A DNA stretch of 64,000 nt. It comes from Jannaschia pohangensis (GTDB lineage: Bacteria; Pseudomonadota; Alphaproteobacteria; Rhodobacterales; Rhodobacteraceae). The notes under the pieces are model-generated. The model made no database searches. It had not been told where the DNA came from and was given only the letters and a program-made list of their open reading frames with translations. This document shows positions 1 through 64,000 of this stretch, one piece after another. Location of the stretch: positions 62,001 to 126,000 of the forward strand of contig NZ_FORA01000001.1 in assembly GCF_900113875.1 (NCBI RefSeq), given 5' to 3'. Position 1 is the stretch's first letter. Each line of letters opens with the position of its first letter. The position numbers were made by a program, and so were the translations under genes.

Positions 1-390
1 CTCCACTGCAAGGGCGCGGCCGAGGCGGATCGCGGTCTGGCCCCCCTGGCCGGGTCCCGCGACGCGGCTTCCTACCTGCTGGCGGTGACAGGCCGCGACC
101 CCGACGCGCTTGGCGCGCTCAGCCATGGGGCCGGGCGGCGCTATGACCGGGCCGCGATGCACGGGCGGATGCGCGAGGGGCGGGCCGATCTGGCGGCGAT
201 GACGCGCAATGCCCTGGGCGGGCGGGTCATCTGCGAGGATCGCGCCCTCCAGGTCGAGGAATCGGGTCGCGCCTACAAGAATGCGGCGGCGGTGGTGGCC
301 GACCTGGCGGCGTTCGACCTGGCGCATCCGCTGGCGACATTGGTGCCACGCATCACCTTCAAGACCGCCCGGACAGGGGGCGAGGCATGA
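1..390 (+). CDS. rtcB: RtcB-family RNA ligase, C-terminal part (5' end outside window)
   Basis: An open frame runs from the first base to a TGA at 388-390, giving about 129 residues. They look like the C-terminal end of RtcB-type 3'-phosphate RNA ligases: residues near the start read as the late SRDAASYL-type segment, followed by LSHGAGRRYDR, where a conserved HGAGR-type His/Arg stretch of the guanylylation site is expected. RtcB joins a 2',3'-cyclic phosphate or 3'-phosphate end to a 5'-OH end using GTP and Mn. The stop overlaps the prfH start (ATGA), so the two are translationally coupled. The pairing with prfH, rather than with rtcA, points to the RtcB2 subgroup. The N-terminal metal-binding part cannot be seen. 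Confidence 0.85.
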   Translation, partial: LHCKGAAEADRGLAPLAGSRDAASYLLAVTGRDPDALGALSHGAGRRYDRAAMHGRMREGRADLAAMTRNALGGRVICEDRALQVEESGRAYKNAAAVVADLAAFDLAHPLATLVPRITFKTARTGGEA

Positions 391-1016
391 GCATCGCGAC
401 GCTTCTGGTCAGCGCGGGCAATGGTCCCGCCGAATGCCGCATGGCAGTCGGATACCTCATCCCCGTGATCGAAGCGGCGGCATCGGCGTCGGGTCTGGCC
501 ATGGACGTCGCGGCGCGCGCGGCACCCCATGGTCCGTCGTCGGCCATCCTGACGCTCACCGGGGCGGGGGCCGAGCCCTTTGCCCGCAACTGGACCGGGC
601 CGGTGCTCTGGCAATGCCCCAGTCCGCTGCGCCCGGCCTATCGGCGCAAAAGCTGGTTCGTTCAGGTCTTCGCCCTGCCACACGGACCTTCTCAGGTTCG
701 CATCGATCCGGCAGAGGTGCAGATGCAGGCCATGCGCGCTTCCGGCCCCGGCGGGCAACACGTGAACAAGACCGACAGCGCGATCCGGGCCCGCTGGCGT
801 GATCCGGGCGGGCAGGAGTATGTGGTCGTCGTCCGGGGCAGCCGGTCGCAGCATCAGAACCGCAAGGCCGCGCTCGACCGTCTGGCGGCGCTGGTCACCG
901 CCGATCTGACCGAGGCCGAGGCCTCGCGTCAGGGTCGGGCGCACCGCCTCCATCAATCGGTGCAGCGCGGTGCGGCGCAGAGGACGTTCAGCGGGCCGGA
1001 CTTCCGGCCCGCATGA
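387..1016 (+). CDS. prfH: PrfH, release-factor-like peptidyl-tRNA hydrolase
   Basis: 209 residues, about the usual PrfH length. A GGQ motif sits at residues 122-124 in the context SGPGGQHVNKTDSAIR, the peptidyl-tRNA hydrolysis loop of class I release factors. The N-terminal 110 residues do not resemble the codon-recognition domain of RF1/RF2, which matches PrfH. From established work on RtcB2-PrfH, this factor releases the nascent chain from ribosomes cut in the 16S decoding centre by ribotoxins, so that RtcB2 can reseal the rRNA. The ATG overlaps the rtcB stop by 4 bases. The gene converges on the PAS gene, with only 3 bases between the stops. Confidence 0.9.
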   Translation: MSIATLLVSAGNGPAECRMAVGYLIPVIEAAASASGLAMDVAARAAPHGPSSAILTLTGAGAEPFARNWTGPVLWQCPSPLRPAYRRKSWFVQVFALPHGPSQVRIDPAEVQMQAMRASGPGGQHVNKTDSAIRARWRDPGGQEYVVVVRGSRSQHQNRKAALDRLAALVTADLTEAEASRQGRAHRLHQSVQRGAAQRTFSGPDFRPA

Positions 1017-1019
1017 CGG

Positions 1020-1709
1020 TCATTTCACCACGCGCAACCATGGAACGGACGAGGGACGCGCCTGAAACGGCGTCTGACCCTCGGCCAGCCCAAGGGCCGA
1101 AATCTCGACCGGCAGATGGTGATCGGTCAGCCGCCGCTGCGGCCCCGCGCCATTCCGCGCCCCGGCCAGCGGCACAAGTGTCGCGTTGGTCAGGCTGAAC
1201 CTGCGCGGCGTGTCGCGCACCATGCGGTCGGTCACCATCACGGTCAGCGCCTTGGTCGGCTGCCCCGCCGCATCCAGCAGCGGCAGGACGAGCATGCGCC
1301 CCGTCACGATCCCTTCCTTGCCATCGGAAATCAGGTCCAGTTCCAGCGATGCGGGCGTATCGAACACCTGTTCGATCTGGTCCACCACGCGGGTGCGGTC
1401 GGCCACGTCGAAAAAGGCCCGGATCGGCAGGCCGCGCACATCCATCCCCATCAGGTCGTGCATGACATGGCCGCCGAGACGGACGCGCACCGTGCCGTGC
1501 CGGACCTGATCCAGGATCATCGCGTGCCCCAGGATCAGCCGCATCGCATGCGGGTCGAGTGCTGCGCGACGCGGAAGGTCCGACCCCTCCCGAAGCGAGG
1601 TCCAATAGCGCCAGGCCTCCTCCAGCAGGGGGGATTTGCGCATCATGCGCAGGCCCGTCAGATCGCCGAACTGGGCAGAATTGCCCCCGGTATTTTCAAA
1701 ATTCATCAT
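1020..1709 (-). CDS. PAS-domain protein (PAS_5 / DUF1388-like)
   Basis: About 229 residues from the ATG at 1709; a second in-frame ATG is at 1706. A longer frame extends upstream to 1856, but MMNFENTGG at 1709 is the natural start of this family. The central part (LPRRAALDPHAMRLILGHAMILDQV, then RVRLGGHVMHDLMGMDVRGLPIRAFF) matches the alphaproteobacterial PAS_5 fold, a soluble single-PAS protein of unknown ligand often present in several copies in Rhodobacteraceae. No kinase, GGDEF or HTH domain is attached, so an output cannot be named. Convergent with prfH. Confidence 0.75.
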   Translation of the reverse strand: MMNFENTGGNSAQFGDLTGLRMMRKSPLLEEAWRYWTSLREGSDLPRRAALDPHAMRLILGHAMILDQVRHGTVRVRLGGHVMHDLMGMDVRGLPIRAFFDVADRTRVVDQIEQVFDTPASLELDLISDGKEGIVTGRMLVLPLLDAAGQPTKALTVMVTDRMVRDTPRRFSLTNATLVPLAGARNGAGPQRRLTDHHLPVEISALGLAEGQTPFQARPSSVPWLRVVK

Positions 1710-1904
1710 ACCCACCGTTCCAATGTTCCTTGGTCTTGGCCGCATCTTCGCCATGTCCGGGACGAAAATGCGGCCAACGCCACCACCCAAAGGCAGAAAT
1801 AAGGCAAGCTGCCTCAAAATGCTCGCATTTCCTTCACCTTTGGTTAATCGGTTCACGCACCACGAAGACTTGCCGCCGGGTCCGCCGCCGCGCTAGGCCG
1901 GGGT

Positions 1905-2765
1905 ATGAAATCGATGACGGGATATGCGGCGCGCGATGCGGATGGACGCCGGTGGGAGCTGCGGTCGGTCAATGCGCGCGGGCTTGATCTGCGGTTGCGC
2001 CTGCCCGAGGTGCCGGGGCTGGAGCCTGCGGCGCGGGCGGCCTTGTCGGGGGTGGTGGCGCGGGGCAACCTGACCCTGTCGCTGCGCCTTGGGGAGGGCG
2101 AGGGTGGGGCGGTGCCGCGCCTCGACCCCGATGCCCTCGCCGCAGCCCTGGCAGTCATCGCCGAGGTGCAGGCTGCGGCAGAGGCGGCGGGTCAACTCCT
2201 CGCCCCGCAGAGCGCGACCGACATCCTGAGCGTGCGGGGCGTCTACGAAACCCGCCCGGCGACCGACGGCCTGACCCTGGCCGAGTTACAGGCCGACCTC
2301 ACCGATCTGATCGCGGCTTTCGACGCCGACCGTGCCCGCGAGGGGGCGGGGCTGCGACAGGTGCTGGCCGACCAGATCGCGGAGATCGCCGACCTGACCG
2401 AGCGCGCCGCCCATCTGGCCGAGGCGCGTGCCGATCACATGGCCGAGACCTTCCGCGCGGCTCTGGCGCGCCTGCGGGATGCGCAGATCGACGAGGCCAA
2501 ATTGGCGCAGGACATCGCCGCCCTGGCCATCAAGGCCGACATCACCGAAGAGATCGACCGGCTCCGCCTGCATGTCACCGCCGCGCGCGACCTGCTGACG
2601 ACCAAGGGGCCCGTGGGCCGCAAGCTCGACTTCCTGACGCAGGAATTCAACCGCGAGGCGAATACCCTCTGCTCCAAGGCCAACATGGCCGAAATGACCA
2701 CCCTGGGCCTTGCGCTCAAGGCCGTGATCGACCGCCTGCGCGAGCAGGTCCAGAACGTGGAATGA
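1905..2765 (+). CDS. YicC/YloC-family endoribonuclease
   Basis: 286 residues beginning MKSMTGYA, the signature start of YicC/YloC proteins. The C-terminal half carries the conserved [25 protein letters not shown]-type block followed by the [13 protein letters not shown] tail. Members of the family are divalent-metal-dependent endoribonucleases; in E. coli YicC affects turnover of the sRNA RyhB. The gene lies 4 bases upstream of gmk, a pairing widely conserved in proteobacteria. No strong Shine-Dalgarno is visible before the ATG; the start is chosen from the conserved N-terminus. Confidence 0.92.
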
Positions 2766-2769
2766 CCCG

Positions 2770-3426
2770 ATGACCCCCTTGCACGACAGCCGACGCGGCC
2801 TTGCCGTCATCCTCTCCAGCCCCTCGGGCGCGGGCAAGTCGACGATGGCGCGCCGCCTGATGGCCTGGGATCCGACGCTCAGCTTTTCGGTCTCGGCCAC
2901 CACCCGGCCGCCCCGCGCGGGCGAGGAGGAGGGGGTGCATTACTATTTCCGCAGTCGGGAGCAGTTCGGCAAGATGGTCCTCGATGGCGAGATGCTGGAA
3001 CATGCGGAGGTCTTCGGCAATCACTACGGCAGCCCCCGCGCGCCGGTCGAGGCCGCGCTGACGGCGGGTCGCGACGTGATCTTCGACATCGACTGGCAGG
3101 GTGGCCAGCAGATCCGCAATTCCGCCCTGGGCCGCGACGTGGTGTCGATCTTCATCCTGCCGCCGTCGATTGCCGAACTGGAACGCCGCCTGCGCGAACG
3201 CGGACAAGACAGCGCCGAGGTGATCGCCGGGCGCATGGCCAAGTCCGAGGACGAGATCAGCCATTGGGCGGAATATGACTACGTTCTGGTCAATGACGAC
3301 CCCGACGCCTGCGAGGCGCGGCTTCGCACCATCCTGACCGCCGAACGTCTGCGCCGCGATCGGCAACCCTGGCTCAGCGGATTTACCCGCAGCCTGAACG
3401 ACGAATTCCGAGGGAGAACGACATGA
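2770..3426 (+). CDS. gmk: Guanylate kinase
   Basis: 218 residues. The P-loop SPSGAGKST has its Lys at about residue 23, followed by [20 protein letters not shown] and the [12 protein letters not shown] segment that forms the GMP site. It phosphorylates GMP to GDP with ATP in the cytoplasm. It follows yicC by 4 bases, and its TGA overlaps the ATG of the next gene (ATGA), so the three genes are probably one transcript. Length and motifs are complete, with nothing unusual. Confidence 0.97.
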
Positions 3427-3941
3427 TCTATGCGCTGGACGGTATCACCCCCGACATCGCCGACGACGCCTGGGTCGCCCCGGATGCCAACATCATCGGC
3501 GCGATCACCCTTTTGGCCGGGTCCAACGTCTGGTTCGGCGCCACGCTGCGCGGCGACAACGAACGGATCACCCTGGGCCGGGGCAGCAACATCCAGGAGG
3601 CCTGCGTGTTGCACACCGATCTGGGCTTTCCGCTGACCATCGGGGCGGATTGCACCATCGGGCACAAGGCGATGCTGCACGGCTGCACCATCGGGGACGG
3701 GTCGCTGATCGGGATGGGGGCGACCGTTCTGAACGGCGCCAGGATCGGGCGCGGCTGTCTGATCGGGGCCGGGGCTCTGATTACCGAAGGCAAGGTGATC
3801 CCCGACGGCAGCCTTGTGATGGGCGCGCCGGGCAAGGTGGTCCGCGAACTGGACGATGCCGCGCAAAAGGCGCTTGTCCAGTCCGCGGTTCACTACTGTG
3901 CGAATGCAGCGCGGTTCCGGGATGGGTTGAGGCCCGCCTGA
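3423..3941 (+). CDS. Gamma-carbonic-anhydrase-like hexapeptide protein
   Basis: 172 residues made almost entirely of hexapeptide repeats (I-G-x-x-x-x) that fold as a left-handed beta helix. It matches the YrdA/PaaY/CaiE type of gamma carbonic anhydrases, including the metal-site pattern HTD followed by [16 protein letters not shown] clear AGGGAGA ribosome site precedes the ATG, which overlaps the gmk stop. Whether it hydrates CO2 or acts on another small substrate cannot be decided from sequence, since many YrdA-type members have no proven activity. It converges on chpT with a 5-base gap. Confidence 0.9.
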
Positions 3942-3946
3942 GAGGG

Positions 3947-4573
3947 TCAGACAATCAGGCTCAGGTGGCGTTCATCCGCGCTGACCGAGACGGGGCGCCG
4001 CAACTTGCGGCTGATGTCGGCCAGGATGCCGAACTGCACCTCGGAGCCCTTCAGATCGCGGGGCAGGTCGCCCCGGCCGAGCGATTGCCAGAGCAACTCG
4101 TCGATCTTGAGGCGTTTGGCATCGACGTGGATGACCCAGGCCGCTTCGTTGCGGACGACCTCGATTTCCGCCCCCCAGGGGGTCGCCACCTCGATGCAGT
4201 TGAGCGCAAGGCAAGCCAGCCGCATTTCGGCGCGGCTGCGCGTCTCCTCGTCGCGCCAGATGACCCGCGACCGTGTCTCGCGGTACATCGCATCAAGGGT
4301 CGCGCGGATGTCGCGGGCCGACATCGCCGCCGCATCCGTCGCCGAACCGAAGGCCACGCGAAAGAACTTGATCCGCGCCACCGCCGCATCGACGGATGCC
4401 CGGATGAGCGCCATTTCCTCGCCGCCACCGCCGGACAACTCCAGCAATTCCAGTCCGTTGCCGATTGCGCCGATCGGACTGATCAGGTCGTGGCAGAGCC
4501 GCGATCCAAGCAGTGCCAGCAAATCAGGCTCGTTTCCCGTCTGGTCCATGGCTATATCGTTCATGTCCTTCAT
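3947..4573 (-). CDS. chpT: ChpT-like histidine phosphotransferase
   Basis: 208 residues from the first ATG; Met4 and Met9 are alternative starts. The phospho-acceptor block SRLCHDLISPIGAIGNGLELL puts the histidine at about residue 28 of a dimerisation helix. It is followed by a degenerate, non-ATP-binding histidine-kinase-like domain, the build of ChpT. In Caulobacter ChpT passes phosphate from CckA to CtrA and CpdR; in Rhodobacterales this relay controls motility, gene transfer agents and quorum responses. Its start lies only 12 bases from the divergent DUF3553 gene, so the ribosome sites of both genes sit in the same short spacer. Confidence 0.85.
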   Translation of the reverse strand: MKDMNDIAMDQTGNEPDLLALLGSRLCHDLISPIGAIGNGLELLELSGGGGEEMALIRASVDAAVARIKFFRVAFGSATDAAAMSARDIRATLDAMYRETRSRVIWRDEETRSRAEMRLACLALNCIEVATPWGAEIEVVRNEAAWVIHVDAKRLKIDELLWQSLGRGDLPRDLKGSEVQFGILADISRKLRRPVSVSADERHLSLIV

Positions 4574-4585
4574 CGGAGGCCTTTC

Positions 4586-4768
4586 ATGGTCCGTGACCTC
4601 AATTCCATCCTAGAACCCGGTATGCTTGTCCGCCACCCCGAGGTGCCCGACTGGGGTCTGGGTCAGGTTCAATCGGTCATCGGTCCCCGTATAACTGTCA
4701 ATTTCGAGAATGCGGGCAAACAACTGATCGACGGGTCCAGAATAACCCTGACCCCGGTGTTCGACTGA
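4586..4768 (+). CDS. DUF3553 protein
   Basis: 60 residues from the ATG at 4586, preceded by an ATCGGAGG ribosome site at 4572-4579. The protein begins MVRDLNSILEPGMLVRHPEVPDWGLGQVQS and ends ITLTPVFD, the compact beta-rich DUF3553 fold; the pattern resembles small SH3-like or CarD/UvrD-tail modules that bind protein partners. Its function is unknown. A longer open frame runs upstream on this strand but lies antisense to chpT, so the ATG with the good ribosome site is used. It is divergently paired with chpT. Confidence 0.85.
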   Translation: MVRDLNSILEPGMLVRHPEVPDWGLGQVQSVIGPRITVNFENAGKQLIDGSRITLTPVFD

Positions 4769-4899
4769 ATTCGCCCACGGCTACAATACCCCGGGTCTTG
4801 CACGAGATGGTTAACAGAAGGTTTACAGCAGGGATTCGCGCGTCAGCGTCGGCGCCTCCCCGCTTGCCTGCGGTGCCGCGGCGCAATAGGCAACCAGGC

Positions 4900-5631
4900 A
4901 TGGAGACGAGCCTGACGCTGAGCATTTCGCGCGACCCTGCGGACCTTTGGGCCGTTCGCGCGCTGCGTCACCGGGTCTTCGTCGAGGAGATGGGCGCGAC
5001 CCCGGGCCCCGACGGGCAGGAGGGGGACGAGTTCGACGCGGGCTGCGATCACCTGATCCTGCGCGACCGCGCGCGGCCCGACCTCGGCGTCGTCGCCACC
5101 CTGCGAACCAGACCCGGCGCGGCCTATACCGCGCGGGAGTTCGACGTCGCAGCCTTGCAGGCCACCGGGCGCAAGATGGCCGAGCTTGGGCGGGCCTGCT
5201 TGCACCGCGACTATCGTGGGGGATTGGCGGGGCTAATTATTTTCAAGGGCTTGCTCGACATTCTTCACGCGAATGGCGTGGGCCTTGTGGTCGGCACGGC
5301 GTCCTTTCCCGGGGCCGACGTCACCCCGCATTTGCCCGCCCTGCGGCGTCTGCGGGCCGAGGCATTGGCCCCGCCGCACCTCTGCCCGGTGGCGCGGGGT
5401 GCAGGTGCCGTTCCCATCAGCGGCGATGCGCCGCGCACGGCGATGACGGGGGTTCCGGCGCTCATCAAGACCTACCTCCGGGCCGGGGCATGGGTCGGCG
5501 ACGGCGCCTATATCGATCGCAACTTCAACACCGTCGACATCTGCATGGTCCTCGACCTGGACCGGGTGGCACCCCTGGGTCGACAGGCGGGGCGGCGGAT
5601 CACCACAAAGGGAGCAGACACGAATGTCTGA
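4900..5631 (+). CDS. olsB: N-acyl-ornithine synthase (GNAT-type acyltransferase)
   Basis: 243 residues from the ATG at 4900; an upstream extension to 4798 is open but has low-complexity Arg/Pro content. The region ALRHRVFVEEMG, then MAELGRACLHRDYRGG, matches the autoinducer-synthase-like GNAT fold of OlsB, which transfers a 3-hydroxyacyl group from ACP to the alpha-amino group of ornithine. The next gene, 9 bases downstream, is an olsA-type acyltransferase that would add the second acyl chain, so this is the ornithine membrane-lipid pair. Ornithine lipids are common in roseobacters. Confidence 0.88.
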   Translation: METSLTLSISRDPADLWAVRALRHRVFVEEMGATPGPDGQEGDEFDAGCDHLILRDRARPDLGVVATLRTRPGAAYTAREFDVAALQATGRKMAELGRACLHRDYRGGLAGLIIFKGLLDILHANGVGLVVGTASFPGADVTPHLPALRRLRAEALAPPHLCPVARGAGAVPISGDAPRTAMTGVPALIKTYLRAGAWVGDGAYIDRNFNTVDICMVLDLDRVAPLGRQAGRRITTKGADTNV

Positions 5632-5640
5632 CAATCGCCC

Positions 5641-6474
5641 ATGATGTGGGACAACACGACCAAGCCGCCGGTGCGCAAACTGGGGCCAATGGATTGGGTT
5701 CGGGTCGTCCTGCGCGGCATCATACTGGCCGTGGTGACCTTCGGCGGGCTGCTCATCCTGTTGCTGACCCGGCTGATCGAGGCGCCGATCCACGGGATGC
5801 AGCGCCCCTGGACGCCGCGCATCACCATGGCGGTCTGCAAGTCGGCCTTCGTCATCCTGGGCATGCGGCGCGATGTGCGCGGGCAGGTGATGCAGGGCAA
5901 GGGCGCCGTGGTGGCGAACCACGGGTCCTGGCTGGATATCTTTGCGCTCAATGCCTCCAAGCCGATCTATTTCGTGGCCAAGGACGACGTGGCGAAATGG
6001 CCCGGCATCGGTTGGCTGGCGCGGGCGACCGGGACCGTCTTTATCAAGCGCGACCGCAGCGATGTGACGCGGCAGCTCGCCGTCTTCGACGAGCGGCTGC
6101 GGGCCGGTCACAAGCTCCTGTTCTTTCCCGAAGGGACCACGACCGACAGCCTGCGTGTGATCCGTTTCAAGCCGACGCTGTTCGGGGCCTTCCTGACGGA
6201 GGAACTGCGCGAATACATGCAGGTTCAGCCGGTCACCGTGGCCTATCATCCGCCCCCGGGCGTGCCCGAGACGTTCTATGGCTGGTGGGGCGATCACGAC
6301 TTTGCCGCGCATCTGGTGCAGATGCTGGCCGTGCCGGGACATGGGCGGGTGGAGGTGATCTATCACCCGCCGCTCAAGGTCAGCGATTTCACCGACCGTC
6401 GTGAATTGGCGCAAGCCGCCGAAGACATCGTGCGGGCGGGCCTGCGCGACGCCGGGCGTCACATCGGCGAATGA
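5641..6474 (+). CDS. olsA: Lyso-ornithine-lipid O-acyltransferase / 1-acylglycerol-3-phosphate acyltransferase
   Basis: 277 residues. One N-terminal membrane segment (about residues 20-45, RVVLRGIILAVVTFGGLLILLL) is followed by the acyltransferase motifs NHGSWLD (the HX4D catalytic box) and FPEGTTTDS (substrate-phosphate or headgroup box). It is membrane-bound and uses acyl-ACP or acyl-CoA. Placement directly after olsB argues for OlsA rather than a dedicated PlsC, although the two families overlap and some OlsA proteins do both. Convergent, with no gap, with the ThiE-like gene. Confidence 0.87.
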   Translation: MMWDNTTKPPVRKLGPMDWVRVVLRGIILAVVTFGGLLILLLTRLIEAPIHGMQRPWTPRITMAVCKSAFVILGMRRDVRGQVMQGKGAVVANHGSWLDIFALNASKPIYFVAKDDVAKWPGIGWLARATGTVFIKRDRSDVTRQLAVFDERLRAGHKLLFFPEGTTTDSLRVIRFKPTLFGAFLTEELREYMQVQPVTVAYHPPPGVPETFYGWWGDHDFAAHLVQMLAVPGHGRVEVIYHPPLKVSDFTDRRELAQAAEDIVRAGLRDAGRHIGE

Positions 6475-7086
6475 TCAGCCGCGCAGCGGGGCCGTCAACT
6501 CGCGCAGGCGGGCCATCGGGTCGTCAGCGGTCCAGATCTCTTCGCCCAAGGCGATGAAATCCGTGGCCCCGGCCAGCGCCGCGATGGTGTCGAGGTCGAG
6601 CGCGCCTTGAGCCACGACCGGCACCTCGATCATCTCGGACCACCACTGGAACAGGTCGATGTCGGCCCGCGCGCCGCTGCCCAGAACCGTGGGGCCCGCG
6701 GGCCCGAAGGCGACGTAGTCCGCCCCGGCTTCCCCGGCGGCCATTCCGTCATGGCGCGAGGTGCCGCAGAAGGCCCCGATGATCGGATCGCTGCCCCAGT
6801 CGTCGCGCAGTTTGCGCAACGGGCGCGGGTCGGTCAGATGCACCCCGTCCAGGCCAAGCCGTTCGACCAGTGCCGCGTGATCGGTGATGACCAGCGGCAC
6901 ATCGAAGCGATGCGCCACGTCGCGGCACAGGTCGGCCGCGCGCATCAGCCGGTCTTCGTCGCGGGTTGCAAGGTCGAGGCGCAGGCAGGCGATGTCGGCC
7001 CCCTCCAGCACGGCGGCCAGACGGTCGGGAAATCCGGCGTCGATCTCGGGCGGGGTGACGAGGTAAAGCTGCGGCATCTCGGACAT
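6475..7086 (-). CDS. Thiamine-phosphate-synthase-like (ThiE/TenI fold) protein, divergent
   Basis: 203 residues from the ATG at 7086. The frame stays open far upstream, but that part is antisense to trmJ. The order LYLVTPPEID, VPLVITDHAALVERLGLDGVHLTDP, GAFCGTSRHDGMAAGEAGADYVAFGP follows the TIM barrel of ThiE. Several key spots differ: the QLRxK segment reads CLRLDLATRD, and the phosphate loops usually ending in GGI read QGAL. It may be a TenI-like or otherwise repurposed paralogue rather than a working thiamine phosphate synthase. No other thiamine gene is nearby. Confidence 0.75.
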   Translation of the reverse strand: MSEMPQLYLVTPPEIDAGFPDRLAAVLEGADIACLRLDLATRDEDRLMRAADLCRDVAHRFDVPLVITDHAALVERLGLDGVHLTDPRPLRKLRDDWGSDPIIGAFCGTSRHDGMAAGEAGADYVAFGPAGPTVLGSGARADIDLFQWWSEMIEVPVVAQGALDLDTIAALAGATDFIALGEEIWTADDPMARLRELTAPLRG

Positions 7087-7167
7087 GGTCTTCTTCCCCT
7101 TGAATCTCGGCCTTCGATTAGCGGTCAGGGCGTTGCGCCGCAAGCGGCGGCGGGGTAGGGCGCGAGG

Positions 7168-7905
7168 ATGGAGAACAAGTCCCCTGCCTTCGTGCTCGTG
7201 CGGCCCCAGATGGGCGAGAATATCGGCGCGGCGGCGCGCTCGATGCTGAACTTCGATCTGGACCGGATGCGCGTGGTGGCCCCCCGCGACGGCTGGCCCA
7301 ATGAGCGCGCCGTGGCGCTGGCGTCGGGGGCCGGACGGGTGCTGGACGCCGCCCAACTGACCGCCACGACGGCCGAGGCGGTGGCCGACTGCACCATGGT
7401 CTTTGCCACCACCGCGCGGGACCGCGACCTGACCAAGCCCGTCTATTCCCCCGAAGGCGCCATGGCCGAGGCGCGCGACCGCATTGCCCGGGGTGAGAAG
7501 GTCGCGGTGCTGTTCGGGCCCGAGCGGACGGGCCTTGAGAATGACGATATCGTGCTGGCCAACGCCATCGTGACTGTGCCCACGAACCCGGCCTTTCCGT
7601 CGCTGAACCTTGCACAATGCGTGCTGTTGATGGGCTACGAATGGCGGCGCGCCCTCGATGCGCCCGCCGCGATGCAGATGGAGCTGGCGGGCACCGACTG
7701 GGCCGCGCAGGCCGAGATGGAGGCGCTGGTCGCCCATTACGAGGAACGGCTGGAGGAAGCGGGTTTCTTCTTTCCCGAGGCCAAGGCCCCGGCCATGCGC
7801 CGCAACCTGCGCAATCTCTGGAGCCGGATGCCCCTGACCCGGGCCGACGTGCAGATCTTTCACGGCATGATGCGACAGATGGTGCGCTGGAAGGAGCGGG
7901 GCTGA
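7168..7905 (+). CDS. trmJ: tRNA (cytidine/uridine-2'-O-)-methyltransferase TrmJ
   Basis: 245 residues, a SPOUT-class methyltransferase. The N-terminus FVLVRPQMGENIGAAARSMLNF and the knot motifs VLFGPERTGLENDDI and PSLNLAQCVLLMGYE are those of TrmJ, which 2'-O-methylates position 32 of tRNA using S-adenosylmethionine. The C-terminal extension after residue 165 is the helical part typical of TrmJ and absent from TrmL. GAGG lies directly before the ATG. ctaA follows 36 bases downstream on the same strand. Confidence 0.9.
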   Translation: MENKSPAFVLVRPQMGENIGAAARSMLNFDLDRMRVVAPRDGWPNERAVALASGAGRVLDAAQLTATTAEAVADCTMVFATTARDRDLTKPVYSPEGAMAEARDRIARGEKVAVLFGPERTGLENDDIVLANAIVTVPTNPAFPSLNLAQCVLLMGYEWRRALDAPAAMQMELAGTDWAAQAEMEALVAHYEERLEEAGFFFPEAKAPAMRRNLRNLWSRMPLTRADVQIFHGMMRQMVRWKERG

Positions 7906-7941
7906 GCCCCTACCTCAGGCCCTATACGCAGAGGAACGACC

Positions 7942-9072
7942 ATGGCGAAACGTGCGATTTTCGAGGATGTGACCACCGCCGCGCGGCCCGCGACGACCGG
8001 CGGCGTGATCGATGCCGGGCGACGCGGCTCGCGGCTGGCGGTGCGGGCCTGGCTGGCGGTGCTGCTGGCGTTGGTGGTGCTGATCATCCCGGTGGGCGGG
8101 ATGACGCGGCTCACCGACTCGGGCCTGTCGATCACCGAATGGAACCTGGTGACGGGGACCGTCCCGCCGCTCTCGGCCGAGGCCTGGGAGGTTGAGCTGG
8201 AGAAATACCGCGCAATCCCCGAATACCAGCTGCAGAATCGCGGCATGTCGATGGCGGAGTTCAAGTTCATCTATTGGTGGGAATGGGGCCACCGCCAATT
8301 GGGCCGGATCATCGGCCTTGTCTGGGGCCTGGGCTTCCTGTGGCTGCTGGCGACGAAACGCATCCCGCCGGGCTGGACCCCGCGCCTTGTGGGCGTGGGC
8401 GCGGCCATCGGTGTGCAGGGGGCCATCGGCTGGTGGATGGTGTCGAGCGGGCTGACGGGCACGATGCTCGACGTCGCGTCCTACCGCTTGGCCACGCATC
8501 TGGGCGGGGCCTTCGCGATTCTGGCCTTCATCTCCTGGTGTCTGCTGTCGCTGTCGCGCCCCGAGGCGGAGCTCTTGCAGGCCCGCCGCCTGTCCGAGCC
8601 GCGCCTGATGACGGCGGGCAATTGGTTGATCGGGCTGACCTTCGTGCAGATCCTCTGGGGTGCGCTGGTGGCGGGCATCGACGCGGGGCGCAACTACATC
8701 GACTGGCCCCTCATGGCTGGCGGTCTGACCCCGCCCGGCATGTGGGAGCTGGAGCCGATCTGGCGCAACCTGTTCGAGAACGACGGCACCGTGCAATTCT
8801 TCCACCGGCTGTCGGGCTACATCCTGTTTGCCGTCATCGTCGGTGTCTGGTGGGTCGCCCGACGGTCCGCAAACCGCAAGACCAAGGTGGCCTTTTCGGG
8901 CGTGATGCACATGGCGATCCTGCAGATGATCCTCGGGATCGTGACTGTGATGAATTCCTCGCCCTGGTATCTGGCGATCCTGCACCAGTTCGGGGCCGTC
9001 ATCCTGATCATCCTCACCGTGCGGGCCCGGCACCGCGCGACCTATCCCCTCAAGCAATCTGTAAGGACCTGA
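7942..9072 (+). CDS. ctaA: Heme A synthase (COX15/CtaA)
   Basis: 376 residues with about eight membrane helices. The motif GGMTRLTDSGLSITEWNLVTGTVPP and the histidine-bearing helices (WWEWGHRQLGRIIG, ATHLGGAFAIL, FFHRLSGYILF, LHQFGAVILI) belong to the COX15/CtaA type II family, where paired histidines bind hemes. It oxidises the heme O methyl group to formyl for aa3-type cytochrome oxidase. A GAGGAACG ribosome site precedes the ATG. The carboxypeptidase gene follows directly. No other oxidase-assembly gene is in the window. Confidence 0.95.
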   Translation: MAKRAIFEDVTTAARPATTGGVIDAGRRGSRLAVRAWLAVLLALVVLIIPVGGMTRLTDSGLSITEWNLVTGTVPPLSAEAWEVELEKYRAIPEYQLQNRGMSMAEFKFIYWWEWGHRQLGRIIGLVWGLGFLWLLATKRIPPGWTPRLVGVGAAIGVQGAIGWWMVSSGLTGTMLDVASYRLATHLGGAFAILAFISWCLLSLSRPEAELLQARRLSEPRLMTAGNWLIGLTFVQILWGALVAGIDAGRNYIDWPLMAGGLTPPGMWELEPIWRNLFENDGTVQFFHRLSGYILFAVIVGVWWVARRSANRKTKVAFSGVMHMAILQMILGIVTVMNSSPWYLAILHQFGAVILIILTVRARHRATYPLKQSVRT

Positions 9073-9073
9073 G

Positions 9074-10540
9074 ATGTCTGATTTTGACCGGCTGATGGCC
9101 TGGCAGCGCACGACCGAGGCCCTGGGCCAGGTCGCGGGGCGCACCGGATGGGATCAGGAGGCAATCATGCCGCGCGGGTCCGCGCCGCAGCGCGCCGAAG
9201 AGATGGCCGCCCTGGAAGAGGTGCTGCACGCCCGCCGGACGGCCCCCGAACTGGGCGAGCTGCTGGCCAAGGCCACGGCCCCCGATGCCGTGGGCGAGGC
9301 CAACCTGCGGGAAGTCCGCCGGTCGTATGACCGCAACATCAAGGTGCCCGCCGATCTGGCCGCCGAACTGGCCCGGGTCACGTCGCTGGCACAGGGGCAA
9401 TGGGCGGCGGCCCGTGCCAAGGGGGACGCGCCCGCCTTCCTTCCGGTTCTGGCCGAAGTCGTGCGCCTGCGCCGCGAGGAAGCGGCCGCACTGGCCGAGG
9501 GCGGCGATCTCTATGATGCGCTGATGCAGGATTACGAGCCGGGCGGGAACGCCGACCAGATGGCCGCGATGTTCGATGCCATGCGCCCCCGGCTGGTCGC
9601 GCTGCGCCAGCGGGCGCTTGACGGCGCACCGGCCCCGCGCCTGTCGGGGGACTTCCCGAAGGCCGGGCAACTGACGCTGGCCCATGAAATCGCCGGGGCC
9701 TTCGGCTATGATTTCCAGCGCGGGCGTCTGGACCTGGCCGTGCATCCCTTCTCCTCGGGGTCGGGCATGGATGTGCGGATCACCACGCGGGTGGACGAGC
9801 GGGATCCGTTCAATTGCCTCTATTCGACGATCCACGAGGTCGGGCACGCCTGCTATGAGCAGGGCGTCGATGCCGCCCATTTGCTGACCCCCATCGGGCG
9901 CGGCGCATCCATGGGCGTTCACGAGAGTCAGTCGCGGTCCTACGAGAACCAGATGGGCCGGTCCGAGGCCTATTGCGGCTGGCTGTTCGGGCGGATGCGC
10001 GATGTGTTCGGGGATATCGGCCTGACGTCGGAGCGGGAGTTCTACCGGGCCGTGAATGCCGTCCGTTCGGGCTTTATCCGGACCGAGGCCGACGAGGTGC
10101 ATTACAACCTCCACGTGATGCTGCGCTTCGATCTCGAGCGGGCATTGATCCGGGGCGAGCTGGAGGTGGACGACCTGGAAGGCGCGTGGAATGCGCGGTT
10201 CAAGGCGGATTTTGGCGTCGATGTCGACACACCGGCGAACGGCTTCATGCAGGACGTGCATTGGGCCGTGGGCCTTATGGGTTATTTCCCGACCTATTCG
10301 CTCGGCAACCTCTTTGCCGGATGCCTGATGGCTGCCGCGCGGCGCGACGTGCCGGGAATCGACGCGGGTCTGGCCCAGGGCGACCCGTCGCTGGCGACCG
10401 GATGGATGCGGGAGCGGTTGCAGCAGTTCGGTGCGCTGCGCCTGCCGGTCGAGACCATCGAGCGGGCCACGGGCGAGGCACCATCGGCGGAGCCTCTGTT
10501 GGCCTATCTGGAAGCGAAGTTCGGTGATCTCTATCCGTGA
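9074..10540 (+). CDS. M32-family metallocarboxypeptidase (Taq type)
   Basis: 488 residues, the standard M32 length. The zinc site is TIHEVGHACYEQG (HExxH), followed by the family motif HESQSRSYENQMGRS and, later, EADEVHYNLHVMLRFDLERALI. These enzymes remove C-terminal residues from peptides in the cytoplasm. AAGGA lies 8 bases before the ATG, and the start is 1 base after the ctaA stop, so the gene is likely read through from ctaA. One copy of a dispersed 23-bp element follows its stop. Confidence 0.94.
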   Translation: MSDFDRLMAWQRTTEALGQVAGRTGWDQEAIMPRGSAPQRAEEMAALEEVLHARRTAPELGELLAKATAPDAVGEANLREVRRSYDRNIKVPADLAAELARVTSLAQGQWAAARAKGDAPAFLPVLAEVVRLRREEAAALAEGGDLYDALMQDYEPGGNADQMAAMFDAMRPRLVALRQRALDGAPAPRLSGDFPKAGQLTLAHEIAGAFGYDFQRGRLDLAVHPFSSGSGMDVRITTRVDERDPFNCLYSTIHEVGHACYEQGVDAAHLLTPIGRGASMGVHESQSRSYENQMGRSEAYCGWLFGRMRDVFGDIGLTSEREFYRAVNAVRSGFIRTEADEVHYNLHVMLRFDLERALIRGELEVDDLEGAWNARFKADFGVDVDTPANGFMQDVHWAVGLMGYFPTYSLGNLFAGCLMAAARRDVPGIDAGLAQGDPSLATGWMRERLQQFGALRLPVETIERATGEAPSAEPLLAYLEAKFGDLYP

Positions 10541-10568
10541 CGGGGTGCCGCTCGCAGGCGTTGCGACG

Positions 10569-10591
10569 TGAGTATTTGGGAAGCAGAGAAG
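10569..10591 (+). repeat. Dispersed 23-bp intergenic element, copy 1
   Basis: Contains GAGTATTTGGGAAGCAGAGA. The 23 bases are identical to those at 29380-29402, and a variant lies on the other strand at 45076-45099. It sits between the stop of the M32 carboxypeptidase and the converging end of soeC. Confidence 0.7.
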
Positions 10592-10619
10592 GGGGGCCGC
10601 GCGCCTCCCTTTCTTGTTC

Positions 10620-11507
10620 TTACCCTGCGCGTTTGGCGCCGTGGGCCCCGTAGTAGAGGCCGACGACATGCTCGGCTTCGGCAAAGAAGAGCCAGCGCTG
10701 AACCAGCACACCCGCCAGATGGGAAAGGACAGCGACGATGGCGGGCATGTGGTGCGGCCCGAAGATCAGAAGGACTGCGACCGGGATCACGACCATCAGC
10801 GCCAGCGCGATGACCCGCAGCTTGGCCGCGTGTTTGCGCCCGATCTGATAGACCATCTCGTGGGTCAGATAGTTTTCACCAGTGTGGGGCTTTTCCCAGA
10901 GGCTGACGCGGCCCTGAAGGCGGGTCGCCGTCTCGATGGTGGAGCCGGCCTCGGCAAAACGCCGGTCGCCCTTGATCCAGTGCCAGGCCGTGATCGCCCC
11001 GAGAACGACCATCAGGATGAGGGCCGCATCGACATTGCCCGACAGGAGCGCGCCGCCCGCCAGCGAGGCGGCGAGGAAGAAGGCGGGGGTCGCAGGCTGG
11101 TTCCAGCGCGGGATCGTCTTGAGCTGCGCGTAGATCATCGATGTGGTGAAGACGGTGGCCAGCGACAGGATCGCGCCGATCCAGCCCAGGGGCGCGACGG
11201 TTGTGCCGAAGAACACCTGAAGCGCTGCATGGAGGCCCATGACCAGCAGGGCGGCGACGGCGCACCAGGCCTCGCGGCTGAGCCAGGAGGTGCGCCACTG
11301 GCTATACGATTTGACGGCGTTCTTCTTGTTTCCAAGGTGGAACAACGCCGACATGAGGCCGCCGACCGCCAGGGCGTAGGCGATCAGGTAGAAGACGAAG
11401 GCGACCCAGCCGGTGACGGTTGGAAAGCCGAAGCCCAGAAAGAACAGAAGGCCGAAGCCTGCACCCGACAGGGACGAGAAGATGATGACGGACGGGGCGG
11501 GATGCAT
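10620..11507 (-). CDS. soeC: SoeC, membrane anchor of sulfite dehydrogenase (DmsC/NrfD-like)
   Basis: 295 residues with about eight membrane helices, beginning MHPAPSVIIFSSLSGAGFGLLFFLG, in the DmsC anchor family. The start at 11507 overlaps the soeB stop by one base (TGATG). By analogy with SoeABC of Allochromatium and roseobacters, it holds the molybdoenzyme on the cytoplasmic face and passes electrons from sulfite oxidation to the quinone pool. It is the last gene of the run. The frame stays open upstream into soeB, but that part is a shadow. Confidence 0.88.
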   Translation of the reverse strand: MHPAPSVIIFSSLSGAGFGLLFFLGFGFPTVTGWVAFVFYLIAYALAVGGLMSALFHLGNKKNAVKSYSQWRTSWLSREAWCAVAALLVMGLHAALQVFFGTTVAPLGWIGAILSLATVFTTSMIYAQLKTIPRWNQPATPAFFLAASLAGGALLSGNVDAALILMVVLGAITAWHWIKGDRRFAEAGSTIETATRLQGRVSLWEKPHTGENYLTHEMVYQIGRKHAAKLRVIALALMVVIPVAVLLIFGPHHMPAIVAVLSHLAGVLVQRWLFFAEAEHVVGLYYGAHGAKRAG

Positions 11508-12265
11508 CAGAGTTTCTCCAGCGCGCGGTCGAGCCAGCCAAGGAAGCCTTTGGGGTCTTCGGCGACGGGAGCGAGGAAGGGGGCGAGGATGTCTTCGTCG
11601 CCGGTCATCACGTCCGCGATGGTGTCCCGGGGACGGGGGGGCAGATACTGGTTCACGGGTCGCGTGCCCTGTTCCGGCATGAGGTCGACGCCGCCCCTGT
11701 CGGCCACCAGAAGACTGACGGCAGAGGTCGGATCGCCCAGGTCGCCGAAGTGGCGCGCGCCCGCGGGACAGGTGCGCACGCAGGCCGGTTCGCGGTCTTC
11801 CTCGGGCAGGTTCTCGTTGTAGATGCGGTCGACGCAGAGGGTGCATTTCTTCATCACCCCCGCCGCCTGATCCATCTCGCGCGCGCCGTAGGGGCAGGCC
11901 CAGGCGCAGAGGCCGCAGCCCATGCAAGCGTCTTCATTTACAAGGACAATTCCGTCTTCCACGCGCTTGTAGCTGGCCCCGGTGGGGCAGACGGTGACGC
12001 AGGGGGCGTCGTCGCAGTGCAGGCAGGATTTCGGGAAATGAGTGGTGCGGGCGAGGCCGGTTTCGGGCTGGCTCTGAAAGCTGTGGATGCGGTTCAGGAA
12101 GGTGCCGGACGGCTTGCCGTAGGGGTCCTGATCGGACAGGGGCGCGCCGTAATTCTGGGTGTTCCAGCCCTTGCAGGCGGTGACGCAGGCATGACAGCCG
12201 ACGCAGGTGTCAAGGTCGATGACGAGGCCGAGCTTCTTGTCGGTATGGCTGGGCAGGGCGGTCAT
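11507..12265 (-). CDS. soeB: SoeB, iron-sulfur subunit of sulfite dehydrogenase
   Basis: 252 residues from the ATG at 12265, with AAAGGAG seven bases upstream. Four ferredoxin-like cysteine groups are visible: CVGCHACVTACK, CLHCDDAPCVTVCP, CMGCGLCAWACPYGA and CTLCVDRI with CVRTCPAGA. This is the four-cluster electron-transfer layout of DmsB-like subunits. There is no signal peptide, so it is cytoplasmic. Its ATG overlaps the stop of the 47-codon ORF (ATGA) and its stop overlaps the soeC start. Confidence 0.92.
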   Translation of the reverse strand: MTALPSHTDKKLGLVIDLDTCVGCHACVTACKGWNTQNYGAPLSDQDPYGKPSGTFLNRIHSFQSQPETGLARTTHFPKSCLHCDDAPCVTVCPTGASYKRVEDGIVLVNEDACMGCGLCAWACPYGAREMDQAAGVMKKCTLCVDRIYNENLPEEDREPACVRTCPAGARHFGDLGDPTSAVSLLVADRGGVDLMPEQGTRPVNQYLPPRPRDTIADVMTGDEDILAPFLAPVAEDPKGFLGWLDRALEKL

Positions 12266-12405
12266 GCACGGCTCCTTTCGGCGTCGGATTTCAGGTATGA
12301 TCCACGGGTGATCCACGGATGATCTACGTCTGACGTCACTGGGCGCACATTTGGCGCATCGATCAGCATGGTTTTGTGCGTTTTTGTGGCTTGGGGTGTG
12401 GTCAT
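12262..12405 (-). CDS. orf47: small cistron between soeA and soeB
   Basis: 47 codons from the ATG at 12405. GGAGGTGA, an essentially perfect ribosome site, lies within the last soeA codons, 8 bases upstream. The ATG shares a base with the soeA stop (TAATG) and the TGA overlaps the soeB ATG (ATGA), so it is coupled on both sides. The peptide begins MTTPQATKTHKTML, carries HPWITRGSYLKSD near the end and has no membrane segment or cysteine. I do not recognise a family. It could be a small subunit or maturation factor, or simply a coupling spacer. Confidence 0.6.
   Translation of the reverse strand: MTTPQATKTHKTMLIDAPNVRPVTSDVDHPWITRGSYLKSDAERSRA
12298..12330. repeat. Three tandem 11-bp units
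   Basis: TGATCCACGGG, TGATCCACGGA and the diverged TGATCTACGTC follow one another without gaps inside orf47. Because 11 is not a multiple of three, the units are read in different frames. They may be a small slippage expansion or a binding site. Confidence 0.6.
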
Positions 12406-15227
12406 TACTTCACCTCCCACGCCAGTTTGTCGGGACCGGTGCCGACGGGGGAGGACTGGCGGCCCGTGTTCGGTCTGGAGGTGCCATCGGCGGGGGCGGC
12501 GACTTTCTCGATCTTGACCTTGAGGTCGAACCACGCGGCCTGACCCGTGATCGGGTCGGAATTGGACCAGCGCATCCCGTCCTGTTTCGGGGGCAGCAGT
12601 TCGTGGATCAGGTGGTTCAGAAGGAAGCCCTCTTTCGCCTCGGGGGCGTTGTCGTGGAGCGCCCATGCGCCCTTGCGCTTGCCGATGGCGTTCCACGTCC
12701 AGATCGTGTTGCGGTTGAGCGCGGGCATATGCGCGACCGGTACGGTGATTTCGCCGTGGGGCGAGGTGATGCGCGCCCATGACCCTTCGTCGAAGCCGTG
12801 CTTTTCCCAGAGTTCAGTCGGGACATACATCGGGTTGCGCCCGTGGATCTGGCGCAGCCAGGCGTTTTGCGTGCCCCAGGAGTGATACATCGCCATGGGG
12901 CGCTGTGTGAGGGCGGTCACGGTAAATTCGCCCGCGTCCCCCCCATGGGCGGCGGCGGCATCCCACCAGATCGGCAGCGGGTCCATGGTCGCCTTGATCC
13001 GCTCGCGCAGGTGGTCGGGGGGCTGGCGTGGCCCATGGCCTTCGGCGGCCAGCTGGAAGCGGCGGAGCGGTTCGCACCAGAGGGTGAAGAGATAGGGCGA
13101 GGCCTTGTCGAAGAGGCCGATCTCGACCGCCCAGTCCTGATAGGCCTTGTTCCAGGGTTTGTAGAACTGCGCATCGTCCGGGATATGCGCGATCGCATAG
13201 CCGCCGTTGTCGATATAGGCCTGCATCTGCGTGGGGTTGGGCGCGCCACGCCCGGTCTGGTCGCCGTTTTCGCCGCGATAGCCCATCAGGGGGCCGACGC
13301 CGGGGCGGCGTTCGTGGCGGACGATGTAATCGGCGTAATCCTTGAACTTCGGACTGCCGTCGTCCTTGACGAAGCCCGGCAGGCCGAGGCGTGCGCCAAG
13401 GTCGATGAGGGCCGATTGGAAGCCTTTGACGTTGCGGTCGGGGTCCACCACCGGCCATCGGATGGCGTCGGCGGCGGCCTCCGCCTCGCAGATCGGGCGG
13501 TCGAGGAGCGAGATGCAGTCGTGACGCTCCAGATAGGTCGTGTCGGGCAGGATCAGGTCGGCGTAGGCCACCATCTCGGACGAATAGGCGTCGGAATAGA
13601 TGATGTGCGGGATGACGTAGTCGCCGTTGTCGTCCTTGTCGGACAGCATCTTCATGGTGCCCGACGTGTTCATCGACGAATTCCACGCCATGTTCGCCAT
13701 GTACATGAACAGCGTGTCGATCCTGTAGGGGTCGCCCGCGTGGGCATTGCTGATGACCATGTGCATCATGCCATGCGCCGACATCGGGTTTTCCCAGGTG
13801 AATGCCTTGTCGATGCGGGCGGGGGTGCCGTCGTCGCGCAGGGCGAGGTCGGCGGGGCCATGGACGAAGCCCAGATGCGGGCCATCCAGCGGCGCGCCGG
13901 GGGTGACCTTGCAGTGGGGTTTCGGATGCGCGGTCGCGGGCTTGGGGTAGGGCGGTTTGAAGCGGAAGCCGCCGGGGGTTTCCACGCTGCCGATGAGGAT
14001 CTGGAGCATGTGGAGCGCGCGGCAGGTCTGAAACCCGTTGGCATGGGCACTGATGCCCCGCATGGCGTGCATCGACACCGGGCGGCCCGTCATCGTCTTG
14101 TGGGTGCGGCCCCGGAAGTCGGTCCATTCCTGTTCGATCTCGATCGCCTCGTCAAAGGCGACGCGGGCGATTTCGGCGGCAAGGCCCCGGATGCGGCCCG
14201 CCGGGATGCCGGTCCGCTCGGCCACGGTGTCGGGGGCGTAGTCGGCGCTCAGGTACTTGTCGATCATGTGCTGGAACACGGTGCGATGGCGGATGCCTCC
14301 CACCTCCCAGACGCCGGCAAGGTCGGGGTTCACGTCTTCGGCGTCGAAACAGCGGGCGCGTTTCTGGGTCCGGTCCCAGACCAGCTTGTGCCCGTCGTCG
14401 TCCAGCAGGGCGAGGCCATGGGTGGCCGAATTCGGGTCGGCGTCGATCAGGACGGGGGCGTCGGTGAAGTCGCGCAGGTATTCGAGGTCGATCTTCCCCG
14501 CCTTCATGAGGCAATGGACGAGCGACAGGATCAGCAGGCCATCGGTGCCCGGCGTGATGCCGAACCAGTCGTCGGCCACGGCGTTGTAGCCCGAGCGGAT
14601 GGGGTTCACGCCGACGACCTTGGCGCCGTTCTTCTTGATCTTGCCGATCCCCATCTTGATCGGGTTGCTGTCGTGATCCTCGGCCACGCCGAAGAGGATG
14701 AAGAGCTTGGTGCGGTCCCAGTCGGGCTGGCCGAATTCCCAGAAGGCGCCGCCCATGGTGTAGATGCCGCCCGCCGCCATGTTGACCGAGCAGAAGCCGC
14801 CGTGGGCCGCGTAGTTCGGGGTGCCGAAGGCCTGCGCCCACCAGGAGGTGAAGGATTGGGATTGGTCGCGCCCGGTGAAGAAGGCGAGTTTCGAAGGGTC
14901 GGTTTCGCGGATCGGGCGCAGCCAGCCCTCGGCGATGGAATAGGCCTCGTCCCAGGAGATTTCCTCGAACTTGCCCTCGCCGCGCTCGCCCACGCGTTTC
15001 AGGGGCGCGCGCAGGCGGGAGGGGGCGTTGTGCTGCATGATGCCGGCGCTGCCTTTGGCGCAGAGGACGCCGCGATTGACGGGGTGGTCGCGGTTGCCCT
15101 CGATATAGGCGACCTTGCCGCCCTTCATGTGGACGTCGATGCCGCAGCGGCAGGCGCACATGTAGCAGGTCGTCTTGCGCACCTCGTCGGAGACCTTGGG
15201 CGACAGGTTCAGCTTGGGCTGGTTCAT
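12405..15227 (-). CDS. soeA: SoeA, molybdopterin subunit of cytoplasmic sulfite dehydrogenase
   Basis: 940 residues from the ATG at 15227; the frame is open further upstream but there it overlaps tauE. The N-terminal cluster TTCYMCACRCGIDV, then GVLCAKGSAG, binds a 4Fe-4S cluster. The rest is the DMSO-reductase-family molybdopterin fold, with the C-terminal domain around TALTQRPMAMYHSWGTQNAWLRQI. There is no Tat signal, which fits cytoplasmic SoeA rather than periplasmic reductases. The gene is coupled to tauE upstream (4-base overlap) and to orf47 downstream. The neighbourhood with xsc, pta and tauE makes oxidation of sulfite from taurine the likely role; on sequence alone it could be named a DmsA-like oxidoreductase. 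Confidence 0.88.
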   Translation of the reverse strand: MNQPKLNLSPKVSDEVRKTTCYMCACRCGIDVHMKGGKVAYIEGNRDHPVNRGVLCAKGSAGIMQHNAPSRLRAPLKRVGERGEGKFEEISWDEAYSIAEGWLRPIRETDPSKLAFFTGRDQSQSFTSWWAQAFGTPNYAAHGGFCSVNMAAGGIYTMGGAFWEFGQPDWDRTKLFILFGVAEDHDSNPIKMGIGKIKKNGAKVVGVNPIRSGYNAVADDWFGITPGTDGLLILSLVHCLMKAGKIDLEYLRDFTDAPVLIDADPNSATHGLALLDDDGHKLVWDRTQKRARCFDAEDVNPDLAGVWEVGGIRHRTVFQHMIDKYLSADYAPDTVAERTGIPAGRIRGLAAEIARVAFDEAIEIEQEWTDFRGRTHKTMTGRPVSMHAMRGISAHANGFQTCRALHMLQILIGSVETPGGFRFKPPYPKPATAHPKPHCKVTPGAPLDGPHLGFVHGPADLALRDDGTPARIDKAFTWENPMSAHGMMHMVISNAHAGDPYRIDTLFMYMANMAWNSSMNTSGTMKMLSDKDDNGDYVIPHIIYSDAYSSEMVAYADLILPDTTYLERHDCISLLDRPICEAEAAADAIRWPVVDPDRNVKGFQSALIDLGARLGLPGFVKDDGSPKFKDYADYIVRHERRPGVGPLMGYRGENGDQTGRGAPNPTQMQAYIDNGGYAIAHIPDDAQFYKPWNKAYQDWAVEIGLFDKASPYLFTLWCEPLRRFQLAAEGHGPRQPPDHLRERIKATMDPLPIWWDAAAAHGGDAGEFTVTALTQRPMAMYHSWGTQNAWLRQIHGRNPMYVPTELWEKHGFDEGSWARITSPHGEITVPVAHMPALNRNTIWTWNAIGKRKGAWALHDNAPEAKEGFLLNHLIHELLPPKQDGMRWSNSDPITGQAAWFDLKVKIEKVAAPADGTSRPNTGRQSSPVGTGPDKLAWEVK

Positions 15228-15982
15228 AGTGTCTCCAGTGCGAGGCGGACGAGGCTGGCGGCGGCGAGGCCGATCAGCAGGGTCAGGCAGAGCGGTTTGT
15301 AGTAGCGTTCGTACCTTGGCACAAAGAGGGCGCGTCCGGCAAAGACCCCGATCAGGGTGGGGACGATCAGGACAAGGCCACGGGTGGCCGCCGTGCCGGT
15401 CATGGTGCCGACGATCAGGTGGGTGGCAAGGCCGAGCGTGCCCGCCCCCAGAAGGTAGATGTTGAGCGTGCCGCGCATGGTGCGGGCGGGCAGCTGACGG
15501 GCAAGGGTGTAGAGCGCGATGAACATGCCGCCCGCGCCCGAAAGCCCGGTGATGAGGCCCGCGCCGAGGCCGGTCCCCCAGAGGCCGGGACGGGTGGCGA
15601 GTAACGGCAGTTTCAGGCGCGACAATTGCGCCAGCGCCAGGACGATCAGGACGGACAGGGCGACGGTCTTGGAGGTGGTTGCCGGGATCGCGAGGCTGAG
15701 GAGCAGGCCCGCAGGCAGACCGATGGCCGAGGTGATGCCGAGGGTCACGGCGATCGAGCGGTCGGCGTCTGCCCATCCGCCCTTCATCAAGAGGAGCGAG
15801 GAGGACATCTCGAGAAACCAGAACACCGGGATCAGCTGAATCGGCGGGATGACCGTGGCCAGCATCGCCATGGCCAGCGCCGAAAGGCCGAAGCCCGCGA
15901 AGCCCCGGATGGCACCGGCCAGAAAGCAGGCGGCGACGGCGAACCAGGCGACACCGGGGGACAGACCCAGCAGATCAGCCAT
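15224..15982 (-). CDS. tauE: TauE/SafE-family sulfite (sulfonate) exporter
   Basis: 252 residues with about eight membrane helices and the TSUP-family opening (FLAGAIRGFAGFGLSALAMAML) repeated in the second half as GLGAGLITGLSGAGGMFIALY. In Cupriavidus and roseobacters the taurine-linked member exports sulfite or sulfate formed by Xsc. It overlaps the end of pta by 8 bases and the start of soeA by 4, so it belongs to the xsc-pta-tauE-soeA transcript. Confidence 0.88.
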   Translation of the reverse strand: MADLLGLSPGVAWFAVAACFLAGAIRGFAGFGLSALAMAMLATVIPPIQLIPVFWFLEMSSSLLLMKGGWADADRSIAVTLGITSAIGLPAGLLLSLAIPATTSKTVALSVLIVLALAQLSRLKLPLLATRPGLWGTGLGAGLITGLSGAGGMFIALYTLARQLPARTMRGTLNIYLLGAGTLGLATHLIVGTMTGTAATRGLVLIVPTLIGVFAGRALFVPRYERYYKPLCLTLLIGLAAASLVRLALETL

Positions 15983-16952
15983 GGGCCGCGTCGATCTGGG
16001 CCGAGGTCACGGCGATCATGTCGAGGATGTCGTCGGCGGTGCAACCCCGCGACAGGTCGTTGGCGGGCTGTGCCAGCCCTTGCAGGACCGGACCGATGGC
16101 GGTGGCCCCGCCGATGCGCTGCGCGATCTTGTAGCCGATGTTGCCCGCGTCGAGATCGGGGAAGATGAGCACGTTTGCCTGCCCCGCGACCGCGCTGCCC
16201 GGAGCCTTGGAGGCACCCACGCCCGCGTCGAAGGCGGCGTCGAACTGAAGCTCTCCGTCCAAGGCGAAGTCTGCCGTCGCGCGTGCGATTTCAACGGCTT
16301 CGATGACCTTGTTCACACGCATGTGGTGCGCGCTGCCCTTGGTGGAGAAGGACAGCATGGCGACCTTCGGGTCCACCCCCAGAAGCGCGCGGGCCGAGGC
16401 GGCGGATTGGTGGGCGATTGCCGCCAGCTCTTCGGGCGACGGGTCGATGACCAGTCCGCAGTCCGAAAAGATCAGCCCCGCACCCGGGCGGGTCGGGTGG
16501 CTTTCGGGCAGGACCATCAGAAAGAAGCTGGAGACGAGGGGCGCACCCTCGGCCATGCCGACGATCTGGAGCGCGGCGCGCACGGTGTCGGACGTGGTGT
16601 GGATGGCCCCGCCGATGGTGCCCCCGGCCAGCCCCTCGCGCACCATCAGCGCGGCCCAGACGAGCGGGTCGCCGATGGCCTCGACCGCCTGAACGGGGGT
16701 CGGTTTGCGTCGGGCGCGGGCGGCGAGGAACGCCTCGGCCATGGCGTTGCGGCGCGGGCTGGTCTTCGGGTCCTCAAGGGTGACGCCGGGGGGCACGGGC
16801 GTGCCTTCGGGGGCCAGCAGGGTAATGCGCGCCAGACCCTCCGCGACGGCGCGGCCCGCAGCATCCCGAACCCGGGGGTCGGTGCCTTCGGGCAGCACGA
16901 TGTGGTGCCGGGCCACGCGGGCCCGGTCCCGAAGGGTCAGGAGCGGCGACAT
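15975..16952 (-). CDS. pta: Phosphate acetyltransferase
   Basis: 325 residues from the ATG at 16952; an in-frame GTG lies one codon earlier. It is the short single-domain Pta (PTA_PTB family), with HIVLPEGTDPRVRDAAGRA at the start and FSTKGSAHH, QFDAAFDAGVGASKAPGS and NVLIFPDLDAGNIGYKIAQR later. It converts acetyl phosphate made by Xsc to acetyl-CoA. It lies 31 bases after xsc on the same strand, the arrangement known from alphaproteobacterial taurine degraders. Confidence 0.94.
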   Translation of the reverse strand: MSPLLTLRDRARVARHHIVLPEGTDPRVRDAAGRAVAEGLARITLLAPEGTPVPPGVTLEDPKTSPRRNAMAEAFLAARARRKPTPVQAVEAIGDPLVWAALMVREGLAGGTIGGAIHTTSDTVRAALQIVGMAEGAPLVSSFFLMVLPESHPTRPGAGLIFSDCGLVIDPSPEELAAIAHQSAASARALLGVDPKVAMLSFSTKGSAHHMRVNKVIEAVEIARATADFALDGELQFDAAFDAGVGASKAPGSAVAGQANVLIFPDLDAGNIGYKIAQRIGGATAIGPVLQGLAQPANDLSRGCTADDILDMIAVTSAQIDAAHG

Positions 16953-16983
16953 CACGCCGACCCTTTTGTTGTGCGATTACAGG

Positions 16984-18762
16984 TCACTCTGCGGCGACGT
17001 GCATGTCGTCCTTGGACACGCCCGCCACCCGAACCGGCTTTTTCATCGCATCGCGGCGGAAGGGTTCGCCCAGTTCCTGATTGAGCATCACCTCGATCAG
17101 GGTGGTCTTGTTGTCCTTCATCTGCGCCTTGATCGCGCCGTTGAGCGCGGCCGTCAGCTCGTCCATCGTCCTGACCGCGACGCCCTGAAGGCCGCAGGCC
17201 TTGGCGATGCCCGCATAGGACACCTGGGTGTCGAGTTCGGTGCCCACGAAGTTGTCGTCGAACCAGAGCGTGGAGTTCCGTTTTTCGGCGCCCCACTGGT
17301 AGTTGCGGAAGACGATCTGGGTGATCGCGGGCCAGTCGCCGCGTCCGATGGCCGTCAGCTCGTTGACCGCGATGCCGAAGGCGCCGTCGCCCGCGAACCC
17401 GACCACCGGCACATCCGGGCGGCCGATCTTGGCGCCGACAATCGACGGCAGGCCATAGCCGCAGGGGCCAAACAGGCCGGGGGCCAGGTATTTGCGCCCC
17501 TCGTCGAAGTCCGGATAGGCGTTGCCGATGGCGCAGTTGTTGCCGATGTCCGACGAGATGATCGCCTCGCGCGGGAGGGCGGCCTGGATCGCGCGCCAGG
17601 CCATGCGCGGGCTCATCCAGTCGGGCTTGGCGGCGCGGGCGCGCTCGTTCCAGGTGGTGCCGGGGTCATCCTGTTCGTGGTCAAGCGACGACAGCTCCTG
17701 CGCCCAGGCGGATTTGGTCTGGGCAATCTTGGCCTTGCGCTCCGCTCGGCCCGCGTCGCCCGCCGTGTCGGACAGACCCTTGAGGATGCCCTTGGCGACC
17801 TTGGCCGCGTCGCCGACGATGCCCACGGTGATCTTCTTGGTCAGGCCGATCCGGTCGGGGTTGATGTCGACCTGGATGATCTTTGCGTCCTTGGGCCAGT
17901 AATCCATGCCGTAGCCGGGCAGGGTCGAGAAGGGGTTGAGCCGCGTGCCGAGGCAGAGCACCACGTCCGCCTCGGAGATGAGCTGCATCCCCGCCTTGGA
18001 CCCGTTGTAGCCGAGTGGCCCGGCAAAGAGCGGATGCGACCCCGGAAAGGCGTCGTTGTGCTGATAGCCGACGCAGACGGCGGCATCGAGCTTTTCGGCC
18101 AGCGCCATGGAGGCGGCGATACCGCCCTGCGACAGGACCACACCGGCCCCGTTCAGGATGACGGGGTTCTTGGCCGACGACAGCAGTTCGGCGGCCTTGG
18201 CGACCGAGTTTTCACCGCCCGGCGAAACCTCGAATTCGATGGGGTCGGGGATTTCGATATCGACGACCTGGGTCCAGAAGTCGCGCGGCACGTTGATCTG
18301 GGTCGGGCCCGACAGGCGATGCGCCTTGGCGATGACGCGGGTCAGAACCTCGGCGATGCGGGTGGGGTCGCGCACCTCTTCCTGGTAGGCCACGCAGTCG
18401 GCGAAAAGGTTCATCTGCTCCATCTCCTGGAATCCGCCCTGACCGATGGTCTTGTTGGCGGCCTGCGGCGTGACCAGCAAAAGGGGCGTGTGGTTCCAGT
18501 AGGCGGTTTTCACGGCGGTGACGAAATTGGTGATGCCGGGGCCGTTCTGGGCGATCATCATCGACATCTCGCCGGTCGCACGGGTGTATCCGTCGGCCAT
18601 CATGCCTGCGCTGCCTTCGTGGGCACAGTCCCAGAACTTGATCCCGGCGGTCGGGAAGATGTCGGAAATCGGCATCATGGCCGACCCGATGATCCCGAAC
18701 GCATGGCGAATGCCGTGGCGTTGCAGGGTTTTGACGAAGGCTTCTTCGGTCGTCATCTTCAT
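16984..18762 (-). CDS. xsc: Sulfoacetaldehyde acetyltransferase
   Basis: 592 residues from the ATG at 18762, with GGGAGGA seven bases upstream; an in-frame ATG two codons later is an alternative. It is a thiamine-diphosphate enzyme: the N-terminal pyrimidine domain has MTTEEAFVKTLQRHGIRHAFGIIGSAMMPISDIF, and the cofactor motif is GDGAFGIAVNELTAIGRGDWPAITQIVFRNYQWG. Length and motifs match Xsc, which splits sulfoacetaldehyde with phosphate into sulfite and acetyl phosphate. It heads the run xsc-pta-tauE-soeA-orf47-soeB-soeC. A pair of CTGG-type direct repeats lies 94 bases upstream. Confidence 0.96.
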   Translation of the reverse strand: MKMTTEEAFVKTLQRHGIRHAFGIIGSAMMPISDIFPTAGIKFWDCAHEGSAGMMADGYTRATGEMSMMIAQNGPGITNFVTAVKTAYWNHTPLLLVTPQAANKTIGQGGFQEMEQMNLFADCVAYQEEVRDPTRIAEVLTRVIAKAHRLSGPTQINVPRDFWTQVVDIEIPDPIEFEVSPGGENSVAKAAELLSSAKNPVILNGAGVVLSQGGIAASMALAEKLDAAVCVGYQHNDAFPGSHPLFAGPLGYNGSKAGMQLISEADVVLCLGTRLNPFSTLPGYGMDYWPKDAKIIQVDINPDRIGLTKKITVGIVGDAAKVAKGILKGLSDTAGDAGRAERKAKIAQTKSAWAQELSSLDHEQDDPGTTWNERARAAKPDWMSPRMAWRAIQAALPREAIISSDIGNNCAIGNAYPDFDEGRKYLAPGLFGPCGYGLPSIVGAKIGRPDVPVVGFAGDGAFGIAVNELTAIGRGDWPAITQIVFRNYQWGAEKRNSTLWFDDNFVGTELDTQVSYAGIAKACGLQGVAVRTMDELTAALNGAIKAQMKDNKTTLIEVMLNQELGEPFRRDAMKKPVRVAGVSKDDMHVAAE

Positions 18763-18855
18763 GGCTGGGTCCTCCCGGGGGTGTTCGAAAATGAGACCCT
18801 TGGTCTCGATTTGATGTCGTCTTGCCGCAAGGATACGGCGCTGGTCAAGTCTTCT

Positions 18856-18888
18856 ATAGGGCCAGTCCGGCGTCTGCCTTAGCGCCAG
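18856..18888 (-). promoter_or_regulatory. Proposed TauR operator upstream of xsc
   Basis: On the minus strand CTGGCGCTAA (18888-18879) and CTGGCCCTAT (18865-18856) form a direct repeat with a 23-base period. The nearer half is 94 bases from the xsc ATG. The same arrangement and distance occur before tpa. From memory, the Rhodobacter capsulatus TauR site is also a direct repeat of CTGGAC-type elements. The binding is inferred. Confidence 0.6.
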
Positions 18889-18904
18889 CCGGGAGCGCCG
18901 GAAA

Positions 18905-20380
18905 TCAGGCCGTGCCGCGGCGGAGTGCCTCACCTTCCTCGGCGATGCGGCGGATGCCTTCGGGGATGTCGGGCACCCCGATGGAGGAATAGGCGAGGCG
19001 GTAGTGAGTGCCGGGATCGCGCCCCTCGCCGAAGAACGGCCCGGCCGGTTCGATGAGGACCTGCCGCTGACGCAGTCTTTCGGCCAGATCGGCGGCCCGC
19101 ACCCCCTCGGGCGCGCGCATCCAGAGGGAGGAGCCGCCGAAATTGGGCGCGCCGGCGATTTCGAGGCCGTTGGCGGCGATGGCGGCCTCGGCCACGGCGC
19201 GGCGGTCGCGGTAGGCGCGGGCCATCTTGTGGACCTGCGCGTCGTAATGCCCCTGGGCCAGGAAATAGGCGGCGACCCTTTGGATGTGGCCGGGCACATG
19301 GCGCACCACCAGCGACCGCAGCATCCGCATCTCGCGGATCAAGGGTTCCGGGGCGACCACATAGCCGAGGCGCAGGCCAGGGAAGAGCGATTTGGCGAAG
19401 CTGCCGATGTAGGCCACGCGCCCCGCCCGGTCGAGCGATTTGAGCGCAGGCGAGGGGGTGGAGGCGAAGGCCAGCTCGAACTCGTAATCGTCCTCCACGA
19501 TCAGGAAATCATGCTCTTCGGCCCGGTCGAGCAGTGCCCGCCTGCGGGCCATGGGCATCGTGGCCGAGGTCGGGCAATGGTGGGAGGGCGTGACGAAGAG
19601 GACGTCGGTTTCGGGCGGCACCGCGTCCGGCGGCAGCCCGTGTTCGTCGACGGCGATATCGGCGGTGTTGCAGCGCGATTGTTGCAGGATTTCACGCAGC
19701 GCCGGGTAGCAGGGAAATTCCATCACCGCCGTGCGGCGCTGCGTCAGCAGGATCTGCGCCAGCATCCAGAGCGCGTTCTGTGCGCCGAGCGTCACAAGCA
19801 CTTCGGACGGGTCGGCGACGATGCCACGTCGGGGCAGGATGTGGCGGATGATCTGATCGACGAGCTGCGGGTCGTCGCGGCCATAGCTGTCTTCGGTGAG
19901 GGCCTGGAAGTCGCGCGCGCCGAGGGCCTGCAAGGCACATTTGCGCCAGTTCTGGTGGTCGAAGAGCCGCGCGTCGGTCTGGCCGTAGATGAACGGATAG
20001 CGATAGCGTCGCCAGTCTTCGGGCCGGTTCAGGGCCGCCGCCTCGGGGATGCGCTGGCCCAGGGCGCGCGACCAGTCGACCCGGCTTTCCGAACGTGTCG
20101 AAGGCGGGAAGACGGGGGGACGCGGCGCGGAGTCTGAGACGAAATAGCCCGACCGCCCGCGCGACGACAGATAGTCGTTCGCCACCAGTTCGGTATAGGC
20201 CAGCGTCACTGTGATCCGGCTGATCCCCAGATGTCGCGCCAGGCCACGCGACGACGGCATCCGGTCGCCCTGATGAAATCGGCCCGCCAGAATCCCGCTG
20301 GCGACGATCTCCTGCAATTGACGTTGCAAGGTGCCCTGGTGCCCGGGGTCCAGGAAGAATTGCTCGACGGGGATGGCCAT
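18905..20380 (-). CDS. tauR: TauR, MocR-type GntR/aminotransferase regulator of taurine genes
   Basis: 491 residues. The N-terminus IPVEQFFLDPGHQGTLQRQLQEIVASGILAGRF is the GntR winged helix typical of MocR proteins, and residues 110-490 form a fold type I aminotransferase-like domain with PLP-site features (SHHCPTSATMP, FAKSLFPGLRLGYV, the latter holding the putative Schiff-base Lys). TauR activates tpa and xsc in the presence of taurine in R. capsulatus. Here it lies directly upstream of xsc on the same strand, with its own proposed operator at its start. The first ATG is chosen because the family N-terminus begins there. Confidence 0.92.
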   Translation of the reverse strand: MAIPVEQFFLDPGHQGTLQRQLQEIVASGILAGRFHQGDRMPSSRGLARHLGISRITVTLAYTELVANDYLSSRGRSGYFVSDSAPRPPVFPPSTRSESRVDWSRALGQRIPEAAALNRPEDWRRYRYPFIYGQTDARLFDHQNWRKCALQALGARDFQALTEDSYGRDDPQLVDQIIRHILPRRGIVADPSEVLVTLGAQNALWMLAQILLTQRRTAVMEFPCYPALREILQQSRCNTADIAVDEHGLPPDAVPPETDVLFVTPSHHCPTSATMPMARRRALLDRAEEHDFLIVEDDYEFELAFASTPSPALKSLDRAGRVAYIGSFAKSLFPGLRLGYVVAPEPLIREMRMLRSLVVRHVPGHIQRVAAYFLAQGHYDAQVHKMARAYRDRRAVAEAAIAANGLEIAGAPNFGGSSLWMRAPEGVRAADLAERLRQRQVLIEPAGPFFGEGRDPGTHYRLAYSSIGVPDIPEGIRRIAEEGEALRRGTA

Positions 20381-20382
20381 GA

Positions 20383-20414
20383 TTGGACCTATAGAGGAGG
20401 CCGCCTGGACTTAA
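20383..20414 (+). promoter_or_regulatory. Proposed TauR operator at the tauR start
   Basis: TTGGACCTAT (20383) and CTGGACTTAA (20405) form a direct repeat with a 22-base period, ending 2 bases from the tauR ATG. Here the elements point away from tauR, unlike the xsc and tpa sites, and they cover its ribosome-site region. This would suit autorepression. The pair also overlaps the 3' end of the small membrane ORF. Confidence 0.5.
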
Positions 20415-20637
20415 CAGGTTCATGTCCCATCCGCGCCAGAAGGAACAGCGTGCCGAACGGCGCGAGGAACACGCTGAGGTGCCCCCAGACCAGCGTCAGG
20501 GCCAGCGGTCCGATGGCATTGAGCGGTTCGGCAAGGCCCGACAGGTCGATCAGGCAGGTCGCACAGAGCGCGAATGTCGACAGGCAGATGCCGATCGCCA
20601 GACTGTCCAGCATGAGGCCGATGATGCGATGTCCCAT
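20389..20637 (-). CDS. Small two-helix membrane protein, unknown
   Basis: 82 residues starting MGHRIIGLMLDSLAIGICLS. Two hydrophobic stretches (about residues 7-30 and 40-68) and a charged tail (MGHEPVKSRRPPL) suggest a small inner-membrane protein. I recognise no family. It sits 8 bases upstream of tauR on the same strand and could be cotranscribed with it, although the proposed TauR site lies in its 3' end. It faces the next gene divergently. The hydrophobic pattern supports coding, but the ribosome site is not strong. Confidence 0.5.
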   Translation of the reverse strand: MGHRIIGLMLDSLAIGICLSTFALCATCLIDLSGLAEPLNAIGPLALTLVWGHLSVFLAPFGTLFLLARMGHEPVKSRRPPL

Positions 20638-20833
20638 ACCAGAAGCCTAGGCCGCCGGACGGCATCATGGCAAGCACGGCCTGCGCGGGAGGCGCCGCAT
20701 GGCCAGACCGCCCAAGCGCTTGCCCGTGTCGGCCAGGCCACGTCGCGGAAAAATAACGAATGTTGCCTTGGATTGCGCCCATTTCCGCAAGACAGAGACG
20801 CCACTTTTCTAATGACACCCCAAGGACGAATTC

Positions 20834-21682
20834 ATGAACTTCCGCACATTTCTCGGCTGGACCGGGGCCATTGCCTTCACGGCCTATTATCTGTGGTCCT
20901 GGTGGACCGGAACCGGCTTGCACGCCTTTTTGACCGTCAAGATGGCCGAAATCTTCGGGTCGGCCGATGATCGTTTGCTGTTGTTCGTGCCCCTCATCTT
21001 CGGGAATGTCGTCATCCTGTGGCTTGGCGGGATCAAGGGCGGCCCCGCCGATGCGCCCAAGTTGACCCCGCTTCAGCAGGCGGACCTGAATGTCCGCGTC
21101 TCGTCGAGGGTGATCTTCGCCGGGGCCGTCGTGGTGGCCGGGGGCGTGGGCGCCTATTTCTATGCGCAAGGATTGCCCGACGGGACGGAAGACCCGATCG
21201 CGATGAGCATCGCGTCCTTGCCGGACCCGATCCCGGTCGGACAGAAAGTGATCCTGAAAGGTGAGCGGCCAGACGGCTTTGGCGCGATTATCGTGGAAGA
21301 GGGGCGCGGGTCGACCAAAGAGACCTTCTATGTCCCTGTCGTGCCGTTTGGCGTCGATCCCAGAACGGTCGAAGTCGCCTTTTTCCATGTCGTCACGCTG
21401 CAGGGCGAGAACAACAATCCCAATTTCAGGATGTTCGAGGAGCCAGGATATCTGCGCCGCACCACGCTGGAGCCTCTGGCCCGCAATCTGATGGAAGAGC
21501 AGGGTGTCGCGGTCGCGAGTTCGGTCTATTTCGTGCAATCATCTGGTCAGGGACCGAAGGGCGATTGGACCGTCGGCAGCTTCATCGCGATGGGCGTCGG
21601 CGGGCTCCTGTTCATCATCGGTCTGATCAACACGCTTCTCGCGATGGCGCGCCGTCGCAAGGTGCGCCGCGCCGAACTCTGA
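20834..21682 (+). CDS. Membrane protein of unknown function (DUF3592-like layout)
   Basis: 282 residues. Hydrophobic segments lie at about 5-25, 50-66, 90-112 and 248-270, with an extracytoplasmic part between the last two (about residues 113-245, GTEDPIAMSIASLPDPIPVGQKVILKGE onward). The overall shape resembles DUF3592 proteins but I cannot confirm the family. The C-terminus ends in a basic tail (MARRRKVRRAEL). AAGGACGAATTC precedes the ATG. A strong terminator follows, so it is probably a single-gene transcript. It is one of three genes that separate tauR from tpa. Confidence 0.75.
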   Translation: MNFRTFLGWTGAIAFTAYYLWSWWTGTGLHAFLTVKMAEIFGSADDRLLLFVPLIFGNVVILWLGGIKGGPADAPKLTPLQQADLNVRVSSRVIFAGAVVVAGGVGAYFYAQGLPDGTEDPIAMSIASLPDPIPVGQKVILKGERPDGFGAIIVEEGRGSTKETFYVPVVPFGVDPRTVEVAFFHVVTLQGENNNPNFRMFEEPGYLRRTTLEPLARNLMEEQGVAVASSVYFVQSSGQGPKGDWTVGSFIAMGVGGLLFIIGLINTLLAMARRRKVRRAEL

Positions 21683-21703
21683 TCCCATTACCAGGACGCA
21701 ATG

Positions 21704-21735
21704 CGCCCCCGGGATGGTGACTCCCGGGGGCGTTT
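21704..21735 (+). terminator. Rho-independent terminator
   Basis: An 11-bp perfect stem, CGCCCCCGGGA (21704-21714) with TCCCGGGGGCG (21722-21732), and a 7-base loop are followed by TTT. It ends the membrane-protein gene at 20834-21682. Confidence 0.85.
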
Positions 21736-21736
21736 C

Positions 21737-22095
21737 CGTGGGCCAATTCCTTGGTCGTGCGGGTGAGGGAAGCGAGTGCCGGTTCGCGCCTGCTGCAATA
21801 AGCATGACGTTCGCTTTTACGAAGGTCCGCCATGCGCCGGAGCACACAAGAAATGTCGGCCATTTCTGCAAGGCGACTTGATTCCGATATGACGCCGTTT
21901 GATTTTTGGTGAAAATTGATGTAACTTTTAAATCCTGGGCGTCCCAGAGCCGACCCTGTTCTATGCTGAGGTTTTTCTGCTTCAGCGGGTCTTGTTTCTG
22001 TTCGCTTTGATCTTGCACGCCAGTATTTTCAGGCGTGTGGAATAGTGTTTTTCAATTGGTTATTGGTGCGACCGAATTTTATTTGGAGATTAGAC
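21737..22095. other. Intergenic stretch, locally AT-rich
   Basis: About 360 bases without a supported gene. From about 21875 to 22095 the sequence is clearly richer in A/T than its surroundings (for example GATTTTTGGTGAAAATTGATG and TTTTCAATTGGTTATTGG). It ends in TGGAGATTAGAC, the ribosome site of the next gene. A frame on the minus strand covering most of it has no protein-like character. Confidence 0.6.
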
Positions 22096-22431
22096 ATGCA
22101 AGAGATTCTGAAGAGATTGGGGGCCAAGAAGGGCTCAAAGGAGTCAATCAAGGACACGAAGGGCATTGCGCAGTTTGCGTTGGCGCCGAAAATTCCTGAA
22201 AGCCAGTTGGCGGAATACGAGGAACAGGCGCAGCAGGCGCAATCGGCAGGCGATCAGGTTCCGGTCATCGTGGACGGCATTCCCATGTTCATGTTCCGCG
22301 GCGTGGTCCAAGGTCTGGTCAGGATCGGGGCTTTTATCGTTGTTTGGCCCGGTACTGAAATTCACGTCGGATACGGCGAATCCGAGAATGGTTATCCGCC
22401 GGACTGGATTGGGCCGTATATCCCCAAGTAA
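22096..22431 (+). CDS. Hypothetical protein, 111 aa
   Basis: Begins MQEILKRLGAKKGSKESIKD from the ATG at 22096, with GGAGA eight bases upstream; a start at 22045 is open but would encode an atypical AT-rich leader. The N-terminal 60 residues are charged and Gln/Ala-rich (LAEYEEQAQQAQSAGDQVP). The rest is hydrophobic and glycine-rich (IVDGIPMFMFRGVVQGLVRIGAFIVVWPGTEIHVGYGESENGYPP). No family is recognised. Its lower-GC upstream region and terminator-bounded position suggest an independent, perhaps acquired, gene. Confidence 0.6.
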   Translation: MQEILKRLGAKKGSKESIKDTKGIAQFALAPKIPESQLAEYEEQAQQAQSAGDQVPVIVDGIPMFMFRGVVQGLVRIGAFIVVWPGTEIHVGYGESENGYPPDWIGPYIPK

Positions 22432-22488
22432 AAACCGGCCGGAAGCTGCTGGTGGCACCTTCGGCTGTGTTGCAGAACTTCTGTCGGC

Positions 22489-22522
22489 GACGCCCCACCC
22501 TGTACGGGTGAGGCGTCTGTTT
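22489..22522 (+). terminator. Probable terminator between the 111-aa gene and tpa
   Basis: GACGCCcCACCC (22489-22500) pairs with GGGTGaGGCGTC (22506-22517) and is followed by TGTTTCTT. The stem is strong with one internal mismatch. The T-run is on the plus strand, so it mainly serves the 111-aa gene; the stem may also slow transcription coming from tpa. Confidence 0.65.
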
Positions 22523-22523
22523 C

Positions 22524-23909
22524 TTACCCGAACACACGGGTCAGCGCCTTGTCGACCGCATCGGCGATCTGGTTCAGGTCGTCCTTCGTCGAGATGAGCG
22601 CGGGGCTGAAGCACAGGGTGTTGTTGTAGCCCGGAACCGACCGGTTGGTGGCCCCGATGATGACGCCCTGCTGCATGCAGTCGGCGACGACGGCCTGCAC
22701 CTTCTTTTCGTCGGCGGGTTCCTTGGTGGTGCGGTCCGCGACCAGTTCGGCCCCGAGGAACAGGCCTTTGCCGCGCACATGGCCGATGACCGCGTGCTTT
22801 TCCTGAAGTGCCGCCAGCTGGTCGAGCATGTATTCGCCCATCCGGGTGGTGTTTTCCAGAAGGCCCTCGTCCTCGATGATCTTGATGTTGGCCAGTGCCG
22901 CCGCAGGACCCGAAGTGCAGCCGCCGAAAGTCGAGATGTCGCGGAAGAAGTGCAGGGGATCGGTGGGATCGTCCTTGAACATCTCGAACACGCGCTCGGA
23001 GGTGACGCAGCAGGAAATGGCCGCGTAGCCCGAGGCGACGCCCTTGGCCATGGTGACGAAATCGGGCTTCACGCCGTAGTGCTGATATCCGAACCAGGTG
23101 CCGGTGCGGCCCACGCCACAGACGACTTCGTCGATGTGCAGCAGGATGTCGTACTTGGTGCAGATTTCCTGCACCCGTTCCCAATAGCCCTTGGGCGGCA
23201 CGATGACGCCGCCGCCCGCAGTCACCGGTTCGAGGCAGAGCGCGCCGATGGTATCGGGGCCTTCGCGCAGAATGACCTCCTCGATGGCGTCGGCGGCGCG
23301 GACGCCGTAGTCGTCGCCCGCCAGCCCCTGTTCGTGCGCGCGGTATTCAAGGCAATGCGGCACGGCGACGAAGCCGGGGGTGAAGGGGCCGTATTGCGCG
23401 TTGCGCTGCTCCTGCCCGCCGGCAGACAGACAGGCGATGGTGGTGCCGTGATAGTCGCGGTGACGATAGAGGATCTTGTACTTCTTGCCCCCATGATGGC
23501 GCGCCGAGATCTGGCGGACCATCTTGAAGGCCTTCTCGTTCGCCTCGGACCCGGAGTTGGCATAGTAGACCCGCGTCAGCCCCGGCATCTTGGAGATCAG
23601 CTTCTCGGCGAATTGCGATCCGGGGATGGAGCCTGCGGTCTGGGCAAAATAGTTCATCTTGACCAGTTGCGCGTGAACCGCATCGGCGATTTCGACCCGA
23701 CCATAGCCGACGTTGACCGTCCAGACGCCGCCGGACACGCCGTCGAGGTGTTCCTTGCCGTTCTGATCCCAGACCCGCATCCCCTTGCCCTCGACGATGA
23801 TCCGGGGGTCGGTGGTTTCGAACTGCTTGTGGGGCAGAAGGTGATGCCAGATGTGGGCGCGGTCGGCTTCGACGATGGCCGACAGATCGTTGGGGTTCAG
23901 GTTGTCCAT
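22524..23909 (-). CDS. tpa: Taurine:pyruvate aminotransferase
   Basis: 461 residues, a class III PLP aminotransferase. NSGSEANEKAFKMVRQ, the HIDEVVCGVGRTGTWFG segment with the PLP-contacting Asp, and FVTMAKGVASGY with the Schiff-base Lys are present. The opening LSAIVEADRAHIWHHLLPHKQFETTDPRIIVEGKG is typical of Tpa. It moves the amino group of taurine to pyruvate, giving sulfoacetaldehyde and alanine. GGAGGA precedes the ATG. It is divergent from tauBC, with a proposed TauR operator in the shared intergenic region. Confidence 0.94.
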   Translation of the reverse strand: MDNLNPNDLSAIVEADRAHIWHHLLPHKQFETTDPRIIVEGKGMRVWDQNGKEHLDGVSGGVWTVNVGYGRVEIADAVHAQLVKMNYFAQTAGSIPGSQFAEKLISKMPGLTRVYYANSGSEANEKAFKMVRQISARHHGGKKYKILYRHRDYHGTTIACLSAGGQEQRNAQYGPFTPGFVAVPHCLEYRAHEQGLAGDDYGVRAADAIEEVILREGPDTIGALCLEPVTAGGGVIVPPKGYWERVQEICTKYDILLHIDEVVCGVGRTGTWFGYQHYGVKPDFVTMAKGVASGYAAISCCVTSERVFEMFKDDPTDPLHFFRDISTFGGCTSGPAAALANIKIIEDEGLLENTTRMGEYMLDQLAALQEKHAVIGHVRGKGLFLGAELVADRTTKEPADEKKVQAVVADCMQQGVIIGATNRSVPGYNNTLCFSPALISTKDDLNQIADAVDKALTRVFG

Positions 23910-23998
23910 GAATTCATATCCTCCCGGATGGGGCGCCGGCCCGCACGGGCCACTGTGTGGAATCCTGATATCACAAGCGCAGGAAAAGCGAGCATTCG

Positions 23999-24031
23999 AT
24001 AGGGCCAGTGCGAATGCGGCATTATGTCCAG
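23999..24031 (-). promoter_or_regulatory. Proposed TauR operator between tpa and tauB
   Basis: On the minus strand CTGGACATAA (24031-24022) and CTGGCCCTAT (24008-23999) form a direct repeat with a 23-base period, identical in layout to the xsc site. The nearer half is 90 bases from the tpa ATG and the far edge 172 bases from the tauB ATG. One site could serve both promoters. Confidence 0.65.
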
Positions 24032-24167
24032 AGTCGCAGGCAGGTTGTCATATCGGCGCGCCGCCTTCTACGGTGGGGCCACTGCGCGGGGCCGGAACGG
24101 GTCGCGCGGTATCGCATGCGACCGTCAGATGTCGTGGCGAGCGGGCCTTCAACGGGGAGATGGCACC

Positions 24168-24206
24168 ATGACAAGGACGAACAACCAATCGGGGGCGTGC
24201 CGATGA
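24168..24206 (+). CDS. 12-codon ORF coupled to tauB
   Basis: ATG at 24168 encodes MTRTNNQSGACR and stops at 24204-24206, overlapping the tauB ATG (ATGA). GGGGAGA lies 8 bases before its start, whereas tauB itself has no good ribosome site. It occupies the position where tauA would normally be. It may be a leader peptide that allows tauB translation by coupling, or the fused remnant of a deleted tauA. Confidence 0.45.
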   Translation: MTRTNNQSGACR

Positions 24207-25006
24207 CGGGTCTGTCGATCGAGAATATCTCGATGCGCTTCGATCTGCCAAATGGCAGTTTCGTGCAGGCGCTGAAGAACGTGACGCTCCGGCTCGAACC
24301 CGGCGAGCTGTTGTCGGTTCTGGGGCCGTCGGGCTGTGGCAAGACGACCCTTTTGAACATCGTGGCGGGCTTTCTGGCGCCGACCGAAGGGCAGATCGTG
24401 CTGAACGACAATCGCGTGTCGGGCCCCTCGGCCGAACGGGGCATGGTGTTCCAGCAGGGCGCGCTGTTCGAATGGATGTCGGTGCGCCAGAACGTGGAGT
24501 TTGGCCCCCGGATGAAGGGCGTCCGCATGGGCGAACGGCGCGAGAAGGCCGATCACCTGCTGGACATCACGGGGCTCGGCGATTTCAAGGACAAGGCCAT
24601 CTATGAATTGTCGGGCGGGATGCAGCAGCGCGTGGCCCTGGCCCGTTGCCTGGCCAACGACCCCGACGTCATCCTGATGGACGAACCTCTGGGGGCGCTC
24701 GACGCGTTGACGCGCGAGAAGATGCAGGGGCTGGTCCTCAAGCTCTGGAAAGAGACAGGCAAGACCGTCATCCTGATCACCCATTCGGTCGAGGAGGCGT
24801 TGCTTCTGGGCGAGCGTCTGTTGGTGATGGCGCCGCGTCCGGGGCGCATCCACCGCGAATACCGCCTGCCGTTCGCCGAGATGGGCGTCGGCGCGGACCT
24901 GCGGGAGGTGAAACGCCACCCCGATTTCAGCAAGACCCGTGATGAAATCCTCTCCATGATCTGGGAAATGGAAGAGGAAATCATGGGCCGGACGGAGAGC
25001 GCGTGA
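24203..25006 (+). CDS. tauB: TauB, ABC transporter ATPase for taurine
   Basis: 267 residues from the ATG at 24203. Walker A GPSGCGKTT, Q-loop FQQGALFEWMSVRQNV, signature LSGGMQQRVALARCLA and Walker B VILMDEPLGALD are all present. It belongs to the nitrate/sulfonate/taurine subfamily. It pairs with the permease TauC one base downstream. An in-frame extension to 24008 exists but includes the operator region and has no family similarity. Confidence 0.92.
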   Translation: MTGLSIENISMRFDLPNGSFVQALKNVTLRLEPGELLSVLGPSGCGKTTLLNIVAGFLAPTEGQIVLNDNRVSGPSAERGMVFQQGALFEWMSVRQNVEFGPRMKGVRMGERREKADHLLDITGLGDFKDKAIYELSGGMQQRVALARCLANDPDVILMDEPLGALDALTREKMQGLVLKLWKETGKTVILITHSVEEALLLGERLLVMAPRPGRIHREYRLPFAEMGVGADLREVKRHPDFSKTRDEILSMIWEMEEEIMGRTESA

Positions 25007-25007
25007 C

Positions 25008-26267
25008 ATGACCGGCTTCATCCTTCTGGCGCTCTATGTGGCGCTGTTCGTGGGCGCGATGCTGTTGGTCGGGGCGCTGACCAAGGGGCGGGCGCGCAAC
25101 GATTTCACCTCGCTCAAGACGGTCACCTTCGGGGACGAGAGCGCGGTGCGCCCGAACCGTTGGGCCTCGGTCATCTCCGTCGTGGTGATCTTTCAGCTGT
25201 GGGGGGCCTTCACAGGGTCGGTCATCGCGCCGTTCCACGTGCCCGGCCCGTTCCTGGGCGACAGTAGCTTTACCTATACGGCCGAAAACGCCAGCGGTCA
25301 GACCGACGAGGGCGAGGTGTTCTTCCGCGTCCACGGCTTTGGCGAAACGGTCGAGGCTCCGGTCATCGAACCGGGTGACGGGTTCGCCAAGAACGACGTG
25401 ACCACCATCACGGCCTATCGGTCGGAATTGTTGCGCGTCACCGAAAACGACGGCGACGATACGCGGGTGACGCAGGTCAACGGCCAGGCCATCGCGCCGG
25501 GCGAAAGCGTCGACGTGGGCGACGCCACCGTCACCATGAGCCGACGCGGATCGCTGAGCGTGACGCCGAACCAGGGTTTGCAGATGGAGAGCATCTGGCT
25601 GCCCGCCCCCGAAGAGGTGATGGCGTCCTTCATCGAGATCGCGACCGACGGTTATCAGAACTTCACGCTGGCCGAGCATCTGGGCTGGTCGCTGATCCGG
25701 GTTCTCGCGGGTTTTGCCCTGGGCGCCATGGTGGGCATCCCGCTTGGCTATGCCATGGGTCTGTCGGGCTGGTTCCGGGGCTGGTTCGACCCCATCGTCG
25801 AATTCATGCGCCCGGTTCCACCGCTGGCGCTGATCCCGCTGGTCATCATCTGGTTCGGCATCTGGGAAAGCGGCAAGATCGTCCTGCTGTTCCTCGCTGC
25901 CCTCTGGATCATGGCGATCGCGGCGCGGGCCGGCGTGTCGGGCGTGAACATCACCAAGGTTCACGCGGCCTATTCGCTCGGCGCATCCAAGGCACAGATC
26001 CTGTTCCATGTGATCGTGCCGAATTCCCTGCCCGAGATCTTTACCGGCGCACGGGTCGCCATGGGGGTCTGTTGGGGCACGGTCGTGGCGTCGGAACTTG
26101 TCGCCGCACAAAAGGGCATCGGCATGATGATCATCGCGGCCTCCAAGTTCCAGCAGACCTATATCGTGCTCATGGGGATCATCCTGATCGGGATCGTGGG
26201 CTACGGCATGGATATCCTGATGCGGAAAGCCGAGAACTGGCTGGTGCCCTGGAAGGGGCGGAGCTGA
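25008..26267 (+). CDS. tauC: TauC, ABC permease with N-terminal extracytoplasmic insert
   Basis: 419 residues, much longer than E. coli TauC (about 275). Residues 1-27 and about 48-70 are membrane segments. About 75-205 form a soluble, beta-rich stretch (SSFTYTAENASGQTDEGEVFFRVHGFG, DVTTITAYRSELLRV, VNGQAIAPGESVDVGDATVTM) probably on the outer face. About 220-419 is the usual permease with the EAA loop (HAAYSLGASKAQILFHVIVPNSLPEIFTG). A UUCG terminator follows. The insert may be a roseobacter feature of TauC. Confidence 0.9.
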   Translation: MTGFILLALYVALFVGAMLLVGALTKGRARNDFTSLKTVTFGDESAVRPNRWASVISVVVIFQLWGAFTGSVIAPFHVPGPFLGDSSFTYTAENASGQTDEGEVFFRVHGFGETVEAPVIEPGDGFAKNDVTTITAYRSELLRVTENDGDDTRVTQVNGQAIAPGESVDVGDATVTMSRRGSLSVTPNQGLQMESIWLPAPEEVMASFIEIATDGYQNFTLAEHLGWSLIRVLAGFALGAMVGIPLGYAMGLSGWFRGWFDPIVEFMRPVPPLALIPLVIIWFGIWESGKIVLLFLAALWIMAIAARAGVSGVNITKVHAAYSLGASKAQILFHVIVPNSLPEIFTGARVAMGVCWGTVVASELVAAQKGIGMMIIAASKFQQTYIVLMGIILIGIVGYGMDILMRKAENWLVPWKGRS

Positions 26268-26275
26268 TGCAATCG

Positions 26276-26299
26276 GGGCGGCCTTCGGGTCGCCCTTTT
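26276..26299 (+). terminator. Rho-independent terminator after tauC
   Basis: GGGCGGCC (26276-26283), loop TTCG and GGTCGCCC (26288-26295) form an 8-bp stem with one G-T pair, followed by TTTT. It is a textbook UUCG terminator that closes the tauBC transcript. Confidence 0.9.
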
Positions 26300-26316
26300 C
26301 ATGTCGGGGGGACGCG

Positions 26317-26844
26317 ATGAGCGAGGCGCTTGGCCTGCGACAGGGGACGCTGGACCTGGTGCCCCATGATCCGTTCTGGGCGGCACTGTTCGCGGCTGAG
26401 GTTGCGGCCATCCGGGCGGTGCTGCCCCCGGGCCGGGTGGCAATCGACCATATCGGCAGCACGGCGGTGCCGGGCCTTGCGGCGAAGCCCATCCTCGACA
26501 TCGGGATGCTGGCCAGTCCGATCCAGCAGGAGGCGATTGCCGCCGCCCTCGTCGGCATCGGCTATATCGACCGGGGCGAGCGGAGCGGGCGGCTTTTCAT
26601 CCGCCTGCGGGATGGTGACATCCGGACCCACAACCTGCATCTCTATGCGCCGAACGACCCGGCCTTCGCGCGTCAGATCGCCTTTCGGGACATGCTGCGG
26701 GCCGATGCCGGACTGCGGGATGCCTATGCCGACCTCAAGCGGCAGATCATTCGCGATACCGATGGCCGGCGGGCGGGCTATGCCGAAGCGAAGGGGCCGT
26801 TCATCGAGGCGGCCCTGTCCCTCAGGTCGCGCGACGACGACTGA
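26317..26844 (+). CDS. GrpB-family protein (UPF0157)
   Basis: 175 residues. VPHDPFWAALFAAEVAAIRAVLPPGRVAIDHIGSTAVPGLAAKPILDIGM is the GrpB/UPF0157 signature, a nucleotidyltransferase-like fold; it is followed by HNLHLYAPNDPAFARQIAFRDMLRADAGLRDAYADLKR. The family is sometimes annotated as dephospho-CoA-kinase associated, but no reaction is proven. It starts after the tauC terminator and overlaps the end of the MFS gene tail to tail by 23 bases. Confidence 0.88.
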   Translation: MSEALGLRQGTLDLVPHDPFWAALFAAEVAAIRAVLPPGRVAIDHIGSTAVPGLAAKPILDIGMLASPIQQEAIAAALVGIGYIDRGERSGRLFIRLRDGDIRTHNLHLYAPNDPAFARQIAFRDMLRADAGLRDAYADLKRQIIRDTDGRRAGYAEAKGPFIEAALSLRSRDDD

Positions 26845-28048
26845 CCCGCAGCCAGATCAGCGCGCCGCCCGCAAGCGTCAGGAACGGCACCATCGCCGTG
26901 TTGACCGCCGACCAGCCGCTGACCGCATCGACGGCGGAGCCCATCAGCCCGCCCGATGACAGCGACGCCATCGTCACCAGCCCGAAGACCAACGTGTCGT
27001 TGAGGCCCTGCACGGTGCCCCGTTCCTCGGGCGCGTGGTTCGCGGTCAGCATGTTGGTCGCGCCGATGAAGCCAAAGTTCCAGCCAAGCCCGAGCAGTAT
27101 CAGCGCGACATAGAAGTTCGCCAGGGTTGTCCCCGACAGCGCCACCAGACCCGCCGCGGCCAGCAGCACAAGGCCCGTGGCGACGATCCGCGTGGTCCCG
27201 AAGCGCGCGATCAGGTGGCCGGTAAAGAAGCTGGGCGCATACATCGCGATCACATGGGCCGACACGATGTCGGCGGCATTGCCGGTGGTGAAGCCACAGC
27301 CGACGACCGCCAGCGGAGTCGAGGTCATCACCAGATTCATCAGCGCATAGGCCACCATGGCGCAGATGATCGACACCACGATCGCAGGGGAGCGCAGCAA
27401 TTCGCCCCGGCTGCGCCCGCGCGGCGCATCAAGGGCGGGCTTCACGGGCGTCGGGATGTCCAGAAGGAAGAAGAGCCACATCCCGATCAGGTTCAGCGCG
27501 ATGACCGCGCCATAGGTCGCCACGAAGGGAATGATCGTCTGGTCCGAAGTCAGCTTGACCAGCTGCGGCCCGATCAGCGCCGACAGAAGGCCCCCGGCCA
27601 TGACATAGCTGATGGCCTTGGGCCGGAAAGCATCCGAGGCGGTGTCGGTCGCGGCAAAGCGGTAGAAGCCGAGCGTCGACATGAAAATGCCCGTCAGATA
27701 GGCGCCCAGCAGGAACAGAAGGAAACTGCCCCAGGTCAGGGCCAGAACCGACAGCGCGGCCCCCGTGGCCCCGGCCAACGCCCCGAGGACAAACCCCGTC
27801 CGCCGCCCGCGCGCCTGCATCAGCGGGCTGATCCAGGAGGCGGTGGTCATCGAGCCGAACACGATGAGCGAAATCGGCAGCGTCGCCAGAAGGGGTGTGG
27901 GCGCGAGCGTTAGGCCGACCAGGCCGCCGACGATGAAGTTGATCGGAAGCTGCGCGCCCAGGAACGCCTGCGCCATCACGAGGACGAGGACGTTGCGCCG
28001 GGCGCGGGCGTCGTCGGGGGCGGCTGTGTCGGTGCTGGCAATGCTCAT
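26822..28048 (-). CDS. MFS transporter
   Basis: 408 residues with about twelve membrane helices and short loops, ending in a basic tail (LRVSRRRAT). The general layout, including the ARFGTTRIVATG-type cytoplasmic loop and the APEERGTVQGLNDTLVFGLV segment, is that of the YfcJ/arabinose-efflux-like MFS proteins common in alphaproteobacteria. The substrate cannot be inferred. It stands alone between the GrpB gene and cobB. Confidence 0.85.
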   Translation of the reverse strand: MSIASTDTAAPDDARARRNVLVLVMAQAFLGAQLPINFIVGGLVGLTLAPTPLLATLPISLIVFGSMTTASWISPLMQARGRRTGFVLGALAGATGAALSVLALTWGSFLLFLLGAYLTGIFMSTLGFYRFAATDTASDAFRPKAISYVMAGGLLSALIGPQLVKLTSDQTIIPFVATYGAVIALNLIGMWLFFLLDIPTPVKPALDAPRGRSRGELLRSPAIVVSIICAMVAYALMNLVMTSTPLAVVGCGFTTGNAADIVSAHVIAMYAPSFFTGHLIARFGTTRIVATGLVLLAAAGLVALSGTTLANFYVALILLGLGWNFGFIGATNMLTANHAPEERGTVQGLNDTLVFGLVTMASLSSGGLMGSAVDAVSGWSAVNTAMVPFLTLAGGALIWLRVSRRRAT

Positions 28049-28117
28049 GGCGCGATCCTAGGCCGCCCGGTCGGCCGGGGCCAGCGTTGCATTGTACCCA
28101 GACGGTTCGGTGCCGGC

Positions 28118-29365
28118 TCAGGTCGTGGCCGGGGCGATCACATGGGCGAAGGAGCCGGAGACCGATCCTTCGCGCAGACCCATGGCGGGCAGGGCCGTGC
28201 CCTCTGCGTCGCGGGCGGCAAAGAGCGGTGTGCCCGTCGCCCGAAGAGTGGTCGCATAGTGAAATTCGTGGCCGGTCCAGCGCCCGGCGAAGGAACCATG
28301 GTCGCCGCTGAGGTGGCGATAGCCTAGGTGCAGCTTGCGATGCGCGAAACTGGTTTCAAGGCGGAGCAGCCCGGCCATGGCGTGGCGGTGCCCCTCGGCA
28401 TCGATCAGCCCGTCGCCCAGAACCATGTAGCCGCCGCATTCCCCGTGGACGGCCCGGCCTTGCAGCGAAGCGAGGAAGGTCTGGTTGGCGGCGATTCGCC
28501 CGGCATGAAGCTCGGGGTAGCCGCCGGGCAGGAAGACGAGGTCGGCGTCCGGGGCCGCGTCGTCGGCGAGGGGAGAGAAGGGCAGGATCTCTGCCCCCGC
28601 GCGGTGCCAGCCCTCGAGCATGTGGGGATAGGCGAAGGCGAAGGCCGCGTCGCGGGCGACGGCGATCCGCTGGGCGGGCGGTGGCAGATGGGGCAGCGGG
28701 GCCCCGGGCAGATCGGTGGCTTGGGCGGCGAGGGTGTCGAGGTCGATGTTGTCGCCCATGACCCTGGCCGCGTGGTCGAGGAAAGCTTCGAGGGCGGGAT
28801 GCTCTTCGGCCTGCACCAGCCCGAGATGGCGCGACGGCATTGTCAGGGCCTCATCGCGAGGGATGGCACCCAGCACGGGCAGGGGGCAGGCCGCGCGCAG
28901 CATCGCCGCGTGCCGGGGCGAGCCGATGCGGTTCAGGATGACGCCCGCGATGCGCACCCTGGAGTCGTGGTTCGCGAAACCTGCCACCAAAGGCGCCAGC
29001 GATTGTGCCATGCGCGCGGCATCGACGATGAGGAGGGTGGGCAGCGCCATCTGTCGCGCCAGATCCGCCACCGCGCCGCGCCCGTCGGGCGGCGCGCCGT
29101 CGAACAGGCCCATGGCCCCCTCGATCAGCAACAGCCCCGGCCCGGCGGCCAGCCCCGCGATCATCGCGGGCGACATGGCCCAGGCGTCGAGATTGGGGCA
29201 GGGCACCCCGCTGGCCGCCGCGTGAAAGCGCGGGTCGATATAGTCGGGGCCGGATTTCGCCCCCCGCACATCCACGCCCCGGGACCGCAAGGCGCGCAAC
29301 AGGCCAAGGGTGATCGTGGTCTTGCCGCTGCCCGACGTCGGGGCGGCGAGGATCAGGCCCGGCAT
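28118..29365 (-). CDS. cobB: Cobyrinic acid a,c-diamide synthase
   Basis: 415 residues from the ATG at 29365. The opening LILAAPTSGSGKTTITLGLLRALRSRGVDVRGAKSGPDYIDPRFH is the ATP-binding domain. The C-terminal glutamine amidotransferase domain has FLPGGYPELHAG and the nucleophile Cys in VHGECGGYMVLGDGL, then HEFHYA. It amidates two carboxylates of the corrin ring with glutamine and ATP. It is transcribed from the same strand as cobA, with a 40-base spacer that holds a dispersed repeat. Confidence 0.93.
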   Translation of the reverse strand: MPGLILAAPTSGSGKTTITLGLLRALRSRGVDVRGAKSGPDYIDPRFHAAASGVPCPNLDAWAMSPAMIAGLAAGPGLLLIEGAMGLFDGAPPDGRGAVADLARQMALPTLLIVDAARMAQSLAPLVAGFANHDSRVRIAGVILNRIGSPRHAAMLRAACPLPVLGAIPRDEALTMPSRHLGLVQAEEHPALEAFLDHAARVMGDNIDLDTLAAQATDLPGAPLPHLPPPAQRIAVARDAAFAFAYPHMLEGWHRAGAEILPFSPLADDAAPDADLVFLPGGYPELHAGRIAANQTFLASLQGRAVHGECGGYMVLGDGLIDAEGHRHAMAGLLRLETSFAHRKLHLGYRHLSGDHGSFAGRWTGHEFHYATTLRATGTPLFAARDAEGTALPAMGLREGSVSGSFAHVIAPATT

Positions 29366-29379
29366 CGGGTCGCGGGATA

Positions 29380-29402
29380 TGAGTATTTGGGAAGCAGAGA
29401 AG
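29380..29402 (+). repeat. Dispersed 23-bp intergenic element, copy 2
   Basis: Identical over 23 bases to 10569-10591. It fills most of the 40-base gap between the end of cobA and the start of cobB, in the opposite orientation to those genes. Confidence 0.7.
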
Positions 29403-29405
29403 CCC

Positions 29406-30251
29406 CTATCCCGCCTCGGCGGCGCGGCGTCTGTCGAGGGGGTCGGTGTTGCGCGGCGCCTCGCCCCGGGCCTGGGCCTGCCAGTCGAGGGCCTGGCGCA
29501 GGGCGACGGCCATGCCGACGCAGATGATCGCGGGCGGCTCAAGCCCGGCGGCGGCGATGTCGTCGGCGCAGGTGGCCAGCGTCGTCTCGAGGGTGCGCTG
29601 GTCGTCAAGGGTCGCGGTGGTGGTGACGGCGACCGGCTCGGACGGGTTGCGCCCCGCCGCGATCAGGCGGGCGGCGATCTGGCCGATGTGCTTGATGCCC
29701 ATGTAGATGACGATGACCTGACTGCCCCGGGCGATGGCCGCCCAGTCGAGCGCCGTCGGGGCCTGCCCGCTGGCGTCGTGGCCGGTCAGGAAAGTCACCG
29801 ACTGGTTGACGTCGCGGTGCGTGACCGGAATGCCCGCATAGGCCAGCCCCGCAATCCCCGCCGTGATGCCGGGCACGATACGGATCGGAATGCCGTGCTG
29901 GACCAGCGTCTGTGCCTCCTCTCCGCCGCGCCCGAAGACGAAGGGGTCGCCGCCCTTGAGCCGCAGCACCCGCTTGCCCGCCCGCGCGAGGTCGACCAGG
30001 CGAAGGGAGATGTCGCGCTGCTTGGCCGAGGGTTTGCCACCGCGTTTGCCCGCATAGATCAACTCTGCCTGCGGCGCCCAGTCGAGGATGCCCCCGTGGA
30101 CCAGCGCGTCATAGACGATCACATCCGCCTGCCGCAGCGCGTTGAGCGCATGCAGCGTCAGCAGGCCCGGATCCCCCGGACCTGCGCCGCACAGCCAGAC
30201 CCAGCCGCGTTGCAGCTCGGGCCAGGGGTGAGAGGAAAGCGTCGTCTCCAT
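29406..30251 (-). CDS. cobA: Uroporphyrinogen-III C-methyltransferase
   Basis: 281 residues from the ATG at 30251; an upstream ATG at 30302 would overlap the divergent promoter region. The SUMT motifs VWLCGAGPGDPGLLTLHAL, VYDALV, RLKGGDPFVFGRGGEE, VVPGITAG and YMGIKH are present. It adds two methyl groups from S-adenosylmethionine to uroporphyrinogen III, giving precorrin-2. It is the single-function form, without the CysG dehydrogenase domain. Divergent from cbiD with an 85-base gap. Confidence 0.94.
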   Translation of the reverse strand: METTLSSHPWPELQRGWVWLCGAGPGDPGLLTLHALNALRQADVIVYDALVHGGILDWAPQAELIYAGKRGGKPSAKQRDISLRLVDLARAGKRVLRLKGGDPFVFGRGGEEAQTLVQHGIPIRIVPGITAGIAGLAYAGIPVTHRDVNQSVTFLTGHDASGQAPTALDWAAIARGSQVIVIYMGIKHIGQIAARLIAAGRNPSEPVAVTTTATLDDQRTLETTLATCADDIAAAGLEPPAIICVGMAVALRQALDWQAQARGEAPRNTDPLDRRRAAEAG

Positions 30252-30336
30252 GCCCCATCTATGCCCAAGCCGCGCGGTCAGGGGAAGACACGTCGCGACC
30301 ATTGGCGTGCCGGGGGCGGCATGTCATGAAGGCGCG

Positions 30337-31362
30337 ATGGACGAGGCCCTGAACCTTCGCCGTGGCTGGACCACGGGCGCTTGCGCCACCGCTGCCTGCA
30401 AGGCGGCGCTTACGGGGCTGTGGAGTGGCGCGGTGCCGGACCGCGTGACGATCCGCCTGCCCAAGGGCGAGACGCCGACTTTCGACGTGGTGGGTGTCGT
30501 CCGTGGCGACGATTGGGTCGAGGCCGGGATCATCAAGGACGCGGGCGACGACCCCGATGTGACCCATGGCGCAGAGGTTCGCGTGCGGGTTTCGGCTTCG
30601 GGCGGGGGCGTCGTGTTCCGCGCGGGCGATGGCGTGGGGCAGGTGACCAAGCCCGGCCTGCCGATCCCGGTGGGGGAGCCCGCGATCAACCCCGTGCCGC
30701 GCGCGATGATGGACGAGGTGGTGGCGGAACTGGCCAGCGACTTCGGTCGCGCGCCGGATGTGACGGTGACCGTGTCGGTGCCGGGCGGCAGGGCGTTGGC
30801 GGCGAAGACCTGGAACCCGAGGCTTGGGATCAAGGGCGGCCTGTCGATCCTGGGGACGACAGGCATCGTGCGCCCGTTCAGTTGCGCGGCCTGGATCGCC
30901 TCGATCCACCGGGGCATCGATGTGGCGCGGGCCGATGGCCTGACCCATGTGGCCGGCTGCACCGGGGCGACGAGCGAACGGGTGGTTCAGGCCCTGCACG
31001 GGTTGCCCGACCACGCGATGCTCGACATGGGGGATTTCGCGGGCGGGATGCTGAAGTACCTGCGCCGCCATCCCATCGAGCGGGTGACCATCGGCGGCGG
31101 TATCGGCAAGCTGAGCAAGCTGGCGCAGGGGGCGATGGACCTGCATTCGGGGCGCTCTCAGGTGGATTTCGCCGTGTTGTCGGATTGGGCAGGACAGGAT
31201 TTGACCGGTTGCAACACCGCGCTGGAGGCCGTGGGGCGTGTTCCCGATCTGGCGAGGCGCGTGGCCGAGGAGGCGCGGCGACAGGCCGGAACCCTGATCG
31301 AGGCGCGGATCGACGTGGTGGTGATCGACCGGGCCGGGGCGGTCCTGGCCCATGCGCGGTAG
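30337..31362 (+). CDS. cbiD: Cobalt-precorrin-5B (C1)-methyltransferase
   Basis: 341 residues from the ATG at 30337. LRRGWTTGACATAACKAAL is the standard CbiD start, followed by NPRLGIKGGLSILGTTGIV and VTIGGGIGKLSKLAQGAMDLHS. It methylates C1 and removes the C2 acetaldehyde unit during corrin ring contraction. CbiD is usually linked with the anaerobic (early cobalt) route but also occurs in mixed sets in Rhodobacterales. It overlaps cobK by 11 bases. Confidence 0.92.
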   Translation: MDEALNLRRGWTTGACATAACKAALTGLWSGAVPDRVTIRLPKGETPTFDVVGVVRGDDWVEAGIIKDAGDDPDVTHGAEVRVRVSASGGGVVFRAGDGVGQVTKPGLPIPVGEPAINPVPRAMMDEVVAELASDFGRAPDVTVTVSVPGGRALAAKTWNPRLGIKGGLSILGTTGIVRPFSCAAWIASIHRGIDVARADGLTHVAGCTGATSERVVQALHGLPDHAMLDMGDFAGGMLKYLRRHPIERVTIGGGIGKLSKLAQGAMDLHSGRSQVDFAVLSDWAGQDLTGCNTALEAVGRVPDLARRVAEEARRQAGTLIEARIDVVVIDRAGAVLAHAR

Positions 31363-32077
31363 GGTGTTGATCCTGGCGGGCACGGGCCTTGCGCGGCGGG
31401 TCTGCGCGGCGGTGGCGGGCCTCGATGTGCTGGCGTCGCTTGCGGGGGTGACCGACAGGCCAATCGACCTGGGCGTGCCGACACGCGTCGGTGGCTTTGG
31501 CGGAGAGGACGGATTCCGCGACGCCCTGCGGGGCGTGGCGGCGGTGCTGGATGCGACGCATCCGTTTGCGGCGCGGATGAGCGGGCGGGCGGCGCGGGTT
31601 TGCGGGGATCTCGGCGTGCCGTACCTGCGGCTGACGGCGGCCCCCTGGAACGCAGAGCCGGGGTGGACGCGTCACGCGACGGTCGAGGATGCGGCGGCGG
31701 CCTTGCCAATCGGAGCGCGGGTGCTTTTGACGACGGGGCCGGGGTCGCTCGAGCCGTTTCAGGGGCGGGGCCTGACCCTCTGGTGTCGGCGGATCGACCC
31801 TGCGCCGCCCATGCCGGGGGTCACCTGGATCATCGGCACGCCGCCGTTTTCGCAAGGTGCCGAGGTCGACCTGATGCGCCGCCACGCCATCACCCATCTG
31901 GTGACCAAGAATTCGGGCGGGGACAGGGCCAAGCTGGACGCGGCCCGCGCGCTTGGGCTAGCGATCCACGTGATCGACCGGCCCGCCGCCCCGCCCGGAG
32001 AGGAAACCCATGACATCGACCGCGCCACAGCCTTCGTCCGCGCCCATGCCCGGCAATTGGCGGATCATCCGGACTGA
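31352..32077 (+). CDS. cobK: Precorrin-6A reductase
   Basis: 241 residues beginning MRGRVLILAGTGLARRVCAAVA. VLDATHPFAARMSGRAARVC and the late segment LVTKNSGGDRAKLDAARALGLAIHVIDRP are family landmarks of CobK/CbiJ. It reduces precorrin-6A with NADPH. It overlaps cbiD at the start and the alkA-type gene at the end (68 bases), so the genes form one tightly packed unit. Confidence 0.9.
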   Translation: MRGRVLILAGTGLARRVCAAVAGLDVLASLAGVTDRPIDLGVPTRVGGFGGEDGFRDALRGVAAVLDATHPFAARMSGRAARVCGDLGVPYLRLTAAPWNAEPGWTRHATVEDAAAALPIGARVLLTTGPGSLEPFQGRGLTLWCRRIDPAPPMPGVTWIIGTPPFSQGAEVDLMRRHAITHLVTKNSGGDRAKLDAARALGLAIHVIDRPAAPPGEETHDIDRATAFVRAHARQLADHPD

Positions 32078-32681
32078 CGCCTGCGTCGCAGAGGGGGCGG
32101 CGTGGCTCGCGGCCCGGGACGACCGCTTTGCCCGCGCACTGGAGGTGACGGGACCGCTGCCGCTTCGGCGGCGGTCGGGCGGGTTCGCGGCCCTTCTGGG
32201 GGCAATCGTCAGCCAGCAGGTCAGCGTCGCCTCGGCCACTGCGATCCTGGCGCGCTGCGAGGCGGCGGGACTTGCCGACCCCGCGGTCACCCTGCGCGCT
32301 ACCGATGAGGAAATGCGTGCCTGCGGCCTGTCTCGCCAAAAGATCAAATACATCCGCTCGCTGGCCCAGGCGGGGATCGACTTCGACGCGCTGGATCAGG
32401 CCCCGACCGACGACGTCATCGCCAGGCTGACCGAAATCTCGGGGATCGGGCGCTGGACCGCGGAAATCTATGCGATGTTCAGCCTCGGCCACGCGGATGT
32501 CTTCGCTCCCAATGATCTGGCGTTGCAGGAGGGCGCGCGGCTCCTCCTCGACCTGCGCGAGCGGCCCAAGGAAAAGGCGATGCGCGCCATTGCCGAAGAC
32601 TGGTCGCCCTGGCGTGCGGTTGCGGCGCGGCTTCTGTGGGCCTACTACGCCGAGGCGAAATCGCGCGAGGGGATCAGATGA
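32010..32681 (+). CDS. DNA-3-methyladenine glycosylase II (AlkA-like)
   Basis: 223 residues from the ATG at 32010, which has GGAGAGGA upstream; an ATG at 32046 is a possible later start. The helix-hairpin-helix and GPD motif LTEISGIGRWTAEIYAMFSLGHADVFAPNDLALQ contains the catalytic Asp of the HhH-GPD superfamily. It removes alkylated bases such as 3-methyladenine. It is shorter than E. coli AlkA, lacking the N-terminal TBP-like domain, as is usual for bacterial MAG-type enzymes. It overlaps cobK by 68 bases and the hydrolase by 4. Confidence 0.9.
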   Translation: MTSTAPQPSSAPMPGNWRIIRTDACVAEGAAWLAARDDRFARALEVTGPLPLRRRSGGFAALLGAIVSQQVSVASATAILARCEAAGLADPAVTLRATDEEMRACGLSRQKIKYIRSLAQAGIDFDALDQAPTDDVIARLTEISGIGRWTAEIYAMFSLGHADVFAPNDLALQEGARLLLDLRERPKEKAMRAIAEDWSPWRAVAARLLWAYYAEAKSREGIR

Positions 32682-33334
32682 CACTCAGGTTTGAACGCAA
32701 GGGCCCGGCGGCGGCCAAACGGCTGGTGATCTTCCTGCATGGCTACGGCGCCAATGCCGCCGACCTGATCGGCCTGGCCGACCCCTTGATGCCGCATATG
32801 CCCGATACCGCCTTTCTGGCCCCCGATGCACCCGAGGACTGCGCGGGCGCGCCCATGGGGTTCCAGTGGTTTCCCATCCCGTGGATCGACGGCTCCTCGG
32901 AAGAGGAATCGATGGCCGGGATGGACCGCGCGGTCGACGACCTGAACGCCTGGCTCGACGAGATGCTGACGGGCGAGGGCGTGGCGGCGGATCAGGTCAT
33001 CCTCTTCGGATTCAGCCAGGGCACGATGATGACGCTGCATGTGGCCCCCCGGCGCGCGGACGCCTTTGCCGGGCTGGTGTGCTTCTCGGGTCGGCTGCTC
33101 AAGCCCGAGGATCTGGCCGACGAGGTGGTGTCCCGCCCCCCGGTCCTGCTGGTCCACGGCGATGCCGACGAGGTGGTCCCGGTACAAAGCCTGCCGCAGG
33201 CCGCCGAGGCACTGGAGGCCGCGGGCTTCGACCGTGTCTTCGCGCATATCATGAAGGGCACCGGCCACGGCATCGCGCCCGACGGCTTGCAGGTGGCGCT
33301 GGCCTTCATGCGGGATGTGTTGGGGGTGGAATAG
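32678..33334 (+). CDS. Alpha/beta hydrolase, phospholipase/carboxylesterase type
   Basis: 218 residues from the ATG at 32678, which overlaps the glycosylase stop (ATGA). RLVIFLHGYGANAADLIGLA, the nucleophile elbow GFSQGTMM (Ser), the acid in HGDADEVVP and the histidine in GTGHGIAPDG give a full catalytic triad. The family (YpfH, carboxylesterase 2, acyl-protein thioesterase-like) hydrolyses short acyl esters. The true substrate is unknown. Confidence 0.9.
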   Translation: MTLRFERKGPAAAKRLVIFLHGYGANAADLIGLADPLMPHMPDTAFLAPDAPEDCAGAPMGFQWFPIPWIDGSSEEESMAGMDRAVDDLNAWLDEMLTGEGVAADQVILFGFSQGTMMTLHVAPRRADAFAGLVCFSGRLLKPEDLADEVVSRPPVLLVHGDADEVVPVQSLPQAAEALEAAGFDRVFAHIMKGTGHGIAPDGLQVALAFMRDVLGVE

Positions 33335-33402
33335 GGGCGATTGCCTTAGTTCGGGCATCGATTGCGCATGAGGGCTCCCAATTTTCCTGCCACGTCGCGG
33401 TC

Positions 33403-34305
33403 ATGCGGTTTTTGGTTCCTCTCCTTGTCCTGCTTCTTCCAATGGCCAGTTTCGCCGATGACGGTCGCCCGGCCTTCGATGTGCCGTTTTGGCAAGGTTT
33501 GATCGAGGCGGAGAGCTGTTCGCCCGACACCCTCGTCGACGCCCTTCGTGATCCGCAGGGCCGCAGGCAATGCCGCACGGGTGCACGCCGCTGTTTCGAA
33601 GCCTCCGCCCTGACGCTTGCGCGGATGTGCGGGGCTGGGCCAGAGGCGATCCCGGCGAGCCCCTGCGCCGCGCGGTTCGAGGCCAGCAAGGGAGATGGTC
33701 TGGCCTGTCTGATCAATCGAGGCTACGCCGTGCCCCACCCCGTCATCGCTGCACAGGTTACACCGGAAATGCTGAATTCGCCGGGTGGTGCGATCCTGCT
33801 GACGATGGGCGGCGGTCGGATGGATGTGGCCCCCGCCCAGTTGAACCTGTCCCCGGCGGATCTGGCGGATGAAACTGACGACAAGGTCTTTCCGGCACAC
33901 CATCGGGCCGTTCTGGCCCGGATTACGGCGCTGCTCGACGCCATGCCGCGGCCGAGAGAGATCCGGAAATACGACGGGATGAGTTTGCCGGATCGGCGGC
34001 GCATCATGTCTGCGATCGAAGCCAGTATCCCGCGCGTGGTCAACGGCTGCCCGATCGAGACCGGTGGGCGGTCGGCTTTTGCGGCGATATTGGACACGCC
34101 CGAAGTCAAAGCTGAAATGGAAGATCTTGTGGAGGCGTTGGCCCTGCTTGCGCGCGCGCTCAACGGTGAAGAGGTTACCGTTCCCGAGAGGGCTGAGACG
34201 CCGAAAGCAGAGCCGCGATGTCAGTCACGGCCACAGGATACCGTATACCCCCGGATTGTTGAAACCATCGGCTTTGCCTTTGGCATGATGGAGCGCCAGA
34301 GATAG
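33403..34305 (+). CDS. Exported protein of unknown function, cysteine-containing
   Basis: 300 residues from the ATG at 33403. A signal peptide is clear: MRFLVPLLVLLLPMASFADD, with cleavage likely after ASFA. The mature part has eight cysteines (for instance SCSPDT, QCRTGARRCFEA, MCGAGP, PCAARF, ACLINRG), suggesting disulfides in the periplasm, which would suit the DsbB encoded elsewhere in the window. I know no family. It stands alone between the hydrolase and HNH genes. Confidence 0.7.
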   Translation: MRFLVPLLVLLLPMASFADDGRPAFDVPFWQGLIEAESCSPDTLVDALRDPQGRRQCRTGARRCFEASALTLARMCGAGPEAIPASPCAARFEASKGDGLACLINRGYAVPHPVIAAQVTPEMLNSPGGAILLTMGGGRMDVAPAQLNLSPADLADETDDKVFPAHHRAVLARITALLDAMPRPREIRKYDGMSLPDRRRIMSAIEASIPRVVNGCPIETGGRSAFAAILDTPEVKAEMEDLVEALALLARALNGEEVTVPERAETPKAEPRCQSRPQDTVYPRIVETIGFAFGMMERQR

Positions 34306-34451
34306 TGCCCCCATGCGTTGACTGTCACAGGCATTGATCGAACCCCATCTTGAGTCTTGCCAGTCTTCGAAGCCTATATATAGTCGCCCTCGACAGGGGC
34401 CGTGCGCCCGGAGGTTTCGGGTGCGCCGCCCCCACTTCAGGGAGGCGCGAG

Positions 34452-35069
34452 ATGACCGCCTTGTCGATGACGACCGCCCCGCGGGGCGACGGCGATTTCA
34501 GGACGGAGTTCACCCGCGATCCGGCGGGTTTGCGGCACTTTCCTGCGCTGGTTCTGAATGCCGACTACCGGCCTTTGTCCTACTATCCGCTGTCGCTCTG
34601 GCCGTGGCAGGATGCGGTGAAGGCCGCCTTCCTCGACCGGGTCACCATCGTCAGCGAATACGAGGAGGTCGTGCGCTCGCCCACGACGACGATCCGCATC
34701 CCTTCGGTGGTGGTGCTCAAGGATTACGTCGCCCCGCAGCGGCGGGTGGCCTTCACGCGGTTCAACCTGTTCCTGCGCGACGAGTTCTGCTGCCAGTATT
34801 GCGGATCGAAGGGCGATCTGACTTTCGACCATGTGGTGCCGCGCGCCCGGGGCGGTGTGACGAGTTGGGAAAACGTGGTGGCCGCCTGCGGGCAGTGCAA
34901 CCTGCGCAAGGGGTCGCGGTCGCTCAAGCAGGTCGGTTTCAACCTGCGCCGCGCGCCGCGCCAGCCGAGCGCGCCCGAGCTGATGAACATGGGCCGCCGG
35001 TTTCCGCCCAACTACCTGCACGACAGCTGGATGGACTTCCTCTACTGGGATGCGGAGCTGGAGGCCTGA
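34452..35069 (+). CDS. HNH endonuclease family protein
   Basis: 205 residues from the ATG at 34452; GGAGG lies 6 bases upstream. The HNH module is CQYCGSKGDLTFDHVVPRARGG, then SWENVVAACGQCNLRKGS: two CxxC pairs for zinc and the DH..N catalytic set. The N-terminal part (FPALVLNADYRPLSYYPLSLWPWQDAVKAAFL) is typical of the widespread chromosomal HNH protein of alphaproteobacteria, whose target is unknown. No restriction or toxin partner is adjacent. It overlaps the converging gene by 28 bases. Confidence 0.9.
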   Translation: MTALSMTTAPRGDGDFRTEFTRDPAGLRHFPALVLNADYRPLSYYPLSLWPWQDAVKAAFLDRVTIVSEYEEVVRSPTTTIRIPSVVVLKDYVAPQRRVAFTRFNLFLRDEFCCQYCGSKGDLTFDHVVPRARGGVTSWENVVAACGQCNLRKGSRSLKQVGFNLRRAPRQPSAPELMNMGRRFPPNYLHDSWMDFLYWDAELEA

Positions 35070-35983
35070 CGCCGGACCAGCACGCCGTCCCAGGCGCATT
35101 GGACCACGTCCGCAAGACGCGGCGGGGCGGTCTGGTCGAGGCGGAATTGCAGCGCGTCGAGAGAGCGGGCCAGATCGCCGCTGATCCGCGGGCTGTTGAT
35201 GTAGTCGGCCTGCGACAACAGCCCCTCGACCGGCGTCGAGACGGCAAGGTCCGGATTGTCGGTCGAAAGCATCCAGATCGCGCCAAGGCAGAGATCCCGG
35301 TCTTCCGCGCCGCAGCTTTCGGTGCAGAAGTCGACGAAATGCGTCATGCCGGGACCCCGCGCGATGTTCGCGCCCTCGGTTCGCAGGTCGGCGTCATCCG
35401 GTGAGCGGCCCAGGCGTCGGAACGGGAACCAGGACTCGGGCCCGGGCACGGTCGCAACCCCGGTGGCGAGGTCGATGCTGTCGAGATGCGGGCCCCAATC
35501 GGAAATCGCATCGGGGGCATCGCGGCGCCTGGCGATCTCAAGGGCGGCGGCGAATTCGCCTTGGGCCAGAAACGCGGGCCAGACGGTCCGTGCGATGCGC
35601 GTTTCGCCCATCTCGAGCAGGGTGACGATGGCCTCTCCGCGCGTTTCGGCCAACGCGCTCTGACGGATCGCATCGGCGCGGGGCGAGGTTTCAGCGGCGA
35701 CCTCGGTCCAGCTTTTGCCCGACAAACCACCGGGCGCACGCATCAGCTGGTTCCGCTCCCGGCGTGGCAGTGCGGCAATCTCGGCGGGCCAGAGCGCGCT
35801 GTTGGTCGAAATCTGGCCCAGGAACACTTGCGCGTCGACATCGCCGCCTTCGGCCAGCGATCTGAACGCCGCGATGGCGGCCATATCCTCGCCGTCGGTC
35901 CAGAGGGTCAGGGCTTCGTCAAAGCTCTGCGCGGCGACGGGCCCGGTGAGGGCAAGGACAAGAGCAATGGATTTCCACATCAC
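35042..35983 (-). CDS. Exported protein of unknown function
   Basis: 313 residues; the signal peptide MMWKSIALVLALTGPVAAQS is evident. Residues 20-75 (DEALTLWTDGEDMAAIAAFRSLAEGGDVDAQVFLGQI) look like one or two Sel1/TPR-type helical repeats; the rest is helical with two conserved-looking cysteine pairs (FCTESCG, DLCLG). It probably resides in the periplasm and binds a protein partner, but this is inference. Its start overlaps the antiporter stop by 4 bases, so they are probably cotranscribed. Confidence 0.7.
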   Translation of the reverse strand: MMWKSIALVLALTGPVAAQSFDEALTLWTDGEDMAAIAAFRSLAEGGDVDAQVFLGQISTNSALWPAEIAALPRRERNQLMRAPGGLSGKSWTEVAAETSPRADAIRQSALAETRGEAIVTLLEMGETRIARTVWPAFLAQGEFAAALEIARRRDAPDAISDWGPHLDSIDLATGVATVPGPESWFPFRRLGRSPDDADLRTEGANIARGPGMTHFVDFCTESCGAEDRDLCLGAIWMLSTDNPDLAVSTPVEGLLSQADYINSPRISGDLARSLDALQFRLDQTAPPRLADVVQCAWDGVLVRRQASSSASQ

Positions 35984-37230
35984 ATCAACTCCGGTTCACC
36001 GCCTGCGCGACGTGCGACGCGGGCGACGGTCAAGCCCTGCACGATGATCGAGAACAGGACAACGATGTAGGTCGCCGTCAGCATCAGCGGCTTCCATTCG
36101 CTGTCGGGCAGCGACAGGACCAGCGCGACCGAAATGCCGCCCTTCAGACCGCCCCATGTCATGATGCGGATCACGCCGTCTTCCATGTTGTCCGAAAACG
36201 GTTTCAGAAGCGTCACCGGCACCACCACCGCCGCGAATCGCGCCAGCAGATGCAGCCCGATAGCGGCAAGCCCGGCCAGAAGGTAGCTCGTATCGAAGGC
36301 CACGGCGAAGACCTCCACCCCGATCAGCAGGAACAGGATCGCATTCAGGATTTCGTCGATCAGGGTCCAGAAGGTGTCGACATGGGCGCGCGTCTCGTCG
36401 GACATGCCGTATTTGCTGCCGACATCGCCGATCAGAAGACCGGCCACGACCGCCATTATGGGCGCCGAGACATGCAGCCAGACGGCCAGTTGATAGCCCC
36501 CGAAAGCCAGCGCCAGCGTGATCAGCACCTCGAGCGGCGGATCGTCGATGCGGCGCATGATGCGGAAGGTGACCCAGCCCAAGGCCCCGCCCAGGGCTGC
36601 GCCGCCGAACGCCTCCTGCACGAAAAGGGTGGCCGCCGCCGACAGGCCCCCGCCGTGGTCGTCGCCCGTGGGAAAGGCGATCCCGACCAGCACCAGGAAG
36701 ACGACATAACCCACGCCGTCGTTGAACAGGCTTTCGCCCGCGATTTTGGTTTCCAGCGTCTTGGGCAGGTTCGCCGCGCGCAGCACGCCCAGAACGGCAA
36801 CCGGGTCCGTGGGCGAGATGAGCGCCCCGAAAACCAGCGCGATCAGAAGGGGCGTGCCGGTGATCCAGCTGAAGCCGACGCCCGCGATGGCCGTCGACAG
36901 GCCGACGCCAAGCGTCGCCATCAACAGCACCAGTAGCCATTCCTTCTTGAGGTCTGCGACCTTGACATGGAGCGCGCCCGCAAAGAGCAAAAGCCCGAGC
37001 ATTCCTTCGAGCAGCGCCTCGGAAAACTCAATCTCGAGCACAACCGACCGGATCGCCCCCGCAACCCCGAGCGTGGGGGCCGCGATGTCGATCAGCAGGA
37101 TGCCGAAGCTTGCCACCAGGGCCACGATCAGGATGCCGATGGCTGATGGCAGTTTGAGAAACAGGTAGTTCACGGCCCCGAAGGCGGCGGCAAGCACCAG
37201 AAGGAGGGACGCGATTTGTAGCAAATCCAT
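35980..37230 (-). CDS. Na+/H+ (cation:proton) antiporter, CPA1/NhaP type
   Basis: 416 residues, about twelve membrane helices. ISPTDPVAVLGVL holds the TDP cation-site motif, and AGESLFNDGVGYVVFLVLV is the NhaP/NhaK ND motif with Asp-pair residues. The protein exchanges Na+ or K+ for protons in the inner membrane, a useful trait for a marine organism. It is followed without a gap by the exported protein at 35042-35983. Confidence 0.9.
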   Translation of the reverse strand: MDLLQIASLLLVLAAAFGAVNYLFLKLPSAIGILIVALVASFGILLIDIAAPTLGVAGAIRSVVLEIEFSEALLEGMLGLLLFAGALHVKVADLKKEWLLVLLMATLGVGLSTAIAGVGFSWITGTPLLIALVFGALISPTDPVAVLGVLRAANLPKTLETKIAGESLFNDGVGYVVFLVLVGIAFPTGDDHGGGLSAAATLFVQEAFGGAALGGALGWVTFRIMRRIDDPPLEVLITLALAFGGYQLAVWLHVSAPIMAVVAGLLIGDVGSKYGMSDETRAHVDTFWTLIDEILNAILFLLIGVEVFAVAFDTSYLLAGLAAIGLHLLARFAAVVVPVTLLKPFSDNMEDGVIRIMTWGGLKGGISVALVLSLPDSEWKPLMLTATYIVVLFSIIVQGLTVARVARRAGGEPELM

Positions 37231-37248
37231 CGTGTTACAGCCCGTTCT

Positions 37249-37671
37249 TCATCTTGGAATGTCGAAATCCGGGGCAGCAAGCTCGAACCCCTCGAACCGG
37301 AAGCCGGGCGAGACGGTGCAACTGACCAGCGTCCAGTCGCCAGTGGTGCGCGCGGCCTGCCAGTGATCCTTCGGGATCACGCCTTGCAGCACCATGGACG
37401 CCAGATCGGGCCCGAGCGTCATATCCTCGGCCGGACCGGCGTCGGTGGCGGCACGGCTCAGGATCAGGGGCGCACCTGCATGCCAGAACCAGATTTCATC
37501 CGCGTCGACCCGGTGCCAATGGCTGCGTTCCCCGGCTTTCAGCAGGAAATGGATCGCCGTGCCCGCGGGGCGTTCGTCGCCGTCGGTCGGCGCGACATAG
37601 GTCTGTCGAAACCAGCCCCCTTCCGGATGGGGAACGAGGCCCAATGTCGTGATGATGTCGTCGGCTGTCAT
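37249..37671 (-). CDS. Cupin-domain protein (DUF985)
   Basis: 140 residues from the ATG at 37671. LVPHPEGGWFRQTY, then IHFLLKAGERSHWHRVDADEIWFWHAGAPLIL, then VIPKDHWQAARTTGDWTLVSCTVSPGFRFEGFEL is the DUF985 cupin signature with metal-type histidines. Family members are small sugar- or metal-binding cupins of unproven activity. The start overlaps the DMT transporter stop (ATGA). Confidence 0.9.
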   Translation of the reverse strand: MTADDIITTLGLVPHPEGGWFRQTYVAPTDGDERPAGTAIHFLLKAGERSHWHRVDADEIWFWHAGAPLILSRAATDAGPAEDMTLGPDLASMVLQGVIPKDHWQAARTTGDWTLVSCTVSPGFRFEGFELAAPDFDIPR

Positions 37672-38576
37672 GCGTCGACCCGCTCCCGCCAGAGGATGTA
37701 GAGACCTGTTCCGATTGTCACGGCGATCCCGGCAAGCGCAAGGGGGTTGGGCAAATCTCCGAACAAAGCCAATCCGATAACGGCCGCGACGGGGATCTCC
37801 AGGTATTGGATCGGGGCCAGCGTACTGGCCGGGGCATAGCGCAGCGACCACGTCATCAGAAGGTGACTGAGCGTGCCGAGCGCGCCCATCAACACAAGGA
37901 TGGGCCAGTTTTCCCCGGGCGTCAGCAGAACCATCGCCGCGTCCTTCGAAAGGACAACATAGGCAAGGCCCAGAAGGCCAACGGCCATCGCGCCCGACGT
38001 GGCCTGCATGGCGAGCGGGTCCGCCTCATGCGCGATGCGCCGGGTAACCAGCATGAAACCGGCAAAGACGAATGCCACCGACAACGGGTAGAGAACCGGC
38101 CAGCCGACGGCGGCAAAACTCGGCTGCATGACCATCAAAGTGCCGACGAACCCCACGCCACAGGCCGTCAGGCGGCGCAGGCCCACGGTTTCGCCCAGGA
38201 CGAAATGCCCGAGCAGCAGCAGGATGAAGGGCATCACGAACGCAATTGCGATGGCGTCGGCGAGCGGCAGATAGGTCAGCCCCGTCACCATCAGCCAGAT
38301 GCCCGCGATTTGCAGCAGCGTGCGCAGGATGGTCAGCTGCCAGCCAAGGCGCGACATGCGCCAGCTTCGACCGCTTGCCACGACCATCGGCGCCAGAACG
38401 ACAGCCTGAAATAGGAAACGGATGAAGACCAGTTGCAGGACGGAAAAACCGATTTGCGCCAGATACTTGGCCGTTCCGTCGCTGAGCGGGGCCAAAACGC
38501 AGAAGCCGATCATCAGGGCAAGGCCCAGGACGGGCCGGTCGATCGAGACGCGCGCGGCCGACGGTGTCGCGGTCAT
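37668..38576 (-). CDS. DMT-superfamily transporter (EamA)
   Basis: 302 residues with ten membrane helices in two EamA repeats. The pattern LGLALMIGFCVLAPLSDGTAKYLAQIGFSVLQLVFIRFLFQ is that of the RhaT/EamA exporters. It lies between the histidine kinase and the cupin, with 4-base overlaps on both sides, so the three are a transcription unit. The substrate is unknown. Confidence 0.87.
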   Translation of the reverse strand: MTATPSAARVSIDRPVLGLALMIGFCVLAPLSDGTAKYLAQIGFSVLQLVFIRFLFQAVVLAPMVVASGRSWRMSRLGWQLTILRTLLQIAGIWLMVTGLTYLPLADAIAIAFVMPFILLLLGHFVLGETVGLRRLTACGVGFVGTLMVMQPSFAAVGWPVLYPLSVAFVFAGFMLVTRRIAHEADPLAMQATSGAMAVGLLGLAYVVLSKDAAMVLLTPGENWPILVLMGALGTLSHLLMTWSLRYAPASTLAPIQYLEIPVAAVIGLALFGDLPNPLALAGIAVTIGTGLYILWRERVDA

Positions 38577-39862
38577 CCCCGCAGGCGCAGGCGGGCGGTC
38601 GTGCCCTTGCCCTCCGAGCTTTCCAATTCGAACCGTCCGCCCGCCTGTTCGGCAAAGGTCCGCACCATCGACAGGCCCAGACCCGTTCCCTTGCCCTCGG
38701 GCTTGGTCGTCACGAAGGCCTCGGTCGCGTGGCGCAGCACATCGGCCGACATGCCCGAGCCATTGTCCGAGACGGAGATCATGATTTCGCCAAGTGTTTC
38801 CGCATCGCCGGAACTCAGGCGGCGGGCCTCGACGGTGATGATGCCTCCGTTCGGCATCGCATCCTTGGCGTTGACGATCAGGTTGAGCAGGGCGGCCTCG
38901 AGCTGTGCGGAATCGATCCGCATGCTCAGCCGCGGCTCCGCCTCGAGGTCGAGGGCCACGTTGGCGGGCAGGACCCGGCGGGAGAAGGTGAGCAGACTTG
39001 CAAAGAACTCGTCGATGGCGATCAACTCGGGGTCGTGGGATTTGCGCCGACTGGTGGCCAGCAGCTGCCCGACCAGACGTCCGCCGCGTTCTGTCGCATC
39101 GCCGATCTCGCGCAGGAGGGGCGCGCGCTCATCCTCGGGCAATTCGCCCAGAAGGTCGATGTTGCCGCGCATGACGGTCAGCAGGTTGTTGAAATCATGT
39201 GCGATTCCGCTGGTCAGGCGGCCCACGGCCTCGCCCTTCTGGGCGTGCAGCAGTTCTTCGGTTCGCGCGGCAAGCCGGGCTCGTGCCGATGCTGTCGCCA
39301 GGGCGACCCGGCTGAAGAAGACCGTGATCAGGGCGACCGCGATATGCAGGAAGATCCGGTCCGAGTCCGAGAAACCGCCCGCCAACCCGAGGCCGAATGC
39401 CGTCATTTGCGCGCCGGCGCCCACCACGACCAGGCCGATCAACGTCGCATCCATCGACCGCGTGTCGTTGCCGATACAGTTGAGCGCTTGTCCGAACATC
39501 AGGATAACGGCCGACCAGGCGGCGGTTTGCGATGGCCAGAACGCGTTGACGACGGCGAGCGCGGTAAAGGCGACGATCGTGATGGCATGATGTGCCAATA
39601 GCTTTGTGAGCATCGGGCGGGTGACATGCTGTGCCTGCGCGACCCGGCGCGCATGGCCGATATAGGTGAGGTCGGCGGCGAAATAGATCGCGGCGACGAT
39701 GGCCACCGTGATCGGCGCCTCATAGACGAGCATGAGCGTGACGCCCAGTGCGATCAGGCCAAGGCGAAGAGGCCTCTCGGGGGCCTGATCTTGCTCGATG
39801 GCAAGGAAATCAGAGACGCGCCGACGGAACTTGCGGTCAGCTTGGGTCGGAGAATACATCAT
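38573..39862 (-). CDS. Membrane-bound sensor histidine kinase, orphan
   Basis: 429 residues. About six N-terminal membrane helices (residues 30-195) are followed by the HisKA H-box VGRLTSGIAHDFNNLLTVMRGNIDLL at about residue 220, and the ATPase domain with N-box LLNLIVNAKDAM, G1 DNGSGM and G2 GKGTGLGLSMV. Since the H-box has HDFNN, it belongs to the HPK4-like group. No periplasmic sensory domain and no neighbouring response regulator are seen. Its stop overlaps the DMT transporter start. Confidence 0.9.
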   Translation of the reverse strand: MMYSPTQADRKFRRRVSDFLAIEQDQAPERPLRLGLIALGVTLMLVYEAPITVAIVAAIYFAADLTYIGHARRVAQAQHVTRPMLTKLLAHHAITIVAFTALAVVNAFWPSQTAAWSAVILMFGQALNCIGNDTRSMDATLIGLVVVGAGAQMTAFGLGLAGGFSDSDRIFLHIAVALITVFFSRVALATASARARLAARTEELLHAQKGEAVGRLTSGIAHDFNNLLTVMRGNIDLLGELPEDERAPLLREIGDATERGGRLVGQLLATSRRKSHDPELIAIDEFFASLLTFSRRVLPANVALDLEAEPRLSMRIDSAQLEAALLNLIVNAKDAMPNGGIITVEARRLSSGDAETLGEIMISVSDNGSGMSADVLRHATEAFVTTKPEGKGTGLGLSMVRTFAEQAGGRFELESSEGKGTTARLRLRG

Positions 39863-39906
39863 CGCGACGCTCCATTCCTGCTGACGGTACCATGCGCGGA
39901 TTATTG

Positions 39907-39939
39907 CGCAAGGGTTCCCCGGGCAGGGGTTCCCTTGCG
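39907..39939. terminator. Inverted repeat downstream of enolase
   Basis: CGCAAGGG (39907-39914) pairs with CCCTTGCG (39932-39939); an inner CCCC/GGGG stem extends the hairpin. There is no T-run on either strand, so it may be a weak or factor-assisted terminator for eno or just an attenuating hairpin before the kinase gene. Confidence 0.5.
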
Positions 39940-39950
39940 TTCACGGATCA

Positions 39951-41285
<1,335 letters not shown>

Positions 41286-42164
41286 CTACACTTGGGAAGC
41301 CGTCCGCAAGCGTGCCTCGCGGATCAATGTATAAAGGCCGCTAGCGATAACAATCGCGACCCCGACCAGTGTCCAGACGTCCGGCCGCTCGCCAAAGGCG
41401 ACGCCGCCCACCACCAGCGCAAAGAGCATTCGCGAATAGCGGAACGACGACACGAAGGAGATGTCGCCAAGCCGGGTCGCCGCCACGATCGTCAGATAGC
41501 CGAACATCCCGATCCCGACGCAGAGCGCCAGAATGCCGAAGCCAACCCCATCGGGCACCACGACCGGCGCACCCAGGGCGAGCTGCAATGCGACGCCGGT
41601 CGGGAAGAGCGCGGCAAAGGCATGGAGCGACAGCCGTGCGCCCGACACCACGCCGGGCATGGTCCGCGTCACCAGATCGCGCGCCGCCAGCCCCAGCATC
41701 CCGCCGACCGCCAGCAGGGTCGCGGGGTCGAAGCTGTCGGCGCCGGGGCGCAGGATGACCATGACGCCGACAAACCCGACGATGATGGCAAGCCAGCGTC
41801 GCCAGCCCACCTGTGCCCCAAGGAACAGCGCCGCCCCCATGGCCACCACCAACGGCGTCGCCTGAATCACCGCCGAGGCGGTGGCCAAGGGGATCAGTGA
41901 CAGGGCCGACACAAAGCAGAGCGTCCCGAACACCTCGAACCCCGACCGCAGCAGGACCTGGGGGCGGATGTAATGCGCCGACCAGACCGCCTGACCTGAC
42001 AACCGCAGCCAACCGACGAAGGCCAGCGCCCCGCCAAGGCCCAGCATCCAGATGATCTGTGCCGCCGGGATCGTCCCCGACAGCGCCTTGATCAGCCCAT
42101 CCTCGACGGCGAAGGCGGCCATGGCGGCGACCATCAGGGCTGCGCCGCGCAAACTGTCGGTCAT
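41286..42164 (-). CDS. DMT-superfamily transporter (EamA), second copy
   Basis: 292 residues from the ATG at 42164. Ten helices in two EamA repeats, with GLAARDLVTRTMPGVVSGARLSLHAFAALFPTGVALQLALG in the middle loop. It differs clearly from the transporter at 37668-38576. Its start overlaps the stop of the 353-aa gene, placing it at the end of a fur - unknown - transporter unit. The substrate is unknown. Confidence 0.87.
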   Translation of the reverse strand: MTDSLRGAALMVAAMAAFAVEDGLIKALSGTIPAAQIIWMLGLGGALAFVGWLRLSGQAVWSAHYIRPQVLLRSGFEVFGTLCFVSALSLIPLATASAVIQATPLVVAMGAALFLGAQVGWRRWLAIIVGFVGVMVILRPGADSFDPATLLAVGGMLGLAARDLVTRTMPGVVSGARLSLHAFAALFPTGVALQLALGAPVVVPDGVGFGILALCVGIGMFGYLTIVAATRLGDISFVSSFRYSRMLFALVVGGVAFGERPDVWTLVGVAIVIASGLYTLIREARLRTASQV

Positions 42165-43222
42165 GGGCGCGTCACCTGTCCGAAGATCCGGGTGAGGAGG
42201 GCGCTCGATGGCTTGCCACCCTGCAAGGCTTCGGCCACCCCCGTGCCGGTCAGCGCCGCGATCCCGTCCGGGCGAATGGCGATGGCGCGCAGGTCCCGCG
42301 TATCCTCGATCTGCCATTCCAGAAGGCGCGCCGCTGTCAGCCGCGCCGACCCGATCTCCGGGTCGATATGGACCGCATGACGATGACGCAGCCCGAACAG
42401 CCCCGTCGTCCGGTTCACGAGCACAAAGGCGTAGCGCCGATCATGGGTGCCATCGTCGCGCAGGTCACTGAATGTCCGCTCGACCACGAGCGCCCAGTCG
42501 GGCGCGGGCGCCAGTGCCGTCACTTTCGGCACGATGACCTCGGCGCGAAACCGCTCTGCCGTCGCGGCGAGAAACGCGCCGCGCGGGACTGGATCGACGC
42601 AGAGCACATCCGAGACCCCGCCCAGGCCCAATGCTGCGGTGTCGCGCGTGATGTCGTTGCGCGCCATGCCAAGGGTCAGCGCGGCAAGCGGCCCGGCGCC
42701 TTGACCGTCCAGCATCGCGGCCAGTTCGCGGGCGCCGGTCTCGACCCGGTCGGGCAGGGCGTCCACGGCTTGCCCCAGGGCCAGGGCATTCTGGCGCAGG
42801 TCTTCCGCCGTGCGCAGCCAGACGCGCGGATCGTCGGACTCCATTTCAAGAAGCTCGACCAGTTCCAGCACCATGACTGGCGGTTGGACCTTGCGCAGAA
42901 CGTTCAACGCCCCGGCCACCTCGGCCGACAGGATCGGGTCCGGCATCTCTTCGGCCAGATGCGCGACGATCCGCAGAAACTTGATCGCCCGGGACCGGTC
43001 GGTGCCGAACAGGTTGGGCACGTTCACAAGATCGCCCGACGGATCGCGCACGGCACTCGCGCTCAGCACGCTCACGCCGATGCGGGTGTCGCCCGAGACC
43101 AGAAGCAGCGCCAGCGCGGGTACATGCCAGGACCATTCCCCGATCCCGTCATAGCGGCGACCCCGGTCCAGCGTCTTCACCGGCGCGCGGTCGGTCGCGT
43201 AAAGATAGCTTCGGTTCGCCAT
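42161..43222 (-). CDS. Unknown 353-aa soluble protein downstream of the Fur-family gene
   Basis: Begins MANRSYLYATDRAP and has no signal peptide or membrane segment. The first 60 residues (LYATDRAPVKTLDRGRRYDGIGEWSWHVPALALLLVSGDTRIGVSVLS) look like a small N-terminal domain; later parts include RYAFVLVNRTTGLFGLRHRHAVHIDPEIGSARLTAARLLEWQ. I recognise no family. It is 9 bases from the fur gene and overlaps the DMT gene by 4, so it is coexpressed with both; a role under metal control is possible but is inferred from position only. Confidence 0.7.
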   Translation of the reverse strand: MANRSYLYATDRAPVKTLDRGRRYDGIGEWSWHVPALALLLVSGDTRIGVSVLSASAVRDPSGDLVNVPNLFGTDRSRAIKFLRIVAHLAEEMPDPILSAEVAGALNVLRKVQPPVMVLELVELLEMESDDPRVWLRTAEDLRQNALALGQAVDALPDRVETGARELAAMLDGQGAGPLAALTLGMARNDITRDTAALGLGGVSDVLCVDPVPRGAFLAATAERFRAEVIVPKVTALAPAPDWALVVERTFSDLRDDGTHDRRYAFVLVNRTTGLFGLRHRHAVHIDPEIGSARLTAARLLEWQIEDTRDLRAIAIRPDGIAALTGTGVAEALQGGKPSSALLTRIFGQVTRP

Positions 43223-43231
43223 GGCGCGCGG

Positions 43232-43642
43232 TTACTTGCGGCGCACGGCGAACAGCTCGAGCCGATGGCCCTTGAGGTCATAGCCAAGGCGTTCGGCGAT
43301 CTTCTCCTGCAGGGCCTCGATCTCGGGGTCGACGAATTCGATGACCTCTCCGGTCTGAAGGTCGATCAGGTGATCGTGGTGTTCCCGCTCCGCATCCTCG
43401 TAACGGGCGCGGCCGTCGCCGAATTCGCGCCGCTCCAGAATGCCCGATTCCTCGAACAGCTTGACGGTGCGATAGACAGTGGCGACGGAAATGCTCGGGT
43501 CCTGTTCGGCGGCGCGGGCGTGGATCGTCTCGACGTCCGGGTGGTCCGACGCATCCTCCAGCACCTGCGCGATCACGCGGCGCGGTCCCGTCAGGCGCAG
43601 GCCCTGCGTCTCGCAGCGGTCAAGGATCGTCGGCAATGTCAT
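43232..43642 (-). CDS. fur: Fur-family transcriptional regulator
   Basis: 136 residues. GLRLTGPRRVIAQVLEDASDHPDVETIHARAAEQDPSISVATVYRTVKLFEESGILERREFGDGRARYE is the Fur winged helix, and EHHDHLIDLQTGEVIEFVDPEIEALQEKIAERLGYDLKGHRLELFAV carries the metal-binding histidines. It lacks a CxxC structural zinc site. In Rhodobacterales such proteins often act as Mur (manganese) rather than true Fur; sequence alone does not decide. It heads a unit with the 353-aa gene and the DMT transporter. Confidence 0.92.
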   Translation of the reverse strand: MTLPTILDRCETQGLRLTGPRRVIAQVLEDASDHPDVETIHARAAEQDPSISVATVYRTVKLFEESGILERREFGDGRARYEDAEREHHDHLIDLQTGEVIEFVDPEIEALQEKIAERLGYDLKGHRLELFAVRRK

Positions 43643-43677
43643 GCCCGATCCCTAGCCTTCGCTGCGACGCAGGGCAA

Positions 43678-45066
43678 TCATGTCCCGCAAAACGTCCGGA
43701 TGACCCGTTCGTCGTCGGTCGCGGGGCGGCGATAGGGGGCGTTTGCCTCGGTCTCGTGCCAGGGGTCGGCCAGCACGGCGTTCAGCGCTTCGAACGGCGC
43801 GAAATCCCCGGAATAGGCCGCCGCGATGGCCTCCTCCACCCGGTGATTGCGCGGGATGATGGCGGGATTGGCGCGCGCCATGGCATCCCGGTCGGGGTCG
43901 GCCTCCTGCCAACGGCGCATCCAATCGCCCAGGCGCGTGGCGTCAATGACCTGATCGCGCGCGGTGTCCGGGGCAACGGTCAAGGCGCGGAACATGTTGG
44001 TGAAATCGGCCTGACCCTCGGCCATGATGTCCAGAAGCTCCAGCGCCAGACCGATGTCCGAAACGCCGATCTTGGCGGCCATGACCGCCCGCCATTCCCG
44101 CTCGTGCAGGGCGGCGAAGCCTTCCAGCACCTCGGTCGCCTCGGCCACCGCCGCCTGGCGCTCGCCCATCAACGGCAGCAAGGCCGTGGCCAGTTGCGCA
44201 AGGTTCCAGAGCGCGATGTCGGGCTGGTTCTTCCAGGCATAGCGCCCGAACTGGTCGATGGAGCTGAAGACCATGTCGGGGCGATAGACCTCCATGAAGG
44301 CGCAGGGGCCATAGTCGATCGTCTCGCCCGACAGGGTCATATTGTCGGTGTTCATCACGCCGTGGATGAAGCCCAGACCCATCCATTGCGCCACCAGCCG
44401 CGCCTGAGCCGCCATCGCGTGACGCAGCAGGCCCATGGGCCCCTCGGCCCCGGGCGCGTGGCGCGCCAGCGTATGGTCCAGCAGGGCCTGCAACCCGTCG
44501 ACGTCCTCGCGCGCGGCATAGACCTGAAAGGTGCCGACGCGGATGTGGCTGGCGGCGACGCGGGTCAGCACACCGCCGGGCAGGGGGCCCGTCTCGCGCA
44601 GAACGCGGTCGCCGGTCGCCACGGCGGCCAATGCGCGCGTCGTCGGCACCCCAAGCGCGAACATCGCCTCGCTCAGCACATATTCGCGGATCACCGGCCC
44701 GAGTGCCGCGCGCCCGTCGCCCATCCGGCTGTAGGGCGTCGGCCCCGATCCCTTGAGCTGGATGTCCACGCGCCCCTGCGGCCCCATGTGTTCCCCCAGA
44801 AGCAGCGCCCGCCCGTCGCCCAGTTGCGGCGACCAACCCCCGAACTGGTGCCCCGCATAAAGCTGCGCCAGCGGGGCCGCCCCGTCCGGCACCCGGTTGC
44901 CCGCAAACACATCCAACGCCCCGCGCAATTCGTCGGGGTCCAGCCCCAGATCGCGCGCCAACCCCGCGTTCAGGGCGACCCAGGACGGGGCCGAGACAGG
45001 CGTCGGCGGCATCCGGGTAAAGAACCGTTCCGGCAGGCGCGCATAGGAATTGTCGAAGCTGAACAT
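43678..45066 (-). CDS. selO: SelO/YdiU pseudokinase, protein AMPylase
   Basis: 462 residues. The opening [30 protein letters not shown], the [24 protein letters not shown] block, [21 protein letters not shown] and the [22 protein letters not shown] segment are those of SelO. The family uses a flipped ATP to attach AMP to proteins in redox stress. It is the bacterial form without the selenocysteine tail. A variant of the dispersed repeat ends 9 bases before the ATG, which also supplies an AGAGAAAG purine tract. Confidence 0.95.
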
Positions 45067-45075
45067 CGGTCCGGT

Positions 45076-45099
45076 CTTTCTCTGCTTTGCAAATACTCA
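45076..45099 (-). repeat. Dispersed intergenic element, copy 3 (variant)
   Basis: On the minus strand it reads GAGTATTTGCAAAGCAGAGA plus flanks, close to copies 1 and 2. It lies between the nucleoside hydrolase stop and the selO ATG, in the same orientation as those genes. Confidence 0.65.
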
Positions 45100-45125
45100 G
45101 GCCGCGCCGCCGCAGCCGTCGCACC

Positions 45126-46058
45126 CTAGAGCCGGGCGATCCGCTCCGTCAGAAGCGCGTAATACCCGTCGGCATCGAGATCCCCGATGAACAGCGCATT
45201 GGCCGCCCGATCAGTCACGCCCCACCAGTCGGCCACGGTCATGCCGCGGGTCAGCGGGCTTTCGACCTCGATCTCCACGTTGATCTCCCGGCCTGTAAAC
45301 AGGTCCGGTCGCAACACCCAGGCGATGACGCAGGGGTCGTGCAGCGGTGCCCCTTCCGAGCCGTATTTCGCCATGTCGAACCGCTCGAAAAAGCCGGTCC
45401 AGCCCGCGACGGCCGGCCCCACGCGGCCCGCCGCGCGAAAGGCGTCATTGCGTGCCCGGGTGGTCAGCGCCTTGTGCGTCACATCCAGCGGCAGGACCGT
45501 CAGCGGCACGCCCGACGCAAAGACGACCTTGGCCGCCTCGGGGTCGACGTAGATGTTGAATTCCGCCGTGGGGGTGATGTTGCCCACCTGGAAATAAGCC
45601 CCGCCCATCAGGACGATGCGCTGGATCCGCCCCGCGATGTCGGGCGCGCGGGAGATGGCCGTGGCGATGTTGGTCAAGGGGCCAAGCGGGCAGAGAATGA
45701 CGCTGCGTTCGGGTTCCGCGCGCAGGGTGTCGATGATGAAATCCACCGCATGGCCGTCCGCGACCGGCATGGTCGGGTCGGGCAGGTCGGCCCCGTCGAG
45801 GCCGGTGTTGCCGTGCACATGCTCTGCCGTAACAAGGTCGCGCGCCATGGGCCGGTCGCATCCGGCATGGACCGCCACATCGGGTCGCCCGGCCAGTTCG
45901 CAGACCACCCGCGCGTTGCGCGTCGTCAGGCCCAGCGGCACATTGCCCGCAACCGTGGTGATGCCCAGAACCCGCACCTCGGGCGAGGCCAGTGCCAGAA
46001 GGATGGCGACGGCGTCGTCCTGGCCCGGGTCGGTGTCGATGATGATGCTTTGTGTCAT
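45126..46058 (-). CDS. Nucleoside hydrolase (IunH/RihA type)
   Basis: 310 residues beginning IIIDTDPGQDDAVAILLAL, the calcium-binding DTDPGxDD motif that defines inosine-uridine nucleoside N-ribohydrolases. NIYVDPEAAKVVFASGVPLTVLPLDVTHKA is the second conserved block and HDPCVIAWVLRPD holds the active-site His. It splits nucleosides to base and ribose. It precedes selO on the same strand and follows the iron-binding-protein gene. Confidence 0.93.
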   Translation of the reverse strand: MTQSIIIDTDPGQDDAVAILLALASPEVRVLGITTVAGNVPLGLTTRNARVVCELAGRPDVAVHAGCDRPMARDLVTAEHVHGNTGLDGADLPDPTMPVADGHAVDFIIDTLRAEPERSVILCPLGPLTNIATAISRAPDIAGRIQRIVLMGGAYFQVGNITPTAEFNIYVDPEAAKVVFASGVPLTVLPLDVTHKALTTRARNDAFRAAGRVGPAVAGWTGFFERFDMAKYGSEGAPLHDPCVIAWVLRPDLFTGREINVEIEVESPLTRGMTVADWWGVTDRAANALFIGDLDADGYYALLTERIARL

Positions 46059-46119
46059 GGTCCCACATCAAGCGCCCGCCGGTCCGATTGTCCAGACCGG
46101 CGCGGCGTGTCAGACCGGA

Positions 46120-47130
46120 TCAGCCGTCGAAGTCGACTTCCTCGACCAGTTTCAGGGCCTCGGCCCGGTGGCTGGCGATCGCGGTCAGGTCGGTTTCGTC
46201 CGGCGTCAGCGCGCCCCAACCGGCCACCAGGGCCGAAGGCGTGGCCCCCGGCGCGACCGGGTATTCGTTGACGACATTGGCATAGATTTCCTGCGCCTCG
46301 GCCGACGACAGGTATTCCATGAAGGCCAGCGCCTCGGCTTCGTTGTCCGCGCCCTTCACCATGCCGACGCCCGAGATGTTCACATGGGTGCCCGCACCGT
46401 CGGCGAAGGTCGGGAACTCGATGCGCACCGAGTTGGCCCATTCGACCTGCTCGGGGTCGGCCAGCATCGCGCCCATGTAATAGGTGTTGCCAAGCGAGAT
46501 GTCGCACTCGCCCGCCCAGATCGACTTGACCTGCGCGCGGTCGTTGCCGTCGGGCGATTTGGCGAGGTTGGCCTTCAGCCCTTCCAGCCAAGTCTTGGTC
46601 GCTGCGACTCCGTTGTGCTCGATCATGGCCGACACGAGGCCGATGGTGTATTCATGGGTGCCCGAGCGGGTGCAGATGCGTCCGGCCCAGATCGGGTCGG
46701 CCAGCGCCTCGTAGGTCGTGACCTCACCCTCGCCCACGCGATCCTTGCTGGCATAGACGATGCGCGCCCGCGTCGTCAGTCCGAACCACATGTTGTCGTC
46801 ATCGCGCATGGCATCAGGGATGTTTGCGGTCAGAACCTCGCTTTCCACCGGTTGCAACACGCCCGCCTCCTTGGCCTCGGACAGGCGCGAGATGTCGACG
46901 GTAAAGATAAGGTCGGCGGGGCTGCGCTCGCCCTCGGCGACCAGACGCTCCGTGATGCCCTTGTCGATGAAGACGACATTGGCGGTGATTCCCGTCGCAG
47001 CCTCGAACCCGTCGATCAGCGGCTGGATCAGTTCGGGTTGACGGTACGAATAGACGTTCACCTCCTGCGCGATGGCGGGGGCTGCCAGGACAAGGGCGGT
47101 TCCGGTCAGGAAAAGGGTACGGATGGACAT
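46120..47130 (-). CDS. Fe(III) ABC transporter substrate-binding protein (FutA/FbpA-like)
   Basis: 336 residues with a signal peptide (MSIRTLFLTGTALVLAAPAIAQ). EVNVYSYRQPELIQPLIDGFEAATGI and the tyrosine-rich GTHEYTIG, NTYYMGAML stretches are typical of FutA/IdiA ferric-binding proteins, where Tyr side chains bind Fe3+. No permease or ATPase gene is next to it, so it works with a transporter encoded elsewhere. Two palindromes lie directly upstream, likely its regulator's sites. Confidence 0.9.
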   Translation of the reverse strand: MSIRTLFLTGTALVLAAPAIAQEVNVYSYRQPELIQPLIDGFEAATGITANVVFIDKGITERLVAEGERSPADLIFTVDISRLSEAKEAGVLQPVESEVLTANIPDAMRDDDNMWFGLTTRARIVYASKDRVGEGEVTTYEALADPIWAGRICTRSGTHEYTIGLVSAMIEHNGVAATKTWLEGLKANLAKSPDGNDRAQVKSIWAGECDISLGNTYYMGAMLADPEQVEWANSVRIEFPTFADGAGTHVNISGVGMVKGADNEAEALAFMEYLSSAEAQEIYANVVNEYPVAPGATPSALVAGWGALTPDETDLTAIASHRAEALKLVEEVDFDG

Positions 47131-47162
47131 CGGGGTCTCCTGTTGGTGTCGCCCCGTTTATT

Positions 47163-47205
47163 CCCGACTCTTTTAGTCGGGTCAATCCCGATTATTATGG
47201 TCGGG
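47163..47205. promoter_or_regulatory. Double palindrome upstream of the iron-binding protein gene
   Basis: CCCGACTCTTTTAGTCGGG (47163-47181) and CCCGATTATTATGGTCGGG (47187-47205) are 19-bp palindromes with a 24-base period. The first lies 32 bases before the ATG of the iron-binding protein; the second is within the last codons of mazG. Spacing and repetition suggest binding sites for an iron- or Fe-S-responsive regulator. Confidence 0.65.
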
Positions 47206-48003
47206 TATTTTTTCCGCCCGCTTCGCCGCGTCCCAGAGCCGGTCCATCTCGGCCAGGTCCGATTGCGCCGGGCCGCGCCCCTCGGCGGCCAGTGCATCCT
47301 CGATGGCCTCGAACCGGCGGGTGAACTTGGTATTCGCGGCCCGCAGCGCCGCCTCCGGGTCCACATCGAGGTGCCGCGCGAGGTTGGCCACCACGAACAG
47401 CAGATCGCCCATCTCCTCGGTCACCGCGTCCTGGCTCAAGGTGTCCTTCGCCTCGACCAGCTCCGCCGCCTCTTCGCGAAGCTTGTCCAGAACGGCGATT
47501 GTCTCGGGCCAGTCGAAGCCCACGCGCGCGGCGCGGTTCTGCAACTTCACCGCGCGCAGCAGGGCCGGCAGGCCAAGCGCCACCCCATCCAGCGTGCGGC
47601 CCTTGCGCTCTTGCGCCTTGGTGGCCTCCCAATCGGCGACCTGCTGTTCCGCGGACTTGTCGCGGTCGCCATCTCCCCAGATGTGCGGATGCCGGTCGAC
47701 CATCTTCTGGGCCACACGCTCGGCGATGGAATGGAAATCGAACCGCCCCTCCTGTTCGCCCATCCGCGCGTGATAGACGACCTGCAGCAAGAGGTCGCCC
47801 AATTCACCCTCCAGCTCGTCCCAGGCGCCGCGTTCGATGGCGTCAGCAACTTCATAGGCTTCCTCGATGGTATAGGGCGCGATGGACGCGAAATCCTGTT
47901 CGATGTCCCAGGGGCATCCCGTCTCGGGGTCGCGCAGCCGTTCCATGATCGCCAGAAGCCGGGGCAGGCCGCCACCGGGCCGGGTGCAGATGTCGTCGTC
48001 CAT
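47182..48003 (-). CDS. mazG: Nucleoside triphosphate pyrophosphohydrolase MazG
   Basis: 273 residues. MERLRDPETGCPWDIEQDFASIAPYTIEEAYEVADAIE, then LGDLLLQVVYHARMGEQEGRFDFHSIAERVAQKMVDRHPHIWGD, is the first MazG domain, and EEMGDLLFVVANLARHLDVDPEAALRAANTKFTRRF the second. The EExxE-type acids that bind Mg are intact. It hydrolyses NTPs and dNTPs to monophosphates. The gene's 3' end carries one of the two palindromes. Divergent from the M20 gene. Confidence 0.95.
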   Translation of the reverse strand: MDDDICTRPGGGLPRLLAIMERLRDPETGCPWDIEQDFASIAPYTIEEAYEVADAIERGAWDELEGELGDLLLQVVYHARMGEQEGRFDFHSIAERVAQKMVDRHPHIWGDGDRDKSAEQQVADWEATKAQERKGRTLDGVALGLPALLRAVKLQNRAARVGFDWPETIAVLDKLREEAAELVEAKDTLSQDAVTEEMGDLLFVVANLARHLDVDPEAALRAANTKFTRRFEAIEDALAAEGRGPAQSDLAEMDRLWDAAKRAEKIPDHNNRD

Positions 48004-48059
48004 TGCGTCCTCCGGGTTGTGGGTGTTTCCTGCACGGCGACCCGCCGAAAGGAAACCCC

Positions 48060-49220
48060 GTGCCCGTTCTCAATTCGATTGCCGCCTTGGAACCCGAAAT
48101 GCGCGAATGGCGCCGCTGGCTGCACCGCAACCCCGAGCTTCAGTTCGACCTGCCCAAGACCGCCCGCTTCGTCGCCGACAAATTGCGAGAGTTCGGGATC
48201 ACCGAAATCCACGAGGGCATCGCCGAGACCGGCATCGTCGCGATCATCGAGGGGCAGGGCGACGGCCCGACCATCGGGCTGCGCGCCGACATGGACGCCC
48301 TGCCCATCGAAGAGGCGTCGGGCGTCGAACACGCCAGCGAGACGCGCGGCAAGATGCATGCCTGCGGTCATGACGGCCACACCACGATGCTTCTGGGGGC
48401 GGCGAAATACCTGGCCCAGACGCGCAACTTCCGGGGTCGCGTCGCGCTGATCTTCCAGCCCGCAGAGGAAGGCGGCGGCGGCGCCCGCGTCATGGTCGAG
48501 GAAGGGATCATGGACCGGTTCGACATCGGCCAGGTCTATGGCATCCACAACGCGCCCAACTTCGCCGAGGGCGAATTCTTCACCGCGCCCGGGCCGATCA
48601 TGGCCGCCGTCGATACCTTCCATATCGATATCGTCGGCAAGGGCGGGCACGGCGCGATGCCCCACGACACCAAGGACCCGGTCGTCGCGGCCCTGGGCAT
48701 CGGGCAGGCGATCCAGACCATCGTGTCGCGCAACCACTACGCGCTCGATGAACTGGTCGTGTCGGTGACCCAGATCCACACGGGGACGGCCGACAACATC
48801 ATTCCCGCCAGCGCCTATATCGAAGGAACGGTGCGCACCTTCGATCCGGCGGTGCAGGACATGGTGGAACGCCGCCTGAACCAGATCGTGGCGGGGCAGG
48901 CGGCGAGCTATGACGTCTCGGCCTCCTGCCGGTACGAGCGGGGCTATCCCGCGACGGTCAACGATGCCGAAAAGGCCGAATTCGCCGCAAGGGTCGCCGC
49001 CGATGTGGTGGGCGCAGGCCGGGTGACCGCCGATTCCCCGAAGGAGATGGGGGCCGAGGATTTCAGCTACATGCTCGAGTCGCGCCCCGGGGCCTATCTG
49101 TTTCTGGGCGCGGGCGCGGGGCCGGTGCTGCACCACCCGGAATACGACTTCAACGATGCCATCGCCCCCGTCGGCGCGAGCTTCTTCGCCCGCATGGTCG
49201 AGACGGCGCAGCCGGTCTGA
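48060..49220 (+). CDS. M20-family amidohydrolase (HipO/AbgB type)
   Basis: 386 residues from a GTG at 48060, which has AAAGGA seven bases upstream. An ATG at 48003 would overlap the mazG start and add a non-family tail, so the GTG is preferred. GLRADMDALPIEEASG, HACGHDGHTTMLLGAAKYL and EEGGGGARVMVEEG carry the metal ligands of the dipeptidase/aminoacylase group. It removes acyl groups from N-acyl amino acids such as hippurate or indoleacetyl-type conjugates; the exact substrate is open. Confidence 0.93.
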   Translation: MPVLNSIAALEPEMREWRRWLHRNPELQFDLPKTARFVADKLREFGITEIHEGIAETGIVAIIEGQGDGPTIGLRADMDALPIEEASGVEHASETRGKMHACGHDGHTTMLLGAAKYLAQTRNFRGRVALIFQPAEEGGGGARVMVEEGIMDRFDIGQVYGIHNAPNFAEGEFFTAPGPIMAAVDTFHIDIVGKGGHGAMPHDTKDPVVAALGIGQAIQTIVSRNHYALDELVVSVTQIHTGTADNIIPASAYIEGTVRTFDPAVQDMVERRLNQIVAGQAASYDVSASCRYERGYPATVNDAEKAEFAARVAADVVGAGRVTADSPKEMGAEDFSYMLESRPGAYLFLGAGAGPVLHHPEYDFNDAIAPVGASFFARMVETAQPV

Positions 49221-49253
49221 AGGATTCGGTAGGGTGCGTGGTAACCACGCACC

Positions 49254-50159
49254 TTACGGCGCCACGCGGCTCTCCCGAAGGTGCGCCAACAGGGCTTCGG
49301 CCGACCACCCCGCGTCGCGGTAGCTGGCGATGGAGCGCGCGTCGTCCCGCTTGGCCAGCCGCTTGCCGGCCCCGTCGCGCACCAGATCGTGGTGATGATA
49401 GACCGGCGTCGGCAGGCCCAGGAGCCGTTGCAGCAGCACATGGATCGGCGTCGCCTCGAACAGATCCCCGCCGCGCACCACATGGGTAACCCCCTGCGCC
49501 GCATCATCGACCACCACCGACAAGTGATAGGAGGTGCCGAATTCCCGCCGCGCCAGAACCACGTCACCGATATCGCGCAGGTAGCTGTCGCGCGACGTGG
49601 CGACGGTGCCCGGATGCAGGGGACCTGTCTCGAGAAACGAAAGCCCCCAATGATCCGCCTGATCCTGCAGGATCATGTGCTCGCAGGCCATCTGCGCCAC
49701 ATTCATGTCGATCCGAAGATGCACGTCTTCGGGCCGCGGCGGCCAAGGATAGCCCGTCGGCGCATCCGCCCGGCAGGTGCCGGGATAGACCGGGCCGTCG
49801 GGGCCCAGGGTCGGCTCGACCCCTTCTTGCGGCGCGCTCAACGCCTCGGCGATGTCCCGGCGTGAACACGTGCAGGGATAGAGGAGGAACCGCGACCACA
49901 GATCATCGAGCGCCGCCCCATAGGCGTCCATCCGGTCCGACTGCCGCATCGGTTCCGCGTCCCAGACGATGCCCAGCCAGTTCAGATCGTCCTTCAGCTG
50001 CGCTTCCCATTCGGGCCTTGCGCGCTGCCGGTCGATATCCTCGATCCGCAGAAGGAAACTGCCCCCCTCCGCCCGCGCCATGTCATGGGCGATCATCGCC
50101 GACCAGGCATGCCCCAGATGCAGCGGACCGGTGGGCGAGGGCGCGAAGCGCGTGATCAT
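49254..50159 (-). CDS. gluQ: Glutamyl-Q tRNA(Asp) synthetase
   Basis: 301 residues from the ATG at 50159. [19 protein letters not shown] is the class I HIGH-type motif and [16 protein letters not shown] the KMSKS-like one. The length is that of GluQRS, which lacks the anticodon-binding part of Glt[12 protein letters not shown] gives zinc-site cysteines. It attaches glutamate to the queuosine base in the anticodon of tRNA-Asp. It overlaps trmFO by 4 bases. Confidence 0.93.
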
Positions 50160-51505
50160 TCGGCGGCCTGACGGACCCCCAGCCAAGCCTGCCAATCGGC
50201 CTTGGCGCGGTCGGTATACATCTTGTAGCGCACCTGCCGCCCCTTGCGCCCGCCACGCGCATCGACGGGCGGGAACAGGCCGAAGTTGACGTTCATCGGC
50301 TGGAACGTCTTGGCGTCCGCGCCCCCGGTGATGTGGGTAACGAGGGCGCCCATGGCGGTGGTCTCGGGCACGGGCTCAAGCGTCCGGCCCTGCATTTCTG
50401 CGGCGGCCAGACGCCCGGCCAGCAGGCCCATGGCAGCGGATTCGACATAGCCCTCCACGCCCGTGATCTGCCCGGCAAAGCGGATATGGGGCTTCGATTT
50501 CAGCCGCATCTGATCGTCGAGCAGCGTGGGCGAGTTGATGAAGGTGTTGCGGTGGATGCCGCCCAGACGGGCGAAAGACGCCTCCTGCAAACCGGGAATC
50601 ATCTTGAAAACAGAGGTTTGCGCGCTGTACTTCATCTTGGTCTGAAATCCGACGATGTTGTAGAGCGTGCCCAGCTTGTTGTCCCGGCGCAGCTGCACCA
50701 CGGCATAGGCCTTGTTGGTCGGGTCGTGCGGGTTGGTCAGGCCGACGGGCTTCATCGGGCCGAAGCGCAGCGTCTCCCGGCCCCGCTCGGCCATCACTTC
50801 GATCGGCAGGCAGCCGTCGAAATAGCCAGCGGTCTCGCCCGGCTTGAACTCGGTCTTCTCTGCCGCGAGCAGGGCGTCGATAAAGGCCTCGTATTGGTCG
50901 CGGGTCATCGGACAGTTGATATAGGCGGTCCGCTCTTCCTCGGTCTCGCCCTTGTCATAGCGCGACTGCATCCAGGCGATGTCCATGTCGATGCTGTCGT
51001 AATGCACGATGGGGGCGATGGCGTCGAAGAAAGCCAGGCTGTCCTGACCGGCCTCGTCGGCGATGGCCTGCGCCAGCGCGCTGCCGGTGAGGGGGCCGGT
51101 GGCGACGATCCAGTGCCCGCTGTCGGGCAGGGCGGTCACCTCTTCGTCCACCACCTCGATCAGGGGATGGGAGCGCAGGCGCGCGGTGACGGCCTCGGCA
51201 AAGGGGTCGCGGTCGACGGCCAGCGCGCCCCCCGCCGGCAGGCGGTGCTTATGGGCCATTTCCATGATCAGGCCGCCAGCCGCCCGCATTTCCCAATGCA
51301 GAAGGCCCACGGCGTTCTGTTCGTCGTCATCCGACCGGAACGAGTTGGAGCAGACCATCTCGGCCAGCGACCCGGTGCGATGCGCAAAGGTCCCGACCCG
51401 GGGCCGCATTTCGTGGATGGTCACGGGAACACCCGCCTCTGCCGCCTGCCAGGCCGCTTCGGATCCGGCCATTCCGCCGCCGATGATGTGCAATCTGTCC
51501 GTCAT
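50156..51505 (-). CDS. trmFO: Methylenetetrahydrofolate-tRNA (uracil-54-C5) methyltransferase
   Basis: 449 residues from the ATG at 51505; the frame stays open upstream without family similarity. [31 protein letters not shown] is the FAD-binding start, and [22 protein letters not shown] and [22 protein letters not shown] are TrmFO signatures. It makes m5U54 in tRNA using folate and FADH2. It precedes gluQ and is coupled to it, giving a small tRNA-modification operon. Confidence 0.96.
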
Positions 51506-51549
51506 GGGGCTGACATAAGCCGCAAGGTCGCGCGGGGGAAGCCCATACG

Positions 51550-51572
51550 AAAAAAGCCGCCCTGAAGGCGAC
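51550..51572 (-). terminator. Rho-independent terminator on the minus strand
   Basis: On the minus strand GTCGCC, loop TTCAG, GGCGGC and then TTTTTT form a 6-bp stem (one G-T pair) with a clean T-run. It would end transcription of the LysR gene before trmFO. The rest of the 265-base gap (51573-51770) holds a further imperfect 10-bp hairpin at 51661-51687 and no gene. Confidence 0.8.
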
Positions 51573-51770
51573 TGCGACAAAGGGGCGAGACCCTTCGGAT
51601 GTCCGCTCGACTGTCCGCAAGATGCTCCCCCGGCGGGGGCGTTGGTCGCCCTTCGGAGGATCGGGTGGCATCCATCCTGCTGCCCGACTTGGTCTTGCCA
51701 CTCTGTCCGGCCTAGACTGTTGCAGACGCCGAATGCCAGTTCGATTTGTGCAAAGCCGGGATTGGCCGCG

Positions 51771-52622
51771 TCACTCGCTCGCCAGCTGCAAATGGTGCGG
51801 GCGCGGGGTGCAGAACCAGTCGACCACCGCCCGCAACGTCGCATCCGAATGCCGCGTCTCATGGTAGGTGATCCAGAGTTCGCCCGGGATGTCGTTCCCC
51901 GGCAGATCGGCCAGCACGAGGTTGTCGCCCGGACTGACCATGTAGTCGGCCAGCAGCCCGGGCAGTCCGGTGGCCCGCACCATGTCGAGCGCCATCGGCA
52001 TCTCCTCGACCCGGAAGCGTGGCTTCGGGGCGGCCTCGGCATAGATATCGCGCAGGACATCGGCGTCGGGATAGCGGTGCGACAGGCCGATCCACTCGCC
52101 GTTCATGACGTGATCGCGCCCGTGATATACGCGCAAGGAGAAGTCCCGGAACTTGCGCGCCTTGAGCCGCCCGCCCTCGGGGCGGCCGACGCGCACCTGG
52201 ATATCCGCCTCGCCAAGTCCTTGGGAATAGGCCTTGTCCGTCAGGGTCAACATGACCTGCGGCAGATATTCAGAGAGTTCGCCCGTGCGCGGCAGAACGA
52301 AATGGCTATGAACGGCGGGCGGGGCCGAGATCTCGATGGCGACCTGCTGGTTGGCCTGGCCCGCGTGCATGTTCACCAGTTCGGCGCGCAGCTTCTGGTC
52401 CAGTTCGTCGGCGATGCCGGCCAGCGCGGTAGCCACCTCGGTCGCGACGAATCCGGTACCGCGCTTTTCGAAAAGCGGCATCGACAGGTCCTGGCTCAGA
52501 CGCTCGAGACGCCGCGACACCGTCGCGACGTTGGTATTCAGATAGCGCGCAGCCGCAGACATCGTGCCATGCCGCGTCATCGCCAGAACGAATTTCAGAT
52601 CGTCCCAATTGTCCAGATTCAT
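51771..52622 (-). CDS. LysR-type transcriptional regulator
   Basis: 283 residues from the ATG at 52622, with CGGAGG eight bases upstream; an upstream start at 52685 is less likely. The N-terminal [52 protein letters not shown] is the LysR helix-turn-helix. The rest is the effector domain, here of the smaller type without a clear ligand motif. No divergent target gene is adjacent, and the LysR ligand cannot be inferred. Confidence 0.92.
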
Positions 52623-52741
52623 CGACGCCTCCGAGAAGTCCCACCCCTCGTAACTGCGTTGTGTCGTCCTTCTAATGCAGAACAAGTGTAAATTGATATA
52701 GCGGATTTGCGTTTGCTCAGTGACCCAAGGTCACCCCCGGA

Positions 52742-55492
52742 TCACTCCGCGCCGTCTTGCACCTCATCCTCGGACTGGTCGGCCACGCGCGCGACCGACA
52801 CGACCTTTTCGCCCTTGCGGGTGTCGAAGACCTTGACCCCGCCCGCCGACCGCGATCGGAAGCTGATGCCGTCCACCGGGCAGCGGATCGATTGGCCGGT
52901 GGATGTGGCCAGCATGATCTGATCGTCCATGTCCACGGGGAAGGATGCGGCGATCGGGCCGCCGCGCGCGGCCTTGTCCTGCGCGCTGACCCCCATGCCG
53001 CCGCGTCCGCGCACCGGATAGTCGTGGCTGGACGACAGCTTGCCCGCCCCGCCTTCGGTGATCGTCAGGATCAGATCCTCGGCTGCCGACATCTCGGCAT
53101 AGCGGTCCGGGCTGATGGTGGCGTTGGCATCCGCCTCCTCATCGACCTCGACCTCTGCATCGTCGGCCAGACCCGCCATGGCGCGGCGCATCTTGAGGTA
53201 GGCGGCGCGCTCGTCGCTGGTGGCGTCGAAGTGACGGATCACCGCCATCGAAACCACGGCATCGTTCTTGCCCAGCCTGATCCCCCGCACACCGGTCGAG
53301 GCGCGCGAGTTGAACACCCGAACGTCCGTCGCCGGGAAGCGGATGGCCCGGCCCGACCGCGTGACCAGCATCACATCGTCGTCGTTCGAAGCGATCCGCG
53401 CATTGATCAGAGACCAACCCTCGCTCTCGCCCTCGAACTTCATCGCGATCTTGCCGTTGCGCATGACATTGGCGAAATCCGACAGCTTGTTGCGCCGCAC
53501 CGTGCCGTGGTCGGTGCAGAAGACGACCTGCAATTCGTCCCAGTGATCCTCGTCCCGGTCGATGGGCATGATCGCGGCGATGCCCGTGCCCGGCTCGATC
53601 GGCAGCAGGTTGACCAGCGCCTTGCCCTTGGCCGTGCGCCCGCCCTGCGGCAGGCGCCAGGTCTTGAGCTTGTAGACCATTCCGTCCGTCGTGAAGAACA
53701 AAAGCGGTGTATGCGTGTTGGCCACGAACAGCGTGGTGACCACATCCTCGTCCTTGGTGGCCATACCCGCCGTGCCCTTGCCGCCGCGCTTCTGGCTGCG
53801 GAACTCGGCCAGCGGGGTGCGCTTTGCATAGCCCGTCTCGGTGATCGTGACGACCATGTCCTCGCGCTCGATCAGGTCCTCGTCGTCCATGTCGCCGGAC
53901 CAGTCGGTGATCTCGGTGCGGCGCGGCACGGCGAACTGATCGCGCACTTCGCGCAATTCGTCCGAGATAATCGACAGGATGCGCGCGCGCGACCCCAGAA
54001 TTTCGAGGTATTCCTTGATCTTGGCCGACAGCGCCTCCAGCTCGTCGGTCACCTCGCTCACACCCAGCTGGGTCAGACGCTGCAACCGCAGATCCAGAAT
54101 GGCCCGCGCCTGAATCTCCGACAGGTTATAGGTCCCGTCTTCGTTCGGCTTGTGGGTCGGATCGTCGATCAGCTTGATATAGGGCAGGATCTCGCCCGCG
54201 GGCCAGCGCCGCTCCATCAGCTTGGCCCGTGCCTCGGCGGCATCGGCGGACGCCCGGATCGCGCGGACCACCTCGTCCACATTCGACACGGCCACGGCCA
54301 GACCGCACAGAACGTGACTCCGCTCACGCGCCTTGTTCAACTCGAAGGCCGTGCGGCGCGCGATGACTTCTTCGCGGAACGACAGGAAGTTCGTCATGAA
54401 CGCCCGCAGCGTCAACTGCTCGGGCCGTCCGCCATTCAGCGCCAGCATGTTGCAGGCGAAACTCGTCTGCATCGGCGTGAAGCGGAACAACTGGTTGAGC
54501 ACCACCTCCGCCGTGGCATCGCGCTTCAACTCGACGACCACGCGCACGCCGACCCGGTCGGATTCGTCCTGCACGTGGGAAATGCCCTCGATCCGCCTGT
54601 CCTTGGCGGCTTCGGCGATGCGTTCGATCATCGTGGCCTTGTTCACCTGATAGGGGATCTGATCGATGATGATGGCCCAGCGATCCTTGCGGATCTCCTC
54701 GACCCGGGTGCGGGCGCGCATGATGACGCTGCCCCGACCTTCCAGATAGGCTTTGCGGATGCCGCTGCGCCCCAGGATTATGCCGCCGGTCGGAAAGTCC
54801 GGGCCCGGCACGTATTCGATCAGCTCTTCGGACGACAGGTCCGGGTTTTCGATTAGGGCAAGGCAGGCGTCGATCACTTCGCCCAGATTGTGCGGCGGGA
54901 TGTTCGTCGCCATGCCGACCGCAATGCCGCCGGCCCCGTTGACCAGCATGTTCGGAAAGCGCGCCGGCAGGACCGACGGCTCCATGTCCTTGCCGTCATA
55001 ATTTGGCACCATGTCGACGGTGTCTTTTTCGATATCGGCCAGCAGGAAGGCGGCGGGCTTGTCCATCCGAACCTCGGTATAGCGCATGGCCGCCGCGTTA
55101 TCCCCATCCATCGACCCGAAGTTGCCCTGACCATCGAGCAGGGGCAGCGACATGGAGAAATCCTGCGCCATACGCACCAGCGCCTCATAGATCGCGCTGT
55201 CGCCATGCGGGTGGTATTTGCCCATCACGTCGCCCACCGGACGGGCCGACTTGCGATAAGATTTGTCGTGGGTATTCCCGGTTTCGTACATCGCATAGAG
55301 GATGCGGCGATGGACCGGCTTCAACCCGTCGCGCAGGTCGGGAATCGCTCGGCTGATGATGACTGACATCGCGTAGTCGAGGAACGAGGTGCGCATCTCG
55401 CTGACGATGCTGACCTGAGGGCCATCGTGATGCATCACGCTCCGCGCTGGCTCTTCGTCTTCGTTTTCAGGGGTTTGCGGGTCGTCGTTCAT
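52742..55492 (-). CDS. gyrA: DNA gyrase subunit A
   Basis: 916 residues from the ATG at 55492; an in-frame ATG at 55564 is rejected because the family N-terminus starts near MNDD. The active-site region [53 protein letters not shown] holds the catalytic Tyr (AAMRYTE). The quinolone region keeps Ser in HGDSAIYE, with Glu at the E. coli Asp87 position. Six GyrA-box-type blades follow in the C-terminal third. There is no sign of resistance mutation. Confidence 0.97.
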
Positions 55493-55683
55493 GCGATTCC
55501 TGGCCTTCGGCTCGATCCATATCTTGTTGTCGGTCCTTCTATCATCCCCTGCATATGGGCTCAACGCCCTGTTGCCGCCTTGCCATTGCAGCCGCGGAAG
55601 CCGAGTGCCAACAAACTGATTTCATTGACTGTTAATATGTTGGTGGCAGGTTGTCTTCAGGGGGGGTAAATCAGAGGTGATCC

Positions 55684-55959
55684 ATGACGCCTGAACCGAC
55701 CGAAACCGAACTGATGCTCAAGGGTTATGGCCTGACCACGGCCCAGATGTTCTATCACATGCCCGACCATCCCCATGTCCTCAATACCTTCATCTGGCAG
55801 GATTATGATCTCGCGCCCGATCATGCGCGGCTGTTCAAGTTCATCGAGTACTGGGGGCAGGAGATCGACGGCCCGCTCCATTCCGTCCGCTTCAGCCATC
55901 GCAAGCTGATCGCGCCCGGCGAATGGCGCAACGTCGTCGGAGAGTTTACCATTCATTAG
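55684..55959 (+). CDS. usg: Usg protein
   Basis: 91 residues. LMLKGYGLTTAQMFYHMPDHPHVLNTFIWQDYDLAPDHARLFKFIEYWGQEIDGPLHSVRFSHRKLIAPGEWRNV is the whole Usg family signature, found only in alphaproteobacteria. The family was first linked with phosphorelay/trp loci, and its biochemical role is unknown. It has its own promoter region between gyrA and itself (190 bases) and converges on dsbB. Confidence 0.93.
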   Translation: MTPEPTETELMLKGYGLTTAQMFYHMPDHPHVLNTFIWQDYDLAPDHARLFKFIEYWGQEIDGPLHSVRFSHRKLIAPGEWRNVVGEFTIH

Positions 55960-55982
55960 GAAAAGTTAATCAAAATAAACGG

Positions 55983-56447
55983 TTACCCGTGGGTAACCCG
56001 GCGTGTTGCCGCCAGCACCCAGATTCCGGCCAGGGCCAGCGACAGCACGCCGTTCCAGCCCGCCATCGTCAGGCCAAGCTGCCAGACGATGTCGTCGCAC
56101 ATCACGATGGTATCCGCGATCTCGGTCGACAGCAGGTCCGCGGCACTCAGGGAACTGAGGTCGCCGCCGCCGGTGCAACTGCTCGGCCCGTCCCACCACT
56201 TCTGTTCGACGCCTGCGTGGAAGAACCCGATCCCGCTGGTGATCAGCGCCGCAACCCCCGCCAGCGCCGCCATCGCGCGCGGCGCCACCCCGGCCAGGGC
56301 CGCAACCCCGAGCAGGATCGCCGCCGCATGGGGCCAGCGCTGCCACAGGCACATGGCACAGGGCGCATAGCCCGCCAGCTGAAACAGGAAGGCGCCGCCC
56401 AGAAGGCCGATGTGGCCGGACGTCGCCAGCGCGATGAGACGGGTCAT
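55983..56447 (-). CDS. dsbB: DsbB-family disulfide-bond oxidase
   Basis: 154 residues from the ATG at 56447, with four membrane helices. The quinone-proximal CAMC pair in YAPCAMCLWQRW and the second cysteines in SSCTGGG and IVMCDD are the DsbB redox set. It reoxidises DsbA using quinone. An 8-bp inverted repeat with a 2-base centre (GGTTACCC GT GGGTAACC, 55981-55998) covers its stop codon. The start overlaps the stop of the YqaA-type gene by 4 bases. Confidence 0.87.
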   Translation of the reverse strand: MTRLIALATSGHIGLLGGAFLFQLAGYAPCAMCLWQRWPHAAAILLGVAALAGVAPRAMAALAGVAALITSGIGFFHAGVEQKWWDGPSSCTGGGDLSSLSAADLLSTEIADTIVMCDDIVWQLGLTMAGWNGVLSLALAGIWVLAATRRVTHG

Positions 56448-57022
56448 AGGAACCTCAATAGCAGGAACGCCCCGAACAGCAGGACCATGAACAGCGTGAA
56501 CATAAGGCCCAGACGCCGTTCGATGAAGTCCCGGATCGGCGCGCCGAATTTCCAAAGTAGCGCCGCCACCAGGAAGAACCGCAGACCGCGCGCGACGATG
56601 CTGGCGAAGATGAACACCGACAACGACAGGCCGGTCGCCCCCGACAGGATCGTGATGACCTTGTAGGGAAAGGGCGTGATCCCCGCCATCAGCACCGCCC
56701 ATGCGCCCCAGTCATTATAGTGGGTGCGGAAGGCCTCGAAGCTGTCGGCCTTGCCAAGCGCGGTCAGGATCGGCTCGCCCAGAGTCTCGAAGGCGTAAAA
56801 GCCGATGCCGTATCCCAGGACGCCCCCCAGAACGCTGGCCACCGTGCAGACCCCCGCGATCAGCCAGGCGCGATGCGGCGCGGCGAGGATCATCGGGATC
56901 AGCAGGATGTCCGGCGGGATCGGAAAGACCGAGCTTTCGACGAAGCTGACGATGGCGAGAACCCACAATGCATGCGGGTGCGCGGCCCAGGCCAAGGTCC
57001 AGTCATAGAGGCGGCGGATCAT
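56444..57022 (-). CDS. YqaA-type membrane protein with VTT (SNARE-associated) domain
   Basis: 192 residues with about five membrane segments. SFVESSVFPIPPDILLIPMIL, then GVLGYGIGFYAFETLGEPILTALGK, then AGITPFPYKVITILSGATGLSLSVFIFASIVARGLRFFLVAALL is the YqaA/DedA domain pattern. Such proteins are implicated in membrane-lipid flip-flop or cation handling. It precedes dsbB with a 4-base overlap, so the two share a transcript. Confidence 0.88.
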   Translation of the reverse strand: MIRRLYDWTLAWAAHPHALWVLAIVSFVESSVFPIPPDILLIPMILAAPHRAWLIAGVCTVASVLGGVLGYGIGFYAFETLGEPILTALGKADSFEAFRTHYNDWGAWAVLMAGITPFPYKVITILSGATGLSLSVFIFASIVARGLRFFLVAALLWKFGAPIRDFIERRLGLMFTLFMVLLFGAFLLLRFL

Positions 57023-57091
57023 GGGTTGCCGGTTTCACGGAACCATCGCAGGGTCAAGAACGATTGCTTGGACGACAGCGGGGGGACCGAC

Positions 57092-57961
57092 ATGCGGTGG
57101 CAAGGACGACGCGGAAGCAGCAACATCGAGGACCGCCGGGGCAGATCCCGGTCTGGCGGCGCAAGTGGCGGCGTCGGCGGGCTTGGCATCGGTGGCCTGC
57201 TTGTCGTGCTGGCGGTCGGTTACTTCTTCGGCATCGACGTCTCGCCCCTGTTGCAGGGTGGCGGGGGCGGAACGGTTCAGACCTCGGCCCCCAGTCGCGC
57301 GCCGAGCGCCGCCGAACAGCAGGAAGCGCAGTTCGCCTCGGTCGTGCTTGCCGATACGGAGGAAGTCTGGGCCGACGTGTTCCGGCGTCAGTTGGGCGAA
57401 GCCTACCGCCCGCCGACCCTCGTTCTTTACTCGGGCGTAACCAGCAGCCCCTGTGGCGGCGCTTCGGGGGCGACGGGTCCGTTCTATTGTCCGGCTGACC
57501 GCAAGGCGTATCTGGACACAGCCTTCTTCCAGACGATGGAGCGTCAGCTTGGCGCGCGGGGCGATTTCGCGGCGGCCTATGTGATCGCCCACGAGGTCGC
57601 CCATCACGTGCAGAACGAATTGGGCATCCTGGGCCAGGCGAACACGATCCGCGCCCAGTCGAGCGAGGCGCGGGCCAATCAGATTTCCGTCCGGATCGAG
57701 CTTCAGGCCGATTGCCTGTCGGGCATCTGGGCGCGCGAGGCGCAGGCGCAGTTCGGCTCGCTCGAGCGTGGCGACATCGAAGAGGCCGTGAACGCCGCGC
57801 GCCAGATCGGGGACGACACCTTGCAACGCAACGCCGGGCGGGTGCCGATGCCGCATACCTTCACGCATGGCACCTCCGAACAGCGCGCGCAGTGGTTCGC
57901 CACCGGCTTCCGCAGCGGGGCGATCACGGACTGCGACACCTTCTCGGCCAGCCGTCTCTGA
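57092..57961 (+). CDS. Neutral zinc metallopeptidase, YpfJ family
   Basis: 289 residues from the ATG at 57092; an upstream open stretch to 56720 is a shadow. MRWQGRRGSSNIEDRRG is the YpfJ start, one membrane helix follows at about residues 30-52, and the outer domain has YVIAHEVAHHVQNELG (HExxH zinc site) and ELQADCLSGIWA. It is anchored in the inner membrane facing the periplasm. The substrate is unknown. It is followed by 71 bases and then tRNA-Leu. Confidence 0.92.
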   Translation: MRWQGRRGSSNIEDRRGRSRSGGASGGVGGLGIGGLLVVLAVGYFFGIDVSPLLQGGGGGTVQTSAPSRAPSAAEQQEAQFASVVLADTEEVWADVFRRQLGEAYRPPTLVLYSGVTSSPCGGASGATGPFYCPADRKAYLDTAFFQTMERQLGARGDFAAAYVIAHEVAHHVQNELGILGQANTIRAQSSEARANQISVRIELQADCLSGIWAREAQAQFGSLERGDIEEAVNAARQIGDDTLQRNAGRVPMPHTFTHGTSEQRAQWFATGFRSGAITDCDTFSASRL

Positions 57962-58032
57962 GCCGGTCCGGACGATCTTAACCAAGAGTTTGTTGACCTT
58001 CCCGGGCGCCGGGATTAGGGGATCCGGGCGTT

Positions 58033-58117
58033 GCCCGTGTGGCGGAATTGGTAGACGCAGCGGATTCAAAATCCGCCGCCGCGAGGCTTGCCGGTTCGAG
58101 TCCGGCCACGGGTACCA
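58033..58117 (+). tRNA. tRNA-Leu (anticodon CAA)
   Basis: 85 bases including encoded CCA. The acceptor stem GCCCGTG pairs with CACGGGT (58107-58113, one G-T pair). The anticodon stem GCGGA/TCCGC encloses TTCAAAA, giving anticodon CAA for UUG codons. A long variable arm and the T arm (CCGGTTCGAGTCCGG) make it a class II tRNA. Confidence 0.96.
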
Positions 58118-58123
58118 CATCAC

Positions 58124-58160
58124 GATTCTCGCCCCCTGATACGGGGGGCGAATCGTCGTT
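58124..58160 (+). terminator. Terminator after tRNA-Leu
   Basis: GATTCtCGCCCCC (58124-58136) pairs with GGGGGGCGaATC (58143-58154), with one bulge or mismatch, and a modest T-rich run (GTCGTTTCTTT) follows. It ends the tRNA transcript. Confidence 0.75.
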
Positions 58161-58800
58161 TCTTTCGAAACCGTTTCAATTCCCGCCTAATTGCTGCCCC
58201 AATTCAGTTGCTGCGGCGGAAACACTCCATTTTTCAGGCATCGCAATTCCGCCTTATTTGGTTTCCACAGGGGAAACAGTTCATGGCGGAGCGGACGCGC
58301 GCGCGGCGGGCGAAAAAGTCGGTATGCTACTGCTTACGATGGGGAAATGCGGGGCTCGGTTCGTCGCAACTGTCGAATCAAATGGCCTCCCCAAGGCCGG
58401 GATCGTTGCTTTGGTGGCGACACAAAAAGGGCGCGGTTGCCACATTATGGTTAACATTGCCCCAAACTTGGCTTTATCCCGGTTCAAAGTGGCGGTTTTT
58501 TGCCGCAATCCTCTTTCGCGTGGCCCTTCAATCGGTTAAAAATCTGTTACGCCCATCACTGGGGGGCGATGTCTGCTGGTCACGGGGGCGGCCGCACTTT
58601 TGGAGCACCGGAGAGGTGTGTTGATGACGTGCGGGTGCATGGCTTGGGGGTCGTGCACGGGGGTCTGCCGACCCAAGCGCGAAACCTTCGACACAGTTCA
58701 CCCGATCTGGCCAAACGTGCGTCCGCCTGAAGGGCACATATTTTAGCAGCGCATCGTTCCGCATTGGGCCCGTGTAACCGGACCGAATGGAGATGCCGTC
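58161..58800. other. Long leader region upstream of the RTX gene, no supported gene
   Basis: About 640 bases. Several plus-strand open frames exist but overlap one another and look like arginine-rich shadows. The region has AT-rich patches (58451-58460, 58536-58550), an imperfect inverted repeat CTTGGGGGTCG/CGACCCAAG near 58649-58683, and sequence suited to a promoter. An untranslated leader and regulatory region for the giant gene is the simplest reading. Confidence 0.5.
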
Positions 58801-58920
58801 ATGACGACGACGCCCGCGAGCAAGCACCAGAAGGGTGCCGTCACCGAGACAGTCTCGGTCCTGGATCAGTTTAATCTCTGCCGATCTGCCGCGCGGCCTG
58901 CGCGCCACGGCGCGGCATAA
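58801..58920 (+). CDS. 39-codon ORF upstream of the RTX gene
   Basis: ATG at 58801, preceded by ATGGAGATG (purine-rich ribosome site), to TAA at 58918-58920, only 12 bases before the RTX ATG and in the same frame. The peptide begins MTTTPASKHQKGAVTETVS and ends SAARPARHGAA. I see no family. It contains a perfect palindrome. It may be a leader peptide or simply fortuitous. Confidence 0.4.
   Translation: MTTTPASKHQKGAVTETVSVLDQFNLCRSAARPARHGAA
58843..58859. promoter_or_regulatory. 17-bp palindrome in the RTX leader
   Basis: ACCGAGAC A GTCTCGGT: two 8-base arms around a single central base, located 74 bases before the RTX ATG and inside the 39-codon ORF. With so short a centre it suits a dimeric repressor site better than an RNA hairpin. 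Confidence 0.5.
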
Positions 58921-58932
58921 GGAGCCATTACA

Positions 58933-61900
58933 ATGACCAATCGTACCACGATCGATTTCAACAATCTGAGCACCGGCACCATTGTGAACGGCCAGTATTC
59001 GGGTCAGGGCGTCACCATTTCCAGTGGGAACCCGCACAATCCGGTGATGATCTTCAATACCGCGCATCCGACGGGCGGCGACACTGATCTGGCCACGTCG
59101 AACCTGGGCAAGGTCCTGATCCTGTCGGAAGACCGCGATTCCAGCGACCCCGACGACAACGCCGGTGGCGGAACGTTCCGGTTCGACTTCGAGGACGAGG
59201 TCACGGTGCATTCGCTGACGGTTCTGGACGTCGAGGAAGGCGCCTGGATCAAGGTTTACGACGAAGACGGAAAGCTTCTGAAGCAGATCGACGTGCGGAC
59301 CGCGAACGGTGCACAGAAGAACGTTCACATCAACGTCGAGGGCGCGGCCTACATGACGGTCGAGCTTGGTGGATCGGGTGCGGTCGACAACCTGTCGTTC
59401 ACGCCTGCGCCGCAGCCGGACGGTGTCGTCAACGGCACCGCCGCGGGCGAGCTGATCGATCTGACCTATGTGGACGCCGAGGGCGACCGCATCGACAACA
59501 ACGACGCCCTTGGTGTCGAAGGCACTACCGGCGATGCCGATCTGGTGCTGGCCGGTGATGGCAACGACACCGTCTATGCCGGCGTGGGCAATGACATCGT
59601 GCGCGGCGAAGGCGGGAACGACCTTCTGTTCGGCGAAGATGGCAACGACACCATCGACGGCGGCGACGGCAACGACGTGATCGATGGCGGTGCGGGCAGG
59701 GACCTTCTTCTGGGCGGGGCTGGCAACGATTCCATCTATGGCGGCGACGGATCGGATACGATCAAGGGCGGCGCTGGCGATGACCGTATGGAGGGTCGCA
59801 ACGGCGGCGACCGGATCGAGGGCGGCGACGGCAACGACCTGATCGTCGGCTATGACGCCGTGTCGGTGAACACCGGCAACGTCGCGGTCGAGGAAGACGA
59901 CGGTGCCAGCGACACCCTGTTCGGCGGGGCCGGCAACGATTCCATCTATGGCGGGGGCGGCAACGACGAGATCTGGGCCGGGTCGGACGACGATCTGGTC
60001 GAGGGCGGCGATGGCGATGACTGGGTGCATGGCGAGGACGGCAACGACACGCTGAACGGCGGTTCGGGCAATGACATGCTGTTCGGCGACAAGGGCAACG
60101 ACCTTCTGAATGGCGGGTCGGGCGACGATGCGCTGAAGGGCGGCGCCGGCAATGACACCGTGAACGGCGATGCCGGCAACGACACCATCATGGGCGAGAG
60201 CGGTGCCGACCGCCTGTCGGGTGGTGACGGCAACGACCTGATCGATGGCGGCAGTGACAACGACACGATCTTTGGCGGGGCTGGCAACGACACGGGTCTC
60301 GGCGGCGGCGGAAACGACGAAATCTGGATGGGGTCGGGCGACGACAGCGCCGATGGCGGTGACGGCAACGACTGGATCCACGGCGAAGCCGGTGACGACA
60401 CCCTGAACGGGGGTGCCGGTAACGACATGCTGTTCGGCGAGGGCGATGACGACCTTCTGAATGGCGGCGACGGCAATGACACCCTTGAGGGTGGCACCGG
60501 CAACGACACGCTGGTCGGCGGTGCGGGCGCGGACATGATGGGTGGCGGCGACGACCGCGACACCTTTGTCGGCGTGACCGCAGGCGACATGATCGACGGT
60601 GGCGAGGGCGGCGACGACTTCGACACGCTGGACCTGACCGGGGCCAATGCGGCGGTCGAGTTCGATCCGACGAACCCCGAGAACGGGACGATCTTCTTCC
60701 TCGATGACGACGGCAACCGGACCGGTGAGACGGCGAAGTTCGTCAACATCGAGAACGTGATCGGCGCGGTCGATGAACGCGACGGCATCGTGTCGGGGAC
60801 GGACGGCGGTGATCTGATCGACGTCAACTACACCGGTGACCCCGATGGCGACCGCGTGGATGCGAATGACGCGATCCTGCCGGGCGAGACGGGCGACGAC
60901 GACATCATCGAAGCGGGTGCCGGCGACGACACCATCCTGGCCGGTGAAGGCGATGACGAGATCGACGCAGGCGACGGCAACGACAGCGTTCTGGCCGGAA
61001 ACGGCGACGACCTGGTCGAAGGCGGCGAAGGCAACGACACCATCTTCGGCGAGAACGGCAATGACACGCTGAACGGCGGGGCCGGTGACGACCTGATCCA
61101 GGGCGGCCGCGATGCGGACCTGATCTCGGGCGGTGACGGCAACGACACCATCCGCGGCGACGGCGGCAACGACACCCTCGATGGTGGCGACGGCGACGAC
61201 AGCGTCAGCGGCTCGGCCAACGACGACGTCATGTTCGGCGGGGCAGGCAACGACACGCTGTCCGGTTCGGGCGGCAACGATGTCGGCAACGGCGGTGACG
61301 GCGACGACGACATCCGCGGCGGCAACGGCGACGATACCGTCAGCGGAGATGCGGGCAACGACACCATCAGCGGTGGCGAAGGCGACGACATCGTCAACGG
61401 CGGCACGGGCAACGACGTTCTGAGTGGCGGCGACGGAGCCGACATGATCGACGGCGGCGACGACCGCGACCTGGTCATCGGTGCGACCGCAGGCGACATG
61501 ATCGACGGTGGCGAGGGCGGCGACGACTTCGACACGCTGGACCTGACCGGGGCCAATGCGGCGGTCGAGTTCGATCCGACGAACCCCGAGAACGGCACGA
61601 TCTTCTTCCTGGACGACGACGGCAACCGGACCGGTGAGACGGCGAAGTTCGTCAACATCGAGAACGTGATCGGCGCCGCGGATGAGCGGGACGGTATCGT
61701 GTCGGGCACCGACGGCGACGACAAGATCATCGGCGGCTTTGTCGATGCGAACGGCGACGCGGTCGACGGTGGCGACGCGCTCCTGCCGGGTGAAGTCGGC
61801 GACGACGACATCATCGAGGCGGGTGCCGGCGACGACATGATCGAAGCGGGCGCAGGCAACGACGAAGTCGACGCGGGCACCGGCGACGACATGGCTGACG

Positions 61901-64000
61901 GCGGCGCTGGCGACGATTTCATCGACGGCGGCGACGGCAACGACACGCTGACCGGCGGCACCGGCTCCGACACGATCGAGGGCGGCACCGGCGACGACAG
62001 CATCAGCGGCGGCGAAGGTGCCGACGTCCTGTCCGGTGGCGACGATGCGGATGTGTTCTTCGGGATTACCCCGGGCGACGTCATCGACGGTGGCGAAGGC
62101 GGCAACGATGTCGACACGCTGGACCTGACCGGCCTGAACGTGGTGGTCGAGCTGGACCCCGATAACCCCGAGAACGGAACGATCTTCTTCCTCGACGACG
62201 ACGGCAACCCGACCGGTGAGACGGCGAAGTTCGTCAACATCGAGACCGTTTCCGGCGCCCCCATCCGGGACGGCATCGTGTCGGGCACCGACGGCGATGA
62301 CAAGATCATCGGCGGCTTTGTCGACGCCGATGGCGACGCGGTCGACGGCAATGACGCGATCCTGCCCGGTGAATTCGGCGACGACGACATCATCGAGGCG
62401 GGTGCCGGCGACGACATGATCGAAGCGGGCGCGGGCAACGACGAAGTCGACGCGGGCACCGGCAACGACATGGCCGACGGCGGCGCGGGCAATGATTTCA
62501 TCGACGGCGGCGAGGGCAACGATACCCTCGGCGGCGGGTCGGGCAATGACACGCTGGACGGCGGGGTCGGCGACGACTCGGTCTCGGGCGGCGAGGGCGA
62601 CGATGTTGTCCTTGGCGGCGACGGCGAGGACACGCTTGTCGGCGGGTCGGGCAACGACTCCCTCGATGGCGGTGCCGATGACGACAATCTGACCGCAGGG
62701 TCGGGGAACGATACGGTTCTTGGCGGTGACGGGAACGACACCATCAACTCGGGCCCGCGTGGAACATCGGATCTGGGCTATCCCGGTCTGATCACCCCCG
62801 ATGCCAACCCCGAAGACGATCGCGACTTTGTCGACGGTGGTGCGGGCGACGACGTCATCTTTACCGGCGACGACCGCGATACGGTCATCGGCGGAACCGG
62901 CAACGACACGATCGATGCGGGCAAGGATGCCGACGAGGTCACCGGCGGTGAGGGAGACGACCTGATCACCGGGGGCGAGGGGTCCGACACGATCGACGCG
63001 GGCGACGGCGACGACACCGTCTTTGGCGGCCTTGGCCCGACCTTCCCCGACGAGATCAACATCCGCGATGACGAGGGCGACCTGGTCACCGACAATGGTC
63101 GCGACCTGATCGACGGTGGGGCCGGCAACGACCTCATCTTCGGCGAGGACGATGACGACACGTTGATCGGTGGCACCGGCAACGACACGCTGGATGGCGG
63201 CATCGACGATGACCTGCTTGACGGTGGCGAAGGCGACGACAGCCTGATCGGTGGTCAGGGCGACGACACCATCACCGGCGGCACCGGCAACGACACCGTC
63301 ATCGGTGGCGACGGCATGGACATGATCGACAGCGGCGACGACCGGGATGTCATCCTGGGCGCCACCACCGGCGACATGATCGATGGCGGATCGGGCGGCG
63401 ACGACTTCGACACGCTGGACCTGACCGGGTCGGACGTCGATTTCATCACCTACACCTCGGACGACCTTGAGGATGGCATCATCACCTTCAACGACGGCAC
63501 CACTGCCAAGTTCGAAGATATCGAAGCTGTCATCCCCTGCTTCACCCCCGGCACGCTGATCGCGACGCCGAAGGGCGAGGTTCCGGTCGAAAGCCTGCAG
63601 GTCGGCGACCGGGTCATCACCCGCGACAACGGCATCCAGGTGATCCGGTGGGTCGGGTCGCGCGAGCTGCTCGCCTCGGACCTGGAGGTGAACGGAGCCT
63701 TCCGCGCGGTGAAGATCGGCCAGGGTGCCCTGGGCCACGGTCTGCCCGAGCGCGACATGATCGTTTCGCCGCAGCACCGGGTGCTGATCGCCAATGACGA
63801 AACCATGCTCTACTTCGACGAGCGTGAGGTTCTGGTGGCGGCCAAGCATCTGGTCGGTCGGCCCGGCGTGGAGCGGATGGCGGCGGCGGATGTGACCTAC
63901 ATCCACGTCATGTTCGACAACCACGAGGTCATCCTGTCGGATGGCGCCTGGACCGAGAGCTTCCAGCCCGGCGATCACTCGCTCAAGGGTCTGGGCCGGG
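58933..64000 (+). CDS. Giant RTX calcium-binding protein with C-terminal Hint domain (3' end outside window)
   Basis: Starts at ATG 58933 with GGAGCC upstream and stays open to the window end, giving at least 1689 residues. Residues 1-160 form an N-terminal beta domain (IDFNNLSTGTIVNGQYSGQGVTISSG). About 190-1500 are RTX nonapeptides (GGxGNDxI/L) in blocks, interrupted by DTLDLTGANAAVEFDP-type spacers. At Cys1536 a Hint domain begins (CFTPGTLI), with VGDRVITRDNG and VSPQHRVLI. Such proteins are secreted by type I systems and fold on Ca2+; Hint may self-cleave. The end with a secretion signal is not visible, and no secretion genes lie in the window. Confidence 0.93.
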   Translation, partial: MTNRTTIDFNNLSTGTIVNGQYSGQGVTISSGNPHNPVMIFNTAHPTGGDTDLATSNLGKVLILSEDRDSSDPDDNAGGGTFRFDFEDEVTVHSLTVLDVEEGAWIKVYDEDGKLLKQIDVRTANGAQKNVHINVEGAAYMTVELGGSGAVDNLSFTPAPQPDGVVNGTAAGELIDLTYVDAEGDRIDNNDALGVEGTTGDADLVLAGDGNDTVYAGVGNDIVRGEGGNDLLFGEDGNDTIDGGDGNDVIDGGAGRDLLLGGAGNDSIYGGDGSDTIKGGAGDDRMEGRNGGDRIEGGDGNDLIVGYDAVSVNTGNVAVEEDDGASDTLFGGAGNDSIYGGGGNDEIWAGSDDDLVEGGDGDDWVHGEDGNDTLNGGSGNDMLFGDKGNDLLNGGSGDDALKGGAGNDTVNGDAGNDTIMGESGADRLSGGDGNDLIDGGSDNDTIFGGAGNDTGLGGGGNDEIWMGSGDDSADGGDGNDWIHGEAGDDTLNGGAGNDMLFGEGDDDLLNGGDGNDTLEGGTGNDTLVGGAGADMMGGGDDRDTFVGVTAGDMIDGGEGGDDFDTLDLTGANAAVEFDPTNPENGTIFFLDDDGNRTGETAKFVNIENVIGAVDERDGIVSGTDGGDLIDVNYTGDPDGDRVDANDAILPGETGDDDIIEAGAGDDTILAGEGDDEIDAGDGNDSVLAGNGDDLVEGGEGNDTIFGENGNDTLNGGAGDDLIQGGRDADLISGGDGNDTIRGDGGNDTLDGGDGDDSVSGSANDDVMFGGAGNDTLSGSGGNDVGNGGDGDDDIRGGNGDDTVSGDAGNDTISGGEGDDIVNGGTGNDVLSGGDGADMIDGGDDRDLVIGATAGDMIDGGEGGDDFDTLDLTGANAAVEFDPTNPENGTIFFLDDDGNRTGETAKFVNIENVIGAADERDGIVSGTDGDDKIIGGFVDANGDAVDGGDALLPGEVGDDDIIEAGAGDDMIEAGAGNDEVDAGTGDDMADGGAGDDFIDGGDGNDTLTGGTGSDTIEGGTGDDSISGGEGADVLSGGDDADVFFGITPGDVIDGGEGGNDVDTLDLTGLNVVVELDPDNPENGTIFFLDDDGNPTGETAKFVNIETVSGAPIRDGIVSGTDGDDKIIGGFVDADGDAVDGNDAILPGEFGDDDIIEAGAGDDMIEAGAGNDEVDAGTGNDMADGGAGNDFIDGGEGNDTLGGGSGNDTLDGGVGDDSVSGGEGDDVVLGGDGEDTLVGGSGNDSLDGGADDDNLTAGSGNDTVLGGDGNDTINSGPRGTSDLGYPGLITPDANPEDDRDFVDGGAGDDVIFTGDDRDTVIGGTGNDTIDAGKDADEVTGGEGDDLITGGEGSDTIDAGDGDDTVFGGLGPTFPDEINIRDDEGDLVTDNGRDLIDGGAGNDLIFGEDDDDTLIGGTGNDTLDGGIDDDLLDGGEGDDSLIGGQGDDTITGGTGNDTVIGGDGMDMIDSGDDRDVILGATTGDMIDGGSGGDDFDTLDLTGSDVDFITYTSDDLEDGIITFNDGTTAKFEDIEAVIPCFTPGTLIATPKGEVPVESLQVGDRVITRDNGIQVIRWVGSRELLASDLEVNGAFRAVKIGQGALGHGLPERDMIVSPQHRVLIANDETMLYFDEREVLVAAKHLVGRPGVERMAAADVTYIHVMFDNHEVILSDGAWTESFQPGDHSLKGLGR
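60576..60798 (+). repeat. Spacer-block repeat A within the RTX gene
   Basis: About 220 bases nearly identical to 61485-61707, offset 909 bases (303 codons). The first 111 bases are identical and scattered changes follow. It encodes the DTLDLTGANAAVEFDP block and the segment up to DGIVSGTDG. Confidence 0.8.
61485..61707 (+). repeat. Spacer-block repeat B within the RTX gene
   Basis: Nearly identical to 60576-60798. A third, more diverged copy lies at about 62069-62290 and a partial one at about 63370-63425. The stretch after copy B (from 61690) is repeated 579 bases (193 codons) further on from 62269. Confidence 0.8.

Follow-up and report, generated by a model that had tools for sequence, protein, structure and literature searches.

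Regulators of the MocR type that activate their targets while repressing their own gene are known, with GabR and PdxR as precedents for autorepression, and the head-to-tail arrangement of the MocR dimer fits direct repeats lying about two helical turns apart (Suvorova & Rodionov, 2016; PMC5320631). For the taurine regulator TauR, the main text of the same paper gives the direct-repeat consensus CTGGACYTAA, citing Wiethaus et al. (2008), whose work on TauR of R. capsulatus is cited there as having established activation at the tpa operator. The TauR regulons compiled by Suvorova and Rodionov include xsc, tpa, pta, and tauE, and the distances between repeats may differ slightly within the group (PMC5320631). 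A rule of orientation or period that separates activated sites from those of tauR was not found described in the main text of that paper (PMC5320631), and a paper on S. meliloti contained nothing about sites. In this study, we describe a tau locus of the marine bacterium Jannaschia pohangensis in which three such repeat pairs very probably are TauR operators that would turn on taurine breakdown and turn TauR itself down, as judged from the DNA and from its conservation among relatives.

Results

The taurine locus and its regulator

The window, that is, the whole stretch of 64,000 nucleotides that was analysed, is part of contig 6, and the genome measures 3.73 Mb. Going down in coordinates, the plus-strand genes tauC and tauB come first, followed by tpa, a pair of small ORFs on the plus strand, the genes tauR, xsc, pta, and tauE, and finally three genes of a molybdopterin oxidoreductase (Table 1). 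These last three (positions 10620–15227) resemble the sulfite dehydrogenase SoeABC, an identity that would make sense because Xsc releases sulfite. They correspond to the bisC/hybA/dmsC members reported for TauR regulons of the Rhodobacterales, for which the 2016 regulon paper raises a possible function as electron acceptors for TauXY (PMC5320631); sulfite oxidation after Xsc seems a simpler role for the SoeABC-like genes than that of TauXY electron acceptor. The two ORFs between tpa and tauR (20834–21682, 282 aa; 22096–22431, 111 aa) are unmatched both in Pfam and NCBIfam and in the relatives' tau loci. The TauC protein is extended at its N-terminus by about 190 residues, in which a bacterial Ig-like model is weakly matched, and is found at full length in relatives with 57–77% identity.

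Table 1. Positions in the window of the genes, probable operators, and predicted promoter elements of the taurine locus
Feature	Positions	Strand	Evidence and remarks
Membrane anchor, SoeC-like	10620..11927	minus	PF04976 DmsC; true start probably near 11500
Iron-sulfur subunit, SoeB-like	11507..12316	minus	DmsB/NrfC-type matches
Molybdopterin oxidoreductase, probably sulfite dehydrogenase subunit SoeA (bisC in the 2016 regulon paper)	12405..15227	minus	profile matches
tauE-type sulfite exporter	15224..15982	minus	PF01925
pta, phosphate acetyltransferase	15975..16955	minus	NF007233, 342.9 bits, cut-off 310
xsc, sulfoacetaldehyde acetyltransferase	16984..18762	minus	TIGR03457 equivalog, 912.7 bits, cut-off 676.4
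Predicted xsc -10, TATCCT (18835-18830), and predicted transcription start (about 18822-18823)	18822..18835	minus	inferred; columns conserved in 91 relatives
Probable xsc TauR operator, CTGGCGCTAA-N13-CTGGCCCTAT	18888..18856	minus	period 23, points at xsc; sequence read and matrix scan
tauR, MocR-type regulator	18905..20380	minus	domain and profile matches, structure alignment, homologues
Probable tauR TauR operator, TTGGACCTAT-N12-CTGGACTTAA	20383..20414	plus	period 22, opposite to tauR; sequence read and scan
Predicted tauR core promoter, TGTTAA-17-TATAGG	20388..20416	minus	within the tauR operator; inferred by analogy with 56 relatives
tpa-type aminotransferase	22524..23909	minus	NF005812, 473 bits, just below cut-off 488; Tpa name from context
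Probable tpa TauR operator, CTGGACATAA-N13-CTGGCCCTAT	24031..23999	minus	period 23, points at tpa; sequence read and matrix scan
tauB, taurine ABC transporter ATPase	24203..25006	plus	best match NF008421, under its cut-off; divergent from tpa
tauC, permease with long N-terminal extension	25008..26267	plus	best match NF007545, residues 194-418

The TauR protein joins an N-terminal winged-helix GntR domain (PF00392, residues 20–81) to a C-terminal type I aminotransferase domain (PF00155, residues 144–448), and its closest solved structure is GabR. In the alignment with GabR (4n0b), GSFAKSLFPGLRLGY of TauR pairs with GTFSKSLLPGLRISY, and the aligned K in GSFAKSLFPGLRLGY, which we take to be the PLP lysine, is kept. 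The TauR proteins of Jannaschia helgolandensis, J. donghaensis, and J. rubra come closest, with 81–84% identity, and tauR is linked to tpa and xsc in the window as well as in relatives. Automatic annotation would probably misname this protein (18905–20380) as PdxR.

Three repeat pairs of two kinds

A preliminary description had placed direct repeats before xsc and tpa, with a period of 23, and at the tauR start, with a period of 22; both direct reading and a scan found all three at their places and with these periods. The xsc and tpa sites lie 93 and 89 bases from the respective ATG codons (18762 and 23909), and the 94 and 90 bases given before differ in counting convention alone. The third site lies 2 bases from the tauR ATG (20380, minus strand). 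This repeat pair reads on the plus strand and tauR on the minus strand, so that the pair faces away from tauR, a reversal that was absent from the earlier account. The CTGGAC-type repeats which that account had named for R. capsulatus TauR agree with what we found, in that the motif in the window matches the published consensus CTGGACYTAA.

The agreement with this consensus also bears on the identity of the regulator. The NCBIfam PdxR equivalog model (NF052282) takes the protein at 353.1 bits, above its cut-off of 320, as would be expected if the regulator were PdxR and its sites answered to PLP or vitamin B6 and not to taurine. Against this, taurine genes flank the regulator in relatives, the sites fit the TauR consensus, and no vitamin B6 gene occurs among the neighbours examined. 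We consider a PdxR extremely unlikely, and read the match as over-broad naming with which gene context and sites disagree.

By their match to the motif, the three sites stand out from the rest of the window and of the genome. With a half-site matrix that was seeded with the published consensus and trained exclusively on the relatives' xsc and tpa promoters, they score 27.4, 30.3, and 28.8, the next-best pair in the window (periods 20–25) scores 7.7, and the best scores in 60 simulated windows of the same make-up (first-order Markov) average 8.3 with a maximum of 16.4. Across the 3.73-Mb genome, a relaxed two-box consensus with zero mismatches occurs twice with period 23 and once with period 22. 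These three exact matches are the xsc, tpa, and tauR sites, all in one locus, and the xsc and tpa sites are the only ones with period 23. Other matches with one mismatch were no more frequent in the genome than those of the reversed-pattern control.

Conservation of the sites and of their geometry

The comparison covered 116 relatives with distinct tauR genes, which gave 91 xsc and 73 tpa promoters to compare; the relatives are mostly from one family, so that the counts are not independent events. The best pair is directed at the gene and has a period of 22 or 23 in 164 of 164 xsc and tpa promoters, and thus the conservation of the half-sites in orthologous promoters, on which the preliminary description had made its proposal depend, holds throughout. 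Period 23 was found in 150 and period 22 in 13 of 163 such sites, and the proximal half-site, CTGGCCCTAW, is near-invariant. Among the Jannaschia loci checked, the xsc site is present in 6/6 and the tpa site in all five that have tpa in reach.

A reversed site upstream of tauR is present in 104 of the 116 relatives, even though tauR sites were outside the training of the matrix. Of 102 strong cases, 85 have this site with a period of 22 and 15 with a period of 23, and the contrast with the xsc and tpa sites gives a Fisher p of about 1e-38, which is not a real probability because the genomes are related. Within single genomes, the combination of period 23 at xsc with period 22 at tauR occurs in 65 and the opposite one in one. 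A reversed pair near a tauR-like gene is also seen, weakly, in a few more distant alphaproteobacterial homologues (e.g., L178, L185, L193).

The distance from the tauR site to the ATG is bimodal in relatives, with 34 sites at 0–4 bases, 60 at 12–17, and seven between. The main distances, 2–4 and 12–15 bases, are separated by a step of about 11 bases, near one helical turn, and at least eight changes between these two positions are required on the TauR protein tree (a quick tree with weak forks).

The direction of the tauR-proximal site can be understood in another way. It faces the plus strand, as would be expected from an activating site of a plus-strand gene, and the locus has been rearranged, tauA being gone and two plus-strand ORFs added; in this reading TauR would still activate xsc and tpa, and the third site would serve a plus-strand promoter to ORF 20834–21682 or be the relic of a rearranged promoter. 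However, that ORF starts about 420 bases off and is unmatched in the tau loci of relatives, the period of 22 instead of 23 marks the tauR site off, and the relatives with a reversed site near the tauR start include 25 of the 33 in which tpa lies directly upstream and co-directional. Such a promoter or relic is very unlikely, and we regard the reversed pair as the probable operator of tauR itself.

The reversed site is present in 79 of 83 relatives in which tauR is apart from tpa and in 25 of 33 in which the two are adjacent (Fisher p = 0.004). The idea that feedback changes cleanly from positive to negative once tauR is separated from tpa was considered and dropped, the site being common in both arrangements.

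Predicted promoters and leaders

In the 56 relatives with the site 12–15 bases from the tauR ATG, the conserved columns outside the half-sites are TTGC, 17 bases, and TANNCT, and the ATG comes 6–7 bases past TANNCT, which looks like a promoter of the sigma-70 type whose mRNA would be leaderless. One half-site is placed just upstream of the -35, and the second falls within the spacer. By analogy, the tauR transcript of the window would start at or beside its ATG, with the predicted core promoter within the operator (Table 1); in this class, with the site 2–4 bases from the ATG, the predicted hexamers fall within the half-sites, so that conservation cannot verify them. Matches of at least four bases to the SD sequence precede tpa in 99%, xsc in 90%, and tauR in 30% of cases, as compared with 12% at random positions. 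In the 12–15-base tauR class a 4-base match is found in 13%, equal to random positions (12%), and in the 2–4-base class 56% have a 4-base SD-like match, which is partly created by the half-site itself. Most relatives have the reversed site over a predicted core promoter, and their tauR mRNA is apparently leaderless.

The reversed site might be self-activating or neutral in sign, for instance if it acted, by read-through or looping, on the promoter that lies upstream of tpa, and the reversed site is missing in 8 of the 33 relatives with tauR just downstream of tpa; there, positive feedback is plausible because co-transcription of tauR with tpa is plausible. But in the 56 relatives the site overlaps the predicted core promoter, where it would block polymerase and not recruit it, and in the window two plus-strand ORFs part tauR from tpa. 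We hold self-activation or neutrality to be highly unlikely, and the reading as autorepression is strengthened because the conserved reversed site covers the predicted tauR core promoter.

In the xsc promoters of relatives, TANNNT at 21–26 bases and an A at 33–34 bases past the proximal half-site are both conserved. From the -10 and transcription start predicted on this basis (Table 1), the xsc operator would extend from about -66 to -34, abutting the predicted -35, in a class II-like position. No sharp -10 was seen by column conservation in the tpa promoters of relatives.

The displaced tauA gene

The tauA gene is absent between tauB and tpa (window 23910–24202), where it is present in 52/52 relatives with tauB. 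An orthologue with 71% identity stands alone on contig 15 (483970–484932; L172:7970–8932); neither tauB nor tauC was found near it, and there is no TauR operator beside it, the best score within 18 kb being 9.5 and not adjoining tauA. Because the orthologue is on another contig and has no TauR operator nearby, the gene for the binding protein may have left the TauR regulon. In relatives, 47 of 51 gaps between tpa and tauA (e.g., those of L085, L086, and L089) contain a tpa-directed operator only, and the sites for this reason give no obvious sign that TauR controls the divergent tauABC; a tauA-directed operator, sought in the same 51 gaps, was seen in one case only, alongside a tpa-directed one.

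Discussion

The probable TauR regulon that had been proposed for this locus is supported by the match to the published consensus, the MocR-type protein, the targets xsc and tpa, and the conserved promoter sites. We infer TauR binding, the sign of the regulation, taurine as the signal, the transcription starts, and the operon from sequence, and with high confidence we favour an explanation in which TauR activates xsc and tpa from the period-23 sites and represses tauR from the reversed period-22 site. A TauR dimer would occupy the xsc and the tpa operator, whose two direct half-sites are 23 bases apart and directed at the gene, and would assist RNA polymerase in the presence of taurine, in a class II-like activation. 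At xsc, the proximal half-site would stand against the -35 region, and the co-directional unit xsc-pta-tauE-soeABC would be driven from this site. At tauR, the reversed pair, with its half-sites 22 bases apart, over the predicted core promoter of the apparently leaderless transcript would let TauR shut its own promoter by occlusion.

On this reading, a Jannaschia-like genome would have a TauR regulon of exactly three operators, with one switch joining taurine uptake, the use of taurine carbon, and probably sulfite oxidation. It seems that the layout may be governed by a geometric code, to which we give slightly better than even chances. A gene-directed pair of period 23 beside the -35 would activate, and a reversed pair of period 22 over the leaderless tauR promoter would repress, the repressing operator having been shifted repeatedly by about one helical turn relative to the tauR start while keeping to one face of the helix. 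The contrast between the activating sites and the regulator's own site would then be a simple rule by which a head-to-tail MocR dimer activates one promoter and represses another, and with such a rule genome annotation could predict, given nothing but the sequence, whether a site activates or represses.

The system itself is a known TauR regulon, and a strict, conserved placement rule was not found described in the main text of the 2016 paper (PMC5320631). As far as that text describes them, R. capsulatus TauR and the 2016 regulons share with the window the type of regulator, the CTGGACYTAA motif, and the targets tpa, xsc, pta, tauE, and bisC/hybA/dmsC-type genes; in contrast to them, the xsc gene of the window has its own operator and tauR has its own reversed 22-base operator. 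GabR of Bacillus subtilis is likewise a MocR regulator that activates its targets and represses its own gene, but the activating and repressing sites of the window are separate and differ in geometry. The MocR architecture is common to the PdxR family and to TauR of the window; unlike in PdxR, the gene context and the sites of the regulator described here belong to the use of taurine.
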